Shown here: positions 1 through 64,000 of the stretch, one piece after another | Layout: the number at the start of each line of letters is the position of its first letter | How positions within the stretch are numbered: position 1 is the stretch's first letter | Assembly: GCF_036347055.1 (NCBI RefSeq) | Contig: NZ_CP108882.1 | Coordinates: 6,560,001 to 6,624,000, forward strand | Direction of reading: 5' to 3' | DNA length: 64,000 nt | Source of the DNA: Streptomyces sp. NBC_00820 | GTDB taxonomy: Bacteria; Actinomycetota; Actinomycetes; Streptomycetales; Streptomycetaceae | Made by a program: the position numbers and the translations under genes | Notes under the pieces: model-generated | Told to the model about the DNA's origin: nothing | Databases searched by the model: none | What the model saw: only the letters and a program-made list of their open reading frames with translations

Positions 1-415
1 TCGGCACAGGGCCGAGCCGCCCGCCACCTCACCTCGCGCCCTGGACGACGCGGAGTCCGGTGCTCGGGAGTCCGTGCGGGGGCGTGAGGACGTAACCGGC
101 CCTGCGGCTGTCTCGCCCCGTGGCGACGACGACGGTGTGGAGTCCGGGCTTCCCGAGCATCCGGGGGAGGAGCGCCGTCGAGATGTCCCGTCGGAGTCCG
201 GGCACGGGCCGGACGGGTCCTGGACGCCCCCGCCGCGTGCCCTGGAGGGCATCGACCCCCGTCTGTGGGGTCGGCGCATGGAGCCCGAGGTCCGCGAGGT
301 CCCCGGGGTCCCCGGGGTCCCCGAGGCCTCCGAGGACGCGGACGGCGGCGCCTCGGCAGCCCCGTTCCTCCCCTCGCCCTCGGCCCCTGCCGCACCCGCG
401 CAGGTCCCCGCCACC
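1..415. other. leading region without assignable gene
   Basis: No independent gene is supported here. The frame of the SWIM protein stays open from base 2 onward, so an N-terminal extension cannot be strictly excluded. The translation is a low-complexity run of Pro, Gly, Glu and Asp with a Val-Pro-Gly triplet repeat near 297-323 and looks nothing like the family N-terminus. The region more probably is a GC-rich leader, possibly with the tail of an upstream gene outside the window. Confidence 0.4.
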
Positions 416-1687
416 ATGGCCACCCCGCACCGTGACGGCGAACTCCGCCGTACCTTCCCGGCGTTCGCGCCCAGGCCGGCGGCGCCGGACGGCGGGGCCT
501 TCGCCGAGACCTGGTGGGGGAACGCCTGGACCGACGCGCTGGAGCGACAGGCGCTGGACGCGCGGCGGCTGGAGCGGGGGCGTGGGTACGCGGACCTGGG
601 GAAGGTGGACGCGATCACCGTGACCCCGGGGCTGGTCCTGGCGTACGTGCGCGGCAGCCGCCCGCGGCCCTACCGTGTGCAGATGCGCCTGCGCACGCTG
701 GAGGACGCGGACTGGGAGCGGTTCCTGGACGCCGCGGCCGACCGGCCGGGGCACATCGCGGCGCTGCTCGACAAGGAGCTGCCGCAGTCGCTGGCGGACT
801 GCGGTGTGCCCCTGCTGCCCGGCCCCGGAGATCTCGTCCCGCGCTGCAGCTGCCCCGACTCCGGTCACCCCTGCAAGCACGCGGCCGCGCTCTGCTACCA
901 GACGGCCCGCCTGCTCGACGCCGACCCGTTCGTCCTGCTCCTGCTGCGCGGCAGGGGCGAGCGCGAACTGCTCGACGCGCTGTCCCGGCGCAGCGCCGCG
1001 CGCGCGGCCCGCGCCACCCGGGAGCGGGCGCCGCAGGCCCTGCCGGGCATACGGGCCTCGACGGCCCTGGACGCCTCCCGTCGGCTTGCGCCGCTGCCCG
1101 CTCCGCTGCCGGTGCCACCGCACCCCGAGCAGCCTCCCGTGTACCCGGCGGTGCCCGGCGGACCGGACCCCTTCGCCCTGGACCAGCTCGCGACCGACGC
1201 CGCGGCCCGCGCGCACACGCTGCTCGCCGCCGGCATCGACCCGGTCGCGGAACTGACCCTGTGGCAGGACGCGGTACGGCTGGCCGCCGCCCGCCCGGGC
1301 TCCGGCCTGACCGCCGCCACCCGCGCCCTGTACGCCACGCTGGCCGCGGCCACCGACCGCACCCCGGCCGACCTGGCACGGGCGGTCGCCGCCTGGCGGC
1401 AGGGCGGCCTCGCCGGACTGGCCGTCCTGGAGGAACCGTGGGACCCGCCGGCGGGCCGGTTCGACCGGGCCCGCCCGCTGCTGCTCGCCGCCGACCTGCC
1501 CTCCTTCCGCCCCTGGCGCAACCGGCTCACCCACCCCCTCGGCCACGCCCAGCTCCGCCTCGGCCGGGACGGGCTCTGGTACGCCTACGAGTCGGAGCCC
1601 GGCCAGGACGACTGGTGGCCCCGGGGAACCCCCGACCTCGACCCGGTGGGCGCCCTCACCGGACTGGGCGCGGCGGGCGACCTCTGA
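416..1687 (+). CDS. SWIM zinc finger family protein
   Basis: The protein carries a SWIM zinc-binding motif, Cys-x-Cys-x6-Cys-x-His (CSCPDSGHPCKH, bases about 844-879), expected to bind one zinc and to mediate contacts with DNA or proteins. Family members open with a conserved block resembling RTFPAFAPRPA and ETWWGNAWTDALE, which appears directly after the ATG at 416, so that start is preferred over the upstream ATG at 74. In actinobacteria such proteins are usually encoded beside an SNF2/DEAD-type helicase, but that partner is not in the window. The C-terminal half after the zinc motif is Ala/Arg/Pro-rich with weaker conservation. Role inferred: accessory factor in DNA repair or chromatin-like remodelling; the substrate is unknown. 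Confidence 0.8.
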   Translation: MATPHRDGELRRTFPAFAPRPAAPDGGAFAETWWGNAWTDALERQALDARRLERGRGYADLGKVDAITVTPGLVLAYVRGSRPRPYRVQMRLRTLEDADWERFLDAAADRPGHIAALLDKELPQSLADCGVPLLPGPGDLVPRCSCPDSGHPCKHAAALCYQTARLLDADPFVLLLLRGRGERELLDALSRRSAARAARATRERAPQALPGIRASTALDASRRLAPLPAPLPVPPHPEQPPVYPAVPGGPDPFALDQLATDAAARAHTLLAAGIDPVAELTLWQDAVRLAAARPGSGLTAATRALYATLAAATDRTPADLARAVAAWRQGGLAGLAVLEEPWDPPAGRFDRARPLLLAADLPSFRPWRNRLTHPLGHAQLRLGRDGLWYAYESEPGQDDWWPRGTPDLDPVGALTGLGAAGDL

Positions 1688-1817
1688 CGTGCGGTGGCCA
1701 TCGCCCGGCCTGTCCGGTGAGGGCGGTGTGAGGGTTTCCCGGTGATTTCAGGGGGTCGCGTGACCGCACTGGGGGGCCCGGAGCCGTCGCCCCGGCGGCG
1801 GCGGTTAGCGTGGTGCG

Positions 1818-3116
1818 GTGAGCGAGACGAAGACCCCTGCCCTGCAATACCGCTTCGATGGCCCGGAAGACGCTCCGGTGCTCATCCTCGGCCCCTCTCT
1901 CGGGGCGACCTGGCACATGTGGGACCGTCAGGTGCCGGAACTGGTCAAGCAGTGGCGGGTCTTCCGGTTCGACCTGCCGGGTCACGGCGGCGCCCCCGCC
2001 CATCCGGTCGGCTCGGTCGGCGAACTGACGGCCCGGCTGCTCGCCACGCTGGACGGCCTCGGCGTGCAGCGCTTCGGGTACGCGGGCTGCGCGCTCGGCG
2101 GCGCCATCGGTATCGAGCTGGCCCTGAGCCACCCCGAGCGGCTCGCCTCGCTCGCGCTGGTCGCCGTCTCGCCCCGGTTCGGCACCGCCGACGAGTTCCG
2201 CCAGCGCGGGGTGATCGTACGGGCCAACGGGCTCGACCCGATCGCCCGGAGCGCCCCCGACCGGTGGTTCACGGGCGGGTTCGCCGCCGCCCAGCCGGCG
2301 ATCACCGAGTGGGCCGTACAGATGGTGCGCACGACCGACCCCGGGTGCTACATCGCCGGCTGCGAGGCTCTGGCCGGGTTCGATGTGCGGCCCCAGCTGG
2401 GCCGGGTCGGCGTGCCCACGCTCGTCCTGGTCGGCTCCGAGGACCAGGTCACCGGCCCGGCCGAGGCCCGCACCCTGGTCGCCGGGATACCGGACGCCCG
2501 GCTCGCGGTGGTCCCCGGCGCCTCCCATCTGGTGCCGGTCGAGCAGCCCGCCGCCGTCACCGACCTCCTCGTACGGCACTTCTCCACCGCCTGGCAGCAG
2601 CCGTACGACACCGGCCAGACCGCCCTTCCGGCCGTCGCGGTCAACTCGGCCGTCGTTGCTGTCGCGGCGCCGCCGCAGGCCGTGCCCATCGCGGAGATCG
2701 CTCCCGCAGTCGTGGAGCCGCAGCCGTTCGGATCCCCGGACCGGTACGAGACGGGGCTGAAGATCCGCCGGGAGGTGCTGGGCGACGCGTACGTCGACCG
2801 GGCGCTGGGACAGGCCGGTGACTTCTCCGGCGACTTCGAGGAGTTCGTCACCCGCTACGCCTGGGGCGAGGTCTGGGACCGGCCCGGCCTGGACCGCCGC
2901 ACCCGCAGTTGCGTCACGCTCACCGCGCTGGCCGCGGGCGGCCACCTGGAGGACCTGGCCTCCCACACCCGCGCCGCCCTGCGCAACGGCCTCACCCCCG
3001 ACGAGATCAAGGAAGTGCTGCTCCAGACCGCCGTCTACTGCGGCATCCCGGCGGCGGGCAACGCCTTCCGGGTGGCGCAGCAGGTCATCCGAGAGGAAAC
3101 CACCCCGACAGACTGA
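1818..3116 (+). CDS. pcaL: bifunctional 3-oxoadipate enol-lactonase / 4-carboxymuconolactone decarboxylase (PcaL/PcaDC type)
   Basis: This is a 432-residue fusion. Residues about 1-265 are an alpha/beta-hydrolase of the enol-lactonase type and residues about 305-428 are a carboxymuconolactone decarboxylase domain (RRTRSCVTLTALA, then LLQTAVYCGIPAAGNAF). Together they catalyse the two last ring-fission steps of the protocatechuate branch of the beta-ketoadipate pathway in the cytoplasm. The two domains are joined by an Ala/Val/Pro-rich linker. The GTG start follows GCGGTTAGCGTG with only a weak ribosome site. Unusually, the nucleophile elbow reads GCALGG, placing Cys91 where hydrolases of this family normally have Ser; Asp209 and His237 complete a plausible triad. 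No other pca genes are beside it, so it may serve another lactone substrate. Confidence 0.85.
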   Translation: MSETKTPALQYRFDGPEDAPVLILGPSLGATWHMWDRQVPELVKQWRVFRFDLPGHGGAPAHPVGSVGELTARLLATLDGLGVQRFGYAGCALGGAIGIELALSHPERLASLALVAVSPRFGTADEFRQRGVIVRANGLDPIARSAPDRWFTGGFAAAQPAITEWAVQMVRTTDPGCYIAGCEALAGFDVRPQLGRVGVPTLVLVGSEDQVTGPAEARTLVAGIPDARLAVVPGASHLVPVEQPAAVTDLLVRHFSTAWQQPYDTGQTALPAVAVNSAVVAVAAPPQAVPIAEIAPAVVEPQPFGSPDRYETGLKIRREVLGDAYVDRALGQAGDFSGDFEEFVTRYAWGEVWDRPGLDRRTRSCVTLTALAAGGHLEDLASHTRAALRNGLTPDEIKEVLLQTAVYCGIPAAGNAFRVAQQVIREETTPTD

Positions 3117-3897
3117 CCCCCCACCCCACGACAGCCCGCCCTGCGCGACAGGCCCCAGCGCGGCAGGGCCCCGGGCGGGGCAGAGGCCCCCGGCGTGGCA
3201 GGGCAAGGCTCCCGTGGCAGGCCTCCCGACGGGGCAGGGCAAGGCTCCCGTGGCAGGCCTCCCGACGGGGCAGGCCCTGTGCGGCAGGCCTCCCGGCAGG
3301 GCAACGCCTCTCGGCGGCGCAGGCACCCCCCCCGTGGCAGCCCCCCGTCCGGGCTCCTCCCGTGCGGCAGGTGTGGGGCAGGCCCCGCGTGCGGCAGGCG
3401 TCCCACCAGGGCAGGCTCCCGGCGGGGCAAGCCCTCGGCGGGAGCAAAGCCCCCCGCGGCAGGCTCCTCGGCGGGGCAGGCCGCCCCGGGCAGGGCAAGC
3501 CCTCTGTGGCAGGTTCATGTGCGGCAGGTCTTTCCGTGCGGCGGCCCCCCATGCGGCAGGCGTCCCGCCAGGGGAGGTCGCCCCGGCAGGGCAACGCCTC
3601 CCAGCAGGGCAAGCCCCCGTGGCAGGGTTACGCGCGGCGGCCCCTCTGTGCGGCAGGCGTCCCGCCAGTGAGTGGCAGGCCTCTCGGCGGGGCAGGCCCC
3701 CCGGCAGCCGGGCAAGCCCCCCGCGGCAGGCTCACGCGCGGCAAGCCTCTCCGCGCGGCAGCCCCCCGTGCGGCAGGCGTCCCGCCAGGGCGAGGCCCCC
3801 GGCAGGTCAGGCCGCCCCGGCAGGGCAGCGCCTCTCAGCAGGGCAGGACTCCCGCGGCAGCCCCCGCGCGGAGCGCTCCGCGGGGCAGGATGGCCTC
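3117..3897. repeat. 781-bp repeat-filled intergenic spacer (GGCAGG-rich)
   Basis: The spacer is made of degenerate short repeats around GCGGCAGGC, CCCGCCAGGG and GGGGCAGG, occurring dozens of times. It lacks stop codons in several frames only because of its composition, so the long open frame that enters the downstream gene is not taken as coding. No gene, promoter or RNA was recognised. Confidence 0.75.
3201..3272. repeat. two perfect 36-bp tandem repeats
   Basis: Bases 3201-3236 and 3237-3272 are identical (start GGGCAAGGCTCCCGTGGCAG). They are the best-preserved unit in the repeat-filled spacer, which suggests recent duplication by slippage or unequal recombination. Confidence 0.9.
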
Positions 3898-4533
3898 ATG
3901 AAGCTCACCAAGAAGTCGCATGCCTGTGTCCGGCTGGAGAAGAACGGGCGGACGCTTGTCGTGGATCCGGGTGCCTTCAGTGAGGAGGACGCCGCGGTCG
4001 GCGCGGACGTCATCCTGGTCACGCACGAGCACGCGGACCACTTCGACGAGAGCCGGCTGCGGGCCGCCATGGAGGCTGACCCGGGTGCCGAGATCTGGAC
4101 CCTGAGGTCGGTCGCGGAGAAGATCTCCGCGGCCTTCCCCGGGCGTGTGCACACCGTCGGCCACGGCGACACCTTCACCGCCGCGGGCTTCGACGTCCAG
4201 GTCCACGGCGAGCTGCACGCGGTGATCCACCCGGACATCCCGCGCATCACCAACGTCGGCTATCTGATCGACGGCGGCCGCGTCTTCCACCCCGGCGACG
4301 CCCTCACCGTCCCCGACGGGCCGGTTCAGACGCTGATGCTGCCGGTCATGGCCCCGTGGAACAAGATCTCCGAGGTCATCGACTACGTCCGTGAGGTGAA
4401 GCCGCGGCGCGCGTACGACATCCACGATGCCCTCCTCACCGACCTCGCCCGCCCGATCTACGACAACCAGATCGGCGCCCTCGGCGGGGCCGAACACCTG
4501 CGGCTCACCCCTGGGGCGTCGGCCGAGCTGTGA
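3898..4533 (+). CDS. MBL-fold metallo-hydrolase
   Basis: A 211-residue single-domain metallo-beta-lactamase-fold protein. The zinc motif THEHADHFD is at about residues 40-48, with downstream metal ligands in HGELHAVIH and FHPGDAL. The family member resembles UlaG-type and related Zn-dependent hydrolases acting on phosphodiester or lactone bonds; the substrate cannot be told. The ATG at 3898 fits the family N-terminus MKLTKKSHACVRLE. It lies 39 bp upstream of the exonuclease III gene on the same strand, so the two could be co-transcribed. Confidence 0.85.
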   Translation: MKLTKKSHACVRLEKNGRTLVVDPGAFSEEDAAVGADVILVTHEHADHFDESRLRAAMEADPGAEIWTLRSVAEKISAAFPGRVHTVGHGDTFTAAGFDVQVHGELHAVIHPDIPRITNVGYLIDGGRVFHPGDALTVPDGPVQTLMLPVMAPWNKISEVIDYVREVKPRRAYDIHDALLTDLARPIYDNQIGALGGAEHLRLTPGASAEL

Positions 4534-4572
4534 GCCGGGGCGTTGTCACACCCGCCAGGTAGGTTGTGAGAC

Positions 4573-5352
4573 ATGCGCATCGCCACCTGGAACGTGAACT
4601 CGATCACCGCCCGCCTGCCGAGGCTGCTGGCCTGGCTGGAGAGCAGCGGCACGGACGTGCTCTGCCTGCAGGAGGCCAAGGTCGCCGAGGGGCAGTTCCC
4701 GTTCGAGCCGCTGCGCGAGCTGGGCTACGAGGCGGCGGTCCACGCGACCGGCCGGTGGAACGGCGTGGCGGTGCTCTCCCGCGTCGGCCTGGAGGACGTG
4801 GTCAAGGGCCTGCCCGGCGATCCGGGCTACGACGGCGTGACCGAGCCGCGCGCCGTCTCGGCGACCTGCGGCCCCGTCCGCGTCTGGTCGGTGTACGTCC
4901 CCAACGGCCGCGAGGTGGACCACCCGCACTACGCCTACAAGATCCAGTGGTTCGAGGCCCTGAAGGCCGCCGTCGCCGGTGACGCGGCCGGCGGCCGCCC
5001 GTTCGCGGTCCTGGGCGACTACAACGTGGCGCCGACGGACGCCGACGTCTACGACGTGGCCGCCTTCGAGGGCGCCACCCACGTCACGCCCGCCGAGCGC
5101 GCCGCCCTGGCCTCCCTGCGCGAGACGGGCCTCACCGACGTCGTCCCGCGCCCCCTGAAGTACGACCACCCGTTCACGTACTGGGACTACCGTCAGCTCT
5201 GCTTCCCCAAGAACCGCGGCATGCGCATCGACCTGGTGTACGGCAACGAACCGTTCGCCGAGGCCGTCAAGGACTCCTACGTCGACCGCGAGGAGCGCAA
5301 GGGCAAGGGCGCGTCCGATCACGCGCCGGTGGTGGTCGACCTCGACGTGTGA
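4573..5352 (+). CDS. xthA: exodeoxyribonuclease III
   Basis: A 259-residue EEP-superfamily nuclease that removes 3' blocks and cleaves at abasic sites in base-excision repair. Typical motifs are MRIATWNVNSI at the start, LCLQEAK (catalytic Glu), the central PNGREVDHPHY block, LGDYNVAPTDADVYD and the C-terminal RIDLVY and SDHAPVVVDL (catalytic His). Length matches the family. The gene ends 15 bp before the next small gene, which may be co-transcribed. Confidence 0.93.
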   Translation: MRIATWNVNSITARLPRLLAWLESSGTDVLCLQEAKVAEGQFPFEPLRELGYEAAVHATGRWNGVAVLSRVGLEDVVKGLPGDPGYDGVTEPRAVSATCGPVRVWSVYVPNGREVDHPHYAYKIQWFEALKAAVAGDAAGGRPFAVLGDYNVAPTDADVYDVAAFEGATHVTPAERAALASLRETGLTDVVPRPLKYDHPFTYWDYRQLCFPKNRGMRIDLVYGNEPFAEAVKDSYVDREERKGKGASDHAPVVVDLDV

Positions 5353-5367
5353 TGCCAGGCTGGGCCC

Positions 5368-5787
5368 ATGCGCATTCCGTTCCTGGGCCCGAGGCACGAC
5401 AGCAACGGCGACGCGGCACTCCCGGCCGACCCCGAGGCGATCGCCGACCTGATGTCCGAATGCGAACTGCTCCGCACCCAGGCGGCCGAGGCCGGCGTCC
5501 GCCTGGACGACACCCCGGCCTCCCTGGAGGCGCTGGACCAGCTGGTCCCGCGCTGGCGCGACGACGCGGAGACGCTGCCCTGGCTGGGCCACGACGCCGG
5601 GCTGTACCTGGGCACGGTCGTCGTCCGCACCGTGCCCGGGTCCGCCTGGCGGATCCGGCGCGACGGCGAGCCCGTCGTACGACTCCCCTCCGGCCGCGAG
5701 GTCGAGGTCGCGGAGTACGGGCGGGAATGGGCCGTGAGCGGGGTCCCCGAGCTGTCGCAGCTGTACGCGGAGGTCGCCGAGATATGA
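5368..5787 (+). CDS. DUF6278-type conserved protein
   Basis: A 139-residue soluble protein that matches a conserved actinobacterial family of unknown function (DUF6278, assigned from memory of the family pattern). It contains the conserved stretch LVPRWRDDAETLPWLGHDAG, then GLYLGTVVVRTVPGSAWRI. No transmembrane segment or catalytic motif is visible. In streptomycetes the gene commonly follows exonuclease III as it does here, 15 bp downstream, which suggests an operon. Confidence 0.75.
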   Translation: MRIPFLGPRHDSNGDAALPADPEAIADLMSECELLRTQAAEAGVRLDDTPASLEALDQLVPRWRDDAETLPWLGHDAGLYLGTVVVRTVPGSAWRIRRDGEPVVRLPSGREVEVAEYGREWAVSGVPELSQLYAEVAEI

Positions 5788-5933
5788 CCCCGGCCGCTCA
5801 CGCGGCGCCCGAATCGCGCGACTGAGGCGTAAATACGGCTAATGCACGTGAGGTGCGTGTCGCCCCTCTGCTCCGCTGGTGTCTGGATAGTTTGCGGCAA
5901 CCACGACACAGCTGAAAGTGAGTAGGGCTGCGG

Positions 5934-6677
5934 ATGGCCGTCGATCCGTTGATCGAGCTGCGGGACGTCAACAAGTACTTCGGGGATCTGCATGTCCTGC
6001 AGGACATCGATCTCACCGTCGGCAAGGGGGAGGTGGTCGTGGTCGTCGGCCCCTCGGGGTCGGGGAAGTCGACGCTGTGCAGGACGATCAACCGCCTGGA
6101 GACCATCGAGTCCGGGACGATCACGCTCGACGGACAGCCACTGCCCGAGGAGGGAAAGGCCCTCGCCAGGCTCCGCGCCGAGGTCGGCATGGTCTTCCAG
6201 TCCTTCAACCTCTTCGCCCACAAGACGGTCCTGGAGAACGTCACCCTCGCGCAGGTCAAGGTCCGCGGGCGCAAGCGGGCGGAGGCCGACCGCCGCTCCC
6301 GTGAACTCCTCGAGCGCGTCGGGCTGCTGGCCCACGCCGACAAGTACCCCGCGCAGCTCTCCGGCGGACAGCAGCAGCGTGTGGCCATCGCCCGCGCCCT
6401 CGCCATGGACCCCAAGGCCCTCCTCTTCGACGAGCCCACCTCCGCCCTCGACCCCGAGATGATCAACGAAGTGCTGGAGGTCATGCGGCAGCTCGCCCAC
6501 GAGGGCATGACCATGGTCGTCGTCACCCACGAGATGGGTTTTGCCCGCTCCGCCGCCAACCGGGTCGTCTTCATGGCCGACGGCCGGATCGTCGAGGACC
6601 GCAGCCCGGAGGAGTTCTTCACCAACCCGCGCAGCGAGCGCGCCAAGGACTTCCTCTCCAAGATCCTCAAGCACTGA
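5934..6677 (+). CDS. polar amino acid ABC transporter, ATP-binding subunit
   Basis: A 247-residue nucleotide-binding subunit of the GlnQ/GluA class. Walker A GPSGSGKST is near residue 40, the signature LSGGQQQRVAIARAL near 143 and Walker B LLFDEPTSALDPE near 164, with the switch His in VVVTHEMGFARS. It powers uptake through the two permeases encoded downstream. It is first gene of a four-gene operon (ATPase, binding protein, two permeases), the gluABCD order. The start is preceded by AGTAGGG. Substrate (glutamate or another polar or acidic amino acid) is inferred from family only. Confidence 0.9.
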   Translation: MAVDPLIELRDVNKYFGDLHVLQDIDLTVGKGEVVVVVGPSGSGKSTLCRTINRLETIESGTITLDGQPLPEEGKALARLRAEVGMVFQSFNLFAHKTVLENVTLAQVKVRGRKRAEADRRSRELLERVGLLAHADKYPAQLSGGQQQRVAIARALAMDPKALLFDEPTSALDPEMINEVLEVMRQLAHEGMTMVVVTHEMGFARSAANRVVFMADGRIVEDRSPEEFFTNPRSERAKDFLSKILKH

Positions 6678-6694
6678 CCGGGGGAGTGCGACCC

Positions 6695-7681
6695 GTGTTC
6701 CGTACCACCCGTGTGTCCCGCGGCCCGCGCCGCACCGCCGGTGCGTTCCGCGCCCCGTTCCATGTCCAGCGCCGCACCGCCCGTGTCTCCCGCGCCCTGT
6801 TCCTCCTGCTCGCGCTGGTGTTCGCCGCCGCCTGCGGCAAGGAGGGCAGCCCGCCCACCAAGGGCCCGGCGGTCGACAAACTGCCCCACTACAAGGTGGA
6901 CCAGAACTTCAGCCTGCCCGACTCCCCGACCTGGCGGCGCGCCAAGAAGCGCGGCCACTTCGTCGTCGGCGTCAAGGAGGACCAGCCCTACCTCGGCGAG
7001 AAGGACCCGGCGAGGGGCACCTACGCGGGCTTCGACATCGAGATCGCCAGGATGATGTCGGCCTCCCTCGGTCTCCCGCCGGACAGCATCCGCTTCCGCA
7101 CCATCGCCTCCGCCAACCGCGAGACCGCCCTGCAGAACGGCCAGATCGACTACTACGTCGGCACCTACACCATCAACCCCAACCGCAAGAAGCTCGTCGG
7201 TTTCGCCGGCCCCTACTACATGGCCGGCCAGTCCCTGCTGGTCCGCAAGGACGAGAACGACATCCACGGCCCCCAGGACCTCGCCGGCAAGCGCGTCTGC
7301 TCGGCCACCGGCTCCACGCCGTACCAGCGCATCAAGGCCGACTACCCGAAGGCGGTCCTCGTCTCCTACGACACCTACTCGGCCTGCGTCGACAACCTGC
7401 TGACCTACCAGGTCGACGCGGTCACCACCGACGACGCCATCCTCATCGGCTACGCGGCCAAGGTCCCGGACGAACTGAAGGTCGTCGGCAGGCCCTTCTC
7501 CGAGGAGCCGTACGGCATCGGCGTCCCGCGCGGCGACAACGCCCTGCGCTTCGCCCTCGACGACGCCCTGGCGGCACGGGAGAAGAACGGCGACTGGAAG
7601 AAGGCGTACGAGGCGACACTCGGCCTGTCCGGCGTCCCGGCACCCCGGCCGCCCGCGATCGACCGCTACCCGGCGAGCTGA
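6695..7681 (+). CDS. amino acid ABC transporter substrate-binding lipoprotein
   Basis: A type 3 periplasmic-binding-like protein anchored as a lipoprotein. The signal region RALFLLLALVFAAAC ends in the lipobox AAAC, after an unusually long basic leader. The GTG at 6695 lies 8 nt after GGGGGAG (6680-6686), whereas the GTG at 6686 overlaps that ribosome site, so 6695 is preferred. Solute-binding features include YAGFDIEIARMM and DYYVGTYTINPNRKK. Two Cys (KRVCSAT and YSACVDN) could form a disulphide, as in glutamate-binding relatives. Compared with standard GluB (about 280 residues) it is longer at the N-terminus. Confidence 0.87.
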   Translation: MFRTTRVSRGPRRTAGAFRAPFHVQRRTARVSRALFLLLALVFAAACGKEGSPPTKGPAVDKLPHYKVDQNFSLPDSPTWRRAKKRGHFVVGVKEDQPYLGEKDPARGTYAGFDIEIARMMSASLGLPPDSIRFRTIASANRETALQNGQIDYYVGTYTINPNRKKLVGFAGPYYMAGQSLLVRKDENDIHGPQDLAGKRVCSATGSTPYQRIKADYPKAVLVSYDTYSACVDNLLTYQVDAVTTDDAILIGYAAKVPDELKVVGRPFSEEPYGIGVPRGDNALRFALDDALAAREKNGDWKKAYEATLGLSGVPAPRPPAIDRYPAS

Positions 7682-7692
7682 GCGAGGACGGC

Positions 7693-8337
7693 ATGAACGT
7701 ACTGACAGACAACTTCCCGCTCTACCTCCAGGGCTTCCTCGGCACGGTCGAACTGACCGTCTACGCCTCCCTGCTGGCGCTCGCGCTGGGCTTCTTGATG
7801 GCGTCCTTCCGGGTCGCGCCCGTCGGCTCGCTGCGCGTCTTCGGCACCGTGTGGGTCACCGTGCTGCGCAACACCCCGCTCACGCTGCTGTTCTTCGCGG
7901 TGGTGCTGGGACTGCCCCGGTTCGGACTCGTGCTGCCCTTCGAGGTGTTCGCCGTGCTCGCCCTCGGCTGCTACACCTCGGCGTTCATCTGCGAGGCGCT
8001 GCGCTCCGGCATCAACACCGTGCCCAGGGGTCAGGGAGAGGCCGCCCGCAGCCTCGGCCTGACCTTCCGCCAGACGCTCGGCGTGGTCGTGCTGCCGCAG
8101 GCGTTCCGGTCCGTGATTCCGCCGGTCGGCTCCACGCTCATCGCGCTCGCCAAGAACTCCGCCATCGCGGGCGCGTTCAGCGTCACCGAACTGCTCGGCA
8201 CCTACAAGACCCTGAGCGAGCTGGGCTACAACATCGTCTGGACCTTCGTCTGGATCGCCCTCGGCTATCTGATCATCACGCTCTCCATCAGTGCCCTGTT
8301 CAGCCTGCTGGAGCGGAAGTGGGGAGTCGCCCGATGA
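7693..8337 (+). CDS. amino acid ABC transporter permease
   Basis: A 214-residue HisM/GluC-type permease with about five membrane segments. The conserved EAA loop reads EAARSLGLTFRQTLGVVVLPQAFR (start near residue 118), the site that docks the ATPase. The ATG at 7693 fits the family start NFPLYLQGFLGTVELTVYAS. Its stop overlaps the next start in an ATGA, indicating translational coupling with the second permease. Confidence 0.9.
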   Translation: MNVLTDNFPLYLQGFLGTVELTVYASLLALALGFLMASFRVAPVGSLRVFGTVWVTVLRNTPLTLLFFAVVLGLPRFGLVLPFEVFAVLALGCYTSAFICEALRSGINTVPRGQGEAARSLGLTFRQTLGVVVLPQAFRSVIPPVGSTLIALAKNSAIAGAFSVTELLGTYKTLSELGYNIVWTFVWIALGYLIITLSISALFSLLERKWGVAR

Positions 8338-9212
8338 CCGGAGCCGCCGCGCTCTACGACGTCCCGGGTCCGGGTACCAGGCGACGGCACCTGCTGTACG
8401 CGGCGTTGTCCACGGCCGCGCTGCTCGGCCTGGTCGCGTGGATCCTGTATCTCCTCTTCGCCACGAACCAGTTCACCGCCACCAAGTGGACGCCGTTCGA
8501 GTACAAGGGTGTCCAGGAACTGCTCCTGCGCGGCCTCGGCAACACCCTCAAGGCGTTCGCGATGGCGGCCGTCCTCTCGCTCGCCCTCGGCGGCGTACTG
8601 GCCGTCGGGCGACTGTCGGACCACCGTCCGGTGCGCTGGCTGGCCACGCTCCTGGTGGAGTTCTTCCGCGCGATGCCCGTCCTGGTGATGATCTTCTTCA
8701 TCTTCGTGGCGCTGAAGGTGCAGCCGCTGCCCGCGCTCGTCGCCGGACTCACCCTCTACAACGGCTCGGTGCTCGCCGAGGTCTTCCGCTCCGGCGTGAA
8801 CTCCGTCGACCGGGGCCAGCGGGAGGCCGCGCTCGCGCTCGGCATGCGCAAGACCCAGGTCATGACGTACGTCCTCGCGCCCCAGGCCGTACGCGCCATG
8901 CTGCCCGCCATCATCAGCCAGCTGGTGGTGGCCTTGAAGGATACCTCCCTCGGTTATCTCATCACCTACGAGGAGTTCCTCCATGCCGGGAAACTCATCG
9001 CCTCGAACCTCGACTACGATTTGCCGTTCATCCCTGTGGTGATGGTGATCGCGCCGATCTACATCGGGATGTGCATGCTGCTCTCGTGGTTCGCCGGCTG
9101 GGTGTCCCGCCGTGAGCAGCGCAGTCCCAAGACCGAGGCCGTGGTGGTCGCCACGGCCGGACCTGGGGCGCTGCTGCCGGGTGGGGAGCCCCCCACGGCC
9201 CCGAGAGCGTAA
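8334..9212 (+). CDS. amino acid ABC transporter permease, second subunit
   Basis: A 292-residue GluD-type permease starting at the ATG that overlaps the previous stop codon (ATGA). It has a cytoplasmic leader, a first membrane helix (LLYAALSTAALLGLVAWILYLLF) and the EAA loop REAALALGMRKTQVMTYVLAPQAVR. Together with the preceding permease it forms the membrane channel. The C-terminal tail is low-complexity and contains a small inverted repeat (GTGGGGAGCCCCCCAC, about 9180-9196) of the sort that interrupts other genes in this window. Confidence 0.9.
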   Translation: MTGAAALYDVPGPGTRRRHLLYAALSTAALLGLVAWILYLLFATNQFTATKWTPFEYKGVQELLLRGLGNTLKAFAMAAVLSLALGGVLAVGRLSDHRPVRWLATLLVEFFRAMPVLVMIFFIFVALKVQPLPALVAGLTLYNGSVLAEVFRSGVNSVDRGQREAALALGMRKTQVMTYVLAPQAVRAMLPAIISQLVVALKDTSLGYLITYEEFLHAGKLIASNLDYDLPFIPVVMVIAPIYIGMCMLLSWFAGWVSRREQRSPKTEAVVVATAGPGALLPGGEPPTAPRA

Positions 9213-9260
9213 GGGGACGGCAGTTCACACGGGCCATGCTCGTCCGGCGGCAGCCGGGGA

Positions 9261-10823
9261 TCACTGCTCGCGGACGGGGACCGACACGTACGACGGGTCG
9301 TCCTGCGGCGAGGAGAAGGTCAGCTGCGCGCCGGACGGGTTGTGCTCGGTGTAGAGCGGGTCGACCGTGTCGACCACGACCGCGAGGCGGTGCCCGGTGG
9401 GGACGTCGTAGGCCGTGGAGAACAGGTCCAGGTCCACGCCGAACGGCTCGCCGGGCGCCCGCCCGTGCCAGGTGTACGGCGCGTTGGTGACGAGCTTGCC
9501 GAAGCCGAGCGGCCCCACGTCGTACAGGTAGGCGACGAACGTGCCGCTCTCCGCGGTCGGGGTGAGCGTGGTGTGCAGCGTGGCGGTCCCGCGCACCCGC
9601 TGGGCGGTGCCGTACCGCTCCGACTGCCACACGGCCGCCCAGCGGCGCGGCAGCAGCGGGATCGAGGCCACCGGCGGGAGCTGGGCCACCTGGTCCAGGA
9701 TGCTGGAGAGGAAGACGATCCCGCCGTCCGCGCCGGAGTCGACGTTGGCGTGGATGGTGGTGGAGTCCGCGAGCGCGATCTTCCGGTCGGTCGCCGCGAG
9801 GGACTTCCAGTCCGGATAGGCCTCGTAGCCGCCGCCGCTGCGGGACTTGAGCTGGACCGGCCGCTCGCGGTCGATGCCGTTGTCGACACCCCTGAGGTAG
9901 TGGTCGAACCAGCGCCCGGTGTCCGTCCACACGTCGTTGGGCAGCCCGAACAGGCCGGTGATCTCGGCGGTCGCGTGGTCTCCGGGGCGCAGTTCCAGCC
10001 GCTTGGGGACCGTCAGCCTGTCGTAGAAGTCGGCGTTCTGGTTCGCCGGGAAGATGGTGTCGCCCCAGGCGCCGGCGAGCATGACCGCGGCGCCGTTGCG
10101 GTTCAGCCGGTCGACGTAGGTCGCGGCGGAGCGCTCGCGGCCCCAGTCGATCATCGCCTGCTCTTCGGACAGGTCGGAGGCGTAGAAGTGGTCGAAGATA
10201 CGGCGGACCTCGGGGCTCTCCCGGCCGGTGACGGTGCCTACGCCGTCCAGCAGGGCGCCCGCCTGGACGTGCTGGGTGCGGCCGGAGTAGATCGAGCCGA
10301 TGAGGTCGGCCCAGCCGCTGAGCGCGGCCACGGCCCTGACGCGCTTGTCGTGCGCGGCGGCCAGCAGGGAGATGCCGGCCCCGTAGGAGACGCCCGCCAT
10401 GCCGATGCGCGCGGGGTCGGCGGGGGTGTGCGCGAGCGCCCAGTCGATCACCTTGGAGGCGTCCGCCACGTCGGGCGGGCCCGCCACCTCGATCTGCCCG
10501 CCGGACTGCCAGAAGCCGCGCACGTTGTAGGTGAGGACGACGTACCCGGAGTCGGCGAGCTTCTGGGCCTGGGCGAGGTACTCGACCTGGGGCAGGCCCC
10601 AGCTCGTGGGCAGCACGATGAGGGGGTAGCCGCGCGAGCCGTCGGCGTCCGAGGGCGTGACGACGTTCGCCTTCAGTACGGTGCCCCCGTCGCCGGTGAT
10701 GTCCACGAAGCGTACGGACGGGGCGGCCTGGGCGGCCGGCGCGAGGCAGGCCGTGCCGGCGATCAGCGCCGCCGACACGGCACCGACGGCCGCCGTGCGC
10801 AGGGTGGTGCGGGCGGGTCCCAT
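9261..10823 (-). CDS. secreted CocE/NonD-type (S15, X-Pro dipeptidyl-peptidase-like) hydrolase
   Basis: A 520-residue exported alpha/beta-hydrolase. The N-terminus has a signal peptide with a likely cleavage after AAQAA. The nucleophile motif is GVSYGAG near residue 150, and the Trp/Gly-rich region AGAWGDTIFP supplies the acid. The C-terminal third is the jelly-roll domain of the X-Pro dipeptidyl-peptidase/CocE family (about 370-515). It probably hydrolyses esters or dipeptides outside the cell. It is transcribed toward the ABC operon (convergent, 48 bp apart). A palindrome-like site lies about 70 bp upstream of its start. Confidence 0.87.
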   Translation of the reverse strand: MGPARTTLRTAAVGAVSAALIAGTACLAPAAQAAPSVRFVDITGDGGTVLKANVVTPSDADGSRGYPLIVLPTSWGLPQVEYLAQAQKLADSGYVVLTYNVRGFWQSGGQIEVAGPPDVADASKVIDWALAHTPADPARIGMAGVSYGAGISLLAAAHDKRVRAVAALSGWADLIGSIYSGRTQHVQAGALLDGVGTVTGRESPEVRRIFDHFYASDLSEEQAMIDWGRERSAATYVDRLNRNGAAVMLAGAWGDTIFPANQNADFYDRLTVPKRLELRPGDHATAEITGLFGLPNDVWTDTGRWFDHYLRGVDNGIDRERPVQLKSRSGGGYEAYPDWKSLAATDRKIALADSTTIHANVDSGADGGIVFLSSILDQVAQLPPVASIPLLPRRWAAVWQSERYGTAQRVRGTATLHTTLTPTAESGTFVAYLYDVGPLGFGKLVTNAPYTWHGRAPGEPFGVDLDLFSTAYDVPTGHRLAVVVDTVDPLYTEHNPSGAQLTFSSPQDDPSYVSVPVREQ

Positions 10824-10891
10824 GGGCCACTCCTCGGCTTGTGCCCGTGCAAAGTGAGCCGAGGGTATTGGGGTGCGCTTACCCCAGGTAA

Positions 10892-10914
10892 CCCGTCAGT
10901 AAGTTACGTACGGG
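10892..10914. promoter_or_regulatory. candidate operator upstream of the S15 hydrolase
   Basis: The 23-bp sequence has the symmetric pattern CCCGT-N2-GTAA-N-TTAC-N2-ACGGG, nine of eleven positions paired per arm, and sits 69-91 bp upstream of the hydrolase start in an otherwise AT-richer stretch. It resembles a dimeric repressor site; the regulator is unknown. Confidence 0.45.
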
Positions 10915-11065
10915 TAACAATCATGGGAAGGGGCGGGACAACCCACGGCGTTCCGGTGCGTTTCGCGTGGGCGGGGTGGGGCGTGGGATGTGGGGGCGTG
11001 GGCCTGTCTCCGGGGATGACGGGTGTCGCCGCGTACGCGGGCCGCCCCGGGCCGGTGATGGCGTT

Positions 11066-11923
11066 CTACGGAGTTGCGGGGCAGCCGATCGGCCTGACGT
11101 TCGCGCTGGAGGAGGGGGCCCCGGTCTTTCCCGTCGAGGGACTCGGGGTGTAGACGTCCGTGCTCGGACTGGCCGCCCCGAACGATCTGAAGGGACCGAC
11201 CACTTTGTGGAGGCTCTTTCCGCGGTAGCTGTAGTCGATCTGCAGGGACCATTCATAGTTGCCCCGGCAGGCCTGTGCGTCGACTCGGATGATCGCGGGG
11301 TCGGACGCGCTGACGGTGAAACCCGACCCGAGTGGATTCGTGCGTACCGGTGGGTCCGTGGGGTCGGTGTACCCGTCGTCCACGACTCCCTTGTCGACGA
11401 GTCGCGGTCTGTCCAGGTCGAGCTCGAACACGCGCTCTTTCACGCCACCGCAGCCGCCTTGGGTCAGGGCCACCCAGGACGGAGGGGCGATCTTCTTCGG
11501 TAGGCGAGCCGTGAGGTGCACTTCGTCGACGGTGACCGTGGTCTCCGCGCTTCCGGTGCTCAGGTCCAGGTACAGGTGCCCGCTGCCCCAGACTCCGCCC
11601 TTGCTGTTCGGCGCCGCCACCCGCGAGCGGAAGTCCTGCTGGTCGGTGAAGAACGCCGTGAGCGGTTTGCCGCCGGTGGACATCGCCACGGACGTGGTGC
11701 CGTCGCACGACTTGATGGTCGGCCACTTGGTGGTGAGCAGCAGTGCGTCGTCCGCCCCCGCCCCCGCTGCCGGTCTCCGGGCCGCGTCGGAAGCGGGAGG
11801 CTGGTCGACGGCATTGTGCGCGCCGCACACGGAGCCGCCCGTGCAGTCGTTGCTGGAGCATCCTTGGAGCAGCGCGCAGGCGCACATGGCCATCGCGATT
11901 CCCAGGACGGCGTGAATTCTCAC
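11066..11923 (-). CDS. hypothetical lipoprotein
   Basis: A 285-residue protein with a lipoprotein signal, ALLQGC at about residues 17-22, and several Cys residues in the first 35 residues (CSSNDCTGGSVCGAHN). The body looks like an extracellular beta-rich domain with further Cys (SCDGTTS, GGCGG, ACRGNYEWSLQIDYSYRGK) and ends in a Ser/Pro/Thr-rich tail. No known domain was recognised. Its start overlaps by 4 bp the stop of the small membrane protein upstream, so they are translationally coupled. The short CGGxVCG-like region of both proteins is similar, which suggests a shared partner or function. Confidence 0.7.
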   Translation of the reverse strand: MRIHAVLGIAMAMCACALLQGCSSNDCTGGSVCGAHNAVDQPPASDAARRPAAGAGADDALLLTTKWPTIKSCDGTTSVAMSTGGKPLTAFFTDQQDFRSRVAAPNSKGGVWGSGHLYLDLSTGSAETTVTVDEVHLTARLPKKIAPPSWVALTQGGCGGVKERVFELDLDRPRLVDKGVVDDGYTDPTDPPVRTNPLGSGFTVSASDPAIIRVDAQACRGNYEWSLQIDYSYRGKSLHKVVGPFRSFGAASPSTDVYTPSPSTGKTGAPSSSANVRPIGCPATP

Positions 11924-12138
11924 TTTTTCCGCTCCTGCGCAGGGGCTCGGCCGTCCCGGGAGTCGGACTGCTGGTCACCGATCGTGGTGGTGTTGTCGTG
12001 CCCGCAAACAGCTTGGTTGCTGCACTCGTTGCGATCTCCGCCGATGGTGTCGGTGGCGAACAGCACTCCCACAATGGCCACGAGGGAACTGCCCCCTGCA
12101 AGCCACAGCCGTGTCTTCTGCGTTCCGGACAAGGGCAT
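11920..12138 (-). CDS. small single-pass membrane protein
   Basis: A 72-residue protein with one predicted membrane helix (WLAGGSSLVAIVGVLFAT, about residues 12-29). A short extracytoplasmic tail follows with two Cys (ECSNQAVCGHDN) and a charged end. It is coupled by a 4-bp overlap to the lipoprotein gene that follows. The tail resembles the N-terminal Cys-containing part of that lipoprotein (CTGGSVCGAHN). Function unknown. Confidence 0.6.
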   Translation of the reverse strand: MPLSGTQKTRLWLAGGSSLVAIVGVLFATDTIGGDRNECSNQAVCGHDNTTTIGDQQSDSRDGRAPAQERKK

Positions 12139-12258
12139 GCGGACTTCCCCCTCAAACCATGCGCTCGTTCCGTCTCAGTATGTTCGCCTTCTCCCGCTGA
12201 CGCAGCCCATTCTCACGTTTTTCGGATCTGTTCCATGCGCCCGATTGGTGTTCGAGTG

Positions 12259-13062
12259 TCAGGCTCCGGCGCTCGAATTCCGGCGAGCGGCGGGACCCGC
12301 CCCGCGCCCCTGCTCCGCGGGCGTCTCCGTCGGTGCCGCCGGTGTCGCCGGGAGCGGCGCCTGCGCCGCCCGGGTCACGTCGGCGACCACCTCGACGAGG
12401 TCCGGTCCGTACGCCTGGGAATTGACCACCTTGAGCAGCAGGACGAAGGAGCCCGCGCCGTGCTTGCGGGCCAGCCGCTCGTGGTTGCGGGCGAGATAGC
12501 GGGTGGCCGCCTGGTTGGTGATGGCCCGCTGCCCGCAGAACAGGAACACCGGCCGGGTCTGCCGCCCCGCCGAGAGCCGGGCCAGCAGGACGTACTCCGT
12601 GACCCCCGGATCCATCCTGTAGTGCTCGGCGCCGATCTGGAAGGCGGCCCGGTCTGGGCCGGGTTCGGGGCCGGTGTTCACCCGCACGCCGGGGAGCATC
12701 GCCGCCATGTGGGCCACCATGCGCCGGTTGGAGGCGGGTCCGCCCACGCAGAACTCGGTGCGCTCGCCGAATCCCTGCTGGGCCGCGTCCTGGGTCACCA
12801 TGCGCAGATGTGCGCCGCACTCCTTGATGAGCGCGGACAGCTCCAGCAGCGCGAAGACGTCGAAGCGGTGCACCGCCGGTTCCGCGGTGGCCGAGTCGCG
12901 GTTGACGACGAGCAGCGACTCCGAGTTCTCCGGCAGCCCGAAGAAGGCCTGCTTGCGGCGCAGCTTGCGCCGCCACAGATACGTACGGGCGAGCCAGCCC
13001 AGCGCGGCGCTGATGGCGGTGGCTATCAGGCCCAGGACGATGTTGCGCACGTCGTCGTTCAT
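12259..13062 (-). CDS. membrane-anchored conserved protein of unknown function
   Basis: A 267-residue protein with an N-terminal membrane helix (residues about 6-27, NIVLGLIATAISAALGWLAR) and a basic stop-transfer segment (RRKLRRK). The cytoplasmic domain contains conserved-looking blocks FGLPENSESLLVVNR, CVGGPASNRRMVAHM, FLFCGQRAITNQAATRYL and VEVVADVTRAA. I recall similar streptomycete sequences but no assigned function. The glycine-rich GGPASNRR and CGQRAITNQ loops could be ligand-binding. The C-terminal 35 residues are Ala/Pro-rich. It lies upstream of the small membrane protein on the same strand, 120 bp away. Confidence 0.7.
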   Translation of the reverse strand: MNDDVRNIVLGLIATAISAALGWLARTYLWRRKLRRKQAFFGLPENSESLLVVNRDSATAEPAVHRFDVFALLELSALIKECGAHLRMVTQDAAQQGFGERTEFCVGGPASNRRMVAHMAAMLPGVRVNTGPEPGPDRAAFQIGAEHYRMDPGVTEYVLLARLSAGRQTRPVFLFCGQRAITNQAATRYLARNHERLARKHGAGSFVLLLKVVNSQAYGPDLVEVVADVTRAAQAPLPATPAAPTETPAEQGRGAGPAARRNSSAGA

Positions 13063-13206
13063 GGCCGGGCATGCTAGCGGGCCCGTTGCGACGGCTACGT
13101 ACCGGTGTTCGATCTGTGACGTTCACGTGGCGGGCGGCGCAGACGTACTGTCGGGACCCCCGGTAATCTGGTTAGGCTGCGCGAACGGTTCCGACGGGAG
13201 GTTCGC

Positions 13207-15006
13207 ATGGGTCGTCCTGGCAGACGGAAACTGGCGGTTGTGGCGGTCTCGGCCGCCCTGGTGTCCGTGGGCGCGGCGGCGCCGCCCGCCGCGACGGGCA
13301 ACGCGATCAAGAAGGTTCCGGTCGCCGTCGGCTACGGAGGCGCGGTCGCCAGTGTCGACGCGGACGCCTCGGCGGCCGGCATCGAGGTGCTCAAGAAGGG
13401 CGGCAACGCGGTCGACGCGGCCGTCGCCACCGCCGCGGCGCTCGGGGTCACCGAGCCCTACTCCTCCGGCATCGGCGGAGGCGGCTACTTCGTCTACTAC
13501 GACGCCAAGTCCCGTACGGTGCACACCATCGACGGGCGCGAGACGGCGCCGCTCACCGCCGGCTCCGGCCTCTTCCTGGAGAACGGCAAGCCCCTCGCCT
13601 TCGCCGACGCCGTCAGCAGCGGCCTGAGCGTCGGCACCCCGGGCACCCCCGCCACCTGGCAGACGGCGCTGCGCGAGTGGGGCAGCGAGCGGCTCGGCAC
13701 GGTCCTGAAGCCCGCGGAGCGCATCGCCCGCGACGGCTTCACCGTTGACGACACCTTCCGCGCGCAGACCGCGTCCAACGAGACCCGGTTCCGCGCCTTC
13801 CCCGACACCGCGCGGCTCTTCCTTCCGGGCGGCCAACTGCCGGTCACGGGATCGAAGTTCAAGAACCCGGACCTCGCCCGCACCTACGCCCAGCTGGGGC
13901 GCGAGGGGGTCGGCGCGATCTACCGCGGCGACCTGGGCCGGGACATCGTCGCCACCGTCGACAAGCCCCCCGTGGACCCGGCCTCCGGCTGGAACGCCCG
14001 CCCGGGCAAGCTCTCCGAGCACGACCTCGCCGCCTACCGGGCCAAGCTCCAGCGGCCCACGAAGACGTCGTACCGCGGCCTGGACGTGTACTCCATCGCG
14101 CCCTCCTCCTCGGGCGGCACCACCGTCGGCGAGGCCCTCAACATCCTGGAGCGGACGAACCTCTCCAGGGCGAGCCAGACGCAGTACCTGCACCACTTCA
14201 TCGAGGCGAGCCGCATCGCCTTCGCCGACCGGGGGCGCTGGGTCGGCGACCCCTCCTTCGAGAACGTGCCGACGAACGAACTCCTCTCGCAGAAGTACGC
14301 CGACTCGCGCGCCTGCCTGATCAAGGACGACGCGGTCCTCACCAGCCCCGTCGCCCCCGGCGACCCGCGCCACCCCGCCGCCTGCGGAGCGGGCGGCACG
14401 GCGGCCCCGACGACGTACGAGGGGGAGAACACCACCCACCTCACCGTGGCCGACAAGTGGGGCAACGTCGTCTCCTACACGCTCACCATCGAGCAGACCG
14501 GCGGCAGCGCCATCACCGTGCCCGGCCGGGGCTTCCTGCTCAACAACGAGCTGACCGACTTCTCCTTCGCCCCCGCCAACCCGGCCGTGCACGACCCGAA
14601 CCTGCCCGGACCGGGCAAGCGGCCGCGCTCGTCCATCTCCCCGACCATCGTCCTGGACCGGCACGGCAAGCCGGTCGTGGCGGTCGGCTCGCCCGGCGGC
14701 GCGACCATCATCACCACCGTGCTGCAGACCCTGACCGGGTTCCTCGACCGGCACCTGCCGCTGGTCGACGCCATCGCCGCCCCGCGCGCCAGCCAGCGCA
14801 ACGCGGCCCGCACCGAACTCGAACCGGGCCTGTACAACAGTGACTTGAGGACCCGGCTGGAGGCCATCGGGCACAGCTTCACCCTCAACCCCGAGATCGG
14901 TGCCGCGACCGGGGTCCAGCGGCTGCCCGACGGCAGATGGGTGGCCGCGGCGGAGAAGGTGCGGCGCGGCGGCGGATCGGCGATGGTGGTGCGTCCCGCG
15001 CCGTGA
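13207..15006 (+). CDS. ggt: gamma-glutamyltransferase (Ntn hydrolase)
   Basis: A 599-residue secreted GGT that hydrolyses or transfers the gamma-glutamyl group of glutathione-like substrates, or of gamma-glutamyl peptides in an organism using mycothiol. It has a signal peptide, the large subunit core GGNAVDAAVATAAALGVTEP, and the autoprocessing site before Thr409 (TTHLTVADKWGNVVSYT). The substrate loop ends in GSPGG-ATIITTV. The length and order match the family. The upstream region has GGGAGG before the ATG. A second, more distant GGT-like gene lies at 38454. Confidence 0.92.
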   Translation: MGRPGRRKLAVVAVSAALVSVGAAAPPAATGNAIKKVPVAVGYGGAVASVDADASAAGIEVLKKGGNAVDAAVATAAALGVTEPYSSGIGGGGYFVYYDAKSRTVHTIDGRETAPLTAGSGLFLENGKPLAFADAVSSGLSVGTPGTPATWQTALREWGSERLGTVLKPAERIARDGFTVDDTFRAQTASNETRFRAFPDTARLFLPGGQLPVTGSKFKNPDLARTYAQLGREGVGAIYRGDLGRDIVATVDKPPVDPASGWNARPGKLSEHDLAAYRAKLQRPTKTSYRGLDVYSIAPSSSGGTTVGEALNILERTNLSRASQTQYLHHFIEASRIAFADRGRWVGDPSFENVPTNELLSQKYADSRACLIKDDAVLTSPVAPGDPRHPAACGAGGTAAPTTYEGENTTHLTVADKWGNVVSYTLTIEQTGGSAITVPGRGFLLNNELTDFSFAPANPAVHDPNLPGPGKRPRSSISPTIVLDRHGKPVVAVGSPGGATIITTVLQTLTGFLDRHLPLVDAIAAPRASQRNAARTELEPGLYNSDLRTRLEAIGHSFTLNPEIGAATGVQRLPDGRWVAAAEKVRRGGGSAMVVRPAP

Positions 15007-15146
15007 CGCCCGCGCGACGCGGCCTGCGCCGTGACGTCCGAGCGATGTGTCCTGTGCCGTGACGTCCGCGCGACGCGTCCTGCCGGGACACCCGCGCGAC
15101 GCCGTGACGCGCCCGCGTCGCAGCACCCGCGCGCCGGCCGGTGCCG

Positions 15147-17741
<2,595 letters not shown>

Positions 17742-17864
17742 CGGTTCCGTCCTTCGCAGGCGAGAGGCGGCCCCGCCGGTTTCGCGGGGGTTTGGCTGCA
17801 CTTGCCACGATGGCATGAAGTGCGGGTGGGGGCATGTTCGCCTGCGAAGGGCAGCGGCTTCGGC

Positions 17865-18450
17865 CGCCCGGCCGGTGCGGGTGGGGTGCTGTGGCCGGTC
17901 GTCTTGTCGCCTGCGGGGCTTCCCGCGCGGGTCGGTGTGGTTGCCCCGGCTGTCAGGGTTCGGGGCGCCCGGGGCGCCCGTTTTCGCGTTCGGCGCGTGC
18001 TGGTCGCGTTGACTGGTCGCCCGGGCGGTGCGGGCGAGGTGTCGTGGCTGGTCGCCTCGTCGGTCGCGGGGCTTTCCGCGCGGGTCGGTGTGGTTGCCCC
18101 GGCTGCCAGGGTTCGGGGCGCCCGCTGTCGGGTGGGGTGCCCGCTGTCAGGGTCCGGGGTGCCGGGTGTCAGGGTTCGGGGTGCTCGGGGCGCCCGTTTT
18201 CGCGTTCGGCGGGTGCTGGTCGCGTTGGCTGGTTGCCCGGCCGGTGCGGGTGGGGTGTCGTGGCCGGTCGTCTTGTCGCCCGCGGGGCTTTCCGCGCGGG
18301 TCGGTGTGGTTGCCCCGGCTGCCAGGGTTCGGGGTGCCCGCTGTCAGGGTCCGGGGTGCCCGTTGTCAGGGGTTCGGAGTGCCCGGGGCGTCCGCTTTCG
18401 CGTTCGGTGCGTGCTGGTCGCTTTGGCTGTTCGCCCGGCCGGTCACGCCG
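17865..18450. repeat. degenerate long tandem repeat (about 150-215 bp unit, three copies)
   Basis: Three imperfect units begin with GCCCGGCCGGTGCGGG-like sequence at 17865, 18019 and 18235, and a fourth partial start is at 18433. Each contains GCGCGGGTCGGTGTGGTTGC, a block of CAGGGTTCGGGG(C/T)GCCC copies and TTTCGCGTTCGG. Spacing is 154, 216 and 198 bp because the internal short repeat varies in number. It occupies most of the 900 bp between the ClpC-like and methionine aminopeptidase genes. No coding potential beyond compositional open frames was seen. Confidence 0.8.
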
Positions 18451-18502
18451 CTACCCACGCCCCTGGGGGCGCCTCCCGCCCGTCGCAATCAGGGCGCCCC
18501 CA

Positions 18503-18675
18503 GCCCCGCCAAGATCACGGCGCCCGGCCCCGCCGGCATCGGAGCGTGTCCCGCCCCGCCAGGATCGGTGCGTCTCCCGCCCCGCCGGGATCAGAGGGGC
18601 TCCCTGGCGGTCAGGATCAGAGGATCTCCCCAGCGGCCAGCGTCAGAGCGTCTCCCGCGCCGTCAGGATTCGGGG
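18503..18675. repeat. 26-bp minisatellite running into the 3' end of map
   Basis: At least five consecutive 26-bp units (18527, 18553, 18579, 18605, 18631) share the pattern GCCCCGCC-GGATC-G-GCGTCTCCC. A 24-bp variant precedes them at 18503 and a partial unit follows at 18657. The aminopeptidase stop codon at 18643-18645 is inside a unit, so the last residues of that protein (about ARETL) come from the repeat. Confidence 0.85.
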
Positions 18676-19419
18676 GCCCGCCTCCATGATCGCCACCGTG
18701 TGTTCCGCGTGTGCCGCCCTGGAGCCGTCGCTCGTGCGCAGGGTCCAGCCGTCCGGCGCCTCGTAGTATCCGTCCGCGCCGCTCGCGATCAGCATCGGCT
18801 CGATCGCCAGGACCATGCCGTGGCGCAGGGGCAGGCCCCGGCCGGGGCGGCCCTCGTTGGGGACCTCGGGGTCCTCGTGCATGTGGCGGCCCACGCCGTG
18901 GCCGCCGAAGCCCGACGGGATGCCGTAGCCGGCCGTGCGGCAGACCCGGCCGACCGCGTGGGCGATGTCGCCGATCCGGTTGCCCACGACGGCCGCCGCG
19001 ATGCCCGCGGCGAGGGCGCGCTCGGCCGTTTCGATCAGGCGCAGGTCCGCCGGGCGCGGGCGGCCGACCACGAAGCTGACGGCCGAGTCGCCGGCCCAGC
19101 CGTCCAGTACGGCGCCGCAGTCGACGGAGAGCAGGTCGCCGTCGCGCAGGCGGTAGCGGTCCGGGATACCGTGCACGATCGCGTCGTTGACCGAGGCGCA
19201 GATGACGGCCGGGAAGGGGGTCGTGGCGAAGGAGGGGCGGTAGCCGAGGAACGGCGAGGACGCCCCGGCCTCGCGCAGCACCTCCCGCGCCACCTCGTCC
19301 AGCTCCAGCAGGGAGACGCCGACGCCGGCGGCCTGGCGTACGGCCGTCAGGGCCTGTCCGACCACCTGGCCGGCCGCGTGCATCGCGTCGATCGAGAGAT
19401 CTGTCTTCAGTTCCACCAT
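18643..19419 (-). CDS. map: methionine aminopeptidase, type I
   Basis: A 258-residue metalloenzyme that removes N-terminal Met from nascent proteins. Metal ligands are visible in SVDCGAVLDGWAGD (two Asp), FGGHGVGRHMHEDP (His), LAIEPML (Glu) and AEHTVAI (Glu). The ATG at 19419 starts MVELKTDLSIDAM; the frame extends upstream but that extension reads through the promoter region. This is a divergently regulated copy, not in the usual ribosomal-protein operon, so it is probably an additional isozyme. The C-terminal tail is derived from an adjacent 26-bp repeat. The neighbouring divergent HTH gene probably regulates it. Confidence 0.92.
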   Translation of the reverse strand: MVELKTDLSIDAMHAAGQVVGQALTAVRQAAGVGVSLLELDEVAREVLREAGASSPFLGYRPSFATTPFPAVICASVNDAIVHGIPDRYRLRDGDLLSVDCGAVLDGWAGDSAVSFVVGRPRPADLRLIETAERALAAGIAAAVVGNRIGDIAHAVGRVCRTAGYGIPSGFGGHGVGRHMHEDPEVPNEGRPGRGLPLRHGMVLAIEPMLIASGADGYYEAPDGWTLRTSDGSRAAHAEHTVAIMEAGPRILTARETL

Positions 19420-19429
19420 GCCAATTACT

Positions 19430-19480
19430 ATACCGGTATAAGAATGGGGGCGTGGAGAGGGGGCGGTATTAGAATGGGCG
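19430..19480. promoter_or_regulatory. divergent promoter/operator between map and an HTH gene
   Basis: The 63-bp gap contains a perfect 12-bp palindrome TATACCGGTATA (19430-19441). It also holds a 16-bp direct repeat, GGTATAAGAATGGGGG at 19435-19450 and GGTATTAGAATGGGCG at 19465-19480, exactly 30 bp apart and differing at two positions. TAGAAT inside the second copy (19470-19475) could be a -10 hexamer, which would make the HTH transcript start at or next to its ATG (leaderless). The AT-rich sites stand out in a GC-rich setting. Confidence 0.65.
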
Positions 19481-19482
19481 GC

Positions 19483-19734
19483 ATGGTGCGAACCCCCCTC
19501 ACCCCCGAAGAGCACGAGCGCGGCGAGCGGCTCGGACGGCTGCTGCGCGAGGCGCGTGGCGGCCGGAGCATGGCCGAGGTCGCTGCGGAGGCGGGCGTCT
19601 CGGCCGAGACCCTCCGCAAGATCGAGACCGGCCGGGCGCCGACCCCGGCCCTCTTCACCGTGGCCGCCCTGGCCGGGGTGCTCGGACTGTCCCTGGATGA
19701 GCTGGTCACGAGGTGCGCACTCGTGGGCGTGTGA
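19483..19734 (+). CDS. small helix-turn-helix (XRE-type) regulator
   Basis: An 83-residue protein that is almost only a Cro/C1-type HTH: MAEVAAEAGVSAETLRKIETGRAPTPALFTVAALAGVLGLSLDELV covers helices 1 to 5 (residues about 27-75). It starts at ATG 19483; in-frame ATGs at 19444 and 19474 are possible but lie within the operator repeats. It is divergent from map and separated by the repeated operator, so autoregulation and control of map are likely. No ligand-binding domain is present. Confidence 0.85.
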   Translation: MVRTPLTPEEHERGERLGRLLREARGGRSMAEVAAEAGVSAETLRKIETGRAPTPALFTVAALAGVLGLSLDELVTRCALVGV

Positions 19735-19883
19735 GCGCAGGGCGCGTCCGGGGGTGCCCGAGGGGCGTCGGAGGCATGGAGGGGCGCTTCTCCGGGGGTG
19801 CCTGATCCGCCGTCCGCCCGGCGTGTCCGCTCACCCACTGGGGTGCGAAACGTGATCGACTCAGCGGGTTCACGACGATGGTC

Positions 19884-19948
19884 TTGGCAAGGGCTCCCGC
19901 GAGGCTTACTTTCGTCCCTCTACGGCCCCGTTTCTACGGGCGTAGAGG
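19884..19948 (+). promoter_or_regulatory. candidate promoter with a 5'-leader hairpin
   Basis: TTGGCA (19884-19889) and TACTTT (19907-19912) are separated by 17 bp and form a sigma70-like promoter for the ureide/pyrimidine operon. The predicted start near 19918 coincides with a stem-loop (19917-19948) with outer arms CCTCTACG and CGTAGAGG and an inner CCCGT/ACGGG stem. The hairpin would cap the mRNA 5' end, ahead of the AAGGAG ribosome site of the amidohydrolase gene. Confidence 0.5.
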
Positions 19949-19976
19949 CTCGGACGTCGCGTCGAAGGAGCAGCTC

Positions 19977-20819
19977 ATGGCCAACGTCGTACGTGCCGCA
20001 CTGGTTCAGGCCACCTGGACCGGCGACACCGAGTCCATGATCGCCAAGCACGAGGAGTACGCCCGCGAGGCCGCCCGCCGGGGTGCGAGGATCATCGGAT
20101 TCCAGGAAGTCTTCAACGCCCCCTATTTCTGCCAGGTCCAGGAGCCGGAGCACTACCGCTGGGCCGAGCCGGTGCCCGACGGGCCGACCGTGCGCCGCAT
20201 GCGGGATCTCGCGCGTGAGACCGGCATGGTGATCGTCGCCCCCGTCTTCGAGGTCGAGCAGTCCGGCTTCTACTACAACACCGCCGCCGTGATCGACGCC
20301 GACGGCACCTACCTCGGCAAGTACCGCAAGCACCACATCCCCCAGGTCAAGGGCTTCTGGGAGAAGTACTACTTCAAACCCGGCAACCTCGGCTGGCCCG
20401 TCTTCGACACGGCCGTCGGCAAGGTCGGCGTCTACATCTGCTACGACCGGCACTTCCCCGAGGGCTGGCGGCAACTGGGACTGAACGGAGCCCAGTTGGT
20501 GTACAACCCGTCCGCCACCCATCGCGGCCTGTCCGCCCATCTGTGGCAGCTGGAGCAGCCCGCCGCGGCCGTCGCCAACGAGTACTTCGTCGCCGCCATC
20601 AACCGGGTGGGCCAGGAGGAGTACGGGGACAACGACTTCTACGGCACCTCGTACTTCGTGGACCCGCGCGGACGGTTCGTCGGCGACGTCGCCGGCGACA
20701 AGGCCGAGGAACTCCTCGTCCGCGACCTCGACTTCGACCTCATCGAGGAAGTACGGCAGCAGTGGGCCTTCTACCGCGACCGCCGCCCCGACGCCTACGA
20801 AGGGCTGGTGCAGCCGTGA
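19977..20819 (+). CDS. nitrilase-superfamily amidohydrolase (beta-ureidopropionase type)
   Basis: A 280-residue C-N hydrolase with the catalytic triad Glu44 (GFQE), Lys118 (KYRKHHIP) and Cys155 (YICYDRHFPEGW). It resembles N-carbamoyl-beta-alanine amidohydrolases, the last step of reductive pyrimidine breakdown (to beta-alanine, CO2 and ammonia). The start ATG at 19977 follows AAGGAG; the longer frame back to 19878 includes the leader hairpin. It is coupled to the aminotransferase downstream by a GTGA overlap. It is about 70 percent like the second copy at 24072 by eye. Exact ureide substrate uncertain. Confidence 0.88.
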   Translation: MANVVRAALVQATWTGDTESMIAKHEEYAREAARRGARIIGFQEVFNAPYFCQVQEPEHYRWAEPVPDGPTVRRMRDLARETGMVIVAPVFEVEQSGFYYNTAAVIDADGTYLGKYRKHHIPQVKGFWEKYYFKPGNLGWPVFDTAVGKVGVYICYDRHFPEGWRQLGLNGAQLVYNPSATHRGLSAHLWQLEQPAAAVANEYFVAAINRVGQEEYGDNDFYGTSYFVDPRGRFVGDVAGDKAEELLVRDLDFDLIEEVRQQWAFYRDRRPDAYEGLVQP

Positions 20820-22099
20820 ACGACCTCTACGACCGCCACCGCAAGGTCATGCCCGACTGGCTCGCCCTCTACTACGAGCGGCCGCTGGAGATCACCCACG
20901 GCGAGGGCCGCCACGTCTACGACTCCGCGGGCAACCGCTACCTGGACTTCTTCGGCGGCATCCTCACCACCATGACCGCGCACGCCCTGCCCGAGGTGAC
21001 CAAGGCGGTCAGTGAGCAGGCCGGCCGGATCATCCACTCCTCGACCCTCTACCTCAACCGGCCCATGGTCGAACTCGCCGAGCGGGTGGCCAAGTTGAGC
21101 GGCATCCCGGACGCCCGGGTCTTCTTCACCACCTCCGGCACCGAGGCCAACGACACCGCCCTGCTGCTCGCCACCGCCCACCGGCGCAGCAACACGCTCC
21201 TGGCCATGCGCAACAGCTACCACGGCCGGTCCTTCAGCGCCGTCGGCATCACCGGCAACCGGGGCTGGTCCCCGACCTCCCTGTCCCCGCTGCAGACCCT
21301 CTACGTCCACGGAGGCGTGCGCCACCGGGGCCCGTTCGCCGAACTGGACGACCGCGCCTTCATCGACGCGTGCGTGGCGGACCTGAGGGACGTCCTCGGC
21401 CAGACCCGGCCGCCCGCCGCGCTGATCGCCGAACCCGTGCAGGGCGTGGGCGGGTTCACCTCACCGCCCGACGGACTGTACGCGGCCTTCCGCGAAGTGC
21501 TGGACGAACAGGGGATCCTGTGGATCGCCGACGAGGTGCAGACCGGCTGGGGCCGCACCGGCGACCACTTCTGGGGCTGGCAGGCGCACGCGCGAAACGG
21601 GCCGCCGGACATCGTCACCTTCGCCAAGGGCATCGGCAACGGCATGTCCATCGGCGGTGTGATCGCCCGCTCCGAGATCATGAACTGCCTGGACGCCAAC
21701 AGCATCTCGACCTTCGGCGGCACCCAGATCACCATGGCCGCCGGCCTCGCCAACCTCACCTATCTCCTGGACCACGACCTCCAGGGCAACGCCCGGCGGG
21801 TCGGCGGCCTGCTCATCGAGCGGCTGCGCGCGGTCGCCGCCCAGTTGCCCGGAGTGCGGGAGGTCCGCGGACGCGGCCTGATGATCGGCATCGAGCTGGT
21901 CAGGCCCGGCACCGACGAGGCCGATCCGCAGGCGGCCGCGGCCGTACTGGAGGTGGCCCGCGAGGGCGGCCTGCTCATCGGCAAGGGCGGCGGTCACGAC
22001 ACCAGCGCCCTGCGCGTCGCCCCGCCGCTGTCGCTGACCGTCGCGGAGGCCGAGGAGGGCGCCGCGATCCTCGAACGCGCGCTGAGGAGCACGTACTAG
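20816..22099 (+). CDS. class III PLP-dependent aminotransferase (beta-alanine/omega-amino acid type)
   Basis: A 427-residue fold-type I aminotransferase. The PLP lysine is in VTFAKGIGNGMSIGG, preceded by the Asp motif LWIADEVQTGWGRTG, and the phosphate-binding loop is TSGTEANDTA. It probably transaminates beta-alanine or beta-aminoisobutyrate released by the amidohydrolase encoded just upstream. It begins at GTG 20816, overlapping the preceding stop (GTGA). Family members are often annotated aspartate aminotransferase family or alanine-glyoxylate transaminase-like; the amino donor is therefore inferred from context. Confidence 0.88.
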   Translation: MNDLYDRHRKVMPDWLALYYERPLEITHGEGRHVYDSAGNRYLDFFGGILTTMTAHALPEVTKAVSEQAGRIIHSSTLYLNRPMVELAERVAKLSGIPDARVFFTTSGTEANDTALLLATAHRRSNTLLAMRNSYHGRSFSAVGITGNRGWSPTSLSPLQTLYVHGGVRHRGPFAELDDRAFIDACVADLRDVLGQTRPPAALIAEPVQGVGGFTSPPDGLYAAFREVLDEQGILWIADEVQTGWGRTGDHFWGWQAHARNGPPDIVTFAKGIGNGMSIGGVIARSEIMNCLDANSISTFGGTQITMAAGLANLTYLLDHDLQGNARRVGGLLIERLRAVAAQLPGVREVRGRGLMIGIELVRPGTDEADPQAAAAVLEVAREGGLLIGKGGGHDTSALRVAPPLSLTVAEAEEGAAILERALRSTY

Positions 22100-22253
22100 G
22101 GGCTCCGCCGGGAGAACCGGTACGCGTTCCGCCGTCGCGTGTCCGCGGGGCCGTCCCGACCGGCCCCGCCCACGCGGCGGCAGCCGCACCTCGAAACAGC
22201 CCCGCGCGCCCCACGGGGCGCGCCCTCGCACCACCCGAGCAAGGGAAACGGCC

Positions 22254-23870
22254 TTGGTCATCGCTTCCGTCCCCCGGCAGTCCGGCCGGCGGCCCCCGGA
22301 CCCCGCACTCTCCGTCCGGCAGGTGCTGACCCTGGAGCGGGTGCTCGCCGGGGAGCCCGAAGTGGTGGCCGGGGCCGGGCAGCTCGACCGGCCCGTGCGC
22401 TGGGTGCACGTCGCCGAGGCCGCCGACGTCGGCGTGATGCTCAGCGGCGGTGAGATGGTGCTCACCACCGGGGTGCTGCTCGCCGGCGACGAGACCAAGC
22501 AGGCCGAGTACATCCGGTCCCTGCACCGGGCGGAGGCCGCGGCCGTCGTCCTCGGGCTCGGCCGCGCCTTCCCCGCGCCGCCCGAGGTGATGCGCCGCGC
22601 GGCCGAGCGGTGCGGGCTGCCCATGGTCGTCCTGCACCGGCCCTTCCCCTTCGCCGAGTTGACCGAAGAGGTCCAGTCCCGCCTGGTACGGAGCAAGTTC
22701 GCCGCCGTCAGCCTGTCCGAGGCGGTCCGCACCAGCCTCACCGGACTGATCACCGCCGGCGCCCCGCTGCAACGGCTGCTCGACGAGGTCGCCCAGCACA
22801 GCGGCTGTCCGGTCGTCGTCACCAACGTCGCCCACCGCGTCCTCGCCACGGCGGGGGAGCGGAGCGCGGTGGACGACGTGCTGCGCGACTGGGAGCGGAT
22901 CGCCCGGCAGGCATGGGGGCACCACCCAGGCCTTTCAGGCACTGGGGGAGGCAGCGAGGGCGACGGCTGGATCCGCGCCGAACTGGGCGGGCGCGGGGAG
23001 CGCTGGGGCCGGCTGCTGCTGTGCGGGTACCGGGGCGAGACGGGCACCGGGCGGCTGCTCGCCGACCGGGCGGCCGAGGCCCTCGTCCTGCACCGCATGC
23101 TCGTCGGCGGCTCCGCCCACAGCTGGGAGGAACGGTCCGCGCAGAGCCTGCTGACCGACCTCGTCTCCGGGGCCGTACCCGCCCGGCAGCTGCTGCCGAG
23201 GGCCCGGGCGGCCGGACTCCCCGTCAACCGGCGCACGTTCGTGCCGCTCGTCGTACCCGACGGCGAACCCGGCCGGCTGGACCGGGTCCTGCGCGTCCTG
23301 GGCATGTCCGGACTCGTCGCCGAACTGGCCGACGGCGCCACCGCCGTCCTGCTCAGCCTCGCCCGCGACCAGCACGCCGAGTCGCTCACCGCCCACTTCG
23401 CGGCCCGGCTGCGCACCGAGACCGGCAGTCCCTCGGCGCTCGTGGCCGCCGCCGACGCGTGCACCGACTGGGACGGCGTACCCGCCGGGCTGCGCGAGGC
23501 CCGGCACGTCGCCGACGCCGTGACCGGCTCCGCCGCCGTCGACCTGCCGGCCGTCGTACGGCTGCGGGACGTCCATCTGCGCGGCCTGATCCGGCTGCTC
23601 AGGGACGACCCGCAGGTGCAGTCCTTCGCCGAGCGGGAGCTGGACGGCCTGCTGGGCGGGGCGGACCCGGAGCTGCTGGACGTGCTGCGCACCTACCTCG
23701 CGACCGGCCGCAACAAGTCGCGCACCGCCCAGCTCCACCACGTCTCCCGGCCCGCCCTCTACCGCCGCCTGGAGGCGATACAGGCACGACTGGGGGCCGA
23801 CCTCGACGACTTCGAGCAGGCGGCCTCGGTGCACATCGCGCTCCTCGCGCACGACGCGCAACAGCGCTGA
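22254..23870 (+). CDS. PucR-family transcriptional regulator
   Basis: A 538-residue regulator with the N-terminal PucR domain (about residues 20-140, SVRQVLTLERVLAGEPEVVAG), a central GGDEF-like linker and a C-terminal PucR HTH (LLDVLRTYLATGRNKSRTAQLHHVSRPALYRRLEAI). It probably controls the surrounding pyrimidine/ureide catabolic genes, as PucR controls purine catabolism in Bacillus. The TTG at 22254 is preceded by AAGGGA. Within residues about 220-236 a short hairpin repeat has inserted in frame (AWGHHPGLSGTGGGS), in a position where relatives are expected to have a short loop. Confidence 0.88.
   Translation: MVIASVPRQSGRRPPDPALSVRQVLTLERVLAGEPEVVAGAGQLDRPVRWVHVAEAADVGVMLSGGEMVLTTGVLLAGDETKQAEYIRSLHRAEAAAVVLGLGRAFPAPPEVMRRAAERCGLPMVVLHRPFPFAELTEEVQSRLVRSKFAAVSLSEAVRTSLTGLITAGAPLQRLLDEVAQHSGCPVVVTNVAHRVLATAGERSAVDDVLRDWERIARQAWGHHPGLSGTGGGSEGDGWIRAELGGRGERWGRLLLCGYRGETGTGRLLADRAAEALVLHRMLVGGSAHSWEERSAQSLLTDLVSGAVPARQLLPRARAAGLPVNRRTFVPLVVPDGEPGRLDRVLRVLGMSGLVAELADGATAVLLSLARDQHAESLTAHFAARLRTETGSPSALVAAADACTDWDGVPAGLREARHVADAVTGSAAVDLPAVVRLRDVHLRGLIRLLRDDPQVQSFAERELDGLLGGADPELLDVLRTYLATGRNKSRTAQLHHVSRPALYRRLEAIQARLGADLDDFEQAASVHIALLAHDAQQR
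22912..22953. repeat. hairpin repeat inside the PucR gene
   Basis: About 40 bp containing GGGGGCACCACCCAGGCCT, a TTC loop and AGGCACTGGGGGAGG forms a stem-loop of a common streptomycete intergenic type. Here it lies inside an open frame without breaking it. Confidence 0.55.
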
Positions 23871-23918
23871 AACACAGGACTACCTGGGAAAACGGCGGTG
23901 AAACATGGGCTCGCGGAC

Positions 23919-23967
23919 ACGTGACACGGTGGCACGCAGAGCGCCCGCAGACGTGACACGCTGCCAC
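23919..23967. promoter_or_regulatory. direct-repeat operator candidate upstream of the second amidohydrolase
   Basis: ACGTGACACGGTGGCAC (23919-23935) and ACGTGACACGCTGCCAC (23951-23967) are a 17-bp direct repeat with two mismatches spaced 32 bp apart, about three DNA turns. They lie 105-153 bp upstream of the amidohydrolase/dihydropyrimidinase operon and just after the PucR gene, so PucR is the obvious candidate binder. Confidence 0.5.
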
Positions 23968-24071
23968 TCAAACAGGTCACCCGGCCTTTCTAGGCTCCTG
24001 GAGCGGGCACCGGAGGTCCCGTCCGAGACCTCCGGCGCCGGCCCCAGCACACCGACCCACCGGAGGATCCG

Positions 24072-24914
24072 ATGAGCCGAGTGATCCGTGCCGCCCTGTT
24101 CCAGACCGCCTGGACCGGCGACAAGGAATCCATGATCCAGGTCCACGAGCAGGCGGCCCGCGACGCGGCCGCGCAGGGCGCCCAGGTCCTGTGCTTCCAG
24201 GAACTGTTCTACGGCCCCTACTTCTGCCAGGTCCAGGACAAGGCCTTCTACGAGTACGCCGAACAGATCCCCGAGGGCCCGACCGTCCAGCGCTTCCAGG
24301 CTCTCGCCAAGGAACTGGGCATCGTCCTCGTGCTGCCCATGTACGAGGAGGAGCAGCCGGGCGTCCTGTACAACACCGCCGCCGTGATCGACGCGGACGG
24401 CTCCTACCTGGGCAAGTACCGCAAGACCCACATCCCCCAAGTCCAGGGATTCTGGGAGAAGTTCTACTTCCGCCCGGGCAACAGCGGCTGGCCCGTCTTC
24501 GACACGGCCGTCGGCAGGATCGGCGTCTACATCTGCTACGACCGTCACTTCCCCGAGGGATGGCGGGCGTTGGGCCTGGCCGGCGCCGAGATCGTCTTCA
24601 ACCCCTCGGCCACCTCACGCGGCCTGTCCCGCTACCTGTGGCAGCTCGAACAGCCGGCGGCGGCCGTCGCCAACGAGTACTTCGTCGGCGCGATCAACCG
24701 GGTCGGCGTGGAGGACCTCGGCGACAACGACTTCTACGGCACCACCTACTTCGTCGACCCGGAGGCCCAGTTCGTCGGCGAGGTGGCGAGCGACAAGGAG
24801 ACCGAACTCGTGGTCCGAGACCTGGACATGGACAAACTCCGCGAGGTCCGTGACCGCTGGCAGTTCTACCGCGACCGGGAGCCGGGCGCCTACACACCGC
24901 TGACCGCACCCTGA
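24072..24914 (+). CDS. nitrilase-superfamily amidohydrolase, second copy (beta-ureidopropionase type)
   Basis: A 280-residue paralogue of the 19977 gene with the same triad, Glu44, Lys118 and Cys155, and the same TIGR-like features (FYGPYFCQVQ, KYRKTHIPQVQGFWEKFYF). It precedes the dihydropyrimidinase gene by 40 bp, so it is the likelier true N-carbamoyl-beta-alanine amidohydrolase of the pathway. The ATG at 24072 follows GGAGGAT. Two such enzymes in one locus could split uracil- and thymine-derived ureides or handle another ureide. Confidence 0.9.
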   Translation: MSRVIRAALFQTAWTGDKESMIQVHEQAARDAAAQGAQVLCFQELFYGPYFCQVQDKAFYEYAEQIPEGPTVQRFQALAKELGIVLVLPMYEEEQPGVLYNTAAVIDADGSYLGKYRKTHIPQVQGFWEKFYFRPGNSGWPVFDTAVGRIGVYICYDRHFPEGWRALGLAGAEIVFNPSATSRGLSRYLWQLEQPAAAVANEYFVGAINRVGVEDLGDNDFYGTTYFVDPEAQFVGEVASDKETELVVRDLDMDKLREVRDRWQFYRDREPGAYTPLTAP

Positions 24915-24954
24915 CCGCACCGTCAACCCGGCCCGCCCCGGGAGGAGAGGGATC

Positions 24955-26358
24955 ATGAGCAGCCGTACCGTCATCCGCGGCGGTCTCGTCATCACCGCGT
25001 CCGACGAGATCCACGCCGACGTCCTGATCGAGGACGGCCGCATCGCCGCCCTCGCCGCCACCGGCACACCCGCCGCCGAGGCGTTCACCGCCGAGAGGGT
25101 CATCGACGCCGCCGGGAAGTACGTCATCCCGGGCGGCGTCGACGCCCACACCCACATGGAGCTGCCCTTCGGCGGCACCTTCGCCTCCGACACCTTCGAG
25201 ACCGGCACCCGGGCGGCCGCCTGGGGCGGTACGACCACCATCATCGACTTCGCCGTCCAGAGCGTCGGCCACACCCTGCGCGAGGGCCTGGACACCTGGC
25301 ACGCCAAGGCCGAGGGCAACTGCGCGATCGACTACGCCTTCCACATGATCGTCTCCGACGTGAACGACGAGACGCTCAAGGAGATGGACCTGCTGGTGGA
25401 GGAAGGGGTCACCTCCTTCAAGCAGTTCATGGCCTACCCGGGCGTCTTCTACTCCGACGACGGCCAGATCCTGCGCGCCATGCAGCGCTCCGCCGAGAAC
25501 GGCGGGCTGATCATGATGCACGCCGAGAACGGCATCGCGATCGACGTACTCGTCGAACAGGCCCTGGCCCGCGGGGAGACCGACCCCCGCTACCACGGCG
25601 AGGTCCGCAAGGCGCTGCTGGAGGCCGAGGCCACCCACCGCGCCATCAAGCTCGCCCAGGTCGCCGGCGCCCCGCTCTACGTCGTGCACGTCTCCGCCAC
25701 CGAGGCGGTCGCCGAGCTGGCGCGGGCCCGTGACGAGGGCCTCAACGTCTTCGGCGAGACCTGCCCGCAGTACCTGTTCCTGTCCACCGACAACCTCGCC
25801 GAACCGGACTTCGAGGGCGCCAAGTACGTGTGCAGCACGCCGCTTCGGCCCAAGGAGCACCAGGCCGCCCTCTGGCGGGGCCTGCGCACCAACGACCTCC
25901 AGGTGGTCTCCACCGACCACTGTCCCTTCTGCTTCGAGGGCCAGAAGGAGCTGGGCCGCGGCGACTTCTCCAAGATCCCCAACGGACTGCCGGGCGTGGA
26001 GAACCGCATGGACCTCCTCCACCAGGCCGTCGTCGACGGGCGCATCTCCCGGCGCCGCTGGATCGAGATCGCCTGCGCCACACCGGCCCGCATGTTCGGC
26101 CTGTACCCGAAGAAGGGCACCATCGCCCCGGGCGCCGACGCCGACATCGTCATCTACGACCCGCACGCCGAGCAGATCATGTCCGCCGAGACGCACCACA
26201 TGAACGTCGACTACTCGGCGTACGAGGGCAGGCGCACCACCGGCCGGGTCGAGACCGTGCTCTCGCGGGGCGAGCCCGTCATCACCGAGCGGGAGTACAC
26301 CGGACGCGCCGGGCACGGCGTCTTCACCCCGCGCTCCACCTGTCAGTACCTCAACTAG
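24955..26358 (+). CDS. hydA: dihydropyrimidinase
   Basis: A 467-residue cyclic amidohydrolase that opens dihydrouracil/dihydrothymine to the N-carbamoyl amino acid. Binuclear-metal ligands are GGVDAHTHMELPFGG, the carboxylated Lys in TSFKQFMAYPG (about residue 160), MMHAENG, VVHVSATEA and STDHCPF. The ATG at 24955 follows GGGAGGAGAGGG. It is between the amidohydrolase and the F420-type oxidoreductase genes (11 bp to the next), which makes one operon for ring opening and ureide cleavage. Confidence 0.92.
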   Translation: MSSRTVIRGGLVITASDEIHADVLIEDGRIAALAATGTPAAEAFTAERVIDAAGKYVIPGGVDAHTHMELPFGGTFASDTFETGTRAAAWGGTTTIIDFAVQSVGHTLREGLDTWHAKAEGNCAIDYAFHMIVSDVNDETLKEMDLLVEEGVTSFKQFMAYPGVFYSDDGQILRAMQRSAENGGLIMMHAENGIAIDVLVEQALARGETDPRYHGEVRKALLEAEATHRAIKLAQVAGAPLYVVHVSATEAVAELARARDEGLNVFGETCPQYLFLSTDNLAEPDFEGAKYVCSTPLRPKEHQAALWRGLRTNDLQVVSTDHCPFCFEGQKELGRGDFSKIPNGLPGVENRMDLLHQAVVDGRISRRRWIEIACATPARMFGLYPKKGTIAPGADADIVIYDPHAEQIMSAETHHMNVDYSAYEGRRTTGRVETVLSRGEPVITEREYTGRAGHGVFTPRSTCQYLN

Positions 26359-26369
26359 GAGTCGCGCCC

Positions 26370-27389
26370 ATGGACTTCGGACTCGTCCTGCAGACCGATC
26401 CGCCCGCCTCCCGCGTCGTCAGCCTGATGAAGCGGGCCGAGCGCAACGGCTTCACCTACGGCTGGACCTTCGACTCCGCCGTGCTGTGGCAGGAGCCGTT
26501 CGTCATCTACAGCCAGATCCTGGCGAACACCGACCGGATCAAGGTCGGCCCGATGGTCACCAACCCGGGCACCCGCACCTGGGAGGTCACCGCCTCCACC
26601 TTCGCCACCCTCAACGACATGTTCGGCAACCGCACCGTGTGCGGCATCGGCCGCGGCGACTCCGCGATGCGCGTCGCCGGCCGCAAGCCCAACACCCTCG
26701 CCCGCATAAGCGACGCGATGAAGGTCATCCGCTCCCTCGGCCGGGGTGACGAGGCCGACCTCGGCGGGACGAAGATCCGGTTCCCCTGGGTCGCGGAGGG
26801 CGCCGAACTCCCCGTGTGGATGGCCGCGTACGGGCCGAAGGCGCTGAAGATGACCGGCGAGGAGGCCGACGGCTTCATCCTCCAGCTCGCCGACCTCTAC
26901 CTGACCGAGTACATGGTGAAGGCCGTCAAGGCCGCGGCCGTGGCCGCCGGCCGCGACCCCGCCGAGGTCACCATCTGCGTGGCCGCGCCCGCCTACGTCA
27001 CCGAGGACGACTCGCCCGAGGCACTCGCCCACGCCCGCGAGCAGTGCCGCTGGTTCGGCGGCATGGTCGGCAACCACGTCGCCGACCTGGTCTCCAAGTA
27101 CGGCGAGCACTCCGCCCAGGTCCCCGACGAACTCACCGAGTACATCAAGTCCCGCGAGGGCTACGACTACGCGCACCACGGCCGCAGCGGCAACCCCGAC
27201 ACCCAGTTCGTGCCCGACGAGATCGTGGACCGGTTCTGCCTGATCGGCCCGGTCGAGAAACACGTCGAAAAGCTCAAGGCGCTGCGCGAGCTGGGCGTCG
27301 ACCAGTTCGCGGTGTACGACATGCACGACGCCCAGGAAGCCACCATCGACGCCTACGGCACGAAGGTGATCCCGGCCGTCAACGGCTGA
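26370..27389 (+). CDS. LLM-class F420-dependent oxidoreductase (TIGR03842-like)
   Basis: A 339-residue luciferase-like TIM-barrel oxidoreductase. It begins MDFGLVLQTDPPASRVVSLMKRAE and has the family blocks GTRTWEVTASTFATLNDMFGNRTVCGIGRGDS and PVWMAAYGPKALKMTGEEADGFILQ, matching what I recall for the TIGR03842 group. AGGAG lies 8 bp ahead of the ATG. It follows dihydropyrimidinase by 11 bp in the same operon, and no flavin/FeS dihydropyrimidine dehydrogenase is nearby, so it may reduce uracil or thymine with F420H2. That reaction is inference. Confidence 0.85.
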   Translation: MDFGLVLQTDPPASRVVSLMKRAERNGFTYGWTFDSAVLWQEPFVIYSQILANTDRIKVGPMVTNPGTRTWEVTASTFATLNDMFGNRTVCGIGRGDSAMRVAGRKPNTLARISDAMKVIRSLGRGDEADLGGTKIRFPWVAEGAELPVWMAAYGPKALKMTGEEADGFILQLADLYLTEYMVKAVKAAAVAAGRDPAEVTICVAAPAYVTEDDSPEALAHAREQCRWFGGMVGNHVADLVSKYGEHSAQVPDELTEYIKSREGYDYAHHGRSGNPDTQFVPDEIVDRFCLIGPVEKHVEKLKALRELGVDQFAVYDMHDAQEATIDAYGTKVIPAVNG

Positions 27390-27413
27390 CCCCACCAGAC
27401 CGGTTGATCGTCC

Positions 27414-27450
27414 CCCTTCCCCCTTCCCGCTGCCCGGGAAGGGGGAAGGG
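27414..27450 (+). terminator. perfect 15-bp stem-loop terminator
   Basis: Arms 27414-27428 (CCCTTCCCCCTTCCC) and 27436-27450 pair perfectly across a 7-nt loop. The stem lies 24 bp after the oxidoreductase stop codon and is followed by TTC but no long T-run, as is usual in streptomycetes. It ends the pyrimidine operon before the transporter gene. Confidence 0.8.
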
Positions 27451-27493
27451 TTCATGTCCTCGCACGGATCTCCGAGATACGAGGTGGTCTCCG

Positions 27494-29044
<1,551 letters not shown>

Positions 29045-29138
29045 GCCGCAGACCGGCCGGCAAGCACTCGGGGCGCGTGCACAGCGGGTTGTGCACGCGC
29101 CCGTGTGCGGGCCGTGAGCCGGCCGAACGCCGGGATCG

Positions 29139-29639
29139 TCAGGAGGCGGAATCCTTACGGTACCGCTTGGCGAGTACCGGGTCCGACTCCCACCACAGGC
29201 CGGAACCGTTCGGAAGCTCGTCAGCGGTCTCGCCGCTCGCCCGAGAGGCCCGTCGCTCGGTGTCGCCGTCGGCTCGTACCCGGAACAGCAGGCCGGGGAC
29301 GGCGTAGAACACCGCAGCGATGAGCAGGACGGCCCCGATCACGTAGAGATGGGGAAACGCGGCGCCTGCCAGGAACGGGAGCAGCGTGGCGACCATCAGC
29401 CCGGTGCTCCGGGTCGTGACCAGGAAGTCCTGGTTCTCGGCGACGTCCACGGTCACCGTGTTGGAGCGGGTGCGGTCCTTCGCGAGGACCCGGACCGTGT
29501 GCCTGCCGGCCGCCACCGGGAAACGGGCTGCATCACCCTGCCTGACCTGGCCGACCGTCACCCCGTCGATCGCCACCTTGAACGTCCCGCCCCGGCGGAG
29601 CCGCGGTGGCTCCGCGTACACCGCGATGGTCCCAGTCAT
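29139..29639 (-). CDS. hypothetical membrane protein with PEGA-like N-terminus
   Basis: A 166-residue protein. Residues 1-75 look like a small beta-sandwich with the pattern RRGGTFKVAIDGVTVGQVRQGD and AAGRHTVRVLA, resembling PEGA-type repeats. Two membrane helices follow (about 80-120) and a charged C-terminal tail. Function unknown. It is monocistronic by position. Confidence 0.65.
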   Translation of the reverse strand: MTGTIAVYAEPPRLRRGGTFKVAIDGVTVGQVRQGDAARFPVAAGRHTVRVLAKDRTRSNTVTVDVAENQDFLVTTRSTGLMVATLLPFLAGAAFPHLYVIGAVLLIAAVFYAVPGLLFRVRADGDTERRASRASGETADELPNGSGLWWESDPVLAKRYRKDSAS

Positions 29640-29877
29640 GAGTCCCCCTCATTCGTTGATCATTCGCGCCTCGCCCATGGTAGGGCGCCTCTGGCGTCAT
29701 CATCGAAAATTTGTTCCCCAGGGCATGCCCGGTGTCGGGCCGGGGCGTGGGGCTGCCGGGAGCCGTCGATCGGCGCACTCGCCGGACATCGGGCGAAACC
29801 GGTTGGGCGCGATCGGGCGCCCGGCGTGGCCGTGAGGGGGACAGGCGGCATGGCAGGACGCGAGAACGGGCTGCGAA

Positions 29878-30564
29878 TCAACCGGACTTGGCGTTCTGGA
29901 GGGAGGCCACAGCGCTCTTCGCGGCCTTGATGGCTCCCTTGTTGATCACGTCCGTGCTCGGGGCCTTCTTCGACTCGAAGTCGCTGCCGCTGTAGGTGAC
30001 GACCGCCAGGGCGTTGGCGACACGAACCATCACCACGCCCTCGCGGGTCTGCTGCTTGTCCTCCGTGCTGAGGTTCACGACGGAGTATCCGGCGTCGCCG
30101 ATCCCCGGGACCGATCCGCCGCCGCTCTTGTCCTCGACGCGCTGCTGGTACTCCTTCGTCGCCGCCTGGTCCGACGCGGAGATCTCGTAGGAGACGTCCA
30201 GCCAGCGGTAGTTGTAGCCGTCCAGGGCGTTCCAGGAGCAGGTGCGGCGCAGGGACGAGTCGGTGGACGGAATCTCCTTGCCCGCCGTCTTCGCCCCGGG
30301 CACCAGGGACTTGATGGTCGCCACGGGCACGCCGGTGCAGGGCGCGGGCGCGTTGGCGTACGTCTTCGTCGCGGGGCCGGGGGAGGAGGCCGCGGAGTCC
30401 GAGGAGGGGGCGGAGGCCGAGTCGGCCGGGTGCTGTCCGGCCGACTGGTGGGCGGCGTCGGCCGGCGGGGCCGGGTCCCCGGCCATCGTCCAGCCCACAC
30501 AGGCGAGCACGACGACCGGCGACAGACGCGCGGACAGGGCGAGCGGCAGAGGAAGGGAACGCAC
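29878..30564 (-). CDS. DUF3558-like exported lipoprotein
   Basis: A 228-residue exported protein. The signal region (ALSARLSPVVVLAC) has a possible lipobox VLAC, followed by a Ser/Pro/Ala-rich spacer. The folded domain has two conserved Cys (PCTGVPVATIKSLV and RRTCSWNAL) and an aromatic block DGYNYRWLDVSYEI that fits the DUF3558-type pattern. The GTG at 30564 is preceded by GGAGGG-like sequence. Role in the envelope is unknown. Confidence 0.65.
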   Translation of the reverse strand: MRSLPLPLALSARLSPVVVLACVGWTMAGDPAPPADAAHQSAGQHPADSASAPSSDSAASSPGPATKTYANAPAPCTGVPVATIKSLVPGAKTAGKEIPSTDSSLRRTCSWNALDGYNYRWLDVSYEISASDQAATKEYQQRVEDKSGGGSVPGIGDAGYSVVNLSTEDKQQTREGVVMVRVANALAVVTYSGSDFESKKAPSTDVINKGAIKAAKSAVASLQNAKSG

Positions 30565-30849
30565 GGCTCACTTCTCGTGGGGGAGGGGGTGCGGACGGGG
30601 GATCCGCGGGGTGGACGCGTTCGACAGTCTCACATGACTGACTGTGAGGCGGAAGGGAAAACTCGCTGCGTGCCCACGCGGTCACACAGACCCCCGGCGC
30701 CGCCGTCCGGTGTGCCCGCCTTGTCCCCTGGCCTCCTGGCTTCCGGGTTTCCGTGCCTTCGGGCTTGCGGGCCTCCCAGCCCCCGTCTCCCAGCCCCCGC
30801 CTCCCCGCCTACGCGCCTCCGCGCCGGCCGGCGACGGCTTCGGTGGGTC

Positions 30850-31041
30850 TCAGCTCCCCAGGCGCAGGGCGGAGACCGGGCAGGACTTCACCGCGGCGTC
30901 CACGAGTTGCCTGTCGTGGTCCCGCGGCCGGTCGTCGAGCACGTGCACCTGGCCGTCGTCGCCGACCTCGAAGTACTGGTCGGCCATGGCCTCGCACATG
31001 CCGAGGCCCTCGCACAGGTGCAGGTCGGAAATGATGCGCAT
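30850..31041 (-). CDS. ferredoxin (3Fe-4S type)
   Basis: A 63-residue ferredoxin of the P450-associated type: C-EGLGM-C with a third Cys in KSCPVSAL, so a three-Cys 3Fe-4S (or 4Fe-4S with another ligand) cluster. It lies 1 bp downstream of the AlkB-rubredoxin gene and is the last gene of the alkane-oxidation cluster. It could provide a second electron route beside the fused rubredoxin. Confidence 0.87.
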   Translation of the reverse strand: MRIISDLHLCEGLGMCEAMADQYFEVGDDGQVHVLDDRPRDHDRQLVDAAVKSCPVSALRLGS

Positions 31042-31042
31042 G

Positions 31043-32458
31043 TCAGAGAGCCTCTCGGGTCAGGGGAACGAAGTCGACCTTGTCGCGGACACCGCAGTCC
31101 GGGCAGGTCCAGTCGTCGGGGATCAGGCTCCACGGGGTGCCGGCGGCGAAGCCTTCGAGCTCGTCGCCCTCGGCGACCACGTAGGTGTGGCCGCACCCCG
31201 GGCAGCGGGCGGCCTCGACACCGTCGGCGAAGGTCCGGGCCGAACGGTCGACGCCGTCGACGACGGCAGCGGCCTTTGGCGGCACCGGGTACTTCGCGAG
31301 CAGCTTCTCCAGCTTGCCGGGCTGGACGTTGGCGCGGCGGACGTCACCGTCGAAGTGGGCCACCACCCGCGGGTCCATGAGCCGCCGGAACAGCGGCGGG
31401 AACAGCGCGACGACCATCATCCCCGTGTACCCGGTCGGCAGGACCGGGCTCTCCTCGAAGTCCCGCAGCGTCTGGAAGCGCCGGGTCGGGTTGGCGTGGT
31501 GGTCGCTGTGGCGCTGCAGGTGGTAGAGCAGGACGTTGGTGGCGATGTTGTTGGAGTTCCAGGAGTGCGCGGGCGTGACCCGCTCGTAGCGCTGCCTGCT
31601 GCCGTGCGCGACCTTCCGCCGCAGCATGCCGTAGTGCTCCATGTAGTTGACGATCTCCAGCAGGGAGAAGCCGAACACGGCCTGGACCACCAGGTAGGGC
31701 AGGACGCCCGGGCCCAGCCACACGGTCAGCGCGCCCCACAGCACGGCCGACATGAGCCAGGCGTTGAGGACGTCGTTGCCGAGCCGGAACGGGTGCGTGT
31801 CCCTGCGCGCGTAGCGCTTCCGCTCGACTTGCCAGGCGCTGCGCAGCGAGCCGGACACCGTACGGGGCCAGAACCGGTAGAAGCTCTCTCCCAGGCGGCT
31901 GGACGCCGGGTCCTCGGGGGTGGCGACGCGGACGTGGTGGCCGCGGTTGTGCTCGATGTAGAAGTGGCCGTAGAAACACTGGGCGAGGGCGATCTTGCCG
32001 AGCAGGCGTTCCAGGTCGTCGCGCTTGTGGCCCAGCTCGTGCGCGGTGTTGATGGCGACACCGGCCACCGTGCCGAGCGTGAACGCCATGCCGATCCGCC
32101 CCTCGGCCGAGACGCCGCCGGCCGCGACGAGCCACATGCCGTAGAGGAAACCGCCGTACTGCAGGGGCAGGTACAGGTACGTCACCCAGCGGTAGTAACG
32201 GTCCTCCTCGAGCGCGTCGATGATCTCGTCGGGCGGGTTGCTCGGGTCGTTCCCGGCGACGAGGTCGATCAGCGGGACGACGGTGAGCAGTACGACGGGC
32301 CCGAGCCAGAGGACCAGATCGTGTCCGGTCAGCGCCCGGAGCAGGCCGGCGAGGAACGGCAGCGAGGGGACGACGAGGCCGAGGATCCAGAGGTAGCGCT
32401 TCCGGTCCCACCACACCTCCTTTCCGTCGATCGCGGTGGCGAGCGGGTAGGCCTTCAT
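31043..32458 (-). CDS. alkB: alkane 1-monooxygenase (AlkB) fused to rubredoxin
   Basis: A 471-residue integral-membrane di-iron hydroxylase that oxidises alkanes (or similar chains) to 1-alkanols. It has about six membrane helices and the three His boxes HELGHK (140-145), HNRGHH (170-175) and LQRHSDHH, plus the NYMEHYGM block. The C-terminal ~55 residues are a rubredoxin domain with two CxxC pairs (RCPGCGHTY and WTCPDCG), so electrons reach the di-iron site in one polypeptide. AlkB-rubredoxin fusions are known in actinobacteria. The reductase gene upstream and ferredoxin downstream complete the pathway. Confidence 0.93.
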   Translation of the reverse strand: MKAYPLATAIDGKEVWWDRKRYLWILGLVVPSLPFLAGLLRALTGHDLVLWLGPVVLLTVVPLIDLVAGNDPSNPPDEIIDALEEDRYYRWVTYLYLPLQYGGFLYGMWLVAAGGVSAEGRIGMAFTLGTVAGVAINTAHELGHKRDDLERLLGKIALAQCFYGHFYIEHNRGHHVRVATPEDPASSRLGESFYRFWPRTVSGSLRSAWQVERKRYARRDTHPFRLGNDVLNAWLMSAVLWGALTVWLGPGVLPYLVVQAVFGFSLLEIVNYMEHYGMLRRKVAHGSRQRYERVTPAHSWNSNNIATNVLLYHLQRHSDHHANPTRRFQTLRDFEESPVLPTGYTGMMVVALFPPLFRRLMDPRVVAHFDGDVRRANVQPGKLEKLLAKYPVPPKAAAVVDGVDRSARTFADGVEAARCPGCGHTYVVAEGDELEGFAAGTPWSLIPDDWTCPDCGVRDKVDFVPLTREAL

Positions 32459-32610
32459 GGCGCCTCCTGGCGACGAGAGGTGATGCGGGGGAGGGGGACG
32501 GTGAGGAGGGAGGAGGGAGGGGCAAGGCGAGGAGGGAGGGGGCCCGGCGCGCCCGGACGCGCGGGGCGGACACGGCGCGTTCCACGAGTGCGCGTCCGTC
32601 GCGTGGGCCG

Positions 32611-33849
32611 TTACGCGCTTCCCCCCACGCCGCTCGGCGCGCCCGCGAACTCGCGGGCCACCGTCCAGGGCGCCCGACGGGCGATCATGGCCCGGTACTT
32701 CATGATCTGCCGGGGCCGGCCGACCGTCAGCGCCCCGACGACGCGGTCACCTCTGCGGTGGAGCGCCGCCCAGGACCCGCCGTCCGGGTCGCCCACGACA
32801 TGGACCTCGTCGGCCTCGACGACGCCCACCATCTGGATGCGGGAGCCGTACCAGTCCGACCAGAAGTAGGGCACCGCGGACACGGCGGTCGCCGCCGACG
32901 GATCGACCGCGTGACGTCCCGCCGCGGCGCCGAGTTCGGCGGCCGCCGTCCGGTTCTCCAGCCGCATCGCCGTGCCGAACAGCGGATTGTGCCAGCGGGC
33001 CACATCGCCGGCCGCGTAGACGCCGGGGGCCGCCCGCAGCGTCTCGTCGCAGAGCACACCGTCGTCCACGCCCAGCCCCGAACCGGCCAGCCAGCCGGTG
33101 GTCGGCCGGGCGCCGACGCCGACGAGCACCAGGTCCGCGGTCAGTACGGAACCGTCCGACAGCACGACCCGCCTGCCGTCCGGCCCATCGCTCACCCGCC
33201 GGACCGACACGCCGCAGCGCAGGTCGACTCCGGCACGGGCGTGCAACGCGGCCAGCAGCGGTGCGACGACCCGCCCCGCGGCGCGTACGAGCGGTACGTC
33301 GGCCGCCTCGACGATCGTCACCGACGAGCCCCGCGCCCGCAGGGCGGTGGCGACCTCCGCGCCGATGAAGCCGCCGCCGACCAGCACGGTGCGGGCGCCG
33401 GCGAGCACGTGACGTCGTACCGCGCGAGCGTCGTCGAGCGTCCGCAGGGTGTGCACGCCGTTCACGCCGTTCATGCCGGCCGTGTCGGCCATGCTCTCGG
33501 TGCCCGCGAGGGTGACGGGTGCGCAGCCGGTGGCGATGACCAGTGAGTCGAACGGCACGCACCGGCCGCCGGCCATGACCTCGCGCTCCTCCAGGCACAG
33601 GCCGTCGGCCGCCTCGCCGAGCCGCACATCGACGTTCAGGGCGGCGAGCGCGTGGGCGTCCGCGAGCGTGGGCACGGCGGGCTCCTCGTCCCGCAGGAAC
33701 GCCTTCGACAGAGGCGGCCGGTCGTACGGCAGGTGGCGTTCGGCGCCGATCAGGGTGATCGGACCCGAGTAGCCGGTGGCGCGGGCGGCCTCCACCGCGC
33801 GCAGCCCGGCCAGCGAAGCTCCCACGACCAGCAGTCCGGCTTCCCGCAT
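32611..33849 (-). CDS. FAD-dependent ferredoxin/rubredoxin reductase
   Basis: A 412-residue reductase of the BphA4/rubredoxin-reductase class. FAD-binding motif GASLAGLRAVEAAR is at the N-terminus, NAD(H)-binding GGGFIGAEVATALR is mid-protein and the second FAD motif VYAAGDVARWHN is toward the C-terminus. It probably passes electrons from NAD(P)H to the rubredoxin domain of AlkB. Its start follows the GMC oxidoreductase stop by 4 bp. The 150-bp gap to alkB contains an unusual purine-rich run (32486-32542, GGAGGGAGG-type). Confidence 0.88.
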   Translation of the reverse strand: MREAGLLVVGASLAGLRAVEAARATGYSGPITLIGAERHLPYDRPPLSKAFLRDEEPAVPTLADAHALAALNVDVRLGEAADGLCLEEREVMAGGRCVPFDSLVIATGCAPVTLAGTESMADTAGMNGVNGVHTLRTLDDARAVRRHVLAGARTVLVGGGFIGAEVATALRARGSSVTIVEAADVPLVRAAGRVVAPLLAALHARAGVDLRCGVSVRRVSDGPDGRRVVLSDGSVLTADLVLVGVGARPTTGWLAGSGLGVDDGVLCDETLRAAPGVYAAGDVARWHNPLFGTAMRLENRTAAAELGAAAGRHAVDPSAATAVSAVPYFWSDWYGSRIQMVGVVEADEVHVVGDPDGGSWAALHRRGDRVVGALTVGRPRQIMKYRAMIARRAPWTVAREFAGAPSGVGGSA

Positions 33850-33853
33850 GGCG

Positions 33854-35614
33854 TCAGACCCCGCTTCCGGAAGGGGACGCCGGCCGCAGCGCCGCGGGCG
33901 CGCCCTCCGGGACCGCCGGCCTGCGCGGGGCGGTCGCGTCGACGCGCCGGTACGGCGCGCCCAGCGGTGGCCTGGGATCCCGCTCCCCCCTGTTCGGCCA
34001 CAACGCCATCGCGCGTTCGGCCTGCGCGGTGATCGTCAGCGAGGGGTTGACGCCGAGGTTCGCGGAGATCGTCGACCCATCGACGATGTGGAGCCCGTCG
34101 TAGCCCCAGACGCGGTGGTACGGATCGATGACCCCGCGGTCCGGGTCGTCGGAGATCGTGCAGCCGCCGATGAAGTGCGCGGTCATCGGGATGTCGAAGA
34201 TCTCGCCGGTGCTGCCGGCGGCGACGCCGTCGATCTTCGCCGCGACCCGCCGGGCGGCGTCGTTGCCCGCGGGGATCCACGTCGGGTTGGGCTCGCCGTG
34301 CCCCGGGCCGGACGTGAGCCGGAAGCGGCCGGTACGGGTGCGCCGGCCGAAGACGGTGATGGAGTTGTCCAGCGTCTGCATCACCAGCAGGATGATCGTC
34401 CGCTCCGACCAGTGCCGCGGAGAGAAGAACGTGAGGTTGCGCGGGTGCCGGAGCACGGTCCCCAGCCAGGTGAGCCAGCGCGGTGCCCGCCCGTCGCCGT
34501 CGGTCAGCGCGTTCTGCAGCAGCGACATCGCGTTGCTTCCCCTGCCGTAGCGGACCGGCTCGATGTGCGTGTGCGCGTCGGGGTGGATCGACGAGGTGAT
34601 GGCCACGCCCCGGGTGAAGTCGACGTCCCGGCGTGAGGACTTGGCGCCGAGGATCGACTCGGAGTTCGTGCGAGTCAGCCGGCCGAGGCTCGGCGAGAGG
34701 TCCGGCAACACCCCGGTGGCCCGGGCCCGGTGCAGCAGCTTCTGCGTGTTGTACGTGCCGGCGCCGAGGATCACCTCGCGGGCCCGCCAGGTGCGGAGGT
34801 TCCTGCCGCGCCGCCGGGACCGGCCGGTGCGGACCGTACGGACCTCCCACCCTCCGCCGGTCGCGGGCCGCACGTCGAAGGCGGTCGTCATCGGCACGAC
34901 CTGGGCGCCGAGTCTCTCCGCGAGGAACAGGTAGTTGCGGTCCAGGGTGTTCTTGGCGCCGACGCGGCAGCCCGTCATGCACGACCCGCACTCGGTGCAG
35001 GTGCGCCGGGCCGGCCCCGCGCCCCCGAAGTACGGGTCGGGGACGACCGTGCCCGGTGTGCTCCCGGGCTCGCCGAAGAGGACGCCGACCGGAGTGAGGC
35101 TGAACGACGAGCCGACGCCCATCTCCTGCGCCACCTCGCGCAGCACGGTGTCTGCCGCGGTCACCGTCGGGTTGCGCGTGACACCGAGCATGCGGCGGGC
35201 CTGGTCGTAGTGGGGCGCCAACTCCGCCTGCCAGTCGGTGATGTGTGCCCACTGGCGGTCCTCGAAGAACGGCCGCGGTGGCTCGTACAGGGTGTTGGCG
35301 TAATTCAGCGAGCCACCGCCCACGCCCGCGCCGCCCAGGATGACGACGTCACGCAGCAGGTGGATGCGCTGGATGCCGTAACAGCCGAGGCGCGGAGCCC
35401 ACAGGAAGTCGCGGACGTCCCAGGAGGTGCGGGGGAGCGTCTCCTGGGTACGGCGTGGGCCCGCCTCCAGGACGGTGACGCGGTAGCCCTTCTCCGCCAG
35501 CCTGAGCGCGCTCACGGATCCGCCGAACCCGGATCCGATGACGAGGACGTCGGCGTCGTACGCGTCCTCGTCGGCCTGCGGTGCCGCCGCGGGGGCGGGA
35601 TCGGCTTCGGGCAT
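33854..35614 (-). CDS. GMC-family oxidoreductase
   Basis: A 586-residue FAD alcohol oxidase/dehydrogenase. The dinucleotide-binding motif is VIGSGFGGSVSALRLAE near residue 26, with the VILGGAGVGGGSLNYA loop and the C-terminal signature LHIVDGSTISANLGVNPSLTI. It contains a Cys-rich TCTECGSCMTGC segment found in a cholesterol-oxidase-like subgroup. The ATG at 35614 has GGAGG in front of it (CTCCCGGAGGACCGCATG). In this operon it would oxidise the alkanol made by AlkB. The longer frame to 35770 is not supported. Confidence 0.87.
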   Translation of the reverse strand: MPEADPAPAAAPQADEDAYDADVLVIGSGFGGSVSALRLAEKGYRVTVLEAGPRRTQETLPRTSWDVRDFLWAPRLGCYGIQRIHLLRDVVILGGAGVGGGSLNYANTLYEPPRPFFEDRQWAHITDWQAELAPHYDQARRMLGVTRNPTVTAADTVLREVAQEMGVGSSFSLTPVGVLFGEPGSTPGTVVPDPYFGGAGPARRTCTECGSCMTGCRVGAKNTLDRNYLFLAERLGAQVVPMTTAFDVRPATGGGWEVRTVRTGRSRRRGRNLRTWRAREVILGAGTYNTQKLLHRARATGVLPDLSPSLGRLTRTNSESILGAKSSRRDVDFTRGVAITSSIHPDAHTHIEPVRYGRGSNAMSLLQNALTDGDGRAPRWLTWLGTVLRHPRNLTFFSPRHWSERTIILLVMQTLDNSITVFGRRTRTGRFRLTSGPGHGEPNPTWIPAGNDAARRVAAKIDGVAAGSTGEIFDIPMTAHFIGGCTISDDPDRGVIDPYHRVWGYDGLHIVDGSTISANLGVNPSLTITAQAERAMALWPNRGERDPRPPLGAPYRRVDATAPRRPAVPEGAPAALRPASPSGSGV

Positions 35615-35798
35615 GCGGTCCTCCGGGAGGTGTCGTCGCGAAGACGGTCGGGGCGAGTGGGGCTCACCCACGACCGCAAGTCTTCGCCGCGGCCCGCGGA
35701 GGGTCATCGGTCCGTGGAACGGATGCTCCGCCGCGCGACTGTTCCCCAGCACAACGGCGCGCGGTCGCACGGCCGGTGGAGCGGCGATACGGAGGTAC

Positions 35799-35870
35799 GG
35801 CGGTATCCCGGTTCGGCGGTGCGGCGGTATCCGGGTTCGGTAGTACGGCGGTATCCCGGTTCAGTGGTAC
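35799..35870. repeat. three 24-bp tandem repeats
   Basis: Units at 35799, 35823 and 35847 share GGCGGTAT-CC-GGTTC-G-GGT-C, with a partial fourth (GGCGGTTCAGCGGT) at 35871. They fill part of the 303-bp gap between the GMC oxidoreductase gene and its presumed regulator. Nothing else was recognised in that gap, apart from the GMC ribosome site. Confidence 0.85.
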
Positions 35871-35917
35871 GGCGGTTCAGCGGTGCGCGGCGGTACGGCG
35901 GTTCCGCGACGGGGAGT

Positions 35918-37189
35918 TCAGCGGTGAGACGGCGGGACCGGCGGGACCGGACGCAGGACCGTGCTGCCGAGCAGCCGGCAGGCCAGCAGGGCGACCTCCA
36001 CGTCGATGCGGCCCTCGGAGATCGGCCGGCCGCGCGTCTCCTCCGCCTTCCGGATCCGGTACTGGATGGTGTTCTTGTGCAGGTGCAGTTCGGCCGCGGC
36101 GGTGTTGAGGCTGCTGCCGCTGGACAGGTAGGACCACACCGTCTCCCGCATACGGGCGCAGTTCTCGTCGTCGGCGGCGAGACCACCGAGCACCGACCCC
36201 ACCCACGTGCGCAGGTCCCGTACCTCCGCTGACACCAGCGCGAGCGGGCCGAGCTGGGACGACGTCAGGAGGGGGAGTGCGTGACCGGGACCGGCGGCGA
36301 GGGCGATCGTCTGGGCCTGACGTGCCTGACGATGGCTGACGCGGAACCCGTCGAGCCCCGCCCCCGGATCCCCCACGGTCGCCCGTACGCCGCCGGGCGC
36401 GTCGTCCATGCGCGCGGTCACGGACGCGAGGTCGACGGCCCTGCACGGTATCCACGCCCACAGGGTCGAGTCGTCGGGCGCGACGGACAGGGCCGACCGC
36501 GGGCCGGTCCCCAGACAGGACGCCAGCCGGTCCAGGTGCCGTTCCAGTCTGCCCAGCCGGTCCGGCTCGGCGGTCTCACGGCCGCACCACACGACCACGC
36601 CCACCATCGGCCGCGCGGACGAGAAGCCGATCACGGTGTCGAGTTCCTCCGTGTCGCAACTCCTGCCGTCGAGCAGCGCCTGGACCCGGGCGAGCCGCAT
36701 GGCGTTGCGGTGCCGCATCCAGGTGTCGCGCTCCAGCACGTACGCGGCGACCACCTGCTCGGACACCCGGTCGATGAAGGAGAAGACCAGCGACGACAGT
36801 GCCATCGTCGCGCCCGCGACCTGTTCCGCGGTGACGTCCTGGGCCGCTATCCGGGCGATGACCCGCTGCTGGAAGACCGCCTGGCCGATCCGGTAGGCCC
36901 GCAGCAGGGCCGTGATCGGGACACCTTGCTGCGCGAGCCGCCGGGCGAACTCCAGTGTGACCGGCGGGGCTTCGAACTCCTCGTCGTCACGGCCGGTACT
37001 CAGTACGCGCAGCGCCGTCACGACGTTGTCGAGCACCGTGCTCCGAAAGACCTCCTCGGTCCTCGCGTCCTGGACGAGCTCCGGGAGTTCCGCCGTGATC
37101 GACAACGCGACGGAGCCGGTCAGGGCGTCCATGTCCGGCACCATGGAGGAGGCGGCGCACCGGAGTGTGTCCGTCGTCAGCAGAGGCAC
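35918..37189 (-). CDS. PucR/CdaR-type regulator with RsbRD-like N-terminal domain
   Basis: A 423-residue regulator. The N-terminal ~170 residues are helical (RRLAQQGVPITALLRAYRIGQAVFQQRVIARI), like the RsbRD-type sensing domain, followed by a GGDEF-like central region and a C-terminal PucR HTH (YLSSGSSLNTAAAELHLHKNTIQYRIRKAEE). It lies upstream of, and points toward, the alkane cluster, so it is probably its regulator. An 8-bp microsatellite lies 53 bp upstream of its start. Confidence 0.87.
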   Translation of the reverse strand: MPLLTTDTLRCAASSMVPDMDALTGSVALSITAELPELVQDARTEEVFRSTVLDNVVTALRVLSTGRDDEEFEAPPVTLEFARRLAQQGVPITALLRAYRIGQAVFQQRVIARIAAQDVTAEQVAGATMALSSLVFSFIDRVSEQVVAAYVLERDTWMRHRNAMRLARVQALLDGRSCDTEELDTVIGFSSARPMVGVVVWCGRETAEPDRLGRLERHLDRLASCLGTGPRSALSVAPDDSTLWAWIPCRAVDLASVTARMDDAPGGVRATVGDPGAGLDGFRVSHRQARQAQTIALAAGPGHALPLLTSSQLGPLALVSAEVRDLRTWVGSVLGGLAADDENCARMRETVWSYLSSGSSLNTAAAELHLHKNTIQYRIRKAEETRGRPISEGRIDVEVALLACRLLGSTVLRPVPPVPPSHR

Positions 37190-37241
37190 AGCGCGGAGCG
37201 TACTAGCGGCGGAGTTCTTTGGAAACGCCCGTCGTTCCGCA

Positions 37242-37289
37242 CCAGGGGGCCAGGGGGCCAGGGGGCCAGGGGGCCAGGGCGCCAGGGGC
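37242..37289. repeat. 8-bp microsatellite (CCAGGGGG)
   Basis: Five near-perfect CCAGGGGG copies run from 37242 to about 37281, followed by CCAGGGCG/CCAGGGGC variants. The tract sits between the regulator start (37189) and the stop of the gene at 37340, in the likely promoter region of the regulator. Confidence 0.8.
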
Positions 37290-37339
37290 CTTGGGGGCTT
37301 GGGTGCGAAGGGAGGCGGTGGCCGTGTGGGCGGGACGGG

Positions 37340-37723
37340 TCAGGTGAGGCGCCGTCCCAGCTTCGCCGACCGCCGGTTGTGTCCCTTCGTGTCCCACCAC
37401 TCCTCCAGATGGGCGTGGACGAGGTGCACGAGCTGCAGCAGTCGGTCGGGAGGGGGTGCGGGTGAGGCGAGCACATCCGCCCAGGACCTGTCGTCCCAGG
37501 GCAGCGTGACGACCCAGCGTTCGTCCGGGCGGTCCTGGCGGCCTACGGTCAGCCAGTAGGTCAACGTCGCGCTGCGGTCCGGATCGTGCTCGACCGTCAT
37601 TCCGGTCACGTCGAACCGGAGTCCGTCAGCGGTGACGTACGAGCGGCTCAGGGCCCGCTCGGCCGGTGTCTGTCCGTCCACGGGGGTCAACCTCCCTTTC
37701 GCCTCAGGCCCGCACCCCGACAC
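37340..37723 (-). CDS. hypothetical protein
   Basis: A 127-residue protein. It contains repeated beta-strand pattern (SYVTADGLRFDVTGMTVEHDPDRSATLTYWLTVG), then a tryptophan-rich helical end (LLQLVHLVHAHLEEWWDTKGHNRRSAKLGRR). No signal or membrane segment. Similar small proteins occur in streptomycetes, but I cannot name a family. Its start is 6 bp downstream of the secreted-protein stop. Confidence 0.6.
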   Translation of the reverse strand: MSGCGPEAKGRLTPVDGQTPAERALSRSYVTADGLRFDVTGMTVEHDPDRSATLTYWLTVGRQDRPDERWVVTLPWDDRSWADVLASPAPPPDRLLQLVHLVHAHLEEWWDTKGHNRRSAKLGRRLT

Positions 37724-37729
37724 AGTGTT

Positions 37730-38212
37730 TCAGCAGCGAGCGGCTCCGGCGACGGCCGGCCGGTCGACCTTGTAGGCCGTCAGGAGGTCGTTCCTCCCGG
37801 CCGGGGTGCCGAGGATGGTGCGGAACTTCTCCACGCGCGGACACTGATTGGCGTAGGTCGAGTAACCACCGCGGCCATTGGGGTCCCCGGACCCGATCGC
37901 AGCGCTTATCTTCCGGTCCATGGCGGCGTTCCAGCCGTGCCCCGCCTTGATGTGCTTCCAGCCCCACGTGCTGGTGCCGCAGCGCAGGGTGGAGAAGGAC
38001 GGCGGGCCGACGGGCACCTGACGGTAGTACTTCTTCAGGACGTAGTTGCGGCTGTGGCTCCTGCACTTGGCGTCAAAGCTGTCGGCCGCCGCGGCGCCGG
38101 TCTTTCCCGGGACGGCGGGTGCGGCGGACGCGGAACCGGCTGCCGGAATCAGCAGGGCCGATACGACGGCAGCGGCAGACAGCGCTGCCTTGACGGCAGA
38201 GTTGTGAAGCAT
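37730..38212 (-). CDS. small secreted Cys-containing protein
   Basis: A 160-residue exported protein with signal peptide (cleavage near ASAAPA). The mature part has four Cys (KCRSH, LRCGT, NQCPR and a C-terminal Cys) and a central WGWKHIKAGHGW motif. Two His in HIKAGHGW near a conserved Trp would suit a small secreted nuclease of the barnase/EndoU-like type, but this is speculation; no immunity gene is obvious. It is followed closely by the hypothetical gene at 37340. Confidence 0.65.
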   Translation of the reverse strand: MLHNSAVKAALSAAAVVSALLIPAAGSASAAPAVPGKTGAAAADSFDAKCRSHSRNYVLKKYYRQVPVGPPSFSTLRCGTSTWGWKHIKAGHGWNAAMDRKISAAIGSGDPNGRGGYSTYANQCPRVEKFRTILGTPAGRNDLLTAYKVDRPAVAGAARC

Positions 38213-38453
38213 GTGTTCCCCTCTGTTCTCCCCGTGGTCAGCAGGGAGTTGATGTACAGAGCGCCTCCTTGGTGACGCCGCTTCACGCTTTCATCGTCGA
38301 CTGCGCGTAGTCAACCGCATACACACCAGGCCCTCCAGGCGCAGGTTTCACAGCATCGGTCAGACCCACGGGGCCCGCGGATCGTTCCGTCTCCCCGCGG
38401 ACCGTTTTGATGTTGGATGGGCCGACCGACGTCCGCTGACACCGAGGTGAGAG

Positions 38454-40274
38454 ATGCAGTTCACGACTCGACCCACACTTCAAGGCACCTTCGGCATGGT
38501 GTCCTCCACGCACTGGCTGGCCTCCCAGTCGGCGATGGCGGTCCTGGAGAACGGCGGCAACGCCTTCGACGCCGCCGTGGCCGGCGCGTTCGTCCTGCAC
38601 GTGGTGGAACCGCACCTGAACGGACCCGCCGGCGAGGTGCCGATCCTGCTCGCCCCGGCCGGCGGCGAGGTGCGCGTGCTGTGCGGACAGGGCGTCGCCC
38701 CTGCGGGGGCCACGGTCGCGCACTACAGGAGCCTGGGTCTGGACCTCGTACCCGGCACCGGGCCGCTCGCGGCCGCCGTGCCCGGCGCCTTCGACGCGTG
38801 GCTGCTGCTCCTGCGCGACCACGGCACCAAGTCCCTCGACGACGTCCTGAAGTACGCCATCGGCTACGCCGAACACGGGCACGCCCCCGTGGAGAAGGTC
38901 GGCGCGACCGTGGAGAGCGTACGGGAGCTGTTCGAGACCGAGTGGACGTCCTCGGCGGAGGTGTATCTGCCGGACGGCAGGGCGCCCCGCCCCGGGGAAC
39001 TGCTGCGCAATCCCGCGCTCGCCGCCACCTGGAAGCGGCTGCTCGCCGAGACCGCGGGGGCGGGCGACCGGGAGGCGCGCATCGACGCCGCGCGCGAGGT
39101 GTGGCGCTCCGGGTTCATCGCCGAGGCCCTGCTGCGGCAGTCCCGCCGGCCGACCATGGACACCAGCGGCGAACGCCACACCGGCACGCTCACCGAGTCC
39201 GACCTGGCCGGCTGGTCGGCGTCGTACGAGGCGCCGGTGACGTACGACTGGAACGGCTGGACCCTGTGCAAGGCCGGCCCCTGGAGCCAGGGCCCCGCCT
39301 TCCTCCAGCAACTGGCCCTGCTCCCGCCCGAACTGCCCGCCTACGGCTCACCCGACTACGTCCACCTGCTGGTCGAGGGCTGCAAGCTCGCCATGGCCGA
39401 CCGCGAGGCCTGGTACGGCGACGCCGCCGAGGTGCCCCTGGCCGAGCTGCTGTCCGACGGCTACAACGCGGGGCGGCGCGAACTCGTCGGCGAGAAGGCC
39501 TCCTACGAGCTGCGCCCCGGCAGCCCGGGCGGACGGACCCCGCTTCTTCCCGCGCAGGCGTACGCGTGCCCGAAGACCGGTACTGGCGCCGGGTTCAACC
39601 CGATGGGCGCGGGCGAGCCGACGGTCGCGGAGCTGCCGGGCGAACCCCGGGTGGCCCCCGACGGCACCACCCGCGGGGACACCTGCCACCTCGACGTCGT
39701 CGACCGCTGGGGCAACATGGTCGCGGCCACGCCCAGCGGCGGCTGGCTCCAGTCCAACCCCGTCGTACCCGAACTCGGCTTCCCGCTCGGCACCCGGCTG
39801 CAGATGGCCTGGTTGCAGGAGGGCCTGCCGAACTCCCTCACCCCGGGCCGCCGCCCCCGCACCACCCTCACCCCGTCCCTCGCCCTGCGCGACGGCGTGC
39901 CGGTGCTGGCGTTCGGCACCCCCGGCGGCGACCAGCAGGACCAGTGGCAGGTGCACTTCTTCCTCGCCGCAGTCCTGCTCGACCCGGTCCGCGGCGGCCT
40001 CGACCTGCAGGGCGCCGTCGACGCGCCGAACTGGCACAACGACAGCTTCCCCAGCTCCTTCTACCCGCGCGACCGCCGTCCCGGCAGCGTGACCGTGGAG
40101 GGCGGAACGCCGGACGCCGTCGTCGAGGGGCTGCGCCGCCGCGGCCACGACGTCACCGTCGGCCCCGCCTGGTCCGAGGGCCGCATCTGCGCGGTGTCCC
40201 GGGACCCCAGGACCGGCGTGCTGTCCGCAGCGGCCAACCCGCGAGGGATGCAGGGGTACGCGGTGGGGCGCTGA
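38454..40274 (+). CDS. gamma-glutamyltransferase family protein (second, divergent copy)
   Basis: A 606-residue cytoplasmic-looking Ntn hydrolase (no signal peptide). It has the GGT N-terminal core ENGGNAFDAAVAGAFVLHVVEPHLNGPAGE and the processing site before Thr410 (GDTCHLDVVDRWGNMV), where the usual second Thr is Cys. The small-subunit end FGTPGGDQQDQWQVHFFL is family-like. It is distant from the copy at 13207. Homologues of this subgroup are annotated YwrD-like or acylase-like. The ATG is preceded by GAGGTGAGAG. Confidence 0.87.
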   Translation: MQFTTRPTLQGTFGMVSSTHWLASQSAMAVLENGGNAFDAAVAGAFVLHVVEPHLNGPAGEVPILLAPAGGEVRVLCGQGVAPAGATVAHYRSLGLDLVPGTGPLAAAVPGAFDAWLLLLRDHGTKSLDDVLKYAIGYAEHGHAPVEKVGATVESVRELFETEWTSSAEVYLPDGRAPRPGELLRNPALAATWKRLLAETAGAGDREARIDAAREVWRSGFIAEALLRQSRRPTMDTSGERHTGTLTESDLAGWSASYEAPVTYDWNGWTLCKAGPWSQGPAFLQQLALLPPELPAYGSPDYVHLLVEGCKLAMADREAWYGDAAEVPLAELLSDGYNAGRRELVGEKASYELRPGSPGGRTPLLPAQAYACPKTGTGAGFNPMGAGEPTVAELPGEPRVAPDGTTRGDTCHLDVVDRWGNMVAATPSGGWLQSNPVVPELGFPLGTRLQMAWLQEGLPNSLTPGRRPRTTLTPSLALRDGVPVLAFGTPGGDQQDQWQVHFFLAAVLLDPVRGGLDLQGAVDAPNWHNDSFPSSFYPRDRRPGSVTVEGGTPDAVVEGLRRRGHDVTVGPAWSEGRICAVSRDPRTGVLSAAANPRGMQGYAVGR

Positions 40275-40474
40275 GGGGAAAGGGGGAGCGGCCGGGCGTT
40301 GACGGGAAGGGGGAGGGGAGGTGGTCAGGCGCTGACGGGGAGGGGCTGCTCGTTGAGGGCCCATTCCCGTCCCCGTCCCCCGTCCCCGTCCCCGGCCCCC
40401 GTTCTTCATGCCGATTCCATCCGCCTTCCACTTTCCGGGCGGGGATTGTCACAGCGGCGTGGTCTCATGGAGGC

Positions 40475-41347
40475 ATGATCGACGACACGGAAACCTGGCG
40501 GTCCCCCCTGGACGAAGTCCTCGGCGGAGAGTTCCTCGCCCGCCACTCCGGCGACGTGGAGGAAGCGGTCCGCAAGGCGGCCGCGACCGAGATCCTGCCC
40601 CGCTTCCGCAGGCTCGCCGAGCACGAGGTGGACGAGAAGAGCGGGCCGCACGACCTGGTGACCGACGCCGACCGCCTCGCCGAGCGGCAGCTCACCGGGA
40701 CCCTCGGTGCCCTGCTGCCGGGTTCGGTGGTCGTCGGCGAGGAGGCCGTGCACGCCAACCCCGCGACCTACGACGCGCTCCAGGGCGACGCACCGGTCTG
40801 GATCATCGACCCGGTCGACGGCACAAGGCAGTTCGTACGCGGCGACGACGGCTTCGCCACGCTCGTCGCCCTCGCCCACCGAGGCACCGTCCTCGCCTCC
40901 TGGACCTATGCCCCCGCCAGGGACCAGCTCGCCACGGCCGTGCGCGGGCAGGGCGCCTTCCTGGACGGCGAGCGGTTGTTCGCCGGGCTGCCCGCACCCG
41001 GCCAGGACCTCCGAGTGGCCACCTCCCACCCGGACTTCACCACCGACGAGCAGAAGCGCACGCTGCGCGCCCTGGCGACCGACGGAGTCGCCCCGCGCCC
41101 CTGCGGAGCGGCCGGTCTGGAGTATCTGGCCATCGCACGGGGGGAGTTGGACGCCGTCGCCTTCGACTGGGAGGCGGCCTGGGACCACGCGGCGGGCCTC
41201 CTCCTGGTCGAGGAGGCGGGCGGCACCCATCTCACCATGTCGGGGGAGCCGTTCCGCGTGACCGGCGGCAACGCGCTGCCGTTCACCGCCGCCCGTGACG
41301 CCGCCACCGCCCGCCGCGTCGCGGAGATGCTGCGCACCGGCGCCTGA
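40475..41347 (+). CDS. inositol-monophosphatase family protein
   Basis: A 290-residue Mg-dependent phosphatase of the IMPase/histidinol-phosphatase group. Metal-site motifs are VVVGEEAVH, IIDPVDGTRQFVRG and FDWEAAWDHAAGLLLVEEAGG. It could act on histidinol phosphate or inositol/other sugar phosphates; the histidinol-phosphatase (HisN-like) reading is favoured by the PVDGTRQF form. The ATG at 40475 lies in GGAGGCATG, which leaves little ribosome-site spacing. The 200-bp gap upstream is a GC-rich linker of (CCCGTC)-type runs. Confidence 0.85.
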   Translation: MIDDTETWRSPLDEVLGGEFLARHSGDVEEAVRKAAATEILPRFRRLAEHEVDEKSGPHDLVTDADRLAERQLTGTLGALLPGSVVVGEEAVHANPATYDALQGDAPVWIIDPVDGTRQFVRGDDGFATLVALAHRGTVLASWTYAPARDQLATAVRGQGAFLDGERLFAGLPAPGQDLRVATSHPDFTTDEQKRTLRALATDGVAPRPCGAAGLEYLAIARGELDAVAFDWEAAWDHAAGLLLVEEAGGTHLTMSGEPFRVTGGNALPFTAARDAATARRVAEMLRTGA

Positions 41348-41384
41348 GGCAGCCGTCTCCGCCGGCCGGGGTCGAGTCCGGGAC

Positions 41385-41552
41385 CTAGGGGGTGTCGTTT
41401 GGATCAGCTCGGGTCCGCGACGCCCGGCACGGCACCTCGCCGCGTTGTCGGATCGGCCGAGTACGTCCAGTACGCGGCAGATCCTCCGCCTTGCGAGGCA
41501 CCGCACCGGACGCCGCGGCCTGATCCGACCTGACCCAAACGACACCCCCTAG
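41385..41552. mobile_element. 168-bp MITE-like element with terminal inverted repeats
   Basis: Ends 41385-41407 and 41530-41552 are inverted 23-bp repeats with one mismatch (outer part CTAGGGGGTGTCGTTT). The interior is itself an imperfect long hairpin centred near GTACGTCCAGTAC. There is no open frame with family features. The size, TIRs and CTAG edges fit a non-autonomous DNA transposon (MITE) mobilised by a related transposase. The rest of the gap up to 41760 has a (GAGGCC) repeat at about 41573-41594 and nothing else. Confidence 0.75.
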
Positions 41553-41760
41553 TCCGGGACTGGAGTCGGGGGCCGAGGCCGAGGCCGAGGCCGGAGTCAG
41601 GGTCGGGGGCCGGTGTCAGGAGCGCGGTCGGGGGTGGCGCCGCTGGTCAGGACGCCCGGTCCCGGCCGGCGCAGGGGCCTGGACACCCGGCCCCGGGCGA
41701 TGTCGGTCCCCAGGCCTATCCTGAGACCGAGTTGCCACCGGCTGACGAGGGGGTCCGAAG

Positions 41761-43179
41761 GTGCCGACGATGCTCGACGCGGTCGTGGTGGGTGCGGGAC
41801 CGAACGGTCTGACGGCCGCCGTGGAACTGGCCCGCCGCGGCTTCTCCGTGGCCGTGTTCGAGGCGCGCTCGACGGTCGGCGGTGGCGCCCGCACCGAGGA
41901 GCTGACGCTGCCCGGCTTCCGGCACGACCCGTGCTCGGCCGCCCACCCGCTCGGCGTCAACTCGCCCGCTTTCCGCGACCTGCCCCTGGACCGCTACGGC
42001 CTGGAGTGGCTGCACGCCGACCTGCCGATGGCGCACCCCTTCCCGGACGGCAGCGCGGCCGTGCTGGCCCGTTCCGTCGCCGAGACGGCCGCCTCCTTCG
42101 GTCCGCGCGACGCGGGCGCGTACCGCAGGCTCGTCGCGCCGTTCCTGCCCCGGTGGGACACCCTCGTCCGGGACTTCATGTCCCTGCCGCTGACCGCGCT
42201 GCCGCGCGACCCGCTCACCCTCGCCCGCTTCGGACTCGCGGGCCTGCCGCCCTCCACCATGCTGATGAGCCGCTTCCGCGACGAACGGTTCAAGGCCCTC
42301 TTCTCCGGTCTGGTCGCCCACGCGGTGACCCCGCTCGGCGGCTTCGCCACCGGCGCCGTCGGCCTGGTCTTCGCCCTGGCCGCGCACGCCCGAGGCTGGC
42401 CGGTGGCCCGTGGCGGCTCCCAGGCGATCTCCGACGCGCTCGCCGCGTACCTGAAGGACCTCGGCGGCGCCGTGCACACCGACTACGAGATCAAGCGCCT
42501 GGACGACCTGCCGCCCGCGCGTGCGTACGTCTTCGACACCTCACCCACCGCGCTCGCCCGCATCGCCGGCTTCGGCGCCCACTACGACCGCTACCGGTAC
42601 GGCCCCAGCGTCTTCAAGATCGACTATGCGCTGGACGGCCCCGTGCCATGGACCGCGCCCGAGGCGCGCGTCGCCGGCACCGTGCAGGTCGGCGCGAGCC
42701 ACGCCGAGATCGGCAGGGCCCTGCGCGCCGCGTCCCGGGAGAACCGAGCCCCCGACAAGCCGTTCCTGATCACCGTGCAGCCCAGCGTGGCGGACCCCAC
42801 CCGCGCCCCCGAGGGCAAGCACGTCTTCTGGGCGTACGGCCACGTCCCGAACGGCTGGACGGGCGACCTCACCGACGCCATGGAGCGTCAGCTGGAGCGA
42901 TACGCGCCCGGCTTCCGCGATCGCGTCCTCGCCCGCGCCACGGCCGGACCGCCCGAGCTGGCCGCCCGCAACGCCAACTACGTGGGCGGCGACATCGCCT
43001 GCGGCGCCGCCTCCGGACTTCAGCTCCTGCTGCGCCCCAGACTGTCCCTGTTCCCGTACCACACCCCGCACCCGGCGGTGTTCATCTGCTCCTCCGCGAC
43101 CCCGCCGGGACCCGGCGTGCACGGGATGTCCGGACACAACGCGGCCAAGGCCGTCTGGCGAAGACTGAGGCAGGCATGA
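41761..43179 (+). CDS. phytoene-desaturase-like FAD/NAD(P)-dependent oxidoreductase
   Basis: A 472-residue flavoprotein with the Rossmann motif [20 protein letters not shown] and the phytoene-dehydrogenase-like C-terminus [21 protein letters not shown]. Similar enzymes act on polyprenyl or other lipids, but no carotenoid gene is nearby. It starts at GTG 41761 after GGGGGTCCGAAG and overlaps the macro-domain gene by the ATGA junction. Confidence 0.87.
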
Positions 43180-43724
43180 CCACCATCACCCTCGTCCAGG
43201 GCGACATCACCCGCGAGAGTGCCGACGCGATCGTGAACGCGGCCAACTCCTCCCTGCTGGGCGGCGGAGGCGTCGACGGCGCGATCCACCGGCGCGGCGG
43301 CCCCGCGATCCTGGAGGAGTGCCGCGCCCTGCGCGCCTCCCTCCCCCAAGCTCTCAACTCCGTTCGAGCAGGGGGTACCCCCATCGGCAAGGGTCTGGCC
43401 ACCGGCAAGGCGGTCGCCACCACGGCCGGTGAACTGGACGCCCGCTGGGTGATCCACACCGTGGGCCCGGTGTATCAGGTTTCAGGTAGCGATCCTGCGC
43501 TGCTTGCCTCCTGCTACAGGGAGTCGCTCCGCGTAGCCGACGAGTTGGGTGCCAGGACGGTCGCGTTTCCGGCGATCTCGACTGGCGCGTACGGGTGGCC
43601 GATGGACGACGCAGCTCGCATCGCCGTCGAGACGGTGCGGAACACGCCGACCGCCGTTGAAGAGGTGAGGTTCGTGCTCTTCGATGACCGGGCGTACGAG
43701 GCGTTCATCCGGCAACTCGGCTAA
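43176..43724 (+). CDS. macro-domain O-acetyl-ADP-ribose deacetylase (hybrid gene)
   Basis: A 182-residue macro-domain protein that binds or hydrolyses ADP-ribose derivatives. The ligand loop is [25 protein letters not shown] (residues about 18-42), with the second loop [18 protein letters not shown]. It overlaps the upstream stop (ATGA). A 42-bp hairpin repeat at 43341 inserts 14 codons in frame after RALRA. From about 43466 the base composition and codon choice shift to AT-richer (gctgcttgcctcctgc). The 3' half also exists as a separate copy at 46801-47076, so this gene is a hybrid of native 5' and imported 3' halves. Confidence 0.9.
43341..43382. repeat. 42-bp hairpin repeat in the macro gene
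   Basis: CTCCCCCAAGCTCTC, an AACTCCGTTC loop and GAGCAGGGGG pair into a stem, followed by the perfect palindrome GGGGGTACCCCC. This is a common streptomycete intergenic repeat form. It is 42 bp long, so the frame is kept (14 codons). Confidence 0.7.
43693..43724. repeat. direct repeat 1: 3' end of the macro gene (attachment-like)
   Basis: The 32-bp segment ending at the stop codon begins CGTACGAGGCGTTC and is repeated at 47045 and 48597. All three end at a stop codon. Confidence 0.75.
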
Positions 43725-43895
43725 CGGAGACCACGGCGAGATTGACCCATTGGGCCTGAGTCCCCTGTCAGACGAGTTCATTAGTGGGTGTTGTCGTACC
43801 GAACCTGGGGGCGGCGTTTTAGCTGGTCAGGCATAGGTTCGGCGATCCCGTGGGAGTGGTGGCCTGGCGTGTCATCGTTCCTGGGGAGGTCATGG

Positions 43896-44440
43896 ATGCC
43901 GTCGGTCGTGGGGTTGCTTGAACAGCGTGAGTTGGGCGCTCGCCGTCGTGTGGACGAGCTGCGGGAAGAGGCCGACCGCCTCCAGGCCGAGCTGGCCGTG
44001 GCCGAGCGGGAATGGAAGGAGTGGGTCCTCGCCCGCTCGCGGGTCGGCGAGGTGCTGGGTCCGGTGGACCAAGCCGAAGATCACGCCCGGACCGAACGGA
44101 CGATGCCGGACCGTGGGCGGGCCGAGGAGCGTCATCGGCGTCGATGGCCGCGAAGCCGAAGTCGCAGGTGCCGGTGTGGCGCGAGGGGCTGGTCGAGTCA
44201 GTGCTGTCGATGGACTACCAGCGCATCCGGCAGGCCCTCACGGACCGGCATCGCCTTCATCAAGGGCCGCTGACCTGCCAGGAGATGGCCGTCTTGTTCG
44301 GCCTGGACGCGGTTCCGTCGAAGGTGGAGGCGTTGCGGTCGAAGGCGAAGCGGCTGGTCGCGCGGGGCTGGCTGGCCGAGCGTCAGCCGGGCCGCTTCAC
44401 GCTCACGCAGAATGTGACCGGGCCAGGCGGCGGGTCATGA
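43896..44440 (+). pseudogene. coiled-coil/winged-helix passenger gene, frameshifted
   Basis: The N-terminal part from ATG 43896 is a coiled coil (LLEQRELGARRRVDELREEADRLQAELAVAEREW). It is in a different frame from the C-terminal winged-helix part (VPVWREGLVESVLSMDYQRI, LTCQEMAVLFGLDAVPSKVEALRSKAKRLVARGWLAE), which ends at 44440 with GPGGGS. Proteins with exactly this two-part layout are common beside streptomycete insertion sequences. The switch of frame falls at about 44085-44140. The last 38 bp overlap the convergent transposase gene. Confidence 0.6.
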
Positions 44441-45210
44441 TCATGGTCATCGACCAGTAGACCATCGCCTCGGCGCTGGAGGTGCGGCGCTCGAAGTCGC
44501 GCACCAGGCGGCGGCTTCGCATCAGGTGGGCGAAGAGACGCTCGACGATCCACCGCTTGGGCAGCACCACGAAGCCACGCGTGTCGTCGCTGCGCTTGAC
44601 GATCGTCAGGACCATGGCGAACGCGGCCAGGCAGTGCTCGACGAGGCTGCCGGTGTAGCCGCCGTCGGCCCAGACGAGTTCCAGCCGGTGGTGAGCGTCG
44701 GCCGCCTGGGCGAGCAGCACCTTCGCGGCGGCGCGGTCACCGATCTCCGCGCTCGTGACCATCACGCCCAGCAGCAGGCCGAGGGTGTCGACCACGACGT
44801 GCCGCTTGCGGCCGTTGATCAGCTTGCCGCCGTCGAAACCGCGGCTGTCGGCGCCGACGACTGCGTCCGCCTTGACGGACTGCGAGTCGATCACACCGCC
44901 CGTCGGCTCCCCATCCCGTCCCGCCTTCTGGCGGACCCGGTCGTGCAGCCGGTCGTGGAACTCCCTGACCAGCACGTGGTCGCGCCAGAGGCGGAAGAAC
45001 GCGTAGACCCGGTCCCACGGCGGGAAGTCGGCCGGCATCGCCCCGCCACTTGACGCCGTTGTCCACGAGATAGCGGATCGCGTCCAGTATCGCCCGGTGG
45101 CAGTACACCTCCGGCTGCCCGCCCCGGCCCCGCATCCAGCCCGGCACCGGCAGGAACGGCCGGACCACGGCCCACTGCGTATCCGTCATGTCCGAGGGGT
45201 ACCGCCGAAC
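44403..45210 (-). pseudogene. IS5-family transposase, frameshifted
   Basis: N-terminal domain (SDMTDTQWAVVRPFLPVPGWM, from about 45210) and the DDE catalytic part (MPADFPPWDRVYAFFRLWRDH, VIDSQSVKADAVVGADSRGF, VWADGGYTG, VERLFAHLMRSRR) are in different frames. The break is at 45041-45044, where a run of four C on the plus strand replaces the three needed for KWRAMPADF. A programmed frameshift is possible in this IS group, but a simple one-base insertion is more likely. Inverted ends were not found. Confidence 0.75.
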
Positions 45211-45496
45211 ACGTTCCGGGTGATCGGCCGGATTCCCGAACCGGTGAGCGACGCAATCACACGACGGAGCAGCCAAGTTGAACTCCACCGGCGCGAGCGC
45301 GTACAACTGCGGCAACAGGGTCTCCTGGATCTCGGTTGGCTTCGCAACCCCGAGCTACCAAGAGGCCCTGCCTTCATGCCCACGGCCAGCCGCGATCACC
45401 CGATCGAGACTCCCGTTCGATGCCCACACCTCAAGATCGGAACGACAACAGCTACTTAGGTGCATTCCGCCGAATGAACGCTGACGTCGGTGAAGC

Positions 45497-46465
45497 TCAG
45501 CCCCCGGCGGATCCCAGGGTCTGGACGGTGATGGAGCCGTCGTAGCCGCCCGTCGCGACCAGCGCGGTCCCGTCCGGACGGCTGAGGGCCGAGACGACGA
45601 CACCGCTGAGCAGTTCGTCGATCGGTTCGCCGGTGGCGGCGTCCCACTGACGGATGATCTCGTCGTCCCCCGAGGCGAGCAGCCTGGGCACGCCTTGCAC
45701 ATAGGCGGAGGTCAACTGGGGTGTGATCACATCGGTGTGGACAGGCCGCCCGAGCGGGGTGCCAGTCAGGGCGTCCCAGCGGTACAGCATTCCGTGGGAG
45801 TCGGTGGCCGCGAGTAGGACCGTGCCGTCGAGCAGCCGCAGGGAGTGCAACTGCCGGACGATCTCCTCAGCGGCCAGGGGCTCACCGACCAGCGCACCGG
45901 TGACGGCGTCCCAGCGGCGGACCTCACCGTAGTCGTCACCTGAGGCGATCAGATGGGTGCCGTCGGGCAATGGCACCAGCGTCACGGCCTTGACGGTGAT
46001 CTCATGCCCCTCAAGCGGAGGGCCGAGCGGCTCCCCGGTCACGGGGTCCCACCGGAACACGTTGCCGTCGTTTCCCGCCCCCACCAGCAGGGGCCGGCCG
46101 TCGGCAAGGGTGCCGGTGTCCACATTCCAGATCGAGTTGTAGTGTTCCAGCGGCGCCCCGGGGAGCTTGTCGCCGGTGTCGGCATTCCAACGAACGATCC
46201 CGTCCTCGGTACCCGCGACCAAGAGGGGCGTGCCGTCTGCCGGGCAAGCGACCGTGAGGTCCTCGACTCCGCAGTCGCTGCCCGGATAGTCGCAGAGCAT
46301 CTTCCCCGTCAACGGGTCCCAGCGGCGCACCTGCAGCCCGGAGGGGCCGGCCGATACAAGGATCGGCCGGCCGTCCGCCGACGCCGTCAGAAACAGCGGC
46401 CAGACCGTCCCCTTGTGAGCACCGACGATGGTCAGTCCCGTCATCGTGTGTTCCACCTGTGACAT
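45497..46465 (-). CDS. WD40-repeat beta-propeller protein
   Basis: A 322-residue protein made entirely of about seven WD-type blades, each with a strand ending like VRRWDPLTG, VRWNADTG, VFRWDPVTG, VRRWDAVTG, LYRWDALTG and IRQWDAATG. It has no signal peptide, kinase or NB-ARC domain. Such streptomycete proteins are thought to be scaffolds. It sits in the island. The perfect palindrome 57 bp upstream could belong to its promoter or to a neighbouring unit. Confidence 0.87.
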   Translation of the reverse strand: MSQVEHTMTGLTIVGAHKGTVWPLFLTASADGRPILVSAGPSGLQVRRWDPLTGKMLCDYPGSDCGVEDLTVACPADGTPLLVAGTEDGIVRWNADTGDKLPGAPLEHYNSIWNVDTGTLADGRPLLVGAGNDGNVFRWDPVTGEPLGPPLEGHEITVKAVTLVPLPDGTHLIASGDDYGEVRRWDAVTGALVGEPLAAEEIVRQLHSLRLLDGTVLLAATDSHGMLYRWDALTGTPLGRPVHTDVITPQLTSAYVQGVPRLLASGDDEIIRQWDAATGEPIDELLSGVVVSALSRPDGTALVATGGYDGSITVQTLGSAGG

Positions 46466-46521
46466 TGCCTGTCTCCTCGGCGTCGTTCACGTGTACTGAA
46501 CCCTAACGCGACCCGGCATCC

Positions 46522-46560
46522 GTCCCGGTCCCGGTCCCGGACCGGGACCGGGACCGGGAC
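46522..46560. repeat. 39-bp perfect palindrome of GGTCCC units
   Basis: Arms 46522-46540 and 46542-46560 are exact reverse complements around a single A at 46541, built of repeated GGTCCC. It could act as a terminator or be a fragile expansion; it lies between the WD40 start and the macro-gene remnant. Confidence 0.85.
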
Positions 46561-46800
46561 ACCGGATCACTCTTCCGCCATCTCGGGAATCTCCTCGGTC
46601 TCGGGCTCCCCCTCCTCGGGCTCCACACCGGCGGAGGAGAAGAAGTGGCGCGCGGCGTCAGCCGACGCCCGGCACGGTCTCGGTGGTCGTGGACTACGAC
46701 GCTGGCAAGGCGGAGCTGGTGACTTACGCGGGGCAGGTGGCGACATTCCCTCTCCCCGTGGGGACTCAGGCGCTAACCCTTGCCGCGTGAGGCTGGGTAA

Positions 46801-47076
<276 letters not shown>

Positions 47077-47120
47077 CGCAGCCGACATCATTGCTGCGGG
47101 CTCTGTATAGGCTGCTGCGC

Positions 47121-47609
47121 GTGGATATGACGGGGTGTCTTGGGTGTGACCTTCTGGCCGGGCGCCGGGAGTTGCCTGGAGGTGTCCTGTACGAGACCGC
47201 TGCGTGGGTGGTGAACCACGTCGTCGGTCCGATGAATATCGGCACCTTGATCGTCGGTCCGCGAGAGCACGTCGCGGCCATCGCCGAGCTCGACGACACG
47301 GCGGCGGCGGAACTCGGCCCCTTGCTGCGCGATACCGCGCGCGTCGTGGAGACGTTGTGCCAGCCCGAGCAGACCTACGTCTGCATGTGGTCACACGGCC
47401 GCGACGCGCGCAAGCACTTGCACGTCGCGGTCCAGCCGGTGACCGCTGAGGTGCGGGCCCGCTACGGTGGGCTGCGCTCCGAGCAGCTCCAGGCCCGGAT
47501 GCTGGCGGACGGCGACGAGCCGGACATCACGGAGGTCGAGCAGTTCTGCGAGCGGGCTCGCGAGCTGTTCGGGGCCATCACCGACAGTGGCGTCGGAGAC
47601 CGCAGCTGA
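47121..47609 (+). CDS. HIT-family protein
   Basis: A 162-residue HIT nucleotide-binding protein. The C-terminal motif KHLHVAVQP has the H-x-H pattern, and an N-terminal CLGCDLL pair plus later Cys could bind zinc. The proposed GTG start at 47121 lies just 10 bp after TATAGG (47106-47111), so the message may be leaderless. HIT proteins hydrolyse nucleotide phosphoramidates or dinucleotide polyphosphates; the exact substrate is not known. It lies directly after repeat 2. Confidence 0.8.
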   Translation: MDMTGCLGCDLLAGRRELPGGVLYETAAWVVNHVVGPMNIGTLIVGPREHVAAIAELDDTAAAELGPLLRDTARVVETLCQPEQTYVCMWSHGRDARKHLHVAVQPVTAEVRARYGGLRSEQLQARMLADGDEPDITEVEQFCERARELFGAITDSGVGDRS

Positions 47610-47869
47610 TCACCAGCGCCAGACCGACGTCGCCGCGCAGTCGGGCGAGCACACGTGAGGCTCCGGGGCATGCCAGATTTCAAAACAGCATCAGGGGAAT
47701 CGCCACCCTTCGCCTCGCACGGCCCCCAGATAAGACCCCCAAGTAATCCTTGTTTCCTGCGTCCGGCTAAACCTAAGAAGTCCCGCTGAGTATATTCGAG
47801 CGGGGCTTCCATGGGGGTGGAGCGATTAGGCGAACCGCGTCAGCGGTCCCGACTCCGACCACCTGTCAT

Positions 47870-48520
47870 TTAGCTGTCAATCAGGTGTTCCAGTGCTGCA
47901 ACCAGAAATTCACCGTATCCGTAGGCGGCGCCCCGTCTTTCCAGTTCTTCATAAATATAGGCGGGGACAGGGTGGGCGGAATTCAGAAGACTGCGAACGG
48001 CGATGCGAAGTGCCAGCTCGGGGCAGACGCTGTCGGCAATTTTGCCCCATGCGACAAGAAACTCGGAGTCTGAAACTCTTTGCTGGACGAGACCGCCGGT
48101 CGAAGCCGTTTTCTCGATCCAGTGTCTCGCCGGGTCAGGAAGTGGATCATGTCGACAGGGCGGAAAGGCGTCGAGTTCCGATCCGGAGTTCTCGGCAAGC
48201 CAACCCCGAGCGATGTCCGACACTTGAAGCAGCCAGTCCCTGCCGTCCCTTTCGAAAAATCTGGCCGGCGTTCGGGAAGGGACGCAGGCATTCCATAGGG
48301 CATCCAGAGATGCTGCCGAAAGTTCTGAACCGAGCATTCTCTGGGCGTCCTCGAGAAGCAGGGACACCTTCTTCGGTCGCTGCTCGCCGAGTTCGCTGAT
48401 CCATGTGTGAACCAGACCGCCAGGCGTTTCCGCGTAGCAACGCCAATCTTGATGAAATTCACCAGCCAGCCGAGTGATGCCGAAATCGAACTCGGCCACA
48501 TTGAGAATTTCATCGGTCAT
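47870..48520 (-). CDS. contact-dependent-inhibition-immunity-like protein
   Basis: A 216-residue acidic protein beginning MTDEILNVAEFDFGITRLAGEFHQDW. The FHQDW motif and early aromatic residues resemble CdiI-type immunity proteins; no toxin is nearby. Base composition is visibly lower in GC than the flanks (for example around 47935-47970, ATAAATATAGG), a sign of transfer. The 260-bp gap before it holds no recognised gene. If the immunity reading is right, it would be an orphan immunity gene. Confidence 0.6.
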   Translation of the reverse strand: MTDEILNVAEFDFGITRLAGEFHQDWRCYAETPGGLVHTWISELGEQRPKKVSLLLEDAQRMLGSELSAASLDALWNACVPSRTPARFFERDGRDWLLQVSDIARGWLAENSGSELDAFPPCRHDPLPDPARHWIEKTASTGGLVQQRVSDSEFLVAWGKIADSVCPELALRIAVRSLLNSAHPVPAYIYEELERRGAAYGYGEFLVAALEHLIDS

Positions 48521-48596
48521 GACTTCAGTATGCTCCATTTGTCGGCGGTGCGGGAGGAGCACCCGTGTTTATGCGACCACGCTGGCGGCGTGCTGC

Positions 48597-48628
48597 CGTA
48601 CGAGGCGTTCGCTCGGCGACTTGGCTGA
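48597..48628. repeat. direct repeat 3: right end of the island
   Basis: CGTACGAGGCGTTC followed by a copy of the final macro codons (RRLG and stop) though no macro gene precedes it. The chromosome resumes high GC directly after it. Confidence 0.75.
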
Positions 48629-48690
48629 CGCGGCGTCGGCGGGGCCTGTCCCGCCGGCACTTCCGAGCGGGCGGCGGGCGGCGTGGGGGG

Positions 48691-49554
48691 TCAGGAGGAG
48701 GTCGCGGGACGTACGAGGACGCGGCCGCTGTCGATCTTCACGTCCCAGGGCGGCTCGTCGACCGAGGCCGGTCCGCGCACCGCTTCGCCGTCGGCCAGCC
48801 GGAAGACGCTGCCGTGCCAGGGGCACTCGATGCAGCCGTCGCCCACGATCTTTCCTTCGTCGAGCGGGCCACCCGCGTGCGTGCAGGTGGCCGACAGCGC
48901 GTAGACCTGACCGTCGTGCCGTACGAGCACCACCGGCACACCCTCCACCGTGACCCGGACGAGTTTGTCCTCGCTCAGGACGGACAGCGACGCGACGTCG
49001 GTCCACTTCGTGGCGGGTTCCTGGAACGCGGTGTGGTTGACCCCGATGCCGCGGACGAACGACAGGTGTCCGCCGAGGTAGGCGGCGCAGACGGTGACGC
49101 CGAGACCCACGCCGCTGAGCATCACGCCGGCTCCGCGCCGTCCGCGCGCACGAGCCACCCAGGAGGCCGCCTGCAGGGCGACGCCGGCCGCGTTGCCCAG
49201 GGCGTGCGCGTATCCGACCCGCTGGGGCGGGCCGTAGGTGTCGGCCCAGTCGGACCACCCCGCCGCCGCGGTCGGCACCGCGGAGAGCAGCCCGAGACCG
49301 ACGAGACGGCGCGCGGCCTTGGCCCCGCCCCTGCCCGCCGTCACGTCCAGGGCGCTGGCCATCGCCCAAGCGCCGACGGGCAGGTCGGACAGCACCGGGT
49401 GCAAGGGGTGGCCCAGCCACGTACCCGACAGGGCGTTCTTGACGAAGTCGCCCTTCGTCGCGCGCGTCACCCAGCCGGCGGTCTTGCTGCAGACACCGTC
49501 GAGCGAGCTCATCTCCCCGATGTCGTCGATGACGCCTTCGATCAGCTTGCGCAT
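48691..49554 (-). CDS. DUF2231 membrane domain fused to Rieske [2Fe-2S] domain
   Basis: A 287-residue protein. The first ~165 residues are a DUF2231-type four-helix membrane region (TWLGHPLHPVLSDLPVGAW). The C-terminal ~100 residues are a Rieske domain with the two cluster motifs CTHAGGPL and CPWHGSVF. It probably passes electrons at the membrane; partner unknown. The gene is followed on the same strand by no close partner. Confidence 0.88.
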   Translation of the reverse strand: MRKLIEGVIDDIGEMSSLDGVCSKTAGWVTRATKGDFVKNALSGTWLGHPLHPVLSDLPVGAWAMASALDVTAGRGGAKAARRLVGLGLLSAVPTAAAGWSDWADTYGPPQRVGYAHALGNAAGVALQAASWVARARGRRGAGVMLSGVGLGVTVCAAYLGGHLSFVRGIGVNHTAFQEPATKWTDVASLSVLSEDKLVRVTVEGVPVVLVRHDGQVYALSATCTHAGGPLDEGKIVGDGCIECPWHGSVFRLADGEAVRGPASVDEPPWDVKIDSGRVLVRPATSS

Positions 49555-49594
49555 GGCGGTAGCTCCTCGCCGCGGACGGGCAGACGCTCAGGAC

Positions 49595-49670
49595 TCCCGG
49601 GGCACACGCATTCACCAGCAGCCCCGGGGCACGCGCGACCACCAGCAGTCCCGGGGCACGCTCGATCACC
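49595..49670. repeat. 27-bp tandem repeat
   Basis: Units 49595-49621, 49622-49648 and a partial 49649-49670 share CCCGGGGCAC-CG-ACCAGCAG. They occupy the gap between the Rieske and MFS genes. Confidence 0.85.
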
Positions 49671-49770
49671 ATCTCACGCCACCGGAACACCAGCCACTCC
49701 ACGCGCGGGGAGCAACAGGGGGATCGGTGAGCGCCGACTCAGGCAGCCGTGACGTCTCGCTGCCGCGAGG

Positions 49771-51216
49771 TCAGGTTCGTTCGGCAGCCGTCTCGACGGC
49801 CGGGGTCCCGCTGCGGGCGCCGTACGCACGACCGTTGCCCGGGAGGAGGAGTACGACGCAGCCGAGCAGCGACGCGGCGGCGAAGGCGAAGCAGCCCCAC
49901 AGGCTGTACGGGCCGGCCCAGAAGGTGCCGGGTGCGGTGCTCTGGATGCCGGTCACCGCCGCCACTCCCAGGGCTCCGCCCGCCTGCTGGCAGGTGACCA
50001 GGAAGCCCGAGGCGGTGCCCTGGTCGGCGAGGGAAGCGGCCTCGCCGGCGAGCATGACCGAGGCCGGATAGGCGACGGCGATCCCCGATCCGACCAGGAG
50101 TGCGGCGGGCAGCAGGTGGGTGGCGTAACCGCCGTGCTCGACGCTGGTGTAGAGCAGCTGTCCGGCGGTGATGACGGCGAGCCCGGAGAGCAGCAGCCGG
50201 GGTGCGGGCCTGCGGTCGGCCAGGCGGGCCGCGGGCGCGGAAAGCAGGCCCACGGCGACTCCCTGCGGCAGGAAGGCGAGTCCGGCCGCCAGCGCGGAGT
50301 AGCCCCGGTGTTCCTGAAGGTCGGTCGCCACGAGGAACATGGCCCCGGTGATCGCCGCGAAGGCACCGCCGAGCGCGAGGCATGCCGCCGCCATACGACG
50401 GTCGGCGACGAGACCGAGCGGTAGCAGCGGCGTCCGGGATCCGGCCTGGACCACGAAGAACGCGGCGATGGCCAGGGAACCCACGGCCGTGACGGCCACG
50501 ATCTCGGTGAGGGAACCGGTACCGGTACGGCCCAAGGCGTAGACGACGGCGATGAGCCCGCCGACGAACAGCAGGGCCGGCAGCCAGAGCACCCTGCTCC
50601 GCGGAGCCTTTGTGCCGGTCTCGCGGTCGAGGACACGTACGCCGACGAGCAGGATCACCAGGCTCAGGGGGACGTACAGCAGGAAGGCACCTCGCCAGCC
50701 CACCCCTTGGGTCAGCAGGCCGCCCATGACGACACCGAGCGAGAAGCCCGCCGCGCCCATGGCGCTGAGTACGCCGAGCGCCCGGTTGCGCGCGGCTCCC
50801 TCCGGGAACCCCCGGATGATCAGGGCGACGGCCGCGGGCGCGGTGATCGCGGCGCCGACCCCCTGTACGGCCCGGGCCGTGACGAGCAGGACGGCCTCCT
50901 GGGACAGTGCCGCGCCGAGCGAGCCCGCGCCGAAGACGCCCACGCCCATCAGGAACATCCGCCGGTGCCCCCACTGGTCCGCGCACTTGCCGCCGACCAG
51001 GAGCAGCGCCGCGTACACGGTGAGGAACGAGCTCGCGACCAGTTGGAGCCGGTCGGGCGGCAGGCCCAGCGTGCGCTGGATACCGGCCAGTTGCACATTG
51101 ATGCTCGACAGGCTCATCCCCTCGAAGAGGATGGCGCCGCACAGCACCAGCAGCCGGGTCCACGCGCGGGCGTCGAAGGCGAAGCCGTCCGCCGCGTCCT
51201 GCGAACCGGTGGTCAC
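49771..51216 (-). CDS. MFS multidrug/metabolite exporter (DHA2-like)
   Basis: A 481-residue transporter of about 14 membrane helices. It has the motif LLLVGGKCADQWGHRRMFLMG between helices 2 and 3 and the antiporter motif GVGAAITAPAAVALIIR. It starts at GTG 51216, overlapping the HAD gene stop (GTGA), so the two are co-transcribed. Placed beside the biosynthetic cluster, it may export its product. Confidence 0.87.
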   Translation of the reverse strand: MTTGSQDAADGFAFDARAWTRLLVLCGAILFEGMSLSSINVQLAGIQRTLGLPPDRLQLVASSFLTVYAALLLVGGKCADQWGHRRMFLMGVGVFGAGSLGAALSQEAVLLVTARAVQGVGAAITAPAAVALIIRGFPEGAARNRALGVLSAMGAAGFSLGVVMGGLLTQGVGWRGAFLLYVPLSLVILLVGVRVLDRETGTKAPRSRVLWLPALLFVGGLIAVVYALGRTGTGSLTEIVAVTAVGSLAIAAFFVVQAGSRTPLLPLGLVADRRMAAACLALGGAFAAITGAMFLVATDLQEHRGYSALAAGLAFLPQGVAVGLLSAPAARLADRRPAPRLLLSGLAVITAGQLLYTSVEHGGYATHLLPAALLVGSGIAVAYPASVMLAGEAASLADQGTASGFLVTCQQAGGALGVAAVTGIQSTAPGTFWAGPYSLWGCFAFAAASLLGCVVLLLPGNGRAYGARSGTPAVETAAERT

Positions 51217-51935
51217 TGATGCTCCTTGGGGTGGGGGGAGGAGGGCGTGCCGTGTTCGGCCGGCCGGGTCAGCGCCATCCGGTAGGCCACTCGCAGATCG
51301 TCCCCGTCGTACCGGTGGCGGGCGAGCCGCCGCAGGGCTTCGTCGGCGTTCACGGCCACGGTGCGGCGCAGCTCCCGGAACAGCGGGATGTCCGAACCGG
51401 AGTCGCCGTAGGCGACGCAGGAGTCCCGGCCGAGTCCCAGCGCGGTACGGATCCGGTCCACGGCCGTGACCTTGTCCGCGGGCGTGAGGATTCCCGTGGG
51501 GTCGGGCGCGGTACGGAACGGCAGCGGGGGGAAGCGGGAGGCCACCACCTCGTCCACCCCGTACTCCTTCAGGCGGTCCGCGAAGAAGTCCGGGGACATG
51601 GTGACCACGACCGAGCGCCCACCGCGTCGGCGGATGTCCGCGAGCACGTGCGCCAGTCCGCCGATCCAGGGCGCCTTGGCGAAGACGTCCGCCGCCAGCT
51701 CAGGGGTCAGCTCCTGCCAGAGCCGGTGGACCTTCGCCGCGAAACCGCGGGTGTCGATCGTGCCCGCCGCGAAGTCCGCCTCCAGCCGGATCAGATCGGG
51801 CAGACAGTCCAGACGGCGCGATATCTCCAGGCTCGCGGTGGTGCGACGCAGCAAGGTGCCGTCCATGTCGAAGACATGGAGGAGGCGCGCTTCGTCTCCT
51901 CCGGGAGCACCGGCGGTGTCTGTCATCGCGTCCAC
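51213..51935 (-). CDS. HAD-IB family phosphatase
   Basis: A 240-residue HAD hydrolase of the phosphoserine-phosphatase-like group. Motif I is HVFDMDGTLLRR, motif II VVTMSPDFF, motif III Lys in TPADKVTAVD and motif IV CVAYGDSGSDIPLFRE. The GTG at 51935 is used; ATG 51926 is an alternative start. It precedes the MFS exporter with a 4-bp overlap and could dephosphorylate a pathway intermediate. Confidence 0.83.
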   Translation of the reverse strand: MDAMTDTAGAPGGDEARLLHVFDMDGTLLRRTTASLEISRRLDCLPDLIRLEADFAAGTIDTRGFAAKVHRLWQELTPELAADVFAKAPWIGGLAHVLADIRRRGGRSVVVTMSPDFFADRLKEYGVDEVVASRFPPLPFRTAPDPTGILTPADKVTAVDRIRTALGLGRDSCVAYGDSGSDIPLFRELRRTVAVNADEALRRLARHRYDGDDLRVAYRMALTRPAEHGTPSSPHPKEHQ

Positions 51936-51945
51936 GGTTCATCCA

Positions 51946-51975
51946 GCGGGTGCGGGTGCGGGTGCGGGTGCGGGC
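51946..51975. repeat. GCGGGT hexanucleotide repeat
   Basis: Five consecutive GCGGGT-type units, with similar GCGGAAGCG and GGGTGTGGGT variants to about 52015, fill the gap between the HAD gene and the XRE regulator. Confidence 0.8.
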
Positions 51976-52038
51976 ACGGAAGCGGAAGCGAGCACGGGTG
52001 TGGGTGGGGGTGCGGGGTTCGGCTGCCGGTGGCCGCGG

Positions 52039-53259
52039 TCATCCGGTGGCCGAACCCTCGGCCACCGTGCGCCAGATCTCGGCGGCGAGGTCCGGCATAC
52101 GTGCCTCCTGCACCGCCATCGCCAGCTCCCGCAGCCGGTCCAGGGCCGCGGGGACCTCGGTCCGGGCGTCGAGGAGACCGCGCAGCGCCTCCAGGCGGAC
52201 CCGGTCGCGGTAGGAGAGCAGGCTCGCGCCCTTCTCCGCCCGGCCGCACAGCTCCTCGGCCGCGCTCAGGTCGCCCTTCCGGTAGTGGAGTTGGGCGCGC
52301 AGGAAGAGGAGCTCATGGCGGTGCAGCGGCGATCCGACCAGGTCGACCGCGGATTCGACCGCGTCGAGGTACGCCTCGGCCTCCGCGGCTCGCGGCGGGG
52401 CGGTCTGCAGCGCGAGCGACGCCGCCGCGAGCCGCAGCCGCATCCACAGCGTCAGGTTCTCGTGGCTGTCCAGCGCGGCGAGGGCACGCTGGAGCAGAGC
52501 CGCCGCCCGGGTGTACTCGCCCAGCCGGGTGTGCACGGTCGCGGAGACCCAGAAGGACTCCGCGGCGAGCGCGCCCTCCGTGCGGGACAGCGCGTCGCAC
52601 ACCTCGTCCGCCAGCCGGGCGGCCTCCGCGAGGTTCCCCAACTCGGCCTCGGTGGAAGCCAGCAGCAGCCTGCTGCGCGTCACGTCGGTGTTCGGCACCA
52701 GCAGATGGTGCTGCTCGCTCAGCCGCAGTGCGGTCCGGACGAGCCGGCGGGCCGTGAGCGGGTCTCCGAGGTTGCGCACGGAACGGGCCAGCCGGATGAG
52801 GGCGTGCACCTGGAGCGCGGGGCGTGCCAGTTCGTCACTGAGACGGTGCAACTCCTCGAGGGTGGCGCGCTCTTCCTCGTAGTCGCAGAGCGCACCGTGC
52901 AGCCGGGCCAGCTGGGCCAGTGCCTGCCAGCGGGTCTGCCGGTCGGTGGCGCCGGACTCGGCGAGGGCGCTCTGCAGCATGGTCCGGATCTCGGCGCTCC
53001 GCTCGCTTCCGGAGAGCGTGAACAACGTCGCCAGGACGTCGCTGAGTTCACTCGTCGGCGGCTGTGCGAACGATTCTGCGGGGAGGCCGAGCCGCTCCGC
53101 GAGATACGCGACGGCGCGTGAGGTGGGCGGACGGGCGCCGGACTCCAGGCGCGACAGATAGGTGGCGGACATGCCGGGTCCCGTGAGGTCGGCCTGGGAC
53201 TTGCCCTGCTGTCGCCGCAGTTGTCGCAGACGCCTGCCGAACTCCGGTTGCTCCAGCAT
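52039..53259 (-). CDS. XRE-family regulator with C-terminal TPR repeats
   Basis: A 406-residue protein. Residues about 8-62 are a Cro/C1 HTH (RRLRQLRRQQGKSQADLTGPGMSATYLSRLESGARPPTSRAVAYLAERLGL). The remainder (about 95-400) is a solenoid of TPR-like helix pairs (for example ARRLVRTALRLSEQHHLLVP, AARLADEVCDALSRTEGALAAESFWVSATVHTRLGEYTRAAALLQRALA). HTH plus TPR is the architecture of peptide-binding RRNPP regulators. Directly upstream lies a 50-codon secreted-peptide gene. It probably controls the divergent biosynthetic cluster. Confidence 0.87.
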   Translation of the reverse strand: MLEQPEFGRRLRQLRRQQGKSQADLTGPGMSATYLSRLESGARPPTSRAVAYLAERLGLPAESFAQPPTSELSDVLATLFTLSGSERSAEIRTMLQSALAESGATDRQTRWQALAQLARLHGALCDYEEERATLEELHRLSDELARPALQVHALIRLARSVRNLGDPLTARRLVRTALRLSEQHHLLVPNTDVTRSRLLLASTEAELGNLAEAARLADEVCDALSRTEGALAAESFWVSATVHTRLGEYTRAAALLQRALAALDSHENLTLWMRLRLAAASLALQTAPPRAAEAEAYLDAVESAVDLVGSPLHRHELLFLRAQLHYRKGDLSAAEELCGRAEKGASLLSYRDRVRLEALRGLLDARTEVPAALDRLRELAMAVQEARMPDLAAEIWRTVAEGSATG

Positions 53260-53370
53260 GCACAGTCACCACCCAGTGAAACCTTGTCGTGCGGATGCCG
53301 GCCCCCGGAGCCTCGGGTCCGCGGTTCACGCGGCGACTCGAAGGCCCCCGGGGTATCGCGGCCTCACACG

Positions 53371-53400
53371 TTGGCAACGATTGCCGACTCTTGGGCAAAC
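53371..53400. promoter_or_regulatory. TTGGCAA motif cluster upstream of the XRE-TPR gene
   Basis: TTGGCAACGATTGCCGA (53371-53387) is an inverted repeat of TTGGCAA around CGA with one mismatch, and TTGGGCAAAC follows at 53391. On the minus strand TTGCCA at 53377-53372 also fits a -35 hexamer, with TACCCC 16 bp later. Related TGGCAA copies lie in the peptide/cluster promoter region. Confidence 0.5.
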
Positions 53401-53438
53401 ACCTTACAGCCCCTGAGTTGCCCCGTGATGTACGGGGG

Positions 53439-53591
53439 TCACGGCCAGTCGATCGAGACCTGGGGCGTGGCAGCCGCCTCGGCGTGCGTGACGCCGGCGG
53501 TGCCGACGGCACCGGCGAAAGCCATGACGGCCAGCGTCAGAACGGCCGCGAAGGCCAGACTTCCCATTGTGCGCAGCGTGCGCGTCCTCAT
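53439..53591 (-). CDS. 50-residue secreted pre-peptide (candidate signalling peptide)
   Basis: Reading from ATG at 53591 to TGA at 53439 gives MRTRTLRTMGSLAFAAVLTL as the first 20 residues, a basic start and hydrophobic core of a Sec signal, then AVMAFAGAVGTAGVTHAEAA and the tail TPQVSIDWP. A cleavage after HAEA or HAEAAA would release AATPQVSIDWP or TPQVSIDWP. It lies 180 bp upstream of the TPR regulator on the same strand, as RRNPP pheromone genes lie by their receptors. Codon use is typical of the host. GGAAAG lies about 13 bp before the ATG. The function is inferred from size, signal and position only. Confidence 0.65.
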   Translation of the reverse strand: MRTRTLRTMGSLAFAAVLTLAVMAFAGAVGTAGVTHAEAAATPQVSIDWP

Positions 53592-53686
53592 CGTGTCCAG
53601 CTTTCCGTCAGCGTTTCCCGTGGCACCGCCCCCGTCCTGCCGTAAGCAGTGAGGGGCGCCCCCCTTGGGCCAGTGGATGCGAGGGA

Positions 53687-53715
53687 ACGCTAGGCGCTGA
53701 TCAACGGTCTGGCAA
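53687..53715 (-). promoter_or_regulatory. predicted promoter of the peptide gene
   Basis: On the minus strand TTGCCA (53715-53710), a 17-bp spacer and TAGCGT (53692-53687) form a sigma70-like promoter about 90 bp ahead of the ATG. The -35 hexamer is the complement of a TGGCAA motif copy. Confidence 0.5.
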
Positions 53716-53718
53716 GGG

Positions 53719-53748
53719 TTGACAGTTTTGGCAATCTCTCCGTAGTTT
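53719..53748 (+). promoter_or_regulatory. predicted promoter of the biosynthetic operon
   Basis: TTGACA (53719-53724, consensus -35) and TAGTTT (53743-53748) are 18 bp apart, upstream of malic enzyme at 53807. The spacer contains TTTTGGCAATC, with TGGCAA at 53729-53734. A regulator bound there would block polymerase. The two divergent promoters are back to back, with -35 elements three bp apart. Confidence 0.6.
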
Positions 53749-53806
53749 TCAGCCGATCCGCCGAGGCGACGGCTCGAACCCCTATGTCGCCCCAGACGAA
53801 AGGGCC

Positions 53807-54991
53807 ATGATGGCCAGCCAGTTGGACGGCCCCGCAGTGACCGAGGATCCGGTTCTCGCCTATCACCGGGGCGGCAAGCTCACGGTGTGCGCCACGACGC
53901 CGCTCAAGGACGCCGACGACCTCTCGCTCGCGTACACGCCGGGCGTGGCCAAAGTCTGCACCGAGATCGCACGGCGTCCGGAACTCGCGTACGACTTCAC
54001 CTGGAAGTCCTCGTCGGTGGCCGTCGTCAGCGACGGCACGGCCGTCCTCGGTCTCGGCGACATCGGTCCGGAGGCCTCCCTGCCGGTCATGGAGGGCAAG
54101 GCGATCCTGTTCCGGCAGCTGGCCGGGATCAACGCGGTACCGCTCGTTCTGGACTGCACCGGCGTCGACGAGATCGTCGAGACGGTGGTCCGGCTCGCCC
54201 CGGCCTTCGGTGGCGTCAATCTGGAGGACATCTCGGCGCCCCGCTGCTTCGAGATCGAGCGCAGGCTCCAGGAGCGGCTGGACATCCCTGTCTTCCACGA
54301 CGACCAGCACGGCACGGCGGTCGTCACACTCGCCGCCCTGTGGAACGCGGTCCGGGTGACGGGGCGTCGGTTCGGCGACGTGCGGGCCGTGGTGGCCGGG
54401 GCGGGTGCCTCGGGCGTCGCGGTCGCCAGGATCCTGCTGGACGCGGGCATCGGCGACATCGTGGTGTGCGACAGCAAGGGTGTCGTCCACACGGGGCGGG
54501 ACGACCTGAACCCGGTGAAACGGGCGCTCGCCGCCGACACCAACCGGACGGGGCTCACCGGCACGATCGCCGACGCCATGCGCGGCGCCGACGTCTTCAT
54601 CGGACTGTCCGGCAGTCCCATGGCCGAGGAACCCTTCGCCACGATGGCGCCCGACGCGATCGTCCTGGCGCTGTCCAACCCGGATCCGGAGATCCTGCCC
54701 GGCCGCGCCCAGCGGTACGCGGCCGTCGTGGGAACGGGCCGCTCCGATTTCCCCAACCAGGTCAACAACGTCCTGGCGTTCCCCGGCATCTTCGCCGGAG
54801 CGCTCCGGGTACGGGCCACGCGCATCACCGAGGGGATGAAGCTGGCCGCCGCGAGGGCACTGGCGGACGTGATCGGCGACGAGGCGACCCGCGAGCGGAT
54901 CCTGCCGGACTCCTTCGACGCCCGTGTGGCGCCGGCCGTCGCCGAGGCGGTCGCGGCGGCCGCCCGGGCGGAGGGGACGGCCCGCGCCTGA
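53807..54991 (+). CDS. NAD(P)-dependent malic enzyme-like protein
   Basis: A 394-residue malic enzyme (decarboxylating malate to pyruvate, or a related oxidation). Catalytic/NAD-binding features are the Tyr motif SLAYTPGVAKVC, DIGPEASLPVMEGKA, FHDDQHGTAVVTLAA and VVAGAGASGVAVARILLDAG. It is first in the cluster, downstream of the strong predicted promoter. The start ATGATG at 53807 or 53810 follows AAAGGG. Whether it supplies NADPH/pyruvate or uses a modified malate as substrate is open. Confidence 0.85.
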   Translation: MMASQLDGPAVTEDPVLAYHRGGKLTVCATTPLKDADDLSLAYTPGVAKVCTEIARRPELAYDFTWKSSSVAVVSDGTAVLGLGDIGPEASLPVMEGKAILFRQLAGINAVPLVLDCTGVDEIVETVVRLAPAFGGVNLEDISAPRCFEIERRLQERLDIPVFHDDQHGTAVVTLAALWNAVRVTGRRFGDVRAVVAGAGASGVAVARILLDAGIGDIVVCDSKGVVHTGRDDLNPVKRALAADTNRTGLTGTIADAMRGADVFIGLSGSPMAEEPFATMAPDAIVLALSNPDPEILPGRAQRYAAVVGTGRSDFPNQVNNVLAFPGIFAGALRVRATRITEGMKLAAARALADVIGDEATRERILPDSFDARVAPAVAEAVAAAARAEGTARA

Positions 54992-55331
54992 GCCCCGACC
55001 ACCCGCGTCCGAGCCCCGATCGTACGGCCCCGAGCCCGACCGCCAGGCTCTGAGCCCCGACCCGGCCTCACACCCGCGCCCATCCGTCCCGCGCCCATCC
55101 GCCCCGCGGCCCGAGCATCCGCGGGCCCACGTTTCCGCCGCTCCCCGAGCCTCGCGCGCGCGAGCCCGAGATGCCCATGCCTCCGCCCCCCCCGGGCCTC
55201 GCGCGACGCCGGACCGGCCCGGGCCTCGCCTGACACCGGCCCGGGCCTCGCGCGACACCGGCCCGCGGTGCCCGCGCGTGAGGCCTCCACGACCTGTGCC
55301 CACTGAAGCAACCGAGGAACGAGACACCGTC
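54992..55331. repeat. 340-bp gap with short tandem repeats
   Basis: No gene seen. GAGCCCCGA-type short repeats run at 54989-55060 and CCGGGCCTCGCGCGACACCG-type copies (three, about 22-24 bp) at 55192-55265. The segment probably only links malic enzyme and the adenylosuccinate synthetase, whose ATG is preceded by GAGGAACGAGAC. Confidence 0.65.
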
Positions 55332-56618
55332 ATGACGCTGCACGCTGTCGTCGGCATCAACTGGGGCGACGAGGGGAAGGGCCGGATGATCGACTACCTG
55401 GCCCGGGACGCGGACCTGGTCGTCCGCTACCAGGGCGGGAACAACGCCGGCCACACGGTCATCAACGACCTCGGCACCTTCAAGCTGCGGCTGGTCCCCT
55501 CCGGCATCTTCCAGCCCGGAACCGTCAACGTGATCGGCCCCGGGACCGCCGTCGACCCGGAGTCCCTCGACGGCGAACTCGCCGAGCTGCTGGAGCGCGG
55601 CATCGACACCTCGGGGCTGCTGGTCTCCGACCGTGCCACCGTCGTCTTCCCCTTCCACCGCGACCAGGACGCCTGGGAGGAGGAGCGGCTCGCCGACCGC
55701 CACTTCGGCTCCACCCGCCGGGGCATCGCCCCCGTATACGGCGACCGCCACCTCAAGCGGGCCGTCGTCCTCGGCGAACTGTTCGACGAGGAACTGCTGC
55801 GCGAACGCCTGGCGCCGGTCGTCGAGTGGAAGAACCTCGCGCACGCCACGCTCTACCCCGACCGCCCGGCGATCTCCCTCGACGGCATGGTCAAGTGGGG
55901 GCTGGAGTACGGCAGGCGGCTGCGGCCGTACGTCCGTGACGTCCTCCCCGAACTCGCCGCCGCCGAGCGGCGCGGCGCGCACATCATGTGCGAGGCCCAG
56001 CTCGGCGCGCTCCGCGACATCCTGCACGGGATCTATCCGTACACGACGTCCGCCAGCACCCTCGCCGGCTACGCCCCCGTCGGCTCCGGACTGCCCGGCG
56101 CCCCGCTCGCCCGCGTCACCGGTGTGATGAAGGCGTTCTCCACCTGTGTCGGCGAGGGCCCCTTCGTCACCGAGGAGCACGGCGAGTGGGCCGACGCCCT
56201 GCGGAAGGCCTCGGGGGAGTACGGCGTCAACACCGGCCGGCCGCGCCGCATCGGCCACTTCGACGCCGTCGCCTCCCGCTACGGTGTGCTCCTCCAGGGC
56301 GCCGGCGAACTCGCCCTGACCAAGCTGGACAGCCTCAGCGGGCTGCCCGAGCTGCGGATCTGCACCTCGTACGAGATCGACGGGCGGACCACCGGCGACT
56401 TCCCGCTGACCCATCTCCTCGACCGCGCGCGGCCCCGCTACGAGACCCTGCCCGGCTGGGACGAGGACCTCACCGGCGTACGGGACTTCGCGGAGCTGCC
56501 GCCCGCCGCCGCGGCGTACGTCCTGCGCGTCGAGGAGCTGGTCCGCGCCCGGATCAGGTACGTCTCCGTCGGCCCCGAGCGGGACCAGCTCATCGACCGC
56601 GGTCCGCACGGGTGCTGA
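55332..56618 (+). CDS. adenylosuccinate synthetase-like enzyme (divergent PurA)
   Basis: A 428-residue PurA homologue that in the canonical case couples IMP and Asp with GTP. Asp13 (GDEGKG) and His41 (NNAGHT) are at the usual positions, and the Asp-binding loop NTGRPRR is present. The IMP-contact segment GAQG is changed to EAQLG (220-225), so the canonical Gln224 is Leu, and the GTTGRG loop is GSTRRG. It lies inside a biosynthetic cluster next to malic enzyme and FAD/formyltransferase genes. It could be a neofunctionalised ligase or a self-resistance copy of PurA. Confidence 0.85.
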   Translation: MTLHAVVGINWGDEGKGRMIDYLARDADLVVRYQGGNNAGHTVINDLGTFKLRLVPSGIFQPGTVNVIGPGTAVDPESLDGELAELLERGIDTSGLLVSDRATVVFPFHRDQDAWEEERLADRHFGSTRRGIAPVYGDRHLKRAVVLGELFDEELLRERLAPVVEWKNLAHATLYPDRPAISLDGMVKWGLEYGRRLRPYVRDVLPELAAAERRGAHIMCEAQLGALRDILHGIYPYTTSASTLAGYAPVGSGLPGAPLARVTGVMKAFSTCVGEGPFVTEEHGEWADALRKASGEYGVNTGRPRRIGHFDAVASRYGVLLQGAGELALTKLDSLSGLPELRICTSYEIDGRTTGDFPLTHLLDRARPRYETLPGWDEDLTGVRDFAELPPAAAAYVLRVEELVRARIRYVSVGPERDQLIDRGPHGC

Positions 56619-56691
56619 ACACACGTCCCGCCGGCATCGCCCGCTTCCTGTTCTTCCGTCACGACGAGACGAAAGGCTCGGCCCCACCACC

Positions 56692-58197
56692 ATGTCAGCC
56701 GAAAACGAGATAGTGCCGCCGCCCGGCGCAGCGCACAGGTTCGCGGTCGTGGGCATGGGGGCGACGGGCGTCGGTGTCTTCGTCGCCCTCGTCCGCTCGC
56801 TGGTCGCGGGCGGACGCGCGGCCGGAGCCGAGGTCCACATCTTCGAGACCAAGGAACGCCTCGGCGCCGGCGTCGCCTACAGCACACCCCACGACTGCCA
56901 CCTGCTGAACATGCGCGCCTCCACCATGAGTGTGCACCCCGACGACCCGGACCACTTCGTGCGCTGGCTGTCCGCCCACCCGGGCGCCGGGCCGGCCGTC
57001 GAGAGCGAGTACGTGCCGCGACGGCTGTTCGCCGAGTACCTCCAGGAGTTCTTCGAGGAGGCGCTCGTCGAGGCCCGGCAGTGCGGCATCAAGGTGCGCA
57101 CCCACAAGTCCGTGGTGAGCGACTGCCGCGAGGACGCCCGCGGGGTGCACCTGATCGCGGGACTCGACCACTTCGTCTTCGGCCGGGTCTTCCTGTGCCT
57201 GGGCGACCTGCCCTCCACGGCGTACCTGGAGTTCACCAAGCTCCCCACCTACGTCCACTCCATGTGGCAGGGCGCCGGCCTGGAGACGATCGCCCCGGAC
57301 GCCACCGTCGGCATCCTCGGCACCAGCCTCACCGCCGTGGACGCCCTGCTCCAGCTGCGGGGCGCCGGACACCGGGGCGCCATCACCTGCTTCTCCCGGC
57401 GCCGCGCGCTGCCCAAGGTGCAGGGCCCCAGCGTCCGGTACACCCTGCGGCACGTCACCGAGGAGAATCTGGGCCGGCTCACCGACGGCTTCACCCGGCA
57501 GCTGGAGTTCGCCGAAGTGGCCGAGCTGTTCCGGCGCGAGCTGGAGGACGGACTGGGGCTCGCCATCGACTGGAAGCGGGTGCTGGCCCGGCCCGCGGAA
57601 ACCTTCACGCACACCCTGGCCAGGGACGTCGAGCGCGCCGAGCGGGGCCAGACCCTGTGGTACTCGATCCTCGACGCGACCTCCGAGATCGTCCCGCTGG
57701 TGTGGCGGACCATGTCGGCCGGGGCCCGCGCCTCGTTCATGACCGAGCACCTGTCGATCTGGTCGATGTTCCGCCACTGCATGCCGCTGGACAACGCCCG
57801 CCGCCTCCTCGGCATGGCCACCGACGGAGCGTTCACCGTGGCCAGCGAGCTCTCCGCGGTGTCGTACGACGAGGAGGACGCCGTCTTCCAAGTCTCTGCG
57901 GGCGGCACCACGCACCGCGTGCGCTGGCTGGTCAACGCCACCGGCACCGGCTTCGCCCTGGACTGCAGCGACTCCTCACTGATCCAGAACATGCTGATGC
58001 GCGGCGACATCACCCCGCATCCGCTCGGCGGCATCGACGTCGACTTCGACTCCCTGCGCGTGCTGCGCCGCGACGGCTCGCACTCCGCACGCGCCCACTA
58101 CATCGGTCCCCTCACCCGGGGCGTGCACTTCTACACCAACTCCTTCGAGACGAACCTCGCCAACGCCCACAGCGCCGTGGCCGCGGCGCTGAACTGA
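56692..58197 (+). CDS. FAD/NAD(P)-binding oxidoreductase
   Basis: A 501-residue flavoprotein with an FAD_NAD_binding-type motif (FAVVGMGATGVGVFVALVR) and an NAD(P) motif GILGTSLTAVDALLQLRGAG. Conserved CLGDLPSTAY and C-terminal NATGTGFALDCSDSSL. Related proteins include amine/amino acid N-hydroxylases and oxidoreductases, though the typical ornithine hydroxylase pattern is absent. Given the formyltransferase next door, an N-hydroxylation or other oxidation of an amine precursor is plausible. ATG at 56692 follows GAAAGG. Confidence 0.82.
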   Translation: MSAENEIVPPPGAAHRFAVVGMGATGVGVFVALVRSLVAGGRAAGAEVHIFETKERLGAGVAYSTPHDCHLLNMRASTMSVHPDDPDHFVRWLSAHPGAGPAVESEYVPRRLFAEYLQEFFEEALVEARQCGIKVRTHKSVVSDCREDARGVHLIAGLDHFVFGRVFLCLGDLPSTAYLEFTKLPTYVHSMWQGAGLETIAPDATVGILGTSLTAVDALLQLRGAGHRGAITCFSRRRALPKVQGPSVRYTLRHVTEENLGRLTDGFTRQLEFAEVAELFRRELEDGLGLAIDWKRVLARPAETFTHTLARDVERAERGQTLWYSILDATSEIVPLVWRTMSAGARASFMTEHLSIWSMFRHCMPLDNARRLLGMATDGAFTVASELSAVSYDEEDAVFQVSAGGTTHRVRWLVNATGTGFALDCSDSSLIQNMLMRGDITPHPLGGIDVDFDSLRVLRRDGSHSARAHYIGPLTRGVHFYTNSFETNLANAHSAVAAALN

Positions 58198-58289
58198 GCT
58201 TCCCCACGGCCTGCTTGCGGCCCACCCACGGCCTCACCACGGCCTCACCACGGCCTCCCCGTCCTTCGCACACCGCCAGGAGACCCCTC

Positions 58290-59207
58290 ATGCGCGTGGC
58301 GTTCCTCGTCGGCAACGACCTCACCTCCCACCTCATCGTCGGACAACTCCTCGACGACGTCGTCAGGGCCGGTCACACGCCGTACGTCTGCTACACCCAC
58401 CAGCGGCCCGACCCCGCCGCCGAACCCGAACTGCGCGAGCTGTTCACCTACGAGCGCACCCTGCTCGGCGCCTACGTCCATCCCTACCTCGACAGCCTCC
58501 CGGCTCCGCTGCACGGCGCCCTGCTGTCGCCGGCCGGGATCGCCAAGCTGTACCGCGAGAAGGCGGTCGTCCGCGTCGTCGAGGACGTCAACGCCCCCGA
58601 CTTCATCGCCTACCTGGCCGCACAGGACGTGCGCGCGGCGTTCTCCGTGCGCTGCTACCAGAAGTTCCGCGCACCGCTGATCGACCACTTCCGGCCCGAG
58701 CCCGGCGCCCCCGCCCTCTTCGCCAACCTCCACCCCGGCATCCTTCCCGCCTACCGAGGCGTACTGACCTTCGCCCGCTCCATGCTGCACGGCGAACGCG
58801 AGGCCGGGTTCACCCTGCACCGCGTCAACGAGGAGTGGGACGCGGGAGGGATCGTCTCCGTCGTCACCGCCCCGCTGGACTACGGCCGTTCGGTCCTGGA
58901 GAACATGGCCGGCCAGCGCGGCACGGCCGCGGCGCTGGTGCGCGACGCGATCGAGACCGCCGCCGCCGACGGGAACTGGACGGACCGCCCGCAGGACCTC
59001 GACCAGGCGGGCTACTACTCCCACCTGCGCCGCGCGGACCTCGACGAACTGCACCGCAAGGGCATCGAACTCTGCCGCCCCCGCGCCGTCATCGACCTGC
59101 TCACCGGCGCCTACACACCGCCCGGTTCGCCGGAGCGCCTCGAACTCGGCGGCATTCTCACCGGAGTCACCAGCCGCCGCCCCGACACCGCCGGCGTACC
59201 GGCCTGA
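58290..59207 (+). CDS. formyltransferase family protein
   Basis: A 305-residue enzyme of the GART/methionyl-tRNA formyltransferase fold. The catalytic triad is Asn146, His148 (NLHPGILPAYRG) and Asp184 (EWDAGG), all present, so an active formyl transfer from N10-formyl-THF is likely. The N-terminal VAFLVGNDLTSHLIVGQLL is the Rossmann part. It would formylate an amine or hydroxylamine of the pathway intermediate. GCCAGGAGAC precedes the ATG; the longer frame upstream crosses the FAD gene and is not used. Confidence 0.86.
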   Translation: MRVAFLVGNDLTSHLIVGQLLDDVVRAGHTPYVCYTHQRPDPAAEPELRELFTYERTLLGAYVHPYLDSLPAPLHGALLSPAGIAKLYREKAVVRVVEDVNAPDFIAYLAAQDVRAAFSVRCYQKFRAPLIDHFRPEPGAPALFANLHPGILPAYRGVLTFARSMLHGEREAGFTLHRVNEEWDAGGIVSVVTAPLDYGRSVLENMAGQRGTAAALVRDAIETAAADGNWTDRPQDLDQAGYYSHLRRADLDELHRKGIELCRPRAVIDLLTGAYTPPGSPERLELGGILTGVTSRRPDTAGVPA

Positions 59208-59239
59208 CCCCGTCGACGACCCCAACGAAAGGACACGCC

Positions 59240-60310
59240 ATGGCCCTCGACCGTGACGAGATCGTGCAGACCGTCAGCGAGATCTGGGAGGAACTCCTCG
59301 ACGTCGACGTCGACGAGGACGACGACTTCTTCGACCTTGGCGGCTACTCACTGCTCATCGTCAACGTCGTCACCGAGGCCCGCAAGCGCGGTCTGGAACT
59401 CTCGGCGAACGACATCTACACCCACAAGACCCCGGCCGGCCTGGCCGACGCGCTGAGCGCGCAGGCGGCCCCGGCCGACGGCCCGGCGGACCCCGACTTC
59501 AGCACCGTCTGGGAGAGCGGCCTCAGCCCCCTCGGGACCGAGCCGTCGGCGACGCTCGTCCGCCTCGCGGAGGGCACCGGCACGCCCGTGTTCACCTTCC
59601 ACTGGGGCACCGGCAACGTCCGCTTCATGGGCGGTCTCGTCGACTCCTTCCGCGGTGAACGGCCTGTGTACGGGCTGGAGATGGTCGGCATGTGGAGCCG
59701 CGAACGGCCCGCGCTGTCCCTGGTCGAGATGGCCTCCCGCTACCTGCGCGAGATCCGTACCGTGCAGCCCGAGGGCCCGTACCTCTTCGTCGGACCGTGC
59801 GCCGGTGGCCGCATCGCCTACGAGATCGGCCGCCAACTGGAGGAGCGCGGCGAGGAGGTCGCCGTGCTCGCCGTGGTCAACACCATGCCGCCCGGCACCA
59901 CCGAGCTGGACGCCGCATGGGGCCTGCGCGAGCTGTACGAGTTCCGGCTCGCCGCCCTGCGCGAGCGATTCGGCGTACCGGACCTGCTGACCGACACCGA
60001 ACGCCTGATGCGCGGCATGGCCGAGATCGCCTGGCTCGACGAGGGAGTCGACCCGGCCGACCTGCACTGGCGGCAGGCGGTGTGGGCCGCCGGCATCTTC
60101 GCCCAGGAGCACTACGAGCCGCGCCCGTACGGCGGTGAGGTCACCGTCTTCCAACTGGCCGAGCACGCCGACCGCCCCGAGGCCGACTGGGGCCGGGTCG
60201 CCGCCGCCACCGAGACGCACACCTACGAGTCGCAGGGCACGCTGCCGCTGCTGCGCGATGCCTCCTTCGCCCAGGACCTCGCCAAGAAGCTCGCCGCGTA
60301 CGCGGGCTGA
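59240..60310 (+). CDS. carrier protein-thioesterase didomain with Cys nucleophile
   Basis: A 356-residue protein. Residues about 1-75 are a phosphopantetheine carrier (LGGYSLLIVN, Ser37) and residues about 100-350 a thioesterase. The nucleophile motif is GPCAGG, with Cys187 replacing Ser; after strand 6 the usual Asp is Asn214 (VVNTMPP), and His327 is the probable base. Cys thioesterases in other NRPS clusters make strained rings such as beta-lactones or beta-lactams. GAAAGG lies before the ATG. The next gene (MFS) is 34 bp downstream. Confidence 0.85.
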   Translation: MALDRDEIVQTVSEIWEELLDVDVDEDDDFFDLGGYSLLIVNVVTEARKRGLELSANDIYTHKTPAGLADALSAQAAPADGPADPDFSTVWESGLSPLGTEPSATLVRLAEGTGTPVFTFHWGTGNVRFMGGLVDSFRGERPVYGLEMVGMWSRERPALSLVEMASRYLREIRTVQPEGPYLFVGPCAGGRIAYEIGRQLEERGEEVAVLAVVNTMPPGTTELDAAWGLRELYEFRLAALRERFGVPDLLTDTERLMRGMAEIAWLDEGVDPADLHWRQAVWAAGIFAQEHYEPRPYGGEVTVFQLAEHADRPEADWGRVAAATETHTYESQGTLPLLRDASFAQDLAKKLAAYAG

Positions 60311-60344
60311 ACGCCGACAACCCCCCAACCGAGGTGAATTGACA

Positions 60345-61637
60345 GTGGCAGGCAACAGGGTCGTGACGGCCGTCCGCGGCTGGGCCTCCGAGACGGTGCC
60401 GGCTCCCGGGCCGGCCCGCGGGCTGGCCGTGCTGGCCGTGGTGCAGTCCGTCGGCTTCGGCCTCTTCCTCAGCTCCAGCGCCATCTTCTTCCGCCGGTCC
60501 GTCGGACTGACCGCCGGACAGGTCGGCCTCGGGCTCTCCGTCGCCGGGCTCGCCGGACTGCTGTGCACCGTGCCGATCGGCAGGCTCGCCGACCGCTACG
60601 GCGCGCGCGGCCCGTTGCTCGTCCTCTACGCCGCCCTGGCGGTGCTGTTCACCGGCTACTGCGCGGTCGGCGGCTTCGCCGGATTCGTAGCCCTCGCCTG
60701 CGCGATCTCCGTGTGCGAGACGTCCTCGCACCCGCTGCGGATGACGCTCACCCACGAGGTGTTCGAGGCGGAGGCCCGGGTACGGGTCAGCGCCCAGATG
60801 CGGTCCCTGTTCAACCTCGGCTTCATGCTCGGCGCGGCGGCGGCGGGCGGGGCGCTCGCGGCCGGCGGCCGGGACGCCTTCGTCGCGGTGATCCTGCTGA
60901 CGGCCGCCGCGCACGCCTGCTGCGCCGTGCTGACCGGCAGAATGCCTGGGCGGCCCGCGGAGCCGCTCCCCGAACCTGCGCAGGGCGCGAAGAAGCGGTC
61001 CGGTCTGCGCGACGTCCGGTACGTCACGCTGGCCCTGCTGTGCGGCGTACTGGAGCTCTACCAGCCCATTCTCACCGTCGCGCTGCCGCTGTGGATCATC
61101 GGCCGTACGCATGCCCCCGGTGCCGTCAACTCCGTGCTGCTGATGCTCGACACGGTGCTCGTGATCGTCTTCCAGGTGACCGCGAGCCGGGGGGCCGACA
61201 CCGCGTCCGGTGCCGCCCGGCTGCTGCGCCGCTCCGGAATCCTGCTCGCCGTCTGCTGTCTGGTGTTCGCGCTCACCCAGGGCACGGGCGCGCTGGTCGC
61301 CGTACCGCTGCTGCTGCTCGGCACGGCGGTCCTGGTGCTCGGCGAACTCGGTCAGGCGGCCGGCTCCTGGGGGCTGTCCCTGCATCTGCCGCCGCCCGGC
61401 CGGCAGGGCGAGTACCAGGGCGTGTTCGCCCTCGGCCGCGGCCTGCAGCAGACCGCGGGGCCCTACCTGGTCACCGTGCTCGCGGTGGGGCAGGGGCGGC
61501 TCGGCTGGACGGCCCTCGCCGTCCTGCTCCTCCTGGCGGGCCTCGCCTGCCCGCCGCTGGCCCGGGCGGCGGAGAAGGCACGGGCCGGTGACGCGAACGC
61601 GGACGCGGCCCGCCCGGCCGAGCCCGTCGCGTCCTGA
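60345..61637 (+). CDS. MFS transporter
   Basis: A 430-residue transporter of about 12 helices. The signature GRLADRYGARGPLLVLYA lies between helices 2 and 3. The GTG at 60345 has GAGGTGA 8 bp upstream. It is between the carrier-thioesterase and NRPS genes, so is probably the dedicated exporter of the pathway product. The TTG at 60339 is an alternative start. Confidence 0.85.
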   Translation: MAGNRVVTAVRGWASETVPAPGPARGLAVLAVVQSVGFGLFLSSSAIFFRRSVGLTAGQVGLGLSVAGLAGLLCTVPIGRLADRYGARGPLLVLYAALAVLFTGYCAVGGFAGFVALACAISVCETSSHPLRMTLTHEVFEAEARVRVSAQMRSLFNLGFMLGAAAAGGALAAGGRDAFVAVILLTAAAHACCAVLTGRMPGRPAEPLPEPAQGAKKRSGLRDVRYVTLALLCGVLELYQPILTVALPLWIIGRTHAPGAVNSVLLMLDTVLVIVFQVTASRGADTASGAARLLRRSGILLAVCCLVFALTQGTGALVAVPLLLLGTAVLVLGELGQAAGSWGLSLHLPPPGRQGEYQGVFALGRGLQQTAGPYLVTVLAVGQGRLGWTALAVLLLLAGLACPPLARAAEKARAGDANADAARPAEPVAS

Positions 61638-61740
61638 CCTGACCCGGGGTCACCCCTCTTCCCACCGCTGTCGCCGCCGCTGCCGATCCGATCCCGCCTC
61701 AGCCATCGCTGTCGCCCCCTCCACGGACGAGAGAGAACGC

Positions 61741-64000
61741 ATGCAATCCTCCCCGCGCCGGACCGACGCGGCCCTGCCCGATCCCCAGGGCGCCTCGGTG
61801 CACGGCATCTTCTCCGCGCACGCGACGGCCACCCCCGACGCGGTGTGCCTCGTCGAGGACGGGACAACCGTCACCTACGGCCTCCTCGACCGCGCCTCGG
61901 ACGCCTACGCCGTCCACCTCGCGGACCTCGGTGTCGGCCCCGGGGACCTCGTGCCGGTCCGGCTCCCGCGCGGGACGGAACTCGTCGCCACCGTGCTCGC
62001 CGTGCTCAAGCTGGGGGCGGCCTACGCGCTGGTCGACGCGGCGTGGCCACCCGCCCGGGTCGCGGACGTGCTGGAACAGCTCGACGCCCGCGTCCTCGTG
62101 GACGGTACGGACCCGAACCCGAACCCGGACCCGGACCCGGACCCGGACAGGGACCCGGACCCGGTGCGCGGCGGTGTCGTCCGCTGGACCCCGCCTCCCG
62201 GCGGCCTGACCGCCGTCGACGGCCAGGGCGCCGGCTTCCGGCCGGTGACGGCCGGCGGTGGCGACCCCTGCTGCGTGTTCTTCACCTCCGGCACCACCGG
62301 CCGCCCCAAGGGCGTGCTCACCCCGCACCGCGCGACCGTACGCCTGTTCCGGCCCCACGACGCCGTCGCCCGCTTCCACGCCGGCACCGTGATGCCGCAG
62401 GCCGCGCCGGTGCCGTGGGACGGCTACTCGCTGGAGTTGTGGTCGGTGCTCCTCAACGGCGGCACCTCCGTCGTCGTACCGGAGCCGTATCTGACGCCCG
62501 GCGCCCTGCGGTCGGGCATCGCCCGGCACGGCGTCGACACGGTCTGGCTGACCGCCAGCCTGTTCAACATGATCGTGGACGAGGACCCCGACGCCTTCGA
62601 CGGCCTCACCCAGGTCATGACCGGCGGGGAACGGCTCTCCGTGCCCCACGTCCGCCGGTTCCTCGGCCGGCACCCGGACATCGCGCTCATCAACGGCTAC
62701 GGCCCGGTCGAGAGCACCGTCTTCGCCACCACCCACCACGTCCGCCCCGAGGACTGCGACCGCCCCGGCGGCATCCCGATCGGCCGCCCGGTGCCCGACA
62801 CGCGGATCCACGTCCTCGACGGCGACCGGGTCTGCGCCGCCGGAGAGACGGGCGAGGTGTGCATCGCGGGGCACGGACTCGCGTTGCGCTACCTGGGGCG
62901 ACCCGAACTGACCGCCGAGAGGTTCACCGAGGTGGACGTCGACGGCACACCGGTGCGCGTCTACCGCACCGGCGACCTCGCCGCCCGGGACGAGGGCGGG
63001 CTGCTGCACTACCTCGGCCGCGCGGACCGGCAGGTCAAGATACGCGGCCACCGCGTCGAACCGGCCGAGGTGGAGCGCCAGATCGAGGCACTGCTGCCGG
63101 CCGTGCGCCGGGCCACCGTGCTCGCCCTGCGCGACGAGGCCGGCGCCTGCCGGGGACTCGCCGCGTTCTGCGTCCCGGAGCACCCGGGCGACCGGCTCGA
63201 CGGCGCCCTGGAGACGGTACGCGCGGCCCTGGTGTCGTATCACCGCCCCGAGCACCTCCTCGGCGTCGACGCCCTTCCCCTGACCGGCAACGGCAAGCTG
63301 GACGAGCGGGCGCTGCTGGCGCTGCTGCCGAGCCCGCGGGACGACGAGGAAGCGGCCCCGGACACGCTCCGGACGCCGAGGAGCGGCGACCGGCCCGGCG
63401 ACCTCTCCGACCCCGGCGGCCACCTCGGGCACATGCACTTCACCGACCTCGTCGCCGGTGTCTTCGCCGACGTCCTCGGCCGGTCCCGCGTGCCCGTCGA
63501 CGCCGAGTTCACCGCGCTCGGCGGGACCTCGCTGGCCGCGGGCCGGGTGTGTGCCCGGCTGAGCGCGCGGCTCGCCCGCCCGGTACCGCTGGCCGAACTG
63601 TTCGCGCACCCCACGGCCGCCGCGCTCGCCGCACGGCTGGCGCACGACCCCGAGCCGGCCGACGTGCCCACGGCCGGCCAGGCGCCGGACGACGTGCCCA
63701 CGGCCGGGCAGGCGCCGGACGACGTGCCCCTCACCGCCGTGCAGACGGGCTTCCTCATCCGCCAACTCCTCGAACCCGACGACCGGTCCGGACACTGCCT
63801 CGCCGCCTGGACCCTCGACGGCGCCCTCGACCGCGAGGCGCTCACCGGGGCCCTCGCCGACGTGCACACCCGGCACCACGCGCTGCACTCCTCCTACCGC
63901 ACCCAGCGAGCGCGCGCCTTCGCGGTCCCGGGCGGCACCCCGCCGCCCGTGCCTGCCGAACTCCCCGCCGAACCTTCGGCGCAGGCCGCGCTCGCCGCCG
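61741..64000 (+). CDS. non-ribosomal peptide synthetase, partial (A-T-C...)
   Basis: The first 753 codons run off the window. Residues about 20-520 are an adenylation domain (TSGTTGRPKG near 182, GYGPVEST, RTGDLAARD, IRGHRVEPAEVE), followed by a carrier domain (FTALGGTSLAA, Ser597) and, from about 660, a condensation domain (PLTAVQTGFLIRQLL). An Asp-Pro hexanucleotide repeat (62107-62165) is inserted in the A domain. A near-perfect 30-bp duplication (63661-63720; VPTAGQAPDD) is in the linker. As it starts with A-T it could be an initiation module. A-domain substrate not predicted. Confidence 0.9.
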   Translation, partial: MQSSPRRTDAALPDPQGASVHGIFSAHATATPDAVCLVEDGTTVTYGLLDRASDAYAVHLADLGVGPGDLVPVRLPRGTELVATVLAVLKLGAAYALVDAAWPPARVADVLEQLDARVLVDGTDPNPNPDPDPDPDRDPDPVRGGVVRWTPPPGGLTAVDGQGAGFRPVTAGGGDPCCVFFTSGTTGRPKGVLTPHRATVRLFRPHDAVARFHAGTVMPQAAPVPWDGYSLELWSVLLNGGTSVVVPEPYLTPGALRSGIARHGVDTVWLTASLFNMIVDEDPDAFDGLTQVMTGGERLSVPHVRRFLGRHPDIALINGYGPVESTVFATTHHVRPEDCDRPGGIPIGRPVPDTRIHVLDGDRVCAAGETGEVCIAGHGLALRYLGRPELTAERFTEVDVDGTPVRVYRTGDLAARDEGGLLHYLGRADRQVKIRGHRVEPAEVERQIEALLPAVRRATVLALRDEAGACRGLAAFCVPEHPGDRLDGALETVRAALVSYHRPEHLLGVDALPLTGNGKLDERALLALLPSPRDDEEAAPDTLRTPRSGDRPGDLSDPGGHLGHMHFTDLVAGVFADVLGRSRVPVDAEFTALGGTSLAAGRVCARLSARLARPVPLAELFAHPTAAALAARLAHDPEPADVPTAGQAPDDVPTAGQAPDDVPLTAVQTGFLIRQLLEPDDRSGHCLAAWTLDGALDREALTGALADVHTRHHALHSSYRTQRARAFAVPGGTPPPVPAELPAEPSAQAALAA

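Follow-up and report, generated by a model that had tools for sequence, protein, structure and literature searches.

In the PlcR-PapR system of the Bacillus cereus group, PapR is a secreted precursor of about 50 amino acids (aa) whose C-terminus is the signal, and PlcR acts at the PlcR box. In the streptococcal RRNPP systems Rgg-SHP and ComR-ComS, the receptor adjoins the peptide gene and controls neighbouring genes, and the peptide motifs differ from the IDWP end described below. Rap, of the Rap-Phr systems, is not known to be an HTH DNA binder itself. Streptomyces possesses γ-butyrolactone systems of the ArpA/AfsA type, in which a small-molecule signal and a TetR-type receptor provide population signalling that controls biosynthetic clusters, as well as XRE-DUF397 pairs, in which the small partner is a DUF397 protein.

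Rap-Phr precursors with several signal copies, some with C-terminal extensions, are described in the available part of PMC11343458. A survey of RRNPP systems is limited to Firmicutes and viruses, and the same source, in its accessible sections, describes the signals of Actinomycetota as typically small molecules (PMC10075063). The word RRNPP does not occur in the main text of a review of actinobacterial quorum sensing, as far as that text is accessible (PMC4748050). No account of an RRNPP-like system in Streptomyces was found among the titles and abstract beginnings of the open-licence PMC literature exclusive of preprints, and no paper in the open-licence PMC literature brings together 'IDWP' and Streptomyces.

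The 64,000-nt stretch of Streptomyces sp. NBC_00820 DNA analysed here (the window; positions 6,560,001 to 6,624,000 of contig NZ_CP108882.1) includes a 50-codon gene followed by the gene for an HTH-TPR regulator. The pair looks like an RRNPP-like pheromone circuit of Streptomycetaceae and apparently adds a new branch to the quorum-sensing systems that use peptides in Bacillus and Streptococcus. The locus probably encodes a circuit of cell-to-cell signalling by a short peptide, with a mode of action like that of the DNA-binding RRNPP systems; the observations made at the level of sequence are the gene pair, the conserved peptide end, the operators, the shared promoter region and the fold class of the regulator. 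It resembles PlcR-PapR in that an HTH and TPR receptor is encoded beside a small precursor gene, but the peptide ends differ (IDWP here) and the operators are of a TTGCC/GGCAA type instead of the PlcR box. Adjacency of receptor and peptide genes and similarity of the HTH are shared with Rgg-SHP and ComR-ComS, whereas those systems have Bacillota hosts and the TPR part here has no Rgg-type profile match. Population signalling over biosynthetic clusters would be common to this locus and the γ-butyrolactone systems, but the signal here would be a peptide encoded by a gene and the receptor would be of the HTH-TPR type.

The peptide gene and the candidate receptor

The features of the gene pair are as follows.
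53439..53591, minus strand: candidate pre-pheromone gene of 50 codons, with a signal-peptide-like N-terminus and the tail ...ATPQVSIDWP
53442..53453, minus strand: I-D-W-P codons, encoding the conserved C-terminal tetrapeptide (stop codon at 53439-53441)
52039..53259, minus strand: HTH-TPR regulator of 406 aa, the candidate receptor (Pfam, AF2 model and PDB matches)

A same-strand gene of 50 codons ending in SIDWP had been reported ahead of an XRE-TPR regulator in the initial annotation, and this was borne out. Transcription on the minus strand proceeds from the peptide open reading frame (ORF; 53591->53439) through a gap of 179 nt between its stop and the regulator start to the regulator (53259->52039). 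The ORF has a GC3 of 0.86 (window GC content, 71.7%), and its best hydrophobic 12-mer has a Kyte-Doolittle mean of 2.58. The N-terminus of the 50-aa precursor resembles a Sec signal, making export putative, and the mature tail is predicted to comprise about 9–11 residues. The protein belongs to no Pfam family, and peptides ending in I[DE]WP match no Pfam or NCBIfam model at a meaningful score. The locus does not fit an XRE-DUF397 pair, as the 50-aa protein does not match DUF397 or any other Pfam family. A DNA pattern for [ILV]-[D/E]-W-P followed by TRR, in which the codons CTG and GTG were omitted, found two sites in the 8.1-Mb genome, and only that at 53439 ends in a stop codon; the reversed control pattern gave 7 and 9 matches.

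The 406-aa regulator has the architecture of RRNPP-type receptors (N-terminal HTH, C-terminal TPR, about 250–500 aa), and its model is a helical repeat. HTH_31 (residues 6–62) and TPR_2 were both found above the Pfam cut-offs, giving a layout with an XRE-type HTH at about 6–66 and TPR repeats at about 70–406. At the thresholds applied, other profile matches in Pfam and NCBIfam were to generic HTH/TPR-type families and, weakly and in the HTH, to RamB and RstR. Conserved residues of the regulator include R159, R162, W237, R245, W272, R274 and R276. Among the 30 of 40 first-look candidates that were scored, the regulator was the sole family match in its own genome at E≤0.001. A relative is present in Streptomyces sp. 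NBC_00620, and the phage records searched contained none.

The AF2 model, obtained from an alignment of two sequences (the window and L001), has a pLDDT of 83.8. In a Foldseek search, the PlcR-PapR7-DNA complex (3u3w) ranked first by E-value (3.2e-6), at 15% identity and a low TM-score of 0.35. Among the best 50 rows of a second structural comparison, generic TPR proteins scored level with RRNPP chains; neither PlcR nor Rgg was among these rows, an absence that carries no weight against either. At the sequence level, the PDB entry that the regulator profile matched best was a designed helical protein (residues 83–181), and the match to PlcR spanned the HTH only. The HTH is also similar in sequence to ComR and to another regulator chain in the PDB, which we take to be Rgg. 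The modelled fold is compatible with RRNPP receptors but not decisive. The proposal of an RRNPP-like system held as a way of working, given the conservation and the shared operator reported below, while descent from the Bacillota receptors was supported for the HTH only. As no RRNPP-receptor or Rgg-type profile in Pfam or NCBIfam matched the TPR part at the E-values asked, the locus is filed as working like RRNPP systems and not as a proven member.

Conservation of the peptide end beside related regulators

The first relatives of the regulator, L001, L003 and L004 (68, 56 and 50% identity), each have a small same-strand ORF directly upstream that includes a hydrophobic stretch and ends in IDWP, IDWP and IEWP, respectively. 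At least 74 places, in at least 64 of the 392 genomes searched within the genus, matched at E≤1e-60. In this search and in the class-level and family searches, four candidates per genome were scored, and the family sizes are therefore equal to or above the figures given. Flanks were taken for the genus matches and a few further ones, in which 77 regulators were recognised. Within the 1700 nt ahead of 74 regulators, 38 of 1543 frames ended in [ILVM][DE]WP, as compared with 0 of 3402 control frames located further upstream or downstream; excluded from this count were L061 (a near-copy), L130 (one part of a split gene) and L131 (a duplicate). When internal motifs and more distant genes were counted, and the other half-gene (L129) was also dropped, the motif was carried by 45 of 72 loci. 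The search for internal or shifted motifs near motif-less regulators contributed seven of them (L089, L095, L100, L102, L106, L108 and L134) and found none near the others.

A family search of 394 genomes at E≤1e-80 gave at least 14 matches, four previously known and ten new (49–59% identity). In this out-of-sample set, gathered once the hypothesis stood, a same-strand ORF ending in I[DE]WP was present in eight of the ten, with its stop 106–201 nt ahead of the regulator. Five of the new matches, from four other genera, lie outside Streptomyces, and four of these five have the ORF. The clade of the window has 14 members in the tree (support 100/99) and, together with the ten new matches, includes 24 close relatives, 19 of which have the ORF when the window is counted (18/23 without it; near-copy L061 left out). 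It is missing from L078, L079, L081, L172 and L179. The initial annotation had named a lack of conservation beside homologous regulators as a finding that would refute it; the gene proved to be kept in most members of both sets.

All 19 precursors of the close clade hold a 12-residue stretch with a mean hydropathy of 2.20–2.80. At their C-termini, P, W and I are invariant (19/19) and the third-last residue is D in 16 and E in 3. Variation begins at position -5 (S is commonest, 5/19), and ahead of it only a preference for alanine at -10 and -11 stands out (11/19 and 10/19). Conservation is thus confined to the last four residues, a stretch that would on this ground be the signal. The peptide of the window is only 28 and 35% identical to those of L001/L061 and L066, respectively. 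The codons of the motif vary while its residues are constant; over all motif copies, proline is encoded by CCC in 27, CCG in 32, CCA in 1 and CCT in 1, and the stop codon is TGA in 22, TAA in 12 and TAG in 6.

It is quite unlikely that the small gene encodes a secreted effector or RiPP-type precursor belonging to the cluster, with the HTH-TPR protein acting as a conventional pathway regulator that senses something else. The protein does look secreted and adjoins a biosynthetic cluster, and many ligands are bound by TPR proteins. However, the same tetrapeptide end occurs beside regulators with quite different neighbours, little is conserved outside it, the peptide tracks the regulator and not one cluster type, and the peptides lack meaningful matches in Pfam and NCBIfam.

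In sister clades, genes with [ILV][DE]WP on the opposite strand are frequent, though patchy. Among the 29 loci of the first set with a precursor not on the regulator strand, the gene is upstream on the opposite strand in 27 and about 4 kb off in 2. This orientation bears on the reading of the ORF as a leader, an attenuator or a chance frame, which is suggested by a short frame lying directly upstream of the regulator on the same strand. Against it stand the changed orientation, the conservation of amino acids with synonymous codon changes, the absence of such ends from the 3402 control frames and the single such end found in the whole genome. A reading of this kind is highly improbable, and its leader-peptide and chance-frame forms were rejected on the opposite orientation and the control counts.

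Export is suggested to differing extents across the family. With an automatic choice of start, a signal-like segment was recognised in 15 of 16 same-strand precursors, and the sixteenth (L116) has one with a longer start; an export-type segment, judged by hydrophobicity, is present in 19/19 precursors of the window's clade. In the 29 non-same-strand precursors, such a segment was recognised in 11 and not in 18. The latter number would fit a peptide that acts inside its producer as a co-regulator of the HTH-TPR protein, never being exported, but the hydrophobic segments of the same-strand precursors and of the whole close clade speak against this reading, which we consider unlikely. An exported signal remains the preferred interpretation, and the same-strand, exported-looking, one-motif form is, as judged from these sequences, a trait of the window's clade and a few deeper branches (L121, L124, L126). 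Opposite-strand motif ORFs with no evident signal peptide (automatic start) include L065, L067, L068, L070, L072, L088, L101, L104, L110, L113-L115, L128, L134 and others; in L065, L067, L068, L070 and L072, the motif ORF lies beyond a carrier-domain-like motif.

Precursors at 14 of the 45 motif-carrying loci (L069, L071, L089, L094, L095, L096, L098, L100, L102, L105, L106, L108, L116 and L118) contain [ILVM][DE]WP two or three times. In this they resemble the multi-copy Rap-Phr precursors, whereas the precursor of the window is single-copy. Some extend past the last motif copy, so that processing after proline would be needed. L116 and L118, also from deeper branches, are same-strand precursors with two motif copies. 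At the L116 locus (G216), two related regulators lie in opposite orientation, and only one of them has the two-motif precursor upstream on its own strand.

A class-level search of 394 genomes gave matches in at least 11 genomes, at no fewer than 14 places; of nine places new to the analysis, one had the motif within 1.5 kb. Wider flanks (seven stretches) added two places in one genome, where about 7 kb separate the motif from the two copies of the regulator. Relatives of the regulator were found in 37 plasmid records. In the nine plasmid regions read, there was one motif-ended frame, identical in sequence to L088.

Candidate operators and the proposed circuit

The TGGCAA motifs that had been noted as shared by the back-to-back promoters are real: the 6-mer TGGCAA/TTGCCA occurs in 67 of 73 regions upstream of family regulators as compared with 16 of 73 coding stretches. 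It belongs to a longer candidate operator, TTGCC-N5-9-GNCAA-N3-TTGCC, which has exactly two sites in the 8.1-Mb genome, both at the locus (reversed control, 0 and 0).
53373..53398, minus strand: candidate operator TTGCC-N8-GGCAA-N3-TTGCC between peptide gene and regulator
53711..53734, minus strand: candidate operator TTGCC-N6-GTCAA-N3-TTGCC between peptide gene and divergent operon
53687..53715, minus strand: probable promoter of the peptide gene, TTGCCA-17 nt-TAGCGT, with the last operator half-site as -35 box
53719..53748, plus strand: probable promoter of the biosynthetic operon, TTGACA-18 nt-TAGTTT (by eye), overlapping the distal operator

Sites equivalent to both operator copies are present in relatives. 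The looser pattern TTG[CA]C-N5-9-G[GT]CAA-N3-TTG[CA]C was found upstream of 10/73 regulators, in 0/73 coding or downstream stretches and in none of 50 shuffles. Within the close clade, a hand count gave the operator in 16/24 members, the exact operator being absent from the other 8, and the inner inverted pair G[GT]CAA-N3-TTG[CA]C in 18/24. The window, L001, L080, L171, L174 and L175 have the operator twice, once ahead of each gene.

Thirteen operator sites lie >250 nt upstream of the regulator, before the peptide gene (which is missing in one case, L172). TA[GC]NNT follows the half-site TTGCCN after 17–18 nt at 12 of these 13 distal sites (shuffled mean 0.13, maximum 2) and at none of the 12 regulator-proximal ones. 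Hence, the peptide gene probably takes its -35 box from the last half-site of the distal operator. The GTCAA half-site, read by eye on the other strand, gives the TTGACA of the operon promoter; a strict sigma-70 scan found no promoter-like site at the locus. The distal operator thus probably covers the -35 boxes of both the peptide gene and the operon, which favours repression lifted by the peptide; activation by a regulator bound beside the -35 box is nearly as possible. Control of the peptide gene and its neighbours through shared operators would fit a sequence pair that is unique in the genome and a layout that recurs in relatives.

In the proposed circuit, the 50-aa precursor would be exported and trimmed to a short peptide, the essential part of which would be the C-terminal I-D-W-P carboxylate. 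The peptide would re-enter the cell, probably via an Opp/Dpp-type transporter, and be bound by the neighbouring HTH-TPR regulator in its TPR groove. The genome has 11 SBP_bac_5 matches over the cut-off (Opp/Dpp-type binding proteins); none of the genes flanking the locus was recognised as Opp-type. The regulator is expected to bind the two operator copies, acting on its own gene and on the shared back-to-back promoters, and through it the peptide may determine how much of itself is made and how strongly the NRPS operon is expressed. As it accumulates during growth, the peptide would associate with the regulator, and its own gene and the cluster would be jointly released (or activated). If so, peptide receptors of RRNPP design would be at work in a second phylum, and a widespread, gene-encoded, cheaply synthesised signal would lie beside NRPS clusters, making cluster induction testable with short peptides. 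More tentatively, and with the balance somewhat against it, peptides ending in I[DE]WP may serve Streptomycetaceae as a common chemical language, based on one short motif that is almost invariant between genera and repeated within some precursors. Its readers would be a large family of HTH-TPR receptors that has spread along with numerous clusters, of NRPS and other types. In that case, silent clusters of many species could be awakened by the addition of a single synthetic peptide.

Biosynthetic neighbours of the gene pair

The divergent operon includes the following genes.
53807..54991, plus strand: malic-enzyme-like protein, first gene of the operon (PF00390, PF03949)
55332..56618, plus strand: PurA-like protein (PF00709)
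56692..58197, plus strand: FAD/NAD(P)-binding protein (PF13454)
58272..59207, plus strand: formyltransferase-like protein (PF00551)
59402..60310, plus strand: thioesterase protein, with a carrier domain ahead seen by eye (PF00975)
60354..61637, plus strand: MFS transporter (PF07690)
61690..64000, plus strand: NRPS A-T-C, start approximate, continuing past the window to 64971 (PF00501, PF00550, PF00668)

These Pfam domains confirm the claim that a divergent biosynthetic operon with an NRPS adjoins the gene pair. Past the window, the NRPS gene is followed by genes for a free-standing A domain and an FAD oxidoreductase. On the minus strand, 3' of the regulator, lie genes for a HAD-type hydrolase and then an MFS transporter, and a short simple repeat of GTGCGG type is located between the HAD gene and the regulator stop (window positions about 51945-52020).

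In the nearest relatives, L001/L061 and L066 (regulator identity 68 and 78%), the operon is kept beside the regulator and the peptide at 78–89% identity, indicating that circuit and cluster travel together there; the malic-enzyme-like homologues beside the L066 and L001 regulators are 86 and 81% identical, respectively. Other relatives adjoin other clusters, often NRPS by motif. Adenylation-motif matches were counted by hand at 23 of 72 loci; as this count has no formal background rate, the NRPS association is not taken as proof. The window has no adenylation-motif match in that count, as its NRPS begins beyond the sequence that was scanned.

The PurA encoded in the operon region (53807-61637, and on to 68036 past the window) is the second of two in the genome and is accompanied by the formyltransferase and the FAD protein. 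Speculatively, it could be a self-resistant copy directed against a product that inhibits adenylosuccinate synthetase, an example of which is a hadacidin-like N-formyl-N-hydroxy acid. L126 (G102) is a mosaic cluster: a family member there adjoins a different NRPS together with homologues (71–73% identity) of three proteins of the window's locus, the HAD hydrolase, the MFS transporter and the FAD oxidoreductase.
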